A DNA stretch of 38,576 bases, taken from positions 1 to 38,576 of the forward strand of contig CAIOYQ010000027.1 in the NCBI GenBank assembly GCA_903862505.1, given 5' to 3'. Shown here in pieces: positions 1-38,576 of this stretch. Position 1 is the stretch's first letter, and each line of letters starts with the position of its first letter. A model generated the notes under the pieces. The model saw nothing but the letters and a program-made list of their open reading frames with translations, had not been told where the DNA came from and made no database searches. Position numbers and translations under genes: made by a program. The DNA is from an uncultured Bacteroidota bacterium. Lineage in GTDB: Bacteria; Bacteroidota; Bacteroidia; Chitinophagales; Chitinophagaceae.

Positions 1-363
1 GAGGCACTAGAATTGATTAATCAATATGCTCCCGAGCATTTAATTATGTCCATTGAAAACGCCGAAATTGTAGCGGAGAAAGTAGTGAATGCAGGATCGG
101 TTTTTATAGGTAATTATTCGCCAGAGTCAGTGGGGGATTATGCAAGTGGAACCAATCACACTTTGCCTACCAATGGCTATGCCAATGCATATAGTGGTGT
201 AAGTGTAGATAGTTTTGTGAAAAAAATTACATTTCAGCAATTAACTGAACGTGGGCTGATTAATATTGGCAAAGCGGTTATGGAAATGGCAGGAGCAGAA
301 GGCTTGGATGCGCATGGAAATGCTGTTGCGGTCAGATTAAATGATATAGCATCAAAAATGTAG
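1..363 (+). CDS. hisD: Histidinol dehydrogenase, C-terminal part (truncated by window edge)
   Basis: Frame 1 is open from base 1 ([14 protein letters not shown]...); motifs [28 protein letters not shown] are typical of HisD; followed directly by hisC. Confidence 0.95.
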
Positions 364-366
364 CAT

Positions 367-1434
367 ATGCAATTTGATATAAAAAAAATAGTAAGACCCA
401 ATATTGAAAAATTAAAACCGTACGCTTCTGCAAAGGATGAGTATACTGGGGAAGCGCGTATATTGTTAGATGCCAATGAAAATAGTTTGGGTTCGCCTTT
501 AACAAAATGGTACAATCGTTACCCGGACCCGTATCAAAAAGCAATAAAAGAAAAATTGGCCTTTATAAAAAAAGTTCCTGCAGCTCAAATTTTTTTAGGC
601 AATGGTAGTGATGAAATTATTGACTTATTATTCAGGGCATTTTGTGAACCAGGCAAAGACAATATTATAATTTGTCCACCCACGTATCCAATGTATGAGG
701 TAAGCGCAAACATTAATAATATTGGTATTAAATTGGCACCCTTATTGGCGGACTTTCAATTGAATGTGGCACATATTGAGCAATTAGTGGATGACAATAC
801 TAAAATTATTTGGATCTGCTCTCCCAATAATCCAACTGGGAATTCCTTAGACCGAATTGATATTGAAACGGTATTAAACCACTTTAATGGATTGGTTGTT
901 GTAGACGAAGCCTATATTAACTTTTCGAAGCAAAAATCTTTTGTACAATCCCTGGAGGATTATCCAAATCTAGTGGTTTTACAAACCTTGAGTAAGGCTT
1001 GGGGTTTGGCGGGTTTAAGAGTGGGCATGTGTTTTGCCAATGAAGCCATTGTGGGGTATTTAAATAAAGTAAAAGCGCCCTATAATATTAGTATGGTCGC
1101 ACAGGAATTAGTGTTAAAGGCATTAGAAGAAGTGGGGCAGGTAAATGACATGATTCAACATTTGGTAGCAATGCGTATTGCACTTGCTGAAGTGATTGCC
1201 TCTATGCCACTGGTTGAAAAAGTGTACCCTTCGGATGCTAATTTTTTATTGGTTAAAATTCCAAAGGCCACAGAATTGTATAAGTTCTTATGTTCAAAGG
1301 GCATTATTGTAAGGGACCGTTCAAGTTTAACAAATTGTGAGGATACGGTTCGCTTAACGGTTGGAAATGAACAAGAGAATACCGAACTTGTGGATGCTAT
1401 GGCGGAATGGATTGAAAAAACATTTACAGTATAG
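367..1434 (+). CDS. hisC: Histidinol-phosphate aminotransferase
   Basis: 355 aa; class I/II aminotransferase motifs (CSPNNPTGN, VVVDEAYINF, TLSKAWGLAGLRVG); 3 nt after hisD. Confidence 0.95.
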   Translation: MQFDIKKIVRPNIEKLKPYASAKDEYTGEARILLDANENSLGSPLTKWYNRYPDPYQKAIKEKLAFIKKVPAAQIFLGNGSDEIIDLLFRAFCEPGKDNIIICPPTYPMYEVSANINNIGIKLAPLLADFQLNVAHIEQLVDDNTKIIWICSPNNPTGNSLDRIDIETVLNHFNGLVVVDEAYINFSKQKSFVQSLEDYPNLVVLQTLSKAWGLAGLRVGMCFANEAIVGYLNKVKAPYNISMVAQELVLKALEEVGQVNDMIQHLVAMRIALAEVIASMPLVEKVYPSDANFLLVKIPKATELYKFLCSKGIIVRDRSSLTNCEDTVRLTVGNEQENTELVDAMAEWIEKTFTV

Positions 1435-1519
1435 CGACTTACTTGTATAATTTAAATTAAAAGGAAATAAAAAATTAAAATAAAATAGTTTCACAAAAAA
1501 TAATCCCACAAATAGTATT

Positions 1520-2776
1520 ATGAAAAATGTAAAAATCTTTTTAGCACTTGTATTTGCTGCCATTAACATTGTCTCTAATGCACAAAACAATGCCGGCTTA
1601 AAATTGCCTGCTGGTTTTAAAGCCAGCTTATTTGCAGACACCATTGGTAGTGCAAGACATATTGCCATTACCTCAAATGGTGTTGTATTTGCCAAATTAA
1701 TGTATCCCAATAAAGCAGGGAAAAGTATTATTCGTTTAGAAGATAAAAATAACGATGGCGTTGCAGATAAAATTTCAGGATGGGGAAAATATGGAGGTAC
1801 AGGTATTTTTGTAAAAGGAAAATCCTTGTATGCAACATCCAACACGGGTGTGTTCCTTTATCAATTAAATGACCAGGATGAAGTAGTAGATCCTTTAGGG
1901 CCTAAGACTATTGTAGAAGGGTTAATAGATAGAAATCAGCATGAATCAAAATCCATCACATTGGACGGCCAAGGTAATATTTATGTAAATATTGGTGCCT
2001 ATTCAAATGCATGTCAAGAAAAAGACAGAATGCCAGGTTCAAAAGGGATGATGCCTTGTCCTGTTTTAGATTCTGCAGGTGGAATTTGGAAATTTGATAG
2101 CCAAAAAGAAAACCAAGTATATGGTGATGGAATAAGATATGCTACTGGATTGCGCAATGTAGTAGGGTTAGATTGGAATACGCAAACCAATTCATTGTTT
2201 GTTACACAACACGGACGTGATCAATTAAGTAGTTTCTATCCTAAATTATATACCGCCGATCAAAATGCAGAATTACCTGCTGAAACCATGTATGAAATGA
2301 AACAAGGCGATAATGCAGGATGGCCTTATGTTTATTTTGATCCATATCAAAAGAAAAAAATAGTTTCTCCTGAATATGGTGGTGATGGAATTAAAGAAGG
2401 TGGCGAAAACGCACTTGATCCAATTGCATTTTTTCCAGCGCATATGGCACCTAATGCTTTGTTGTTTTATACAGGAAATCAATTCCCAGAAAAATACAAA
2501 AACGGTGCTTTCATTGCTTTTCATGGTTCATGGAATAGAGCACCCCTTCCACAGGAAGGATATTTTGTTGCCTTTGTACCTTTCAAAAATGGTAAACCCA
2601 ATGGGGAATGGGAAATATTTGCCAATGGATTTTCTGGTTTAACCGGCGATGAGAAAGTAAAAAATCCACGCAATGCAAAAGCAAGACCCTGTGGTTTAGC
2701 ACAAGGTCCTGATGGTTCATTGTATGTAAGTGATGATAATAAAGGAGCTATTTTTAAAATCAGTTATGCTAAATAA
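1520..2776 (+). CDS. Secreted PQQ-dependent sugar dehydrogenase / sorbosone dehydrogenase-like protein
   Basis: 418 aa with N-terminal signal peptide; beta-propeller-like motifs (GLRNVVGLDWN, FVTQHGRDQL, GWPYVYFDPYQ, FIAFHGSWNR, SLYVSDDNKGAIFKI). Confidence 0.8.
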   Translation: MKNVKIFLALVFAAINIVSNAQNNAGLKLPAGFKASLFADTIGSARHIAITSNGVVFAKLMYPNKAGKSIIRLEDKNNDGVADKISGWGKYGGTGIFVKGKSLYATSNTGVFLYQLNDQDEVVDPLGPKTIVEGLIDRNQHESKSITLDGQGNIYVNIGAYSNACQEKDRMPGSKGMMPCPVLDSAGGIWKFDSQKENQVYGDGIRYATGLRNVVGLDWNTQTNSLFVTQHGRDQLSSFYPKLYTADQNAELPAETMYEMKQGDNAGWPYVYFDPYQKKKIVSPEYGGDGIKEGGENALDPIAFFPAHMAPNALLFYTGNQFPEKYKNGAFIAFHGSWNRAPLPQEGYFVAFVPFKNGKPNGEWEIFANGFSGLTGDEKVKNPRNAKARPCGLAQGPDGSLYVSDDNKGAIFKISYAK

Positions 2777-2824
2777 TTGGTTACCATTAATGAGTACAAA
2801 CTATAATTTTTAAATGTGGAATGC

Positions 2825-3223
2825 ATGAGTTATAATAAAGTGTTGATCATAATTATTTTAATGGGAGGGTTCGCTTTTAATGTATCTGCACAGGATATAA
2901 CAAAGGGAAAAAAAATATATGAAACAAGATGCTTAGTATGTCACCAAGCTGACGGAGGGGGTGTGCCTAATATGAATGCGCCATTGGATGGGGCAAGCAA
3001 TGTAGTTGGAACTGACATTGCAAGATTGGTGCGCATTATTAAAAAAGGGTATAGTGAGCGAGTTGCTTTAGATGGTTTTTATTATAGTAATGCAATGACG
3101 GCCAATCCAGATTTAAAAGATGCGGATATCGCTAATTTATTAAGTTATATAAGAACAAGCTGGAGTAATAAAGCATCTACCATAACGGCTGCGCAGGTAA
3201 AGGCTGCGGGAAGTAAAAAATAG
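2825..3223 (+). CDS. Exported c-type cytochrome
   Basis: ORF 2816-3223 begins at GTG; ATG at 2825 is the more likely start. Signal peptide and CLVCH haem motif (CxxCH), GKKIYETRCLVCHQADGGGVPN. Confidence 0.85.
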   Translation: MSYNKVLIIIILMGGFAFNVSAQDITKGKKIYETRCLVCHQADGGGVPNMNAPLDGASNVVGTDIARLVRIIKKGYSERVALDGFYYSNAMTANPDLKDADIANLLSYIRTSWSNKASTITAAQVKAAGSKK

Positions 3224-3272
3224 TAACCGATAAGCTTGTAAAAGACAAATAGAAAGAATTTAAAACAAAAAG

Positions 3273-4403
3273 ATGAGACCGATTTTATTTATAGACAGAG
3301 ATGGCGTTATTTTAGAAGAACCGAAATCAGACTTTCAAATTGATTCCATTTCAAAAACAAGTTTTATTCCAGGAGCCATTACTTATTTAAGTAAGATCGC
3401 CTCAACATTTGGGTTTCATAAAGTAATGGTTACCAATCAGGACGGCTTGGGAACGGCAACTTACCCCACTGAAAACTTTGAGCCTTACCAGGCCTTGATG
3501 TTGCGCACATTGGCAGGTGAAGGCTTTGTTTTTGACGAAATTTTTATTGATAAAACTTTTGTCGCAGACAATCAACCAACCCGTAAGCCAGGCACTGCAT
3601 TGGTTGCTCATTTATTAAAAGATCCAAAATTTGATATCGCAAACTCATTTGTCATTGGAGATAGGTGGAGTGATATTGCTTTGGCAAAAAATATAGGATG
3701 TAAAGCCATCTACCTTAAATCGATCTTACATAATTTAACAGTGGAGCAGGAATTGGAATTAAGATCTTTCATAGCTTTTGAAGCCAATACTTGGTCTGAG
3801 ATTTTTAGTTTCTTGAAATTAGGATTAAGAAAGCTTACGCATGTGCGTAACACAAAAGAAACTAAAATAAGTGTGGAATTAAATTTAGATGGGAAGGGAG
3901 AAGCTAAAATTGAAACAGGTTTAGGTTTCTTTGATCATATGTTAGAGCAAATTGCGAGACATGGAGCGTTGGATTTAAATATTAAATGTGAAGGAGACTT
4001 ACATATTGATGAACACCATACGATAGAGGATGTAGGTATTGCCTTAGGGGAAGCTTTTGCCATAGGCTTATCAGATAAAAGAGGAATGGAGCGTTACGGA
4101 TATGCCTTACCAATGGACGAGGCGGAAGCCAAAGTATTAATTGATTTTGGGGGTAGAAACTGGATTGTTTGGGAGGCGGAATTTAAACGAGAAAAAATTG
4201 GAGAAATGCCAACAGAAATGTTCTTCCACTTTTTCAAATCTTTTAGTGATGCTGCTAAGGCCAATGTAAATATTAGTTGTAAGGGGGATAATGAGCACCA
4301 TAAGATAGAAGCCATTTTCAAAGCTTTCGCCAAGTCTATTAAAATGGCAGTGAAACGCAATCCAGAAAGCGACGCATTGCCTAGTACCAAGGGTGTTTTA
4401 TAG
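3273..4403 (+). CDS. hisB: Bifunctional histidinol-phosphatase / imidazoleglycerol-phosphate dehydratase
   Basis: HAD phosphatase N-terminus (FIDRDGVILEEP) fused to IGPD domain (GLGFFDHMLEQIARHG, DEHHTIEDVGIALGEA). Confidence 0.95.
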   Translation: MRPILFIDRDGVILEEPKSDFQIDSISKTSFIPGAITYLSKIASTFGFHKVMVTNQDGLGTATYPTENFEPYQALMLRTLAGEGFVFDEIFIDKTFVADNQPTRKPGTALVAHLLKDPKFDIANSFVIGDRWSDIALAKNIGCKAIYLKSILHNLTVEQELELRSFIAFEANTWSEIFSFLKLGLRKLTHVRNTKETKISVELNLDGKGEAKIETGLGFFDHMLEQIARHGALDLNIKCEGDLHIDEHHTIEDVGIALGEAFAIGLSDKRGMERYGYALPMDEAEAKVLIDFGGRNWIVWEAEFKREKIGEMPTEMFFHFFKSFSDAAKANVNISCKGDNEHHKIEAIFKAFAKSIKMAVKRNPESDALPSTKGVL

Positions 4404-4458
4404 GATACTAACGGCGGATAGTGGCCCTGGGATTGAATTTGATTTGCTAGGATATTTT

Positions 4459-4490
4459 TTTGGCGCGAACTGCGCAAAGCCTTAATTTTG
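4459..4490 (+). promoter_or_regulatory. Bacteroidota-type promoter for the trp leader/operon
   Basis: TTTG (4459-4462), 20-nt spacer, TAATTTTG (4483-4490), matching the -33 TTTG / -7 TAnnTTTG consensus. Confidence 0.75.
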
Positions 4491-4515
4491 TATCTCTAAA
4501 GAAAAAGGAATTAAA

Positions 4516-4572
4516 ATGATTAAAATAAACAATATGTGGTGGTGGCATACAAACTCCGTTGGGGTATTGTAG
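4516..4572 (+). CDS. trpL: trp operon leader peptide MIKINNMWWWHTNSVGVL (internal ATG at 4534)
   Basis: Purine-rich AAAGAAAAAGGA upstream of ATG 4516; three consecutive TGG codons at 4537-4545; TAG at 4570-4572; followed by terminator and trpE. Confidence 0.85.
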   Translation: MIKINNMWWWHTNSVGVL

Positions 4573-4612
4573 TGACATTGCTATTATTGTCAAAATATAC
4601 ATAAACCCCGAC
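4558..4612 (+). promoter_or_regulatory. Putative antiterminator pairing of the trp attenuator
   Basis: GTTGGGGT (4558-4565) can pair with ACCCCGAC (4605-4612), 8 bp with one G-U; mutually exclusive with the terminator; 5-bp hairpin TGACA...TGTCA (4573-4592) lies inside the loop. Confidence 0.7.
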
Positions 4613-4638
4613 ATTGGATGTCGGGGTTTATTTTTTTT
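4602..4638 (+). terminator. Intrinsic terminator of the trp attenuator
   Basis: Perfect 12-bp stem TAAACCCCGACA / TGTCGGGGTTTA, loop TTGGA, followed by T8 (4631-4638); 42 nt before the trpE ATG. Confidence 0.9.
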
Positions 4639-4680
4639 AGAGGTAGCCAAAATATAAACGAAAAGAATTTAGAATAGGAT

Positions 4681-6093
4681 ATGCAAAAGAAGCAAATAAC
4701 AACTACTGTCACTAAGATGTTGGCAGATACATTTACACCAGTAGGCATTTATCTACGATTAAGAGATAGATTTCGAGACACGATATTATTAGAAAGCACC
4801 GATTCGCATGCTTCTGAAAATAGTTACTCTTTTATTGGTGTGAATGCGATTGGCGGTATAGAAATTTCTTCCTTAAATGAAATTGAATTTAAATATCCCA
4901 ATCAAGATCCTGAAAAAGAAACCATTCAAAATGTACATGCTGCCCCGGATAGAATTTGGGCGTATATGCTGCAGTACGAAATGAAAGGTCAGGAAGTGAA
5001 AGAAGCGGCATTTGCACAAGGTCTTTATGGGTACACGGCCTATGATTCGATTCCATTTTTTGATACCATAAAATTTAAAGAAGGCGCTCCTGCTGTCCCT
5101 TTAATGCGTTACCGTTTGTATCAGTATGTAATTGCATTTAATCACTTTAAAGATGAAATATTTATTTGTGAAAATAAATTAAATGGTATTGAATCGGAAT
5201 ATGAAGCATTACTTTCTAATATTAAGAGTAAGGATGTGCCTCAGTATCCGTTTAGCATGCAAGGAATAGAGTCTTCTAATTTTACCGACGAAGCCTATCG
5301 GGAAGCGGTAAAAAAAGGGATACAGCATTGCATGCGTGGGGATGTATTTCAAATTGTTTTAAGCAGACGCTTCCAACAGTCCTTTCAAGGAGATGAGTTT
5401 AATGTATATCGTACTTTAAGAAATATTAATCCCTCGCCTTATTTATTTTTCTTTGATTATGGAGATTATAAATTAATGGGCTCTTCACCAGAAGCACAAA
5501 TTATTATCAATCATGGAAAAGCAGTGGTGCATCCCATTGCAGGCACTTTTAAAAGAACAGGGGATGCGGTGCTAGATGCGACCATGACGCAGCAATTATT
5601 AGAGGATCCTAAGGAAAATGCGGAGCATGTAATGCTGGTAGATTTAGCGCGCAACGATTTAAGTAGAGTGTGTACCGATGTGCGTGTTAAACAATATAGA
5701 CAGGTACATTATTATAGTCATGTTATTCATTTAGTAAGTGAAGTGGAGGGAAAAGTAACCGAGGGGTCAAATCCTTTTCACTTAATTGCTAAAACTTTTC
5801 CTGCCGGCACTTTAAGTGGGGCACCTAAGTTTAAAGCCATGCAATTAATAGATGCCATTGAGCCTACAAAACGTTCTTATTATGGAGGTTGTATTGGTTT
5901 TGTGGGCTTTAATGGTACTTGTAATCAAGCCATTATGATACGTACTTTCTTGAGTCAACAAAATACCCTTACTTATCAAGCAGGTGCGGGTGTGGTTGCG
6001 GCAAGTGTTCCAAAAAATGAATTACAGGAAGTGAATAATAAATTAAATGCCTTAAAAATGGCAATGGTGTTGGCTGAAAAAATTCACGATTAA
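4681..6093 (+). CDS. trpE: Anthranilate synthase component I
   Basis: 470 aa chorismate-binding enzyme; motifs FQIVLSRRFQ, PSPYLFFFDYGDYKLMGSSPE, PIAGTFKRTGD, HVMLVDLARNDLSRV, FPAGTLSGAPK. Confidence 0.95.
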   Translation: MQKKQITTTVTKMLADTFTPVGIYLRLRDRFRDTILLESTDSHASENSYSFIGVNAIGGIEISSLNEIEFKYPNQDPEKETIQNVHAAPDRIWAYMLQYEMKGQEVKEAAFAQGLYGYTAYDSIPFFDTIKFKEGAPAVPLMRYRLYQYVIAFNHFKDEIFICENKLNGIESEYEALLSNIKSKDVPQYPFSMQGIESSNFTDEAYREAVKKGIQHCMRGDVFQIVLSRRFQQSFQGDEFNVYRTLRNINPSPYLFFFDYGDYKLMGSSPEAQIIINHGKAVVHPIAGTFKRTGDAVLDATMTQQLLEDPKENAEHVMLVDLARNDLSRVCTDVRVKQYRQVHYYSHVIHLVSEVEGKVTEGSNPFHLIAKTFPAGTLSGAPKFKAMQLIDAIEPTKRSYYGGCIGFVGFNGTCNQAIMIRTFLSQQNTLTYQAGAGVVAASVPKNELQEVNNKLNALKMAMVLAEKIHD

Positions 6094-6107
6094 TAAAAAG
6101 AAACCAC

Positions 6108-6677
6108 ATGAAAATTTTAGTTTTTGATAATTACGACTCTTTCACTTACAACTTAGTACAGTTGATTAGAGAAATTGCAGTTGATGCAAAAGTGGAAGTC
6201 TTTCGCAATGATGAAATTACATTAGAGGCTGTGAAAGCCTATGATAAAATTTTATTATCACCAGGTCCGGGTATTCCATCGGAGTCGGGTTTGTTATTGC
6301 CCTTAATAAAAGAGTATGCGGCAAGTAAATCTATTTTTGGGGTTTGCTTAGGACAGCAAGCCATAGCGGAATCCTTTGGAGGCAGCTTAAGTAATTTAAG
6401 TAAAGTGTATCATGGCATTGCAACACCAATACATTTAACGAATTCTAGTTCCTTGTTTGAAGGGTTGCCTAATACTTTTAATGTGGGTCGTTATCATAGC
6501 TGGATAGTGAATGAAAATGACTTGCCTTCAGATTTAATTATTACCTCTAAGGATGAGGAGGGGCATATTATGTCTCTAGAGCACAAAACATATGATGTAA
6601 AAGGAGTACAATATCATCCGGAGAGTGTTTTAACACCAGAGGGTGCAAAAATAATCGCAAACTGGTTGAAAAAGTAA
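6108..6677 (+). CDS. trpG: Anthranilate synthase component II (glutamine amidotransferase)
   Basis: VFDNYDSFTYNLVQ, SPGPGIP, FGVCLGQQAIAESFGG, QYHPES. Confidence 0.95.
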   Translation: MKILVFDNYDSFTYNLVQLIREIAVDAKVEVFRNDEITLEAVKAYDKILLSPGPGIPSESGLLLPLIKEYAASKSIFGVCLGQQAIAESFGGSLSNLSKVYHGIATPIHLTNSSSLFEGLPNTFNVGRYHSWIVNENDLPSDLIITSKDEEGHIMSLEHKTYDVKGVQYHPESVLTPEGAKIIANWLKK

Positions 6678-6692
6678 AAATGAATTAGCAAG

Positions 6693-7685
6693 ATGAAAAA
6701 ATTATTACAATATTTATTTGAACACAAAACCTTAAGCAGAGAAAAGGCGAAGGAAGTATTGATTCAAATTTCACAAGGCCAATACAATGAACATGAAGTC
6801 ACTTCATTTGTAACCGTATATTTAATGCGCAGTATAACCATTGAGGAACTCATGGGATTTAGAGACGCTTTGTTATCACTAGCCGTGAAAGTGGATGTAG
6901 GCGTAGACAACGCTATTGATATTGTTGGAACAGGAGGAGATGGCAAAGACACTTTTAATATTTCAACATTGGCTTGTTTTATTGTAGCAGGTGCAGGACA
7001 GCCGGTTGTAAAACATGGTAACTATGGCGCTTCTAGTGTAAGTGGCGCTTCCAATGTAATGGAACAGTTGGGCTACACTTTTAAAAATGACCAAGCTCAA
7101 TTAGCTAAAGAGGTAAAGGAGGCGGGCATTTGTTTTTTACATGCACCTTTGTTTCACCCTGCCTTAAAAATAGTAGGTCCTATAAGACGAAATATAGGGG
7201 TACGCACTTTTTTTAATATGCTAGGTCCTATTGTAAATCCTGCGCAACCTAAGTATCAGTTAATTGGCGTTTATAATTTAGAGATGACCCGTATTTATAA
7301 TTATGTTTTACAATCCTTAGGCAAAGAATTTACTTTAATTAATAGTTTGGATGGGTATGATGAAATTTCTTTAACCGCCGATACGAAAATCGTAACCAAT
7401 AAAGGGGAGTTTACTATGTCTCCCTATGCATTAGGTAAAAAAAGGGTAATGCCTACTGATTTATCTGGGGGTACCACTGTTGAAGCAGCGGCGAAAATCT
7501 TTAAAAATATTATTCAAGGAAATGGAACTTGGTCACAGAACGCAGTGGTTTTGGCCAATGCTGCAATGGCATTAAACCTTACAGGTAAGTATGAAAATTA
7601 CGAGCAAGCCTATCAGGCTGCTGTAAAAAGTTTAGAGTCGGGTGCTGCCAACAACTGTTTACAAAAATTAATGAGTCTTCAATAA
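6693..7685 (+). CDS. trpD: Anthranilate phosphoribosyltransferase
   Basis: DIVGTGGDGKDTFNIST, KHGNYGASSVSGASNVMEQLG. Confidence 0.95.
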   Translation: MKKLLQYLFEHKTLSREKAKEVLIQISQGQYNEHEVTSFVTVYLMRSITIEELMGFRDALLSLAVKVDVGVDNAIDIVGTGGDGKDTFNISTLACFIVAGAGQPVVKHGNYGASSVSGASNVMEQLGYTFKNDQAQLAKEVKEAGICFLHAPLFHPALKIVGPIRRNIGVRTFFNMLGPIVNPAQPKYQLIGVYNLEMTRIYNYVLQSLGKEFTLINSLDGYDEISLTADTKIVTNKGEFTMSPYALGKKRVMPTDLSGGTTVEAAAKIFKNIIQGNGTWSQNAVVLANAAMALNLTGKYENYEQAYQAAVKSLESGAANNCLQKLMSLQ

Positions 7686-8473
7686 TGCGTACCAATATAT
7701 TAGCCACCATCGTTGCCAGTAAGTTTGGCGAAGTAGCCGAACGGAAAAAGCAAATAAGCATTGCTCAGTTAGAGGCGATGCCTTTATTTGCAAAAAAATG
7801 CCTTTCCTTAAAAGCTAATTTATTAGATAGTTCAAAAACAGGGATTATCGCGGAGTTTAAAAGACAATCCCCTTCTAAAGGAATGATCAATGCTTTAGCG
7901 GATGTGAGTGAGGTAACCAAAGCATATTCGGATTTTGGAGCAGCAGGGGTGTCGGTTTTAACGGATGGACTTTATTTTGGAGGAAGTCTTGCAGATTTAA
8001 GTATTGCAATACAAAATCCCATTCCTGTGTTGCGTAAGGAATTTATCATAGACGAATTTCAATTAATTGAAGCCAAAGCTTACGGCGCAGCAGTGATTTT
8101 ACTAATTGCATCTTGTTTGACTCCCGCTGAAACTATAAAATTAGCATCGACTGCAAAAAAGTTAGGCTTAGAAGTATTGTTGGAATTGCACGATGAGGCG
8201 GAACTTGAAAATATATGCGAGGAGGTGGATTTTGTGGGTATTAACAATAGAAGCTTAAAATCCTTCGAAGTAAATATTGAGCACTCTTTAAAATTGAAGA
8301 ACTTATTGCCGAAAGAAAAATTAAGTATTGCCGAAAGTGGTATTTATGATGTAGCGACTTTTCAATTATTAAAAAAAGAAGGATTTGATGGGTTTTTGAT
8401 GGGGGAGTATTTTATGAAACAAGAAAATCCCGCTAAAGCCTTTGAGGCATTTAGTAAACAAATCAACTTATAA
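7685..8473 (+). CDS. trpC: Indole-3-glycerol phosphate synthase
   Basis: AEFKRQSPSKG, PVLRKEFIIDEFQ, VGINNRSLKSFEV, AESGI; start overlaps trpD stop (TAATG). Confidence 0.95.
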   Translation: MRTNILATIVASKFGEVAERKKQISIAQLEAMPLFAKKCLSLKANLLDSSKTGIIAEFKRQSPSKGMINALADVSEVTKAYSDFGAAGVSVLTDGLYFGGSLADLSIAIQNPIPVLRKEFIIDEFQLIEAKAYGAAVILLIASCLTPAETIKLASTAKKLGLEVLLELHDEAELENICEEVDFVGINNRSLKSFEVNIEHSLKLKNLLPKEKLSIAESGIYDVATFQLLKKEGFDGFLMGEYFMKQENPAKAFEAFSKQINL

Positions 8474-8504
8474 AATTGTTATATAAAATATATAGAATCA
8501 TAAA

Positions 8505-9194
8505 ATGAGGATGTTGGATAAGATACAAATAAAAGTATGTGGTATAACAGATATCAATCAAGCACTTGCTTTGGAAGCATTGGGTGTGGACTATATTGGG
8601 TTTATCTTTTATGCTCCATCCAAAAGAAATGTATTAAATAGCTTACAATTAACAGCACTAAAAAAATTCACACCTGCTCATGCTAAAAAAGTGGGGGTAT
8701 TTGTGAATGAATCCATCGAAAGCATAGTCAATACAGTGGTGGCGGCTGGATTAGATATGGTGCAATTGCATGGTGACGAGGACGCGCTTTATTTTACGCT
8801 ATTAAAAAGTAAGTTCAATGAATTAGTTCAAGAGAAAACAACTATTAACAATAAAAATATTGAAGTGATTAAGGTTTTTAGAGTAGGAGACAGGATGCCC
8901 AATTTAACTCCCTTTGAAAATATTGCAGACTATTATTTGTTTGATACAGATAGTAAAATGTATGGCGGAACCGGTGCGCATTTTAATTGGGAATTACTAA
9001 AAGGGAATACCATTGGGAAACCTTATTTTTTAAGTGGCGGCATTGGACCCAATGACATGGGTGGAATAGAAGTAATGAAACAAACCAAAGCGGGTAAGGA
9101 CTTGTTGGCTTTGGATATCAATAGTCAGTTTGAAACTGCACCTGGTATTAAAAATATAGAAAAAATAAAATCCTTTATAGATGCACTCATTTAA
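8505..9194 (+). CDS. trpF: Phosphoribosylanthranilate isomerase
   Basis: KVCGITD, DYIGFIFYAPSKR, VQLHGDED, FLSGGIGPND, LDINSQFE..PGIK. Confidence 0.93.
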   Translation: MRMLDKIQIKVCGITDINQALALEALGVDYIGFIFYAPSKRNVLNSLQLTALKKFTPAHAKKVGVFVNESIESIVNTVVAAGLDMVQLHGDEDALYFTLLKSKFNELVQEKTTINNKNIEVIKVFRVGDRMPNLTPFENIADYYLFDTDSKMYGGTGAHFNWELLKGNTIGKPYFLSGGIGPNDMGGIEVMKQTKAGKDLLALDINSQFETAPGIKNIEKIKSFIDALI

Positions 9195-10392
9195 TCAAAA
9201 CATTAATTATCAAGACCCTAGTGCCGAAGGTTACTATGGTGATTTTGGCGGCGCTTACATTCCTGAAATGTTGTATAGCAATGTGGAGACTTTGAAAACC
9301 CAATATATACAAATCATGCAGGATCCTGAATTTCAAAGGGAGTTCCATGCATTATTAAAAGACTATGTGGGGAGACCTACCCCCTTATTTTATGCCCAAA
9401 GATTAAGCAAGGAAATTGGCACACAAATTTATTTGAAGCGCGAAGATCTTTGTCATACCGGTGCGCACAAAATTAACAATACCATTGGGCAAATTATATT
9501 AGCACAACGTTTAGGGAAGAAAAAAATTATCGCAGAAACGGGTGCAGGTCAACATGGTGTGGCAACTGCAACGGTATGTGCATTAAAAGGAATGGAATGT
9601 GTGGTATATATGGGAGAGAAAGACATTGAAAGGCAAGCACCCAATGTGGCGAGAATGAAAATGTTGGGGGCAACAGTCATTCCTGCAAAAAGCGGCAGTA
9701 AAACATTAAAGGATGCTACGAATGAAGCCATTCGTGCTTGGATTAACGAGCCCAACGATACGCATTATATTATTGGTAGCGTAGTAGGTCCTCATCCATA
9801 TCCTGATATGGTGGCACGTTTTCAAAGTGTGATCAGTGATGAAATACGCAAACAACTAAAAATTAAAACAGGTTCTGAATTACCAACGCATGTAGTGGCT
9901 TGTGTAGGTGGGGGTTCAAATGCAGCAGGTGCGTTTTATCATTTCTTAAACGAACCAACCGTTGAACTGGTTGCCGTAGAAGCAGCTGGCCATGGCGTAT
10001 ATTCTGGAATGAGTGCAGCAACCACCCAATTAGGGAAGCCAGGAATTTTACATGGTAGTAAAAGTATATTAATGCAAACGGAGGACGGCCAAGTGGTGGA
10101 GCCTCATAGTATTAGTGCTGGTTTGGATTATCCAGGTATTGGGCCCTTGCATGCTTTTTTATATGAAAGTAAGCGCGGCACTTTTACCAGTGCAACCGAT
10201 GAAGAAGCACTTGAATGGGCATTTCATTTATCAGAAATTGAAGGCATTATTCCAGCATTGGAAACGGCACACGCTTTTGCTATTCTTCCTAAAATGAATT
10301 TTAAACCGACCGATGTGGTGGTGGTTTGTTTAAGTGGAAGAGGCGATAAGGATTTAGCAACGTATATGCAAGTCATGGATTCAAAAATATAA
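9181..10392 (+). CDS. trpB: Tryptophan synthase beta chain
   Basis: GDFGGAYIPEML, LKREDLCHTGAHKINN, AETGAGQHGVATAT, CVGGGSNAAG; 14-nt overlap with trpF. Confidence 0.97.
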   Translation: MHSFNQNINYQDPSAEGYYGDFGGAYIPEMLYSNVETLKTQYIQIMQDPEFQREFHALLKDYVGRPTPLFYAQRLSKEIGTQIYLKREDLCHTGAHKINNTIGQIILAQRLGKKKIIAETGAGQHGVATATVCALKGMECVVYMGEKDIERQAPNVARMKMLGATVIPAKSGSKTLKDATNEAIRAWINEPNDTHYIIGSVVGPHPYPDMVARFQSVISDEIRKQLKIKTGSELPTHVVACVGGGSNAAGAFYHFLNEPTVELVAVEAAGHGVYSGMSAATTQLGKPGILHGSKSILMQTEDGQVVEPHSISAGLDYPGIGPLHAFLYESKRGTFTSATDEEALEWAFHLSEIEGIIPALETAHAFAILPKMNFKPTDVVVVCLSGRGDKDLATYMQVMDSKI

Positions 10393-10470
10393 ACAATTAA
10401 TAATTTACGCGTAAATAAGCAACAATAAAATATTTACGCGCAATCATAGAGATCATTTAAAGTATTATTT

Positions 10471-11241
10471 ATGTCAAGGTTATCGGAATTATTTCAAAAG
10501 CAAAATGAACGTGTATTAAATGTGTATTGCACTGCTGGTTTCCCGCAACTCGATAGCACGATACAAGTAATGGAAAGCTTACAAGAAAATGGAGCCAATA
10601 TTATTGAATTGGGCATGCCTTATAGTGATCCTTTAGCAGACGGTGAAGTAATTCAGTCCAGTGGGAATGTGGCAATTGCAAATGGAATGACTATTGACAC
10701 CTTATTTGAGCAATTGACTTTAATGCGCAATTCCATTCATATTCCAGTGGTATTAATGGGCTATATGAACCCCATTTTGCAATATGGCTTTGAGGCTTTT
10801 TGTAAGAAAGCAAAAGCGGTTGGCGTGGATGGATTAATCCTTCCAGATTTGCCTTTATATGAATTTGAACATATTTATGGTAAAACAGTGCATGAAAATG
10901 ACTTGGACTTTGTGTTTTTAGTAACGCCTGAAACCCCGGAAGAAAGATTAAGAAAATTAGACAGCTTAAGTACCGGTTTCTTATATGCAGTAAGTTCTTC
11001 TGCCACCACAGGGCAAGATAAAGATTTTTCAAAAGTGGCTTTGTATTTGCAAAAACTACAAGCCATGCAATTTAAAAATCCAGTCTTAGTAGGCTTTGGA
11101 ATTAAAGACAAGGAAACCTTTGACGCCGTTTGTGCTTTTTCCAATGGGGCCATTATAGGTTCGGCTTATATTCAAGCTTTGTCAAAAGGAAATTCGGTTC
11201 AGGAGACAACGGCTCAATTTTTAAAAGCAGTATTAAAGTAG
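10471..11241 (+). CDS. trpA: Tryptophan synthase alpha chain
   Basis: IELGMPYSDPLADGEVIQ, GYMNPILQYG, GLILPDLP, GFGIKDKE. Confidence 0.96.
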   Translation: MSRLSELFQKQNERVLNVYCTAGFPQLDSTIQVMESLQENGANIIELGMPYSDPLADGEVIQSSGNVAIANGMTIDTLFEQLTLMRNSIHIPVVLMGYMNPILQYGFEAFCKKAKAVGVDGLILPDLPLYEFEHIYGKTVHENDLDFVFLVTPETPEERLRKLDSLSTGFLYAVSSSATTGQDKDFSKVALYLQKLQAMQFKNPVLVGFGIKDKETFDAVCAFSNGAIIGSAYIQALSKGNSVQETTAQFLKAVLK

Positions 11242-11253
11242 TTAATAAAAATA

Positions 11254-11847
11254 ATGAACACAGTAATTATACAATACAATGCAGGGAATATTCAATCGGT
11301 GCTTTATGCTTTGGAGCGATTGGGTGTTCAGGCTTTGGTGACCGATGATGTGGAATTAATTCAAAAAGCAGATAAAGTGATATTCCCGGGTGTAGGGGAA
11401 GCAAGTACGGCCATGCATTATTTAAAAGAAAGAGGGTTGGATAAAGTAATCCAACATTTAAAACAACCCGTTTTAGGGATCTGCTTAGGCATGCAATTGA
11501 TGTGTACTTATTCCGAAGAAAATGATACTACTTGTTTAGGTGTTTTTGAAGAACAAGTAAAGCTATTTAAGCCATCGGATGCTAGTATTAAAGTGCCTCA
11601 AATAGGATGGAATAATATTGGCCAACTAAAAACGGACTTATTTAAAGGGGTTGCAGAAAATAGTTTTACTTATTTTGTACATGGCTATTACGCAGCCTTA
11701 GGAGCGCATACCATTGCCACTACCCAATATATTCAACCTTATAGCAGTGCTTTACACAAGGATAATTTTTATGGGGTGCAGTTTCATCCAGAAAAATCAG
11801 CCAAAGTAGGAGAACAGATTATCCAAAATTTTTTAAACATTTCTTAA
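11254..11847 (+). CDS. hisH: Imidazole glycerol phosphate synthase subunit HisH
   Basis: IIQYNAGNIQSV, FPGVGEASTAM, LGICLGMQLM, GVQFHPEKSA; only 12 nt after trpA. Confidence 0.95.
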   Translation: MNTVIIQYNAGNIQSVLYALERLGVQALVTDDVELIQKADKVIFPGVGEASTAMHYLKERGLDKVIQHLKQPVLGICLGMQLMCTYSEENDTTCLGVFEEQVKLFKPSDASIKVPQIGWNNIGQLKTDLFKGVAENSFTYFVHGYYAALGAHTIATTQYIQPYSSALHKDNFYGVQFHPEKSAKVGEQIIQNFLNIS

Positions 11848-11884
11848 ATCGACGATTCGATATAAAATAAATAGTCAAACACAA

Positions 11885-12598
11885 ATGCAAATAATTCCAG
11901 CCATAGATTTAATAGAAGGTAAATGTGTTCGTTTAACCGAAGGCGACTACGCGCAAAAGAAAATTTACAATGAGGATCCATTGGAAGTAGCCAAGGCATT
12001 TGAGGGTATTGGTTTAATGCGTTTACACTTGGTGGATTTAGATGGCGCCAAAGCAGGGGAAGTTGTCAATTGGAAAGTGTTGGAGAAAATTGCCAATCAA
12101 ACTAAATTAAAAATAGATTTTGGAGGAGGCATCAAAAAAGAAGCCACTTTAAAATCGGTATTGGAGGCAGGTGCCAATTATGCGACCATTGGCAGTTTAG
12201 CGGTTAAAAGCAGAAATATATTTGAAGAGTGGATTGAGCGTTTTGGTGCAGAAGTATTTATGTTGGGAGCCGATGTGTTTGAAGAAAAAATAGCCGTTGG
12301 AGGCTGGTTAGAAAAAACAGATATTGATGTATATACTTTTATGCAATCCTATATGGATAAAGGGGTTACACAAATATTTTGTACCGATATTCAAAAGGAT
12401 GGAAAATTACAGGGTCCGTCGATTGAATTGTATAAGAAAATCATTTCAAAATTACCTACCTTAAAATTAATCGCAAGTGGTGGGGTTAGTAATTTGCAGG
12501 ATTTAAAAGATTTACGTGAAATTGGATGTTCGGCTGCCATTGTTGGGAAGGCCATTTATGAAAACAGAATCTCTTTAGAAGCACTTTCAAATTTTTAA
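11885..12598 (+). CDS. hisA: Phosphoribosylformimino-5-aminoimidazole carboxamide ribotide isomerase
   Basis: IIPAIDLIEGKCVRLTEGDY, HLVDLDGAKAG, IDFGGGIK, IASGGVS. Confidence 0.95.
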   Translation: MQIIPAIDLIEGKCVRLTEGDYAQKKIYNEDPLEVAKAFEGIGLMRLHLVDLDGAKAGEVVNWKVLEKIANQTKLKIDFGGGIKKEATLKSVLEAGANYATIGSLAVKSRNIFEEWIERFGAEVFMLGADVFEEKIAVGGWLEKTDIDVYTFMQSYMDKGVTQIFCTDIQKDGKLQGPSIELYKKIISKLPTLKLIASGGVSNLQDLKDLREIGCSAAIVGKAIYENRISLEALSNF

Positions 12599-12628
12599 GA
12601 AACAGTAAAAAGAAATTAAATACGCACT

Positions 12629-13387
12629 ATGTTAACCAAAAGAATCATCCCCTGCTTAGATATCAAAGACGGACGCACTGTGAAGGGCATCAACTTTGAG
12701 CAGATTCGTGACGCGGGTGATCCAATTGAATTAGGAGCTTTCTATGCTGAACAAGGAGCAGATGAATTGGTATTCTTAGATATTACAGCCACTATTGAAA
12801 AAAGAAAAACCTTAAGTGAATTGGTTAATAAGATTGCCCATAAAATTAATATCCCATTTACGGTAGGGGGTGGAATTAAATCAGAAGAGGATGTAAGTGT
12901 ATTATTACAAAATGGGGCAGATAAAATTGCTATCAATACCGCAGCATTTTTAGATCCAACTACGATTAGTCGGTTTGCTAAAAACTTTGGAAGTCAATGT
13001 GTGGTATTAGCCATTGATGCAAAATGTGAAGCCGATAACAAGTGGTATGTTTATTTAAATGGAGGTAGGACCAAAACGGATAAGTTGGTAACCGACTGGG
13101 CTAAGGAAGCGGTAGATTTAGGTGTTGGGGAAATATTATTGACCTCCATGAACCACGATGGCACAAAGCAAGGCTTTGCTTTAGATATAACAGCACAATT
13201 GGCGGAAACTTTACCAGTTCCCATTATTGCTTCCGGAGGTGGTGGAAATGAGCAGCACTTTTTAGATGTGTTCACCAAAGGGAAAGCGGATGCTGCATTG
13301 GCGGCAAGTATCTTTCATTATAAGGAGCTGGCTATTCCAGATCTTAAACAATTTTTAAATAAGCAAGGAATTGCCATTAGATTGTAA
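12629..13387 (+). CDS. hisF: Imidazole glycerol phosphate synthase subunit HisF
   Basis: [55 protein letters not shown]. Confidence 0.96.
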
Positions 13388-13459
13388 ATAGTACTTGGTT
13401 TATTAAATTGCTTTATAAATAAATAGAAAACGGATCATTAACTTTATATAATTTCACTT

Positions 13460-14062
13460 ATGAATATCAATTTTTCAAAATACGCAGATGGCTTAGTGCC
13501 TGCTATTGTGCAGGACGCAAATACAAAAACTGTTTTAATGATGGGCTTTATGAATCAGGAAGCCGTTGATGCGACAGTGGCGCAACAAAAAGTCACTTTT
13601 TTTAGCAGGTCAAAATCAAGATTATGGACCAAAGGTGAAGAGAGCGGTAATTTCTTAAACTATATTGGTATGGAAGTGGATTGCGACAATGACACCCTAT
13701 TAATTCAAGCAAATCCTGTTGGACCAGTTTGTCACAACGGAACGGGGACTTGTTGGGGTAATGAAAATGAAATTTCCAACACTCAATTTTTAACTACATT
13801 GGAAGCTGTGATTGCTGAAAGAAAAACAGCAGCACCGGAAAGCTCTTATGTGGCGAGTTTATTTGAAAAAGGGATTAATAAAATTGCACAAAAAGTGGGG
13901 GAAGAGGCTGTCGAATTGGTAATAGAAGCAAAAGACAATAATGAAACACTTTTTTTGGATGAGTCGGCCGATTTGTTATTTCATTACTTAATATTACTAC
14001 AGGCAAAAGGGTATGCCTTAAAAGATGTTGTTAATGTTTTAGAAAAGAGGCACAAGTCGTAA
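13460..14062 (+). CDS. hisIE: Bifunctional phosphoribosyl-AMP cyclohydrolase / phosphoribosyl-ATP pyrophosphatase
   Basis: N-terminal HisI (FFSRSKSRLWTKGEESGN, CDNDTLLIQANPVGPVCHNGTGTC) and C-terminal HisE (KVGEEAVELVIEAKD). Confidence 0.95.
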   Translation: MNINFSKYADGLVPAIVQDANTKTVLMMGFMNQEAVDATVAQQKVTFFSRSKSRLWTKGEESGNFLNYIGMEVDCDNDTLLIQANPVGPVCHNGTGTCWGNENEISNTQFLTTLEAVIAERKTAAPESSYVASLFEKGINKIAQKVGEEAVELVIEAKDNNETLFLDESADLLFHYLILLQAKGYALKDVVNVLEKRHKS

Positions 14063-14083
14063 TTTAACTGTTTAAAATAAGCT

Positions 14084-14091
14084 TATATTTG
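14084..14091 (+). promoter_or_regulatory. Promoter -7 box upstream of the thioredoxin-like gene
   Basis: TATATTTG (TAnnTTTG) 33 nt before ATG 14124; no clear -33 TTTG. Confidence 0.4.
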
Positions 14092-14123
14092 GCATGCAAT
14101 AATTGCAAAAGAAAATTAACACT

Positions 14124-15206
14124 ATGAAAAAAATAACGGGGTTGGCATTATTAATGATTTCATTTATTTCATTAAATGCACAAGGGTTAAAAGTGACTGG
14201 AGCACTTAAAAATTTAGCAGATAACACCGAAGTATCTTTATCGGATGGTGTTACAAACCAAGAAGTTGGGAAAGGCATTTCCAAAGATGGGAATTTCATA
14301 ATCACAGGAAGTACAAAATCTGCTACTATATTTTTATTGGGGTTTAAAGGAATGGAACAAAAGCTCCCTTTATTTATTGGTAATGAAAATATAACCATTG
14401 CAGGTGATTTGCAAAATGTGGCTGCATTAAAAATTAGTGGTTCAGTTTCCCATGACGTATATCAAGATTATATGTCTGTACTTCCTCCTCTTATTGAGCC
14501 TTATATTAAATCAATGCAAGCAAATCAGGTGGAAACCAATGCTTCAAAAAAGGATTCATTAACGAAGCTTTCTAATGATTTAAGTACAAATGTTACCAAT
14601 GCTTTTTTGAAATTAACTAGCAAATACAATCAGTCTCCTGTTTCTGCTTTATTCTTATTACAGTTTGCAAATATGTTCCCAGTTATCAAGGATGGTTTAC
14701 CAAGTATTTATGGCTCTTTTACCGGAGATGCCAAAATAGGACCATTTGCTGATATATTAGATAAGACAGTATCATCTGCTGAATTAGGAAAAATAGGCAC
14801 GGTGCTTCCTGAATTTAAACAAAACGATGCTTCAGGCAAATCAGTAAGCTTAAGTTCATTCAGAGGAAAATATGTCCTAATTGATTTTTGGGCAAGCTGG
14901 TGTGGACCTTGTAGAGCGGAAAATCCCGCTGTAGTAAAGGCCTTTAATGCATATAAGGCAAAAGGCTTTACAGTACTAGGCGTGTCTTTAGATCAGGATA
15001 AAGCAAAGTGGTTAGAAGCTATTAAAAAAGACGGACTTACATGGACTCAAGTGAGTGATTTGAAATATTGGAATAATGCAGTTGCCCAACAATTCGGCAT
15101 TCAAAGTATTCCTGCAAATTTCTTAATTGATCCTAAGGGCGTGGTGATTGGTAAGGATTTAAGAGGGGAGGATTTGCTAAAAGTGTTAGCTGCAAATGTA
15201 AAATAG
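14124..15206 (+). CDS. Exported TlpA/thioredoxin-like (AhpC/Redoxin) protein with N-terminal DUF4369-type region
   Basis: ORF 14103 begins with TTG; ATG 14124 is likelier. Signal peptide; WASWCGPCRAENPAV active site. Confidence 0.85.
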   Translation: MKKITGLALLMISFISLNAQGLKVTGALKNLADNTEVSLSDGVTNQEVGKGISKDGNFIITGSTKSATIFLLGFKGMEQKLPLFIGNENITIAGDLQNVAALKISGSVSHDVYQDYMSVLPPLIEPYIKSMQANQVETNASKKDSLTKLSNDLSTNVTNAFLKLTSKYNQSPVSALFLLQFANMFPVIKDGLPSIYGSFTGDAKIGPFADILDKTVSSAELGKIGTVLPEFKQNDASGKSVSLSSFRGKYVLIDFWASWCGPCRAENPAVVKAFNAYKAKGFTVLGVSLDQDKAKWLEAIKKDGLTWTQVSDLKYWNNAVAQQFGIQSIPANFLIDPKGVVIGKDLRGEDLLKVLAANVK

Positions 15207-15237
15207 ATCCTATTTGAAACTTCAATAGATATTCATT

Positions 15238-15269
15238 AAAAAAGCCCTAAATTATTTTAGGGCTTTTTT
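15238..15269. terminator. Bidirectional intrinsic terminator between convergent genes
   Basis: Perfect 14-bp stem AAAAAAGCCCTAAA / TTTAGGGCTTTTTT with loop TTAT; T-run on either strand; overlaps the last codons of the 15252-15602 gene. Confidence 0.85.
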
Positions 15270-15602
15270 ATATTCAGATTCATCAAATCCGATGACGAGT
15301 ATTTTTTCATTTTCTTCGATAAGGGGTCTGCGTATTATGGATGTTTTTTCCATCATTAGTGCAATGGCCGCTTTTTGAGTGGTAATACTTTCTTGTGTTT
15401 CCTTGGGTAATTGTCTCCAAGTGGCTCCCTTTTTATTGATTAACGCTTCCCATCCAATTTCTTTGGACCAATCAGTAAGTTTTGTGGACGTAATGCCTAT
15501 TTTTTTATAGTCGTGGAATGCATAGGACAGTTTATTGGCTTTTAACCAGTCCAATGCCTTTTTCACTGTATTGCAGTTGGGTATTGCGTAAACAATTTTC
15601 AT
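15252..15602 (-). CDS. ArsC/Spx-family protein (arsenate reductase-like)
   Basis: MKIVYAIPNCNTVKKALDWL..., small thioredoxin-fold family; start overlaps stop of upstream gene (TAATG). Confidence 0.8.
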   Translation of the reverse strand: MKIVYAIPNCNTVKKALDWLKANKLSYAFHDYKKIGITSTKLTDWSKEIGWEALINKKGATWRQLPKETQESITTQKAAIALMMEKTSIIRRPLIEENEKILVIGFDESEYKKALK

Positions 15603-16105
15603 TATTTAAGATATTTTTTTCCTAACCAGCTCTCGCTTATAGGCTGCATCCAATTCAGTTCCATTTCTGCTTTATTGGCAACTAAATTATTAAAATATAA
15701 AGTATCTTTTTGCAAGATGCCATTTTCTAAGGCATAAGGTACTTGGGCCATTGGGATAGTTTGCACTTTGTCTTTCACCCAAAATGCCAATAGCTCTCTA
15801 TTAAACATTTGAACGCCCGTTATTTTTTCTATTTCCTTAATAATATGAACCGAACTATCAGTGCTACAGCCGCCTACAGTGGTATAGGATTCGTCGGCCA
15901 TTAAAATAATGAACTGTCCATATAAAGCAGTACCAAATCCTTTCACAGGGGCGCCATGGCTTTTCCAGATAGCAGTAAAATTTTCAAGCAGTTCCTCTAT
16001 CTTAAAAATCTCTGGCATGGTAAATGTCCGATTGGATTGATAGATCCATAATTTGGATTGAGGATGAAAATTGGAGGGCAATATATTTGCTAAATGTACA
16101 GTCAT
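15602..16105 (-). CDS. Conserved Bacteroidota protein of unknown function (recalled to be commonly labelled 'ABC transporter ATPase')
   Basis: 167 aa with GFGTALYGQFIILMADE and GGCSTDSSVHIIKEIE; no Walker A/B visible. Confidence 0.6.
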   Translation of the reverse strand: MTVHLANILPSNFHPQSKLWIYQSNRTFTMPEIFKIEELLENFTAIWKSHGAPVKGFGTALYGQFIILMADESYTTVGGCSTDSSVHIIKEIEKITGVQMFNRELLAFWVKDKVQTIPMAQVPYALENGILQKDTLYFNNLVANKAEMELNWMQPISESWLGKKYLK

Positions 16106-16130
16106 TTTTTTATTATTTTAAATTTACATG

Positions 16131-16910
16131 CTATTGTATTGCTTGGGCAACAATTTCAGCAATATCCAATACTTCTGTTTTTACTTCTTCGGATCTATTT
16201 TTAATACCATCGGTCATCATGGTATTGCAAAATGGACAGGCACTTGCCACAAAATCTGATTTAGTTTCAATCGCTTCATCGGCACGTTCCATATTAATTC
16301 GTTTGTCTCCTTTTTCTTCTTCTTTAAACATTTGCGCGCCGCCTGCTCCACAGCACAAACCCTTGGACTTACATCTTTTCATTTCTCTAAGTTCCATGTC
16401 CAAACTTTCCAATACTTTTCTCGGTGCTTCATAAATTTCATTGGCCCTGCCTAAATAGCAACTATCATGGTAGGTAATGGATTTACCTTTCCACTCATTA
16501 CTATCGGTGAATTTTATTTTTCCTTGTTCAATTAATTCTTGTAAGAAGGTGGTGTGGTGTATCACATCGTAATGACCACCCAGCGCTGGGTATTCGTTTT
16601 TTAAAGTATTAAAACAATGTGGGCAGGTGGTTACAATTTTTTTTATCTCGTACCCGTTTAATACCTGAATATTTTGGTAGGCCATCATTTGAAACATAAA
16701 TTCATTGCCTGCTCTTCGAGCTGGATCACCCGTACAAGCTTCTTCCTTGCCTAAGATGGCATACTGCACACCTGCTTTATCCATTATAGTGGCAAATGCT
16801 TTGGTTATTTTTTGCGCTCTTTGATCAAAGCTACCTGCGCATCCCACCCAAAATAATACTTCAGGTTTTTCGCCTCTTGCCATAAACTCGGCCATTGTTG
16901 ATACTTTCAT
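16131..16910 (-). CDS. CCG-domain (HdrB/GlpC-like) Fe-S oxidoreductase subunit
   Basis: Cys-rich: WVGCAGSFD, CPHCFNTLKNEYP, HDSCYLGR, CKSKGLCCGAGGAQMF, CPFCNTMMTDG. Confidence 0.85.
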   Translation of the reverse strand: MKVSTMAEFMARGEKPEVLFWVGCAGSFDQRAQKITKAFATIMDKAGVQYAILGKEEACTGDPARRAGNEFMFQMMAYQNIQVLNGYEIKKIVTTCPHCFNTLKNEYPALGGHYDVIHHTTFLQELIEQGKIKFTDSNEWKGKSITYHDSCYLGRANEIYEAPRKVLESLDMELREMKRCKSKGLCCGAGGAQMFKEEEKGDKRINMERADEAIETKSDFVASACPFCNTMMTDGIKNRSEEVKTEVLDIAEIVAQAIQ

Positions 16911-16964
16911 TCGATATAATTTTAGATCCTTTATTTATGTTCCCTAAATTAATTTCCTAATTTC

Positions 16965-18236
16965 TTATTGGTTGGTCCATGCATCTCTGTCGTCTGGGGC
17001 AAACTTCCAAGGTGCAAAATTATTTTCAATATTACTAAACATGCCATTCCATTCCGAAGGCGCATTGCTTTCCTCCATTACCAAGGATCTTCTTAATTCC
17101 AAGATAATGTCTAATGGAGAAATACTCACAGGACATTCCTCTACACAGGCGTTACAAGTGGTGCAAGCTCTTAATTCTTCTACACTAATATAATCGTGTA
17201 ATAATGATTTACCATCGTCTACAAATTGTTTGTTAGTATCTATATTTTTACCCACTGCTTCCAATCTGTCCCTAGTATCCATCATAATTTTTCGAGGACT
17301 TAATAATTTACCAGTGATATTCGCAGGACAAGCGGCACTGCATCTTCCACACTCGGTACAGCTATAGGCATCCATCAAATTTTTCCAACTTAAATCCATA
17401 ACATCCCGTGCGCCAAATTTTTCAGGTGCAGCTGCATTCGTTGGAGCTAATTCGGGTTGCATGGCATACAATACTTCATTTTGAATGCTAGGCATATTGT
17501 GCATTTGTCCCTTTGGAATTAAGGGAGCATAATAGGCATTAGGGAAAGCAAGTATGATATGTAAATGTTTGGAATAAGGTAGGTAGTTCATAAATGCATA
17601 AATGCCTAAAATGTGTAACCACCATGCAGTATGTTCAATGGTTGATTGAGTAGATGCATTTACATTGCTAAGCAAAGGCTTCAAAAAGGATGAAATTAAA
17701 TAATTCGCTTCCGCATCTGCTGCGTTCATTGTTAAAAACAAACTCATTAGAACGATCTCAATAATTAAAATTGCATTTGCATCTGATTTTGGCCATCCCG
17801 CTAAATCCTTATCAGTAAATCTCTTTATTCTTCCCATATTTCGTCTTGCAAAAAACACAACACAGGCAACCAATACCAAGAAAGCCAATACTTCAAAGAT
17901 ATTGATTAGAAAATCGTAAAATGAGCCGAGATAAGGTTTAAAAATTCGATGTGTACCCGCTATTCCATCTATAATAATTTCAAGTAATTCAATATTAATA
18001 ATCACAAAACCAACGTAAACAAATAAATGCAAAATGGCCACAAGCGGATTACGAAACATCTTTTTTTGTCCGAATGCTAATAACAATACGTTTTGTATAC
18101 GCTTCCCTTTTTGATCTTTTATTTGAAAAGGTTTCCCCAAATGAATGTTTCTTGCAATTTTGCCTAATTTTTTAAAGAAAACAAAAAAGGCAATAATGGT
18201 AATTGCGGTAAAAACGATGCCTGCTACATATGCCAT
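16965..18236 (-). CDS. Membrane-anchored 4Fe-4S protein, HdrC/HdrE-like
   Basis: N-terminal transmembrane helices followed by CTECGRCSAACPA and CTTCNACVEECPV ferredoxin motifs. Confidence 0.85.
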   Translation of the reverse strand: MAYVAGIVFTAITIIAFFVFFKKLGKIARNIHLGKPFQIKDQKGKRIQNVLLLAFGQKKMFRNPLVAILHLFVYVGFVIINIELLEIIIDGIAGTHRIFKPYLGSFYDFLINIFEVLAFLVLVACVVFFARRNMGRIKRFTDKDLAGWPKSDANAILIIEIVLMSLFLTMNAADAEANYLISSFLKPLLSNVNASTQSTIEHTAWWLHILGIYAFMNYLPYSKHLHIILAFPNAYYAPLIPKGQMHNMPSIQNEVLYAMQPELAPTNAAAPEKFGARDVMDLSWKNLMDAYSCTECGRCSAACPANITGKLLSPRKIMMDTRDRLEAVGKNIDTNKQFVDDGKSLLHDYISVEELRACTTCNACVEECPVSISPLDIILELRRSLVMEESNAPSEWNGMFSNIENNFAPWKFAPDDRDAWTNQ

Positions 18237-18269
18237 AACTATGTTTTAAAAGTATTTGTAGGATACCTG

Positions 18270-18277
18270 CAAATTTA
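18270..18277 (-). promoter_or_regulatory. Promoter -7 box for the Fe-S operon
   Basis: Minus strand TAAATTTG followed by CA; about 33 nt from the ATG. Confidence 0.4.
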
Positions 18278-18399
18278 GCTTGTTTTCCGCTCTTTTTTAC
18301 TTGGAATTATTTAATTTGCTGCCATCGGAGCACATTTAATTAAATTGGTGCTTTTTGCGTATCCATGGGCACTACAATGGATTATTAAATTGAAAGAAA

Positions 18400-20127
18400 A
18401 TGAGTAAACATATAGATCAAAAAGCAGCCATTTGGTTAACAGGAAATTATGACGAGGCAACAAAGAATAATATTCGAGATTTACAGGCAAATCAGCCCGG
18501 TGAACTAGAAGAGTCTTTTTATAAAAATTTGGAGTTTGGTACAGGTGGATTAAGGGGTATTATGGGAGTGGGCACCAATCGTATTAATAAGTATACTATT
18601 GGCATGGCTACTCAGGGGTTTGCAAACTATTTAACTAAAACCTATCCGGACGAAAAAATAAGTGTGTCCATTGCGCATGATAGCAGAAATAATTCTAGAT
18701 TCTTTGCTGAAACTACTGCTGCAGTTTTTGCAGCGAACGGGTTAAAAGTATTTTTATTTGAAACTTTAAGACCTACTCCAGAGCTTAGTTTTGCCATTAG
18801 ACACTTGGGTTGCAAAGCGGGGGTGGTTTGTACAGCCTCTCATAATCCAAAGGAATACAATGGCTATAAAGCGTATTGGAATGATGGAGGTCAATTGGTT
18901 CCACCACATGATAAAAATGTAATTACAGAAGTGGAAGCGATACAGTCGGTAGATGAAGTAAAGTGGACTGGTGGCGAATCTAATATTGAATTATTGGGCA
19001 GTGATATGGACGCCGCTTATATTAAAATGGTGAAATCATTGAGTGTATATCCTGAAATTATTGAGGCGCAAAAGGATTTAAAAATTGTATACACACCTAT
19101 ACACGGTACAGGCATTACCATGGTGCCTCAAGTATTGGAAGCATTTGGTTTTACAAATGTGCATATTGTGGAGGAACAATCCACTCCAGATGGCAATTTT
19201 CCAACCGTCGCATATCCTAATCCTGAAGAAAGTGAAACCATGAGTATAGGACTCGCAAAAGCAAAATTATTAGATGCTGATATTCTATTGGGTACCGACC
19301 CAGATACAGACAGAGTGGGGGTGGGTGTAAAAAATCATAAAGGAGAATGGGTGTTAATGAATGGAAATCAAACCGCTGTTTTGGCATTTGCCTATATGAT
19401 GGAAGCACGTCGTGCAAAAGGTATTGCCAAAGTAAATGACATGGTGATTACGACTATTGTAACCACCGAAATGATTAATGAAGTTGCTAAGCAAAATAAA
19501 GTATCCTGCTATAATGTATTAACCGGGTTTAAATGGATTGCCGAATTAATTAAAGAAAAAGAAGGACAAGAAAATTATGTGATTGGAGGAGAGGAGAGTT
19601 TTGGACTAATGATTGGTGATCAAATTAGAGACAAGGATGCAGTAAGTGCCGTTGCTTTATTATGTGAAATGGCAGCTTATGAGAAGAATAAGGGCAGAAC
19701 CTTGTTTGATAAAATGATTGAATTGTATGTACAGTATGGTTTTTATTATGAAACCTTAATTAGTATTACCAAGAAAGGAATGAATGGACAACAGGAAATT
19801 GCTGCAATGATGGAAGGATATAGACAGTCTCCACCTTCCACCATTAATGGTACAAAAGTGGCTACCTTATTGGATTATGAATTACAAAAAGGAACCAATT
19901 TGCTGACCGGTGAAACCTGGAAAATAAATTTACCTAAAAGTAATGTATTGCAATTTATAACAGAGGATGGAAGTAAAATTTCGGCAAGACCTAGCGGCAC
20001 GGAACCAAAAATCAAGTTCTATTTTAGTGTAAATACAAAATTGAATGATGCAAGTGAATTTGATGCGCAATATGCAACATTGCAAAATAAAATAAATGGC
20101 ATTATTGGGGATATGCAATTAAACTAA
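18400..20127 (+). CDS. Phosphoglucomutase/phosphomannomutase family
   Basis: 575 aa; FGTGGLRGIMGVGTNRIN, TASHNPKEYNGYKAYW, DPDTDRVGV, GGEESFG, ARPSGTEPKIKFY. Confidence 0.92.
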   Translation: MSKHIDQKAAIWLTGNYDEATKNNIRDLQANQPGELEESFYKNLEFGTGGLRGIMGVGTNRINKYTIGMATQGFANYLTKTYPDEKISVSIAHDSRNNSRFFAETTAAVFAANGLKVFLFETLRPTPELSFAIRHLGCKAGVVCTASHNPKEYNGYKAYWNDGGQLVPPHDKNVITEVEAIQSVDEVKWTGGESNIELLGSDMDAAYIKMVKSLSVYPEIIEAQKDLKIVYTPIHGTGITMVPQVLEAFGFTNVHIVEEQSTPDGNFPTVAYPNPEESETMSIGLAKAKLLDADILLGTDPDTDRVGVGVKNHKGEWVLMNGNQTAVLAFAYMMEARRAKGIAKVNDMVITTIVTTEMINEVAKQNKVSCYNVLTGFKWIAELIKEKEGQENYVIGGEESFGLMIGDQIRDKDAVSAVALLCEMAAYEKNKGRTLFDKMIELYVQYGFYYETLISITKKGMNGQQEIAAMMEGYRQSPPSTINGTKVATLLDYELQKGTNLLTGETWKINLPKSNVLQFITEDGSKISARPSGTEPKIKFYFSVNTKLNDASEFDAQYATLQNKINGIIGDMQLN

Positions 20128-20130
20128 ATT

Positions 20131-20814
20131 ATGGAAAAACCAAAGCGGATTGATCTTGAAGACAGGTATTTGCATAAGAAGCTAAGGGAGCAGTTAGTTG
20201 CAGAACTTAGAACAAAAGGTATAACAGATGAGGCCGTTTTGAGTGCGATTGGGCTTATCCCTAGACATTATTTTTTGGACTCTGCATTTGATAAAATTGC
20301 CTATGAAGACCGTGCTTTTTCAATTGCAGCGGATCAAACTATATCCCAGCCTTATACGGTTGCGTTTCAAACACAGTTATTAAAGGTAAAAAATGGAGAT
20401 AAGGTATTAGAGATTGGCACGGGGAGTATTTATCAAACCGCTATATTATCCGCTTTGGGTGCTAAAGTATATACAATTGAAAGACAAGAGGCTTTATACA
20501 AAAAGACCCAAAAGCTTAATAGTATGATTGCGGAATTGCTTCCCAATGTTTATTTTTTCTACGGAGATGGCTTTGAAGGCCTTCCCGAATTTGCACCCTT
20601 TGATAAGATTATTATCACCGCGGCTGCACCCAAAGTACCAGAGAAGTTATGGGAGCAGTTAAAAGTAAAAGGGATGATGGTAATTCCGTTGGATGAGTCT
20701 GAGAACGCGCAAAGAATGTTAAGACTTACCAAGAAAAAAGATGGATTAGCTAAGCGGGAGTCCTTTGAACAATTTTCTTTTGTACCTATGTTACAAGGAA
20801 AAAGCCAAAGCTAG
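20131..20814 (+). CDS. pcm: Protein-L-isoaspartate O-methyltransferase
   Basis: IPRHYFLDSAFDKIAYEDRAFSIAADQTISQPYTVAFQT, VLEIGTGSIYQTAILSALG. Confidence 0.92.
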   Translation: MEKPKRIDLEDRYLHKKLREQLVAELRTKGITDEAVLSAIGLIPRHYFLDSAFDKIAYEDRAFSIAADQTISQPYTVAFQTQLLKVKNGDKVLEIGTGSIYQTAILSALGAKVYTIERQEALYKKTQKLNSMIAELLPNVYFFYGDGFEGLPEFAPFDKIIITAAAPKVPEKLWEQLKVKGMMVIPLDESENAQRMLRLTKKKDGLAKRESFEQFSFVPMLQGKSQS

Positions 20815-20840
20815 TCTTTGGATTTGACCGCTTTGGCTTT
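20801..20840. terminator. Weak bidirectional terminator-like hairpin
   Basis: AAAGCCAAAGC / GCTTTGGCTTT (11 bp), 18-nt loop; overlaps the pcm stop; T-run follows on the minus strand. Confidence 0.45.
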
Positions 20841-20867
20841 GAATTATAAAAAGGTTAGTGCTAATTA

Positions 20868-23465
20868 TTATTGAGGCATCTGATCCATTCCACCGCCGCC
20901 TTCTTCACCTTTTGAACTTTTTCTTCTTAATAAGTTTACGTCAAACTTTCCAAAACGGTAAGAGAAGTTTAGTCTAAAAAATTGTTGGTCTCTCACTCTT
21001 GTAGCATTTTGAATGAAGTATAAACTTTCAGAGTAAGTTTTATTAACTCTTGTTTTAAATACATCACTTACGCTAAATGTTAAGCTTGCAGTTCTTCCTC
21101 CGGTTAAGGTCCAATCCTTTCTGACAGACATATCAAACTCATAGACAGGTAGGTTGTAACCCTGTGCAGTAGACTGAGGTCCACCAAATCCACCCCCGCC
21201 AAATCCACCCCCGCCAGATCTACCCCCACCGCCTCGGCTATCACCACCAGGAGGCAAAATTGTTTTGGCTTGATATTGACCACTAAATTGGAAGGAATAG
21301 CCATTTGATAATTTGAAAGTGTTATTCATTTTGCTAAACCAGCTAATTAAGTTGTTGTTTACATCTTGCCCTGGTATGGAAGTTGTTATAGAAGAATTAA
21401 ATAAATTCAAACTTAAATTCATATCCCACCATTTTGTGATAGCTGTCTTGTTACTTAACTCAAGTCCATAAGTGATAGCAGTATTAGCATTGATATAAGA
21501 ACTGTAAAAAGCACTATCGTTAGTGAGGGGATTGATAGCTTTATAGATATAATTGGTAATTAAGTTATTACTGTATTTATAATAAGCGTTTGCTAAAAAA
21601 TTAGCACCCTTTTGATAAGCATTATTATATCCTAACTCAAAAGATTGCGTGAATTGAGGGTCTAAGTTAGGGTTACCTACTGTAATATTTAAAGGGTCGC
21701 TATAATCGGGGAAAGGTTGTAATTGAAAGAAGTTTGGTGCATTAATACGCCTTGAATAATTTAATTGAATATCTTGTTTATCATTTAGCTTGTAGGTAAC
21801 AAAAGCACTTGGGAATAAAGAGATAGGGAATGTTTTTTTAAAATTTAAGGAATCAACTCCTTGGTTATTTTGTACATCAACAGTGTAAGTCCTGTTTTCT
21901 GCTCTTAGACCAACTTGATAACTAAGATTATTCTTTTTTCCATTAAGATTTATATAGCCAGCTAGTATATTCTCACCGTAATTATATTTAGTACTAATAC
22001 TACTCAGGAAAATATCATTTCTAAATTGATCCCTACTATTAAATTCATCTCTAGTATTGTATCGAATACCCGTTTCAAATTTTACCGCATTTTTAAATTC
22101 ACGTGCATAATCAATATTGGTAGTATAATTTTTATTATTTCCTACCCCAATACTTCTTTGATTCAGATAGCTTGAATTAATTGTGGACCAGCTGTCATTA
22201 GAAGCCTCATTGTAATTGAAGTCGGCAGTTACTTCGTGACCCGGTTCTGCAAATAAGTGTTTAAAACTTAGCTGCGCTCCTTTATTTAAATAATCAAAAT
22301 TTGAATTATTATCCAATAAGAATGATTTTACAAGGCTTTCTCTGACAGAATCAATTATTTGATTTCCACTGGACAAGGACCCTCCTTGTGAGACACTACC
22401 GTAAAAAGAAAAACTGTTTCTATTATCGGGTAAATAGTCTAGGCCTGCACGGTAAAAATTAAAAGATCCATTGCTTGTACTATTATTAATCGTATTTAAA
22501 AAACTGGGAGTGGAACTACCTAAAATTTCTCTAATATTCGTACTATTAGAAATAGATTTACGTCCAAATATATTTGCACTTAAGGAAAAATTAAATTTAC
22601 TTTCTCTAATATTTAAATCCCCGCCACCATTAAATTTCCCACGCATGTCAAGGCCTGTTCTTAACCCACCATTGTAGCCATTTTTACGGTTCTTTTTTAA
22701 TACAATGTTTAAGATACCTGCATTACCACCTGACGCATCATATTTAGCAGATGGATTGGTAATAATTTCAACTCTATCAATAATGTCTGCAGGAATTTGA
22801 TCCATGGTCAAAGTTGTAGGGCGATTGTCAATCAATAAAGTAGGCGTTGCATTTCTTAAAGTCACGTTGCCATCAATATCTACGTTTAAGTTGGGAATAT
22901 TTTTCATCACCTCCACGGCAGTTTGTCCTGTACTCAGTAAATTTTTATCTACATTAAATATTTTACGATCAATACCCATTTCAAATTGAGGCTTTGCGGT
23001 GCTACTTACAGTAACTGATTTTAGGTCGTTAACATCCTCTTCAATTTTAATATTTCCTAAGTCCTTATCCACCATGGCCATCATATCTTGCATATTTTGG
23101 CCTGCACCTGGTTTAAAATTAAAACTAATTTGTTTTTCTTGTTTTTTATATCCTACACCAGTAAGGATCAATTTGAAATTGCCCATCACAGGTAAATTTT
23201 CAAAACTAAAATCTCCATTAGTAGCTGTTAACATAGTCCCTAAAATGGACTCTGTCGTTTTTTTGGAAACAGGGTCAAATTTGCTTCCTTTTATTTGTAG
23301 TGTAATTCCTTCGATGCCTTTTTTGTTGGCATCCACCACTTTGCCGTAAAAACGACCCGTATTTGCACCGGCACCGGCACCTCTTGCACCCCCACCAGTT
23401 GGGTATTGGGCATTGCTACTTAACTGAGTTAAAATAGCGATAAAGAAAATGTATATAAATTTCAT
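20868..23465 (-). CDS. TonB-dependent receptor-like outer-membrane beta-barrel protein
   Basis: Signal peptide, carboxypeptidase-regulatory-like N-terminal domain, plug-like VEVMKNIPNLNVDIDGNVTLRNATPTLLIDNRPT, beta-barrel repeats, terminal FRLNFSYRFGKF. Confidence 0.85.
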   Translation of the reverse strand: MKFIYIFFIAILTQLSSNAQYPTGGGARGAGAGANTGRFYGKVVDANKKGIEGITLQIKGSKFDPVSKKTTESILGTMLTATNGDFSFENLPVMGNFKLILTGVGYKKQEKQISFNFKPGAGQNMQDMMAMVDKDLGNIKIEEDVNDLKSVTVSSTAKPQFEMGIDRKIFNVDKNLLSTGQTAVEVMKNIPNLNVDIDGNVTLRNATPTLLIDNRPTTLTMDQIPADIIDRVEIITNPSAKYDASGGNAGILNIVLKKNRKNGYNGGLRTGLDMRGKFNGGGDLNIRESKFNFSLSANIFGRKSISNSTNIREILGSSTPSFLNTINNSTSNGSFNFYRAGLDYLPDNRNSFSFYGSVSQGGSLSSGNQIIDSVRESLVKSFLLDNNSNFDYLNKGAQLSFKHLFAEPGHEVTADFNYNEASNDSWSTINSSYLNQRSIGVGNNKNYTTNIDYAREFKNAVKFETGIRYNTRDEFNSRDQFRNDIFLSSISTKYNYGENILAGYINLNGKKNNLSYQVGLRAENRTYTVDVQNNQGVDSLNFKKTFPISLFPSAFVTYKLNDKQDIQLNYSRRINAPNFFQLQPFPDYSDPLNITVGNPNLDPQFTQSFELGYNNAYQKGANFLANAYYKYSNNLITNYIYKAINPLTNDSAFYSSYINANTAITYGLELSNKTAITKWWDMNLSLNLFNSSITTSIPGQDVNNNLISWFSKMNNTFKLSNGYSFQFSGQYQAKTILPPGGDSRGGGGRSGGGGFGGGGFGGPQSTAQGYNLPVYEFDMSVRKDWTLTGGRTASLTFSVSDVFKTRVNKTYSESLYFIQNATRVRDQQFFRLNFSYRFGKFDVNLLRRKSSKGEEGGGGMDQMPQ
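21181..21225. repeat. 15-bp imperfect tandem repeat (3 copies) coding GGGFG on the minus strand
   Basis: ccaccaaatccaccc / ccgccaaatccaccc / ccgccagatctaccc. Confidence 0.7.
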
Positions 23466-23560
23466 AATAGTTTAGATAGGTATTTAGTATGCAGGTTTAT
23501 TCAGATTGCAAATATCCTTCATATTATTAATTTGCGGTAATTGGATTATATAAACGGTAA

Positions 23561-24064
23561 TTAAAAGGGGTGAGTAAGTATTAGAATGAGGATGCCCCAA
23601 ACAAGTCCTATTGAAAATGCGATGATTCGGTAACTGCGGGTAGCTTTTAAAAGGCTGGCTTCTAGTAGGGGCTTCCATTTCGTTGTTAGCTGTTCGGAAA
23701 AGTCATCCTTGGCTTTTACAGCCAAATGTTGAATCAATAAAGGGAATATTTCACGCAACTCTTCCACAAAAACTTCTTTTAATTGCTCAATGGTCTTGTC
23801 TCCAATAAACATGGATACCATGGGTAATTTAGCCCCTAGTTTATGCGTAAAAAATTCGTGTAATTGATGGTCTATGGTTGGTAAAATGGCTTCAAATTGC
23901 TGCTTACTATTTTCCTTATTAATAAAAAGAGAAATATCTAGCTGCTCCAACATTTTTTTCATGCCTGCGTTATTTGGCCAAAAAACAAGCTTTACTAACA
24001 GCCAAGCAATAAACCATGCAAGGAGCCCAGTCATTAAAGGAATCACAAACAAATTCATTGGCAT
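23561..24064 (-). CDS. DUF445-like membrane protein
   Basis: ORF called to 24085 starts at GTG inside a terminator; ATG at 24064 or 24058 is likelier. N- and C-terminal TM segments. Confidence 0.6.
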   Translation of the reverse strand: MPMNLFVIPLMTGLLAWFIAWLLVKLVFWPNNAGMKKMLEQLDISLFINKENSKQQFEAILPTIDHQLHEFFTHKLGAKLPMVSMFIGDKTIEQLKEVFVEELREIFPLLIQHLAVKAKDDFSEQLTTKWKPLLEASLLKATRSYRIIAFSIGLVWGILILILTHPF

Positions 24065-24074
24065 AAATTTTATA

Positions 24075-24105
24075 AAAAAGCCCACCCCAATTGGGGTAGG
24101 CTTTT
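24075..24105. terminator. Intrinsic terminator downstream of tRNA-His
   Basis: AAAAAGCCcACCCCAATTGGGGTaGGCTTTTT stem; just past the tRNA 3' end on the minus strand. Confidence 0.75.
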
Positions 24106-24107
24106 TC

Positions 24108-24184
24108 TGGGGAGAACGATGGGTCTCGAACCCACGACCTACAGATCCACAAACTGTCGCTCTAACCTACTGAGCTACGCCCTC
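24108..24184 (-). tRNA. tRNA-His (anticodon GTG), CCA encoded
   Basis: Minus strand GAGGGCGTAGCTCAGTAGGTTAGAGCGACAGTTTGTGGATCTGTAGGTCGTGGGTTCGAGACCCATCGTTCTCCCCA folds as a cloverleaf; loop TTGTGGA gives GTG; C73 with G at -1 (24185) is the His identity pair. Confidence 0.93.
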
Positions 24185-24196
24185 CATTTAGGGTTG

Positions 24197-24204
24197 CAAA
24201 AATA
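24197..24204 (-). promoter_or_regulatory. Promoter -7 box for tRNA-His
   Basis: Minus strand TATTTTTG with TTTT 19 nt upstream; 12 nt before the tRNA. Confidence 0.5.
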
Positions 24205-24308
24205 CACTAATTCGGTAATCTATAAAACTTGTTTTACATCTTTTTATAAAATTATGGTAAAATAAAGCGGATTATTCCAAATTGGAACCTAGAATAGGCT
24301 TTTTACGC

Positions 24309-24316
24309 TATTTTTG
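24309..24316 (+). promoter_or_regulatory. Promoter -7 box for the carboxy-terminal protease gene
   Basis: TATTTTTG, 9 nt before ATG 24326. Confidence 0.45.
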
Positions 24317-24325
24317 AAATACTTC

Positions 24326-26503
24326 ATGCACACATTTATGACATATGTAAAACAAAATAAGTGGAAATTTTTTGCCACTTTAGTATTAGTAGGTAGTTTA
24401 ATTTTTGCATTTAAGAGCAATGCACCAGAGACTAAAGATGTAAGACATCGAAAATTGTTATCAGCAGTAGGTAGTTTATTGGAGCGAGAGCATTATAATC
24501 CAAGAAAAATAGATGACGTTTTTTCTAAAGAAGTTTTTGAAAATTACTTGAAAATACTAGATCCAGAAAAAAACTTGTTTATGCAACAAGATATCGAAGC
24601 TTTGAAAAAATTTCAGACTACGATTGATGATGAAATTCATGGAGCCGATATAAAATTTGAACCCGCAGCAAGTAAATTGTATGACATTAGGTACAAAGAG
24701 GCGAAATTAATTGCGGACTCAATTTTTAAGCAAACATTTAACTTTAATATCGACGATTCTGTATACTTAGATGCCGACAGCTTAAATTATCCAAAAAACA
24801 ATTCGGAGCGATATGATAGATGGTATAAAATAATTAAGTACAAGACTTTAGAAAAATATATTTCTTTAATGGATGACAGGGATGCACAAAGCAAAAAAAA
24901 GACCCCTGATACTGCAAAAAGCGCAGTTAATAAATTTGTATATAAATCTGATTCGGAATTAGAGGTGGACGCGCGTAACGCGGTTGCAAAAGTATACCAC
25001 AAAAGATTTGAATCATTAGATAAAACATACAACGAAGAAAAAAAGTTTGATGCATTTTTAAATGCCATTACTAGTTTAATGGATCCGCATACCGATTATT
25101 TTGCACCTATTGAAAAACGTTCTTTTACAGAACAAATGAGTGGTGTAATTTATGGTATTGGCGCACAGTTAGGTGCCGATGACAACGGTGTGAAAATTGC
25201 AAGTGTTTCTCCTGGTGGACCTGCATGGAAGTCCGGCCAATTGGTAATGAATGATGTGATTACTAAAGTTGCACAAGGCGACCAAGAGCCCGTTGATATT
25301 GCAGGCTATGAGGTTACGGATGCAGTTAAATTAATAAGGGGTGACTTGGGTTCGGAAGTTAGATTAACGGTTAAAAAACTAGACGGTACCATTAAAGTAG
25401 TCGCATTAAAAAGAGAAAAAGTTGTTTTAGATGAAGGGTATGCAAGAAGTGCAGTGATTACAAAAGGCGCTGATAAAATTGGATACATCTGGTTGCCAGA
25501 TTTTTATGCCGATTTTGATAGAGAGGAAGGTGCGAGATGTTCAAAAGATGTAGCCATTGAAGTTGAAAAATTGAAAGCTGAAAAAGTAAAGAGTATTATT
25601 ATTGATGTAAGATTCAATGGAGGTGGCTCTTTATATGAAGTGGTACAAATGGTTGGTTTATTTATTAATAAAGGACCTGTTGTACAAATTAGAGATAAGG
25701 AAGGACGTTCGCAGGTATTGGCCGACGAAACCCCAGGCACCATTTATGATGGCCCACTGGTAGTGATGGTAAATGAATTTAGCGCTTCGGCAAGTGAAAT
25801 ATTTGCGGCAGCCATTCAGGATTATAAAAGAGGAATTATTGTAGGCAGTACTTCCACCTATGGAAAGGGAACGGTGCAGCGTAATGTGTCATTTGGAAAA
25901 CCATTGGATTCTTTGGGCATACAAACTGAATATGGCGCGGTTAAATTAACATTCCAAAAATTTTATCGCATTAATGGCAGCTCTACTCAGCGAAAAGGTG
26001 TTGCATCTGATATCGTATTGCCGGATGAGTACGAGCTTTTCAAATACCGTGAAAGAGACAACCCTGCTGCATTGGCTTGGGATCAAATTCAAAGTTCAAA
26101 ATATCAGCCTTGGGTTGGTGGCTATAATATGGATCAGATTAAACAATCTATGCAATTGCAACAACAAATGGAATTGGATAGCAATACGGTGAAATTTAAC
26201 AACAACTTAAAATTCATTGCAACAAAAATGTATGCGCCTGTATCCTTGAAAATGGAAAAATACCTTGCGTATAAAAAACAAATGCAAGGCATTATAAAAG
26301 AAAATGAAACGATCCTTAAATTAAATGTTTCCATGCAAGTGACTTCTGTGAAAGCAGACTATAATAAGTTCTATAATAATCCTGATAAGCCAAAGCAAGA
26401 AAGATATCAGGCATGGTTAAAATTAGTGGCAAAGGATAAGCAGATATATGAATCTACCAAGTTATTGGGATATTTTAATACTACAAAAGTGGCGGTAAAG
26501 TAA
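24326..26503 (+). CDS. prc: Carboxy-terminal processing (tail-specific) protease, S41 family with PDZ domain
   Basis: ORF called from TTG 24314; ATG 24326 or 24338 likelier. DPHTDYFAPIEKRSF, PDZ GIGAQLGADDNGVKI, VNEFSASASEIFAAAIQDYKRGIIVGSTSTYGKGTVQ. Confidence 0.92.
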   Translation: MHTFMTYVKQNKWKFFATLVLVGSLIFAFKSNAPETKDVRHRKLLSAVGSLLEREHYNPRKIDDVFSKEVFENYLKILDPEKNLFMQQDIEALKKFQTTIDDEIHGADIKFEPAASKLYDIRYKEAKLIADSIFKQTFNFNIDDSVYLDADSLNYPKNNSERYDRWYKIIKYKTLEKYISLMDDRDAQSKKKTPDTAKSAVNKFVYKSDSELEVDARNAVAKVYHKRFESLDKTYNEEKKFDAFLNAITSLMDPHTDYFAPIEKRSFTEQMSGVIYGIGAQLGADDNGVKIASVSPGGPAWKSGQLVMNDVITKVAQGDQEPVDIAGYEVTDAVKLIRGDLGSEVRLTVKKLDGTIKVVALKREKVVLDEGYARSAVITKGADKIGYIWLPDFYADFDREEGARCSKDVAIEVEKLKAEKVKSIIIDVRFNGGGSLYEVVQMVGLFINKGPVVQIRDKEGRSQVLADETPGTIYDGPLVVMVNEFSASASEIFAAAIQDYKRGIIVGSTSTYGKGTVQRNVSFGKPLDSLGIQTEYGAVKLTFQKFYRINGSSTQRKGVASDIVLPDEYELFKYRERDNPAALAWDQIQSSKYQPWVGGYNMDQIKQSMQLQQQMELDSNTVKFNNNLKFIATKMYAPVSLKMEKYLAYKKQMQGIIKENETILKLNVSMQVTSVKADYNKFYNNPDKPKQERYQAWLKLVAKDKQIYESTKLLGYFNTTKVAVK

Positions 26504-26510
26504 TTGAACA

Positions 26511-27038
26511 ATGGAAGTAAAGAAAGAGAAGCCGGAGATAAAACAATGGCATGTAATTTATACAAAGTCAAAATGGGAGAAGAAGGTTGACAATTTACTC
26601 TTGCAACAAGGATTTGATAGTTGGTGTCCAGTTGAGAAGAAAGAACGTTTCTGGACGGATCGTAAAAAAATTATTGAAGTTCCACTTTTCAGATCCTATG
26701 TATTTGTCAAAATGTCCAAGGAAGATCATACGAAAGTGTTGTCTACTATTGGGGTAGTTAACTTTTTGTATTTTGAAAAAAAACCAGCCATCATCCGCGA
26801 TGTTGAAATAAATGAAATAAAAAAATATTTAGGCTTAGCAACACCAAACACTTCTATTGAAATTATTGACTTAACTAATTTACCAGCACAAACAAAAGTG
26901 GCCGTTAATCAGGGATTATTTATGAATAGAAGAGGGGAGGTAATTAAGTCAAGCAAACACAATGTTTTTGTTAGACTAGAAAGCCTCAATTTAGTAATGA
27001 TTGTGGAGTTTAAGCCACACGAGGTTTCTCCTATTTAA
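26511..27038 (+). CDS. NusG-like specialised transcription antitermination factor (UpxY/RfaH-type paralogue)
   Basis: KQWHVIYTKSKWEKKVDNLL, FRSYVFVKM NusG N-terminal motifs; KOW-like C-terminus. Confidence 0.85.
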   Translation: MEVKKEKPEIKQWHVIYTKSKWEKKVDNLLLQQGFDSWCPVEKKERFWTDRKKIIEVPLFRSYVFVKMSKEDHTKVLSTIGVVNFLYFEKKPAIIRDVEINEIKKYLGLATPNTSIEIIDLTNLPAQTKVAVNQGLFMNRRGEVIKSSKHNVFVRLESLNLVMIVEFKPHEVSPI

Positions 27039-27057
27039 AATCTAGCTTTTATACGCA

Positions 27058-28350
27058 CTATTTAATTTCCCAGTTAACAATTTGATTGCTCCATTCAGGT
27101 CTAAAGGGGGTGACAATTTTAATGTAATTATCGCTATAGCCTTCTAACATGGGAATGTCATTTGGATCTTTTTGTTTGATCGATTCAAAAAGAACAGGTC
27201 GAGTAGCGCCCAGATGTTGTGCATTAAAATATTGTTGTTTTTGGTAAGACAGGTTGCGCAGTAATTTATTTCTTTCGTTCCTTACAGAAATGGGTACCAC
27301 TGGCTTTATCTCCAGTGCCTTGGTCATGGCACGTTCCGAATAAGTAAAAACGTGCAAATAAGAGATGTCTAAGGAATGGATAAAATCAAAACTTTCTTTA
27401 AAATAGGCTTCTGTTTCACCAGGGGAGCCTACAATTACATCCACCCCAATACAGGCATGCGGCATAACGGATTTAATGGCCGTAATTCTTTCGGCATATA
27501 AGTTACTATTGTATCTTCTTTGCATTAATTTAAGCACCGTATCTGAACCACTTTGCAAAGGGATATGAAAATGAGGCATAAAGCTTTTGCTTTTCGCAAC
27601 CCACTCTATAATTTCATTGGTTAGTAAGTTAGGCTCAATGGAAGAAATGCGATATCGAGGAATTTTTGTTTCCTGATCCAATGCTTTCACTAGTTCAAAA
27701 AAATCTTCATCGTGCTTTTTGCCGCCATCGCCGCCTTTTCCAAAATCACCTAAATTAATTCCTGTTAATACTATTTCTTTTACTCCATTCTCTGCCAAGG
27801 CTTGTGCTTGTTTCACTACATTTTCAATACGATCACTTCTGCTCTTGCCACGCGCCATTGGAATGGTGCAAAATGTACAACTATAATCACATCCATCCTG
27901 TACCTTTAAAAAAGTCCGTGTGCGATCATTTACAGAAAAAGAAGCATTGAATCCAGATACTTCTTCAATATCGCAACTACAAATTTTCGTATCCTGCCCC
28001 TTTGTTAAAGTGGACAAATGATGCACAAGATTAAATTTTTCCGCAGCACCTAATACCAAATCTACTCCTGGGATACTTGCAATTTCTGTGGGTTTTAACT
28101 GCGCATAGCAACCGGTAATCACCACAAAACTTTCAGGTGCCTGCCTTTGAATACGCCTCACCAATTGTCTACACTCTTTGTCGGCATTTTCGGTCACCGA
28201 ACAGGTATTAATCACATACACGTCCGCTTTGTCCGTAAACGCTTTTTTTTCAAAGCCTTCCTGTTCCAATTGTCTGGAAAGGGTAGAAGTCTCTGAAAAA
28301 TTAAGCTTACAGCCTAAGGTATGAAATGCGACGGAACGTGAATTGCTCAT
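27058..28350 (-). CDS. mtaB: tRNA methylthiotransferase, MtaB/MiaB family radical SAM
   Basis: FHTLGCKLNFSET, INTCSVTENADKECR, QDGCDYSCTFCTIPMARGKSRS, ATG at 28350 preferred over TTG 28359. Confidence 0.9.
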   Translation of the reverse strand: MSNSRSVAFHTLGCKLNFSETSTLSRQLEQEGFEKKAFTDKADVYVINTCSVTENADKECRQLVRRIQRQAPESFVVITGCYAQLKPTEIASIPGVDLVLGAAEKFNLVHHLSTLTKGQDTKICSCDIEEVSGFNASFSVNDRTRTFLKVQDGCDYSCTFCTIPMARGKSRSDRIENVVKQAQALAENGVKEIVLTGINLGDFGKGGDGGKKHDEDFFELVKALDQETKIPRYRISSIEPNLLTNEIIEWVAKSKSFMPHFHIPLQSGSDTVLKLMQRRYNSNLYAERITAIKSVMPHACIGVDVIVGSPGETEAYFKESFDFIHSLDISYLHVFTYSERAMTKALEIKPVVPISVRNERNKLLRNLSYQKQQYFNAQHLGATRPVLFESIKQKDPNDIPMLEGYSDNYIKIVTPFRPEWSNQIVNWEIK

Positions 28351-28356
28351 GGGTTG

Positions 28357-28364
28357 CAAAGATA
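28357..28364 (-). promoter_or_regulatory. Promoter -7 box for mtaB
   Basis: Minus strand TATCTTTG with TTTC 20 nt upstream, ending 6 nt before ATG. Confidence 0.5.
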
Positions 28365-28441
28365 AAAAACCTAAAGGGAACCCGGAAATCTTAAAATAAT
28401 CATAATATAGGCCTTAATTTCCCTTTTTGACAAGATTAAGT

Positions 28442-28449
28442 TAAGTTTG
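28442..28449 (+). promoter_or_regulatory. Promoter -7 box for the DUF2723 gene
   Basis: TAAGTTTG with TTTC (28418-28421) 20 nt upstream; 20 nt before ATG 28470. Confidence 0.5.
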
Positions 28450-28469
28450 CAACTACTAAAATTGTCAAA

Positions 28470-31400
28470 ATGGACTTTAAAAAAGTGAATAATTGGACAG
28501 GGTGGATGGTTACCCTCATTGCTTGCACCGTTTACGTTATGACCACAGAAGCCACTGGAAGTTTTTGGGATTGTGGTGAGTTTATTAGTAGTGCTTATAA
28601 GTTACAAATTCCACATCCGCCAGGCGCACCGATGTTTGTGCTTTTGGGTCGTATATTCATTATATTATTTGGAGACAATCCGCTTACAGCCGCAAAGGCC
28701 GTAAATATTATGAGTGCTTTAGCAAGTGGGTTCACCATTATGTTCTTGTTTTGGACCATTACCCATTTTGCAAAAAGAATCGTGCAAAAAGGAACGGAGG
28801 GTTTAAGCAATGCGCAAATTATTTCTATTATGGGTGCAGGTATTGTTGGTGCATTGGCCTATACTTTTTCTGATTCATTTTGGTACAGCGCAGTGGAAGG
28901 AGAGGTATATGCGTTAAGTTCATTCTTTACCGCATTGGTTTTTTGGGCTATTTTAAAGTGGGAACATAAAGCCAATCAGCCGGGTGCAGACAAGTGGATT
29001 ATTTTCATATTTTATTTAATGGGAATTTCTATTGGGGTCCACTTATTAAATATATTAACCATTCCAGCAATTGTGATGGTGTATTATTTCCGTAATTATA
29101 AAGCAAATTTTTGGGGTGCATTTATTGCATTTATGATTGGTGTAGTGATCACCGGATTTATTCAAGTGTTCCTAATTCAATATACTGTAAAGTGGGCTGG
29201 AGCTTTTGATGTTATGTTTGTGAATGAGTTTAAACTCCCTTTCTTTAGTGGCTTTATCACTTTTTTTGTATTAGTAGCTGCTGTGTTAGCTTTTGCTATT
29301 CATTATGCGAATAAAAAAGGATTTTACTTTCTAAAATTAGGTGCTTGGTCTACCATATTTTTCTTACTAGGCTATACTAGTTATGTAACCACCATGATTC
29401 GTTCTAATGCAGATCCTTCTGTGGATATGTATAATGTGGACAATCCGGTTACCTTGGTTGGATATTTAGGTAGAGAGCAATACGGAGATTGGCCAATTTT
29501 ATATGGACCCGATTTTGTGGATCAAGTGGAGACGGTAGAAGGATCTGATCAATATGTAAAGACGCCAAATAATTATGAGTTTACTGGGAAAAATTTTAAA
29601 AGAGATTGGTCTTCTGCACCTTCTTCACATTTATTTCCTAGAATGTGGGATGGAGAAAATGACAGAGGTCAATTGGAAACATTTAAGTCATTCGGCGGCG
29701 TAAAAGAAGGGGAGGATGTGACTTTTAGAAATAATCTTCGCTATTTCGCCTATTATCAATTTACTTTTATGTATATGCGATACTTCCTTTGGAATTTCGC
29801 GGGCAAACAAAATGACTTACAAGGATTTGGTAATTCAAGAGACGGTAATTTTATAACTGGTATTTCATTTATAGACAATTTAATTTTAGGAGATCAGTCC
29901 AAAATGCCAGATTCTATACAAAAAAATAATAAGGCCAACAATAAATTATTTATGCTGCCTTTGATTTTGGGTATTATGGGCTTTATCTATCAATTAACAA
30001 AAACTAAAAAAGATTTTTTAGTAACAGCACTCCTATTTTTCTTTACGGGATTTGCTATTGTATTATATTTAAATCAACAAAGTTTACAGCCTCGTGAACG
30101 TGATTATGCTTATGTAGGTTCCTTTTATGCATTTGCTATTTGGATTGGGTTGGGGGTGTTGCAAATCATTGCTTGGGGTAGAAATTTCATGAATCCACGT
30201 GTGGCTGCTATATCAGTTTCTTTATTGTGTTTGGGTGTACCTGCTTTGATGGCGCAACAAGAATGGGATGACCATGACCGTAGCAATAAAACTTTGCCTT
30301 TGGACATGGCAAGGAATTATCTTGAAAGCTGTCCGCCTAATGCTATTTTATTTTCTTTTGGAGATAATGATACTTATCCATTATGGTATGCGCAGGAAGT
30401 GGAAGGGATACGCCCCGACGTGCGCGTTGTGGTAAATAGCTTATTGGGTTCCGACTGGTATATGCGAGAACTTAGATACAAAGTAAACAATAGTGAAAAA
30501 TTTGATGTCATCTTTAGTGAAGAGCAGGTTGCTGGTAATAAGTTAAATTATGTATTGTATTCTCCATTAAATAACAATGCAGAAAAAAATTATCAAAACT
30601 TGGATTCTGTATTAAGATATGTGGTAGGCGATCAAACAGGAAAGTATTCGAGACCAACAGAAGGTGGCCCTATGAATATATTTTCCACGCACAAATTTAA
30701 AGTGCCGGTAAATAAAGCCAATGCCATTGCTGCTGGGATTGCTAAGTCAACAGACAGTATCGCAGACGAGTTACTTATTGATTTAAATCCTCAGAGAAAT
30801 TATATTGTAAAGAATGAATTAGCGATGTATGCGATTATTGCCACTTCTCAATTTAAGAGACCTATCTGCTTTACTTCCCCTCAGGAATTAACAGAATTAG
30901 GCTTAGATAAATATGTTCGTTTACGTGGAATGGCATATGAGCTTGTGCCATTTAAAGTTGAGAATCCAGTAAACACAGAAGCTGCTTATAATACGATGAT
31001 GACCAAGTTCGCATTTGGAAATGCAAAGAACCCAAATGTATATTTTGATGAGGAGAATCGACGCCATTTAAATTCATTAAGAATGGCTGTAGCACAGGTT
31101 GCTTTTTCTTTAATTGTAGAAGGGAAACAAGACAAAGCAAAAAAACTATTAAGAAAATTAGATAGTGAAACGAATGAGAAGAGCTTTCCTTATGGGATGA
31201 CTTCCAATAGAGGAGGCAATCAGGATAATAGAATTGCATCCGAAGTATTAAGGGCATGTTATGCCGCAGGCGATTTTGAGTTGGCAAAAAAGATTGCCAA
31301 GTCAATTTCAACAGATGTTAATCAACAATTAAGTTATTACAATTCGCTAGGTCCAAAAATGAGCGACAATAAGTTTATTGAAATTGTGGAAGCTGCTTTT

Positions 31401-31541
31401 AATCAAAAGCCAACCATTTTTTCACAAGAAGATTACGAAAAAGATTATCCTGAGCAGATGTCTTTATTGCAGGATGCTGCTACTGCAATAGATGTCAAAA
31501 ATAGACTACAGAAAATGGCTGCTGATGCGGGTGTTAAATAA
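28470..31541 (+). CDS. DUF2723 (TMEM260-like) large polytopic membrane protein
   Basis: 1023 aa; N-terminus WTGWMVTLIACTVYVMTTEATGSFWDCGEFISSAYKLQIPHPPGAPMFVLLGRI is characteristic; many TM segments. Confidence 0.88.
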   Translation: MDFKKVNNWTGWMVTLIACTVYVMTTEATGSFWDCGEFISSAYKLQIPHPPGAPMFVLLGRIFIILFGDNPLTAAKAVNIMSALASGFTIMFLFWTITHFAKRIVQKGTEGLSNAQIISIMGAGIVGALAYTFSDSFWYSAVEGEVYALSSFFTALVFWAILKWEHKANQPGADKWIIFIFYLMGISIGVHLLNILTIPAIVMVYYFRNYKANFWGAFIAFMIGVVITGFIQVFLIQYTVKWAGAFDVMFVNEFKLPFFSGFITFFVLVAAVLAFAIHYANKKGFYFLKLGAWSTIFFLLGYTSYVTTMIRSNADPSVDMYNVDNPVTLVGYLGREQYGDWPILYGPDFVDQVETVEGSDQYVKTPNNYEFTGKNFKRDWSSAPSSHLFPRMWDGENDRGQLETFKSFGGVKEGEDVTFRNNLRYFAYYQFTFMYMRYFLWNFAGKQNDLQGFGNSRDGNFITGISFIDNLILGDQSKMPDSIQKNNKANNKLFMLPLILGIMGFIYQLTKTKKDFLVTALLFFFTGFAIVLYLNQQSLQPRERDYAYVGSFYAFAIWIGLGVLQIIAWGRNFMNPRVAAISVSLLCLGVPALMAQQEWDDHDRSNKTLPLDMARNYLESCPPNAILFSFGDNDTYPLWYAQEVEGIRPDVRVVVNSLLGSDWYMRELRYKVNNSEKFDVIFSEEQVAGNKLNYVLYSPLNNNAEKNYQNLDSVLRYVVGDQTGKYSRPTEGGPMNIFSTHKFKVPVNKANAIAAGIAKSTDSIADELLIDLNPQRNYIVKNELAMYAIIATSQFKRPICFTSPQELTELGLDKYVRLRGMAYELVPFKVENPVNTEAAYNTMMTKFAFGNAKNPNVYFDEENRRHLNSLRMAVAQVAFSLIVEGKQDKAKKLLRKLDSETNEKSFPYGMTSNRGGNQDNRIASEVLRACYAAGDFELAKKIAKSISTDVNQQLSYYNSLGPKMSDNKFIEIVEAAFNQKPTIFSQEDYEKDYPEQMSLLQDAATAIDVKNRLQKMAADAGVK

Positions 31542-31565
31542 AATAGAAATGTCATTTTGATGATT

Positions 31566-31607
31566 TAATAAAAGAAGGCCTTGCAAACGCAAGGCCTTCT
31601 TTTATTA
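31566..31607. terminator. Bidirectional intrinsic terminator
   Basis: Perfect 19-bp inverted repeat TAATAAAAGAAGGCCTTGC-AAAC-GCAAGGCCTTCTTTTATTA between convergent genes. Confidence 0.9.
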
Positions 31608-31620
31608 GGGGTATCAATAA

Positions 31621-32748
31621 TTATAATAATTCTTTTAAGGTAGCAATCACCTGATCAATTTCAGCTTTGGTATTGTGTTTGCAAAAGGAGAAACGAATGG
31701 TAGCAATATCTTCACCTTTGTTTAAGGCATTTATTACATGAGATCCTTGTTGCGCTCCACTTGAACAAGCACTTCCACCGCTAGCGCAAATATGATGAAT
31801 GTCTAAATTAAATAACATCATTTCTGACTTTTCATTTTTAGGGAAGTTTACGCTCAATAAAGTATATAAACTATCGCCAAAGGTATCTCCATTAAAACTT
31901 ACCTCAGGGATTTGTGCAAGCAACTGTTCATGCATATACCTGCGTAATCCATTGATATAAGTACTGTCTTTTTCATGTTGTTCAGTGGCTATTTCTAAAG
32001 CTTTTGCAAATCCAACAATTCCATATACGTTTTCGGTGCCAGCGCGCATATTGCGCTCCTGCGCCCCGCCATGCAAATAGGGGTTAATCTTTACATTTTC
32101 ATTAATGTAGAGGATGCCTATTCCTTTAGGTCCATGAAATTTATGTCCAGCGCCTGTGATAAAGTCAATTGGGGTTTCTTTTAAATTGAAAGAAAAATGC
32201 CCCACTGTTTGAACCGTATCACTATGGAAATAAGCATTGTGTATTTTACAAATTTCACCCACTTTTTGTAGGTCAATCATATTTCCAATTTCATTATTGG
32301 CGTGCATGATGGTTACAATGGTTTTATCTGTATTGCTTTCAAGTAGGTTTTGTAAATGAATTAAGTCAATATGTCCGTTGGGTAAAATATTTACATAACT
32401 AAGGGAAACACCCGCTGTTTTTGCCAAATGCGATACGGTGTGTAAAGTGGCATGGTGTTCGATAGGGGAACTAATAATATGTTTACAGCCTAAATCAAAT
32501 ATAGCTGCGTGTAAAGCGGTATTGCTGCTTTCTGTACCCCCGCTGGTAAAAAAAATCTCTGAAGGCTTAGCACCTAAAATTTTTGCTACCGATTTACGTG
32601 CTTGCTCAATAGCCATTCTGGATTCTCTACCATAGCTATATATGGAAGAGGGGTTACCAAATTTATCCGTAAAATAGGGCATCATTGCTTCTAGCACTTC
32701 CGGATCCAGGGAAGTGGTGGCTGCATTGTCAAAGTAGATTCTTTCCAT
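31621..32748 (-). CDS. Cysteine desulfurase (NifS/IscS family)
   Basis: MERIYFDNAATTSLDPEVLEAM, TSGGTESSNTALH, GAGHKFHGPKGIGILY, ASGGSACSSGAQQGSHV; ATG at 32748 avoids overlap with glmM. Confidence 0.93.
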   Translation of the reverse strand: MERIYFDNAATTSLDPEVLEAMMPYFTDKFGNPSSIYSYGRESRMAIEQARKSVAKILGAKPSEIFFTSGGTESSNTALHAAIFDLGCKHIISSPIEHHATLHTVSHLAKTAGVSLSYVNILPNGHIDLIHLQNLLESNTDKTIVTIMHANNEIGNMIDLQKVGEICKIHNAYFHSDTVQTVGHFSFNLKETPIDFITGAGHKFHGPKGIGILYINENVKINPYLHGGAQERNMRAGTENVYGIVGFAKALEIATEQHEKDSTYINGLRRYMHEQLLAQIPEVSFNGDTFGDSLYTLLSVNFPKNEKSEMMLFNLDIHHICASGGSACSSGAQQGSHVINALNKGEDIATIRFSFCKHNTKAEIDQVIATLKELL

Positions 32749-32758
32749 AATCGCTAAA

Positions 32759-34141
32759 TTACTGAATTGTGCCAATAATAGCAATGATCTCATCTGCAAG
32801 TTTGTCTGCCTCCATTTGTGATGGTGCTTCGGTATAAATGCGAATAATGGGCTCGGTATTGCTAGATCTTAAATGGACCCAGGCACTTTCGAAATCAATC
32901 TTAAATCCATCTACTTTATTAATAGGGTATTGTCCAAATTTCGCTTCCAAAGTTGTGAATATTTTGTCCAAGGATATATTGCCATCTACATCTAGTTTTT
33001 TCTTGCTCATAAAATAAGCAGGATAACTTGCTCTTAATGCGGAACTGCTCATTTTTGTTTTTGCCAAATGGGTCAAGAATAAGGCAATCCCAATTAAGGC
33101 ATCTCTTCCATAATGTAAATCGGGAACAATAATACCTCCATTTCCTTCCCCGCCAATAACGGCCTTTTCATTTTTCATCATCGTCACTACATTCACTTCA
33201 CCAACTGCACTTGCAAAATAAGTACAGCCATGCTTTTCGGTGATATCTCTTAAAGCTCTCGTAGAAGACAGGTTACTTACGGTGGCCCCTTTTTTATGCT
33301 GTAAAATATAATCTGCTATGGCCACTAATGTATATTCTTCACCAAACAATTCTCCATCCTCACTAATAAAACACAAACGGTCCACATCCGGATCAACTGC
33401 AATACCTAAATGCGCTTTTTCTTTTACCACGGTATTGCATAAGTCTGTAAGATTTTCTTTTAAGGGTTCGGGGTTGTGCGCAAAATTTCCAGTCATCTCC
33501 GCGTTTAACACTTCAATATTAGATACCCCAATTGCATTTAATAAAGCAGGTACCGAAAAAGCACCGCTACTATTTATTGCGTCTACTACGACAGAGAAGT
33601 TTGCCGCTTTAATTGCTTGTATGTCAACTAAAGGATAGGAAACAATGGCTTCAATATGTTTTGTAAGGCTATCTTCATTTGCAATCATTTTACCCATCTC
33701 ATCTACAGCTACATAATTAAAATCTTCATTCGCCGCTAAGTTTAGAACCGTTTTGCCTTCCTCGGCACTTACAAATTCCCCTTTTTCATTTAACAACTTT
33801 AAGGCATTCCATTGCTTTGGATTATGACTTGCTGTCAAAATGATACCACCATCCGCTTTTTCAAAAACCACGGCCATTTCAACGGTGGGCGTGGTACTTA
33901 AACCTAAATGTATTACATCAATTCCCAACGCTAATAAGCATTGTTCTACTAAAGCCTCTACCATTTCACCACTCATTCGGCCGTCTCTTCCCACTACCAC
34001 TTTTTTGGGTCCAGGCGCTTTATTTTTTAACCAGCTGCCATAGGCTGAGGCAAATTTTACAATATCAATAGGAGTTAGGTTATCATTGGGTTTACCGCCA
34101 ATGGTTCCTCTAAATCCTGAGATGCTTTTTATAAGAGACAT
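32759..34141 (-). CDS. glmM: Phosphoglucosamine mutase
   Basis: SISGFRGTIGGKPNDNLTP, LTASHNPKQWNALKLLN, DPDVDRLCFI, GGEGNGG, RSSNTEPIIRIYTEA. Confidence 0.9.
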   Translation of the reverse strand: MSLIKSISGFRGTIGGKPNDNLTPIDIVKFASAYGSWLKNKAPGPKKVVVGRDGRMSGEMVEALVEQCLLALGIDVIHLGLSTTPTVEMAVVFEKADGGIILTASHNPKQWNALKLLNEKGEFVSAEEGKTVLNLAANEDFNYVAVDEMGKMIANEDSLTKHIEAIVSYPLVDIQAIKAANFSVVVDAINSSGAFSVPALLNAIGVSNIEVLNAEMTGNFAHNPEPLKENLTDLCNTVVKEKAHLGIAVDPDVDRLCFISEDGELFGEEYTLVAIADYILQHKKGATVSNLSSTRALRDITEKHGCTYFASAVGEVNVVTMMKNEKAVIGGEGNGGIIVPDLHYGRDALIGIALFLTHLAKTKMSSSALRASYPAYFMSKKKLDVDGNISLDKIFTTLEAKFGQYPINKVDGFKIDFESAWVHLRSSNTEPIIRIYTEAPSQMEADKLADEIIAIIGTIQ

Positions 34142-34174
34142 GCTACTTGTTTTTACTTTGTTTAAAAGGATTTA

Positions 34175-34182
34175 CAAATTTA
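34175..34182 (-). promoter_or_regulatory. Promoter -7 box for glmM
   Basis: Minus strand TAAATTTG, 33 nt before the ATG. Confidence 0.4.
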
Positions 34183-34217
34183 CTTTAAATTTTTACACTT
34201 CTTGGTATCTTTATAAT

Positions 34218-34808
34218 ATGATGCAAGATTTTTGGGAAGGCTTATTGGCAAAAGACAGGGCTTTATTTTCTATGATGAATGGGAAATGGACAGCTGCCTC
34301 ATTGGACGCCATCATGCCTTGGGTGAGAACCTCCAACAATTGGATTCCTCTATATATTGGGTTACTGGGTTTTATCATTTATAAATGGAAGCGAAATGCT
34401 TGGAGATGGATTGTGCTGGTTGCATTGAATGTGGGATTAACCGATCAAATAAGTAGTAGTATTTTTAAGCCTTTTTTTCAAAGATTAAGACCTTGTGCCG
34501 ATCCTGAATTTATAAATCAATCCAGATTATTATTAGCGCATTGTTCGGGCGGGTTTAGCTTTACTTCCTCACATGCAGCCAATCATTTTGGCATTGCTGT
34601 TTTCATCGTAATGACACTGCAACCACTCTTTAAAAACTATCGGTATCTGTTTTTAGCATGGGCGGCCATCATTGCTTATGCGCAGGTATATGTAGGTGTG
34701 CATTATCCATTAGATATTTTTGGTGGGGCATGTATTGGTATTTTAGTAGGCTATTTTAACGGTAAATTATTTTTGTATTGGCAACAAAAGTCATTCTCTA
34801 ATTTGTAA
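34218..34808 (+). CDS. PAP2-family phosphatase
   Basis: ORF called from 34086 overlaps glmM; ATG 34218 likelier. FKPFFQRLRPC, GGFSFTSSHAANHFG, VGVHYPLDIFGGACIG. Confidence 0.88.
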   Translation: MMQDFWEGLLAKDRALFSMMNGKWTAASLDAIMPWVRTSNNWIPLYIGLLGFIIYKWKRNAWRWIVLVALNVGLTDQISSSIFKPFFQRLRPCADPEFINQSRLLLAHCSGGFSFTSSHAANHFGIAVFIVMTLQPLFKNYRYLFLAWAAIIAYAQVYVGVHYPLDIFGGACIGILVGYFNGKLFLYWQQKSFSNL

Positions 34809-34835
34809 TCAAAACTTTACACCTAATTCAAAATA

Positions 34836-36515
34836 ATGAGTAAAAACACTTTTGTCCTATTGTTACTTGCATGTATAGGTGTTTATCTTGCGGGCGTTTT
34901 TATGATTCCATTAATGGACATAGATGCTGCCCAGTATGCATCCATTAGCAGAGAGATGTTAGCACGCAACAGTTTTTTACAAGTGTTTGATTTGGGAAAG
35001 GACTATTTGGATAAACCACCTATGTTATTTTGGTTATCGGCAGTTTCCATGAAAATATTTGGAGTCCATGATTGGGCGTATCGTATTCCTTCCTTATTGT
35101 TTTTAGGCGTTGCATTATATTCGACCTTTAAATTTGCACAGTTATTTTATAGCACACAAGTTGCTAGATTGGCAACCATCATTTTGGCCAGTTCGCAAGC
35201 CTTTTTCTTAATGGCACATGACGTAAGAACGGACACGATGCTAGTGGGGTGGGTTATGTTGAGCGTCTATTTATTAGCCAAATGGTCTGATACGCTTAGG
35301 CATCAACAAAAGGGGGCTAGTCCTTATTTTTTTATGTCAATTGTAGCAATTGCAGGAGGTATGATGACCAAGGGACCAATTGCATTGGTGGTTCCGGTCT
35401 TGGCTTTGGCGCCACATTGGATAAGTAATAAACAATGGAAATTATTTTATCATCCAATTTATATTCCAGGCATTTTATTTTTAGCCATTTTATTGTTTCC
35501 TATGAGTTGGGGATTGTATCAACAATATGACTTACAACCTGGTAAATTAATAAATGAAAGACCTATTCAATCCGGATTGGAATTTTATTATTGGACCCAA
35601 AGTTTTGGAAGGTATACTGGTGAAAACTTTTATAAGGAGATGGGGTATTTTACTTTTTTATTGGAGAATATGTTTTGGAGTTTTCTGCCTTGGATTTTTG
35701 TTTTTTTATGGGCTTTGTTCGCAAAAGGGTATTCAATGGTTTCAGAAGGATTCTTTAAGCCACATTCAGAAAGAATTAGTTTTTTCGGATTTATTTTAAC
35801 CTACTTCGTTTTGTCCCGCAGTCAAGCACAGTTGCCCCATTATATATTTGTAGTTTTCCCTTTGGCAGCCATTTTAACAGCAAGTCATTGGGAGCAATTC
35901 ATTTGGCACAACAAAACAGCAAGTAAGTTTATGAAAGGGTTATTTGGATTTCATTTATTCCTATTTACAATCCTTATTATTGCTGCTGCCCTCATTGCCT
36001 TTATTCCTTTTGGCAGGATACATTGGATGGGCTTAATACTAGGCAGCATCGCTTTAGGCTTAATCATTTACATAATTTTTTCAAAGCAAGCCATCGGTCA
36101 AAAATGGTTTTATATGGCGGTGGTATTAATCTTAGGGGTGAATACCTTTATGAATACTCATTTTTATCCGAATTTATTAAAGTTCCAATGGGGTAATGAG
36201 TTGGCACGCGTAGCAGATGAGAAAGGTTGGAATAAGGATAAGCTGGTATTGTATAAAATCCCCAATAGTAATGCCTTTCATTTTTATGGGCAACATGTAT
36301 TTGCTAATACCAAGGATAGTTTGCAATTAACAGCAGGGAGTTGGGTGATCACCGATTTTAAAAATGACAGCGCGTTAAGAATACAGTTCCCACATAGCAT
36401 AGAAAAATACGTGTCTAATCGATTCCATGTGACCATGTTGAGTTTGCCTTTCTTAAACCCTAAGACCAGATTAAAAGAAACGACTGTTTTTGAAGTGATT
36501 GAACTTAAAAAGTAA
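34836..36515 (+). CDS. Glycosyltransferase family 39 / ArnT-like membrane protein
   Basis: MDIDAAQYASISREML, DKPPMLFWLSAVSMKIFGVHDWAYRIPSLLF; multiple TM segments. Confidence 0.85.
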   Translation: MSKNTFVLLLLACIGVYLAGVFMIPLMDIDAAQYASISREMLARNSFLQVFDLGKDYLDKPPMLFWLSAVSMKIFGVHDWAYRIPSLLFLGVALYSTFKFAQLFYSTQVARLATIILASSQAFFLMAHDVRTDTMLVGWVMLSVYLLAKWSDTLRHQQKGASPYFFMSIVAIAGGMMTKGPIALVVPVLALAPHWISNKQWKLFYHPIYIPGILFLAILLFPMSWGLYQQYDLQPGKLINERPIQSGLEFYYWTQSFGRYTGENFYKEMGYFTFLLENMFWSFLPWIFVFLWALFAKGYSMVSEGFFKPHSERISFFGFILTYFVLSRSQAQLPHYIFVVFPLAAILTASHWEQFIWHNKTASKFMKGLFGFHLFLFTILIIAAALIAFIPFGRIHWMGLILGSIALGLIIYIIFSKQAIGQKWFYMAVVLILGVNTFMNTHFYPNLLKFQWGNELARVADEKGWNKDKLVLYKIPNSNAFHFYGQHVFANTKDSLQLTAGSWVITDFKNDSALRIQFPHSIEKYVSNRFHVTMLSLPFLNPKTRLKETTVFEVIELKK

Positions 36516-36993
36516 AACTGGTTTTATTTTTCGGAGCAGGCAATTCATAGCTTTTGGTTTGCCCATTTGTTTTTGCGTGCAAAATATTTATTTGCGAAGC
36601 GTCAATCCCAAAGAGAATTTCACAAAAAACATCCAGCTGTTTTAATTGACTAACGTTTTTGATTTCAAAATAGCTCCAGGTACTTTCTTTTTGAATTTCA
36701 AATCCAATATATTCCATTTTACCTTTACTGCCATTGGCTGTTAAGGCTAGTCTTTTTTGCACGTATAAATTAATATATTGTTCTGCTTTTGCTTTTTGTT
36801 TGGGGTCTGCTAAGTCCAGTTTTACATTATATTCTTTTTCCAATCTATTCTCAAGGTCGGCCGTAAAAGTGCGCACACTAATTTCTATTGTAGCGTCCTT
36901 GCTATTATGATTCATATCAATGACAGATACATAGAAAGGATGTAATAGGGCAATTAAAAAAGTGGCAAATGGTTTGTATCCGATCCAAGTCAT
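36505..36993 (-). CDS. DUF6702-like small exported/membrane protein
   Basis: ATG 36993 (MTWIGYKPFATFLIALLHPFYVSVIDMNHN...); LHPFYVSV start and ...EIQKESTWSYFEI.. resemble this Bacteroidota family; 3' end overlaps the convergent GT39 gene by 11 nt. Confidence 0.6.
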   Translation of the reverse strand: MTWIGYKPFATFLIALLHPFYVSVIDMNHNSKDATIEISVRTFTADLENRLEKEYNVKLDLADPKQKAKAEQYINLYVQKRLALTANGSKGKMEYIGFEIQKESTWSYFEIKNVSQLKQLDVFCEILFGIDASQINILHAKTNGQTKSYELPAPKNKTSFTF

Positions 36994-36999
36994 ATTGTT

Positions 37000-37007
37000 T
37001 ATATTTG
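37000..37007 (+). promoter_or_regulatory. Promoter -7 box for the HupE-like gene
   Basis: TATATTTG; TTTG at 36973-36976 with a longer than usual 23-nt spacer. Confidence 0.4.
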
Positions 37008-37051
37008 TCTTGTACAAATGTCCTAAATTATTTTAAGAATAAATTTCATTT

Positions 37052-37642
37052 ATGAGTGACTTAGGTATATATCTTCATTTAGGGTTTAAGCATATTATCA
37101 GTTGGGGTGCATGGGACCATATCCTTTTTGTATTGGTTTTAACCCTTAGATACCAATGGTCTGATTGGAAAAAGCTGCTAGTCTTGATTACGGCCTTTAC
37201 CATTGGGCATTCTGTTACTTTGGCCCTTAGCACACTCAATTGGCTTGATTTTCCGTCAGCAATAATAGAATTGCTCATTCCCATCACCATTTTGTTGACA
37301 GCGATTTCTAATTTTTGGGTAAAAAGCTTTCATTTTAAGTCAAAATACCCCCTCATTTACTTCCTTGCTTTGTTTTTTGGGCTTATCCATGGATTAGGCT
37401 TTAGCGCCTATCTAAAAAGCCTATTGGGTATGGAAGAATCTATTCTAGGACCGCTCTTCACTTTTAATATAGGATTAGAGCTTGGCCAGCTCCTGATAGT
37501 AGGTGGAATACTAATTATTTCATTTATATTCGTATCCCTTATTAAAGTCAAAAGAGTGCTTTATTTACAGATAGGATCTGGTTTAGCCATCGCTCTTGCC
37601 TTGAATATGGTTTTGGATAGAATTCTACCGATTATTAAATAG
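37052..37642 (+). CDS. HupE/UreJ-like membrane protein
   Basis: LGFKHIISWGAWDHILFVLVL, FTIGHSVTLALS, FGLIHGLGFSAYL. Confidence 0.85.
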   Translation: MSDLGIYLHLGFKHIISWGAWDHILFVLVLTLRYQWSDWKKLLVLITAFTIGHSVTLALSTLNWLDFPSAIIELLIPITILLTAISNFWVKSFHFKSKYPLIYFLALFFGLIHGLGFSAYLKSLLGMEESILGPLFTFNIGLELGQLLIVGGILIISFIFVSLIKVKRVLYLQIGSGLAIALALNMVLDRILPIIK

Positions 37643-37655
37643 AAAAAAATCACAA

Positions 37656-38576
37656 ATGAAGCAACTATTTACACTTTCTTTTCTTTTATTGAGTACATGC
37701 TCAGTATTGATTGCACAAGACATTCGCAACAACCCAAGTTCCAATCATGGAAATAAGTTTGAGCAATTAGGAACCATTTTACCTACGCCCAACGAATATC
37801 GAACGGCGAGTGGAGCGCCAGGTCCTAAGTATTGGCAACAACGTGCCGATTATGATATTAAAGCAACCTTGGATGAAAAGAATTTATTATTAACAGGTGC
37901 GGAGACGGTTACTTACTTTAACAATTCTCCCGACGTTTTAACCTATTTATGGTTACAGTTGGATGAGAATGAACATAGTTCTACTAAAAATGCAGGTTAT
38001 CAAGATGCGAGTGGTCTTGGAAGAGGGATGTCGCCATCTGCAATAGATAAATTAGCAGAAGAATCAAAAGATAATGGCTTAGGAGATAATATCACAAAAG
38101 TAACAGATGCATTAGGTGCTAACTTAAAATACACTGTGAACAAAACAATGATGCGTATTGAATTACCAACAGCATTAAAGCCAGGTCAAAAATTTGCTTT
38201 TAAAATTGAATGGAATTATAAAATCACCGATCGTATGACAGTAGCTGGTCGTGGTGGGTATGAGTTTTTCCCAGAAGATGGGAACTATTTATTTACCATG
38301 GCACAGTGGTATCCTCGTTTATGCGTATACTCCGATTTCCAAGGATGGCAACATCATCAGTTTACTGGAAGAGGCGAATTTGCTTTAACATTTGGTAACT
38401 ATAAAGTAGCCATCACCGTTCCCGGTGATCACGTTGTAATGGCAACAGGCCAATGTCAAAACTATCCAGCAGTATTAAGCGCTACGCAATTAGCACGTTG
38501 GAATAAAGCACAAACTTCATTCTCAGAGCCAGTAGAAGTGGTAACATTAGACGAAGCAAAGAACGCAGAAAAAACA
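37656..38576 (+). CDS. M1-family metallopeptidase, N-terminal part (truncated by window edge)
   Basis: ATG 37656 open to the window end; signal peptide MKQLFTLSFLLLSTCSVLIAQ then GPKYWQQRADYDIKATLDEKNLLLTGAETVTYFNNSPDVLTYLWLQLDEN. Confidence 0.85.
   Translation, partial: MKQLFTLSFLLLSTCSVLIAQDIRNNPSSNHGNKFEQLGTILPTPNEYRTASGAPGPKYWQQRADYDIKATLDEKNLLLTGAETVTYFNNSPDVLTYLWLQLDENEHSSTKNAGYQDASGLGRGMSPSAIDKLAEESKDNGLGDNITKVTDALGANLKYTVNKTMMRIELPTALKPGQKFAFKIEWNYKITDRMTVAGRGGYEFFPEDGNYLFTMAQWYPRLCVYSDFQGWQHHQFTGRGEFALTFGNYKVAITVPGDHVVMATGQCQNYPAVLSATQLARWNKAQTSFSEPVEVVTLDEAKNAEKT

Follow-up and report, generated by a model that had tools for sequence, protein, structure and literature searches.

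A trp attenuator within a mixed his-trp operon of Chitinophagaceae, and a histidine codon that may act as its second control codon

The hypothesis

We propose that, wherever a trp attenuator of Bacteroidia also has his genes downstream, it responds to two amino acids, by means of three Trp codons and one His codon placed at the last position from which a stalled ribosome would free the antiterminator, and that departure of the his genes tends to be followed by loss of the His codon. We lean towards this reading, if only slightly. Should it be right, the content of the leader peptide tracks the make-up of the operon.

The example from which we argue lies in the window, by which we mean the whole stretch of 38,576 nucleotides that was analysed. 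Its host is a Sediminibacterium-like member of the Chitinophagaceae from freshwater. The element in front of trpE is almost certainly a classical ribosome-mediated Trp transcription attenuator, where stalling, termination and the response to Trp are deduced from the sequence and its relatives. A Trp attenuator is in itself of a known kind, and the new part is the His codon that is tied to downstream his genes. Whether this codon adds a response to histidine is, in our opinion, an evenly balanced matter, since what speaks for it is a comparison between loci.

The locus

Gene names in the window (Table 1) come from reading of the ORF translations and from conserved order. That order is hisD-hisC-(two other genes)-hisB, leader, trpE-G-D-C-F-B-A, hisH-A-F-I. 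Thus the trp operon is nested inside a his operon, and for this reason the attenuator precedes trpEGDCFBA-hisHAFI. Only 12 nt separate trpA from hisH, and a pattern search found no strong terminator pattern in this gap. The same mixed arrangement has been described, in a paper on the his genes of this superphylum, for two species, of Thermoflavifilum and Filimonas, in which a his operon is interrupted by trp genes and the whole is thought to be one transcription unit (PMC8305728); the account of these clusters, in its relevant part, concerns gene order only and includes no trp leader, attenuator or regulation. The two genes between hisC and hisB (1520-3223) resemble, by eye, a sorbosone dehydrogenase and a c-type cytochrome, and are unrelated to histidine synthesis.

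Table 1. Features of the his-trp locus, in window coordinates
Feature	Position	Strand	Basis
First half of his operon: hisD (partial, contig start), hisC, two unrelated genes, hisB	13..4403	+	ORFs
Putative Bacteroidota-type promoter: TTTG/TTG 4459-4462, TAATTTTG 4483-4490	4459..4490	+	motif search
Leader peptide ORF, MIKINNMWWWHTNSVGVL and stop	4516..4572	+	translation, conserved in relatives
Three TGG (Trp) control codons	4537..4545	+	invariant in 22 genus sequences
CAT (His), proposed second control codon	4546..4548	+	his-linkage association
Region 2, antiterminator 5' arm GTTGGGGT, within leader ORF	4558..4565	+	pairs with 4605-4612, covariation
Antiterminator inner helices: TGTA 4568-4571/TACA 4598-4601, TGACA 4573-4577/TGTCA 4588-4592	4568..4601	+	fold
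Intrinsic terminator, 3:4 helix 4601-4614/4618-4631 and T8	4601..4638	+	pattern, fold, covariation
trpE, trpG, trpD, trpC, trpF, trpB, trpA	4681..11241	+	ORFs, sequence reading, conserved order
Second half of his operon, 3' of attenuator: hisH, hisA, hisF, hisI(E)	11254..14062	+	ORFs

Evidence for the attenuator

The original prediction described a leader ORF at 4516-4572, and upon translation its coordinates and its peptide, MIKINNMWWWHTNSVGVL, proved right to the base, with ATG at 4516 and TAG at 4570-4572. There is a second in-frame ATG at 4534, directly 5' of the three Trp codons; nevertheless, 4516 is the likelier start, because many relatives have no Met at the position of 4534 but keep an ATG near 4516. 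Leader, terminator and spacing recur in 22 sequences of the genus, the copy in the window among them, whose contigs span the whole site and reach far enough upstream, and this recurrence excludes chance. Of a further 54 loci, whose genomes partly overlap the 22, nearly all show these three features as well. A WWW leader stands at trpE in nearly all relatives from the genus and in most of 131 loci sampled across the class; similarly, short WWW leaders lie 5' of trpE in most of the Bacteroidia loci that were read. It had been suggested that the prediction be checked by conservation upstream of trpE in relatives, and the TGG run and terminator are indeed kept there in the genus, and antiterminator and terminator in an alignment of 50 sequences. 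Four loci from one family (L230, L233, L236 and L248) have split leaders, WLWQ instead of WWW, with only trpE-trpG-trpC in the sampled stretch.

The motif TTKG-N17-21-TANNTTTG has its sole + strand match within 4301-14500 at 4459-4490. We call it a promoter on the basis of the Bacteroidota consensus, which we take to be TTG, 19-21 nt, TAnnTTTG. It occurs at most 110 nt 5' of WWW in 50/52 relatives, compared with 40/2160 random stretches of 110 nt.

The terminator, claimed to occupy 4602-4638 and to end in T8, is present: pattern and folding agree on a helix of 14 pairs (4601-4631) with a loop of 3, and the T8 runs from 4631 to 4638. The claimed complementarity between region 2 and the 5' arm of the terminator was likewise found, as 8 pairs, one of them U-G, between GTTGGGGT and ACCCCGAC (4605-4612). 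The region 4495-4640 as a whole folds at -45.1 kcal/mol (z -5.3), and 0 of 200 shuffles are as low. If the 3' arm of the terminator is omitted, the RNA from 4558 folds as the antiterminator (MFE -18.3 kcal/mol, z -2.7), while with that arm included the terminator outcompetes it. An attenuator would be expected to make just such a kinetic choice, which the folding model shows as a switch upon adding the 3' arm. The two structures are mutually exclusive and have arm 3 in common, as the folds indicate, and both helices covary.

The comparative support is as follows. In the 50 aligned sequences, 97.9% of the cells of the 2:3 antiterminator are paired, as are 100% (TGTA/TACA) and 95.6% (TGACA/TGTCA) of those in its inner helices, whereas only 32-53% of cells pair in slid controls for the 2:3 and 3:4 helices. 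Columns 34/83, in the antiterminator, are G-C in 34 sequences, A-U in 15 and G-U in 1, the G-U intermediate being seen at loci L065 and L067; columns 84/96, in the terminator (3:4), are G-C in 34 and A-U in 16. To judge from the alignment, both rival helices are under selection, and arm 3 retains its pairing with either partner at the same bases. The changes follow clades, so that the compensatory changes in 2:3 and 3:4 count as few events, and the one in 2:3, being clade-specific, may be a single event. A 1:2 (pause) hairpin is predicted by folding, and the genus alignment (22 sequences) is consistent with it, with no pair changed on both sides.

Spacing is conserved too. Region 2 starts 12-16 nt past the W run in 49 of the 57 Chitinophagaceae that have a clear terminator and complement, and it ends 0-4 nt 5' of the stop codon in most of the 57. 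A ribosome covers about 12 nt beyond its A-site codon. Given this coverage and this spacing, a ribosome that halts on W or one codon further would free region 2, and one at the stop codon would cover it. This agrees with the geometry originally proposed for stalling on the Trp codons and for the stop codon. Ribosome coverage of up to 12 nt past the stop codon is on record (PMC4833913), and Elf and Ehrenberg (PMC1183508) name two designs for low basal readthrough, in one of which the stop codon is placed deep within region 2 or beyond it.

The attenuator would then work in the following way. Transcription would start near 4496. As long as Trp-tRNA abounds, the ribosome would reach the TAG at 4570 and cover region 2 (4558-4565), upon which arm 3 (4605-4612) would pair with arm 4 and RNA polymerase would stop at about 4638. 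When Trp-tRNA runs short, the ribosome would stall on 4537-4545, leaving region 2 free; 2:3 would form and transcription would continue into trpEGDCFBA-hisHAFI. The His codon (4546-4548) would be the last one at which a stalled ribosome still leaves region 2, and so the antiterminator, free, and a shortage of histidine would also relieve termination through it. Such a His input is suggested because hisHAFI lie in the same unit as the trp genes. The trpL-like character that had been claimed for the element thus fits the WWW leader, the two covarying helices, the geometry, the promoter 5' and trpE next in line.

The histidine codon and downstream his genes

In the genus, the codon after WWW is always His. 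For a wider view, one locus was sampled for most genera of Chitinophagaceae, together with 60 loci from other families of the class. The linkage test covers 114 loci with a readable leader and a known downstream context, linked meaning that his genes lie within 3 kb downstream. The W run has a His right behind it in 47 of the 49 his-linked trp leaders of Bacteroidia, as opposed to 19 of the 65 unlinked ones, and the two linked loci without His at +1 are L175 (WWWQH) and L194 (WWWQ). The TrpE tree has at least 16 changes in linkage and at least 17 in His. A Pagel test on this tree favours dependent over independent evolution with LR 31.85, a value that 0 of 200 null simulations reach (maximum 12.6). 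The association appears within Chitinophagaceae (LR 16.3) as well as outside (LR 13.0). Seven other leader features, set against linkage, give LR 2.7-16.3, below His. The neighbouring residues T(+2) and N(+3) track linkage too, more weakly, so part of the His signal is possibly general leader conservation in linked lineages. An independent-pairs count (3.3 to 0, p 0.25) is underpowered and goes in the same direction as the tree test. To the extent that sequences can tell, the tree test speaks of an association of His with linkage, not of cause.

The most serious alternative is that the attenuator senses Trp only, and that the His codon is kept by pairing in the 1:2 hairpin (CAU with AUG/GUG) or by common descent. 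We regard this as a real possibility, though one on which we would rather not bet. Indeed, the CAT columns (48-50 of alignment A1) pair in the consensus 1:2 hairpin, with C-G in 22/22; CAT is far commoner after the W run than CAC (122 versus 9); His is kept in 19 unlinked loci; and E. coli trpL likewise has one unrelated codon (Arg) after its WW. The proposed dual leader, moreover, carries only one His codon. On the other hand, His survives as CAC in 9 loci, which argues that the amino acid is kept and not only the RNA, and Q, S or L versions occur in unlinked relatives. RNA pairing also predicts no association with his linkage, yet this association stands on the tree. In our opinion, the CAC versions and the linkage association together make it less likely that RNA constraint alone explains the His codon.

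As for the reading that we prefer, in which Trp and His are both sensed, we found no dual Trp/His leader in the open-access literature. A comparison by eye of the genes after trpA with the other residues that follow WWW (F, L, S, P) gave no clear match. A DAHP synthase-like gene lies directly 3' of trpA in several Bacteroidia whose trp operon is unlinked to his (L203, L211, L229, L234, L238).

It could also be argued that the hairpin simply ends the his transcript arriving from upstream, as an ordinary terminator 3' of hisB, and that the leader ORF is incidental. The hairpin folds strongly and lies about 200 nt 3' of hisB, where it would stop readthrough. We consider this very improbable, given that the WWW peptide, the spacing, region 2 and the promoter between hisB and the leader are all conserved, that the 2:3 helix covaries, and that the element is present also where trpE does not follow hisB. 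Least probable of all is a leader that binds a protein or a ligand, in the manner of TRAP or of a riboswitch, in place of ribosome control: other phyla do use TRAP or T-boxes for trp, but no Rfam family reaches its cut-off in the window element, and throughout the class the reading frame that codes for WWW is conserved.

Relation to known leaders

The Bacteroidetes trp leader is represented in Rfam by RF01692 (Bacteroid-trp), which appears in the list of Weinberg et al. 2010 (PMC2864571), hence this kind of attenuator has already been described in Bacteroidota. RF01692 resembles the window element in its UGG run, in a hairpin that includes these codons, in the beginning of a terminator and in its place before trpE. 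Its model, however, scores 27.9 bits on the window against a gathering cut-off of 49. Among 248 genomes of the phylum it matches two families only, and it has no match in any sampled Chitinophagaceae genome. The leaders of matching genomes have N, S or K after WWW (for example L226, L255, L252), and the window element has H. Since WWW leaders are common in Bacteroidia but RF01692 finds none in the Chitinophagaceae sampled, we take the mechanism to be an ordinary one, in a branch that escapes the public model.

The model for the E. coli type, RF00513 (Trp_leader), gives 20.0 bits against a cut-off of 41. Like the window element, E. coli trpL combines tandem Trp codons in a leader peptide with 1:2, 2:3 and 3:4 helices; the window element differs in having region 2 inside the ORF and his genes in the downstream unit. 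The scores of rnk_pseudo (40.2 bits versus 55), PyrR, MicC and others are below their cut-offs and come largely from the terminator hairpin, so we discount these families.

One leader can read several amino acids: thrL reads Thr and Ile, and ilvL reads Ile, Val and Leu. In these two cases the amino acids belong to connected pathways, whereas the pathways of the proposed Trp/His leader are joined by gene order.

Implications

The attenuator extends the known Bacteroidetes class to Chitinophagaceae, where the Rfam model misses it in the sampled genomes. Were the His codon a second sensor, this would be a leader peptide adapting to an operon in which two pathways, both drawing on PRPP, have been merged. 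If true, it also offers a simple test case, in which exchanging codons of a 54-nt ORF should add or remove control by histidine.

Relatives possess a separate his leader as well. In front of hisG there is a leader with a run of His codons, for example MNLNNHIHHHHLLSKG in L032 (L032:3410-3600), and also in L044, L086 and L094; it has, by eye, a terminator-like hairpin behind it, and a Trp codon is absent. The corresponding position falls outside the window, which begins in hisD. Because hisG has this attenuator-like leader of its own, mixed his-trp clusters appear to carry two leaders.
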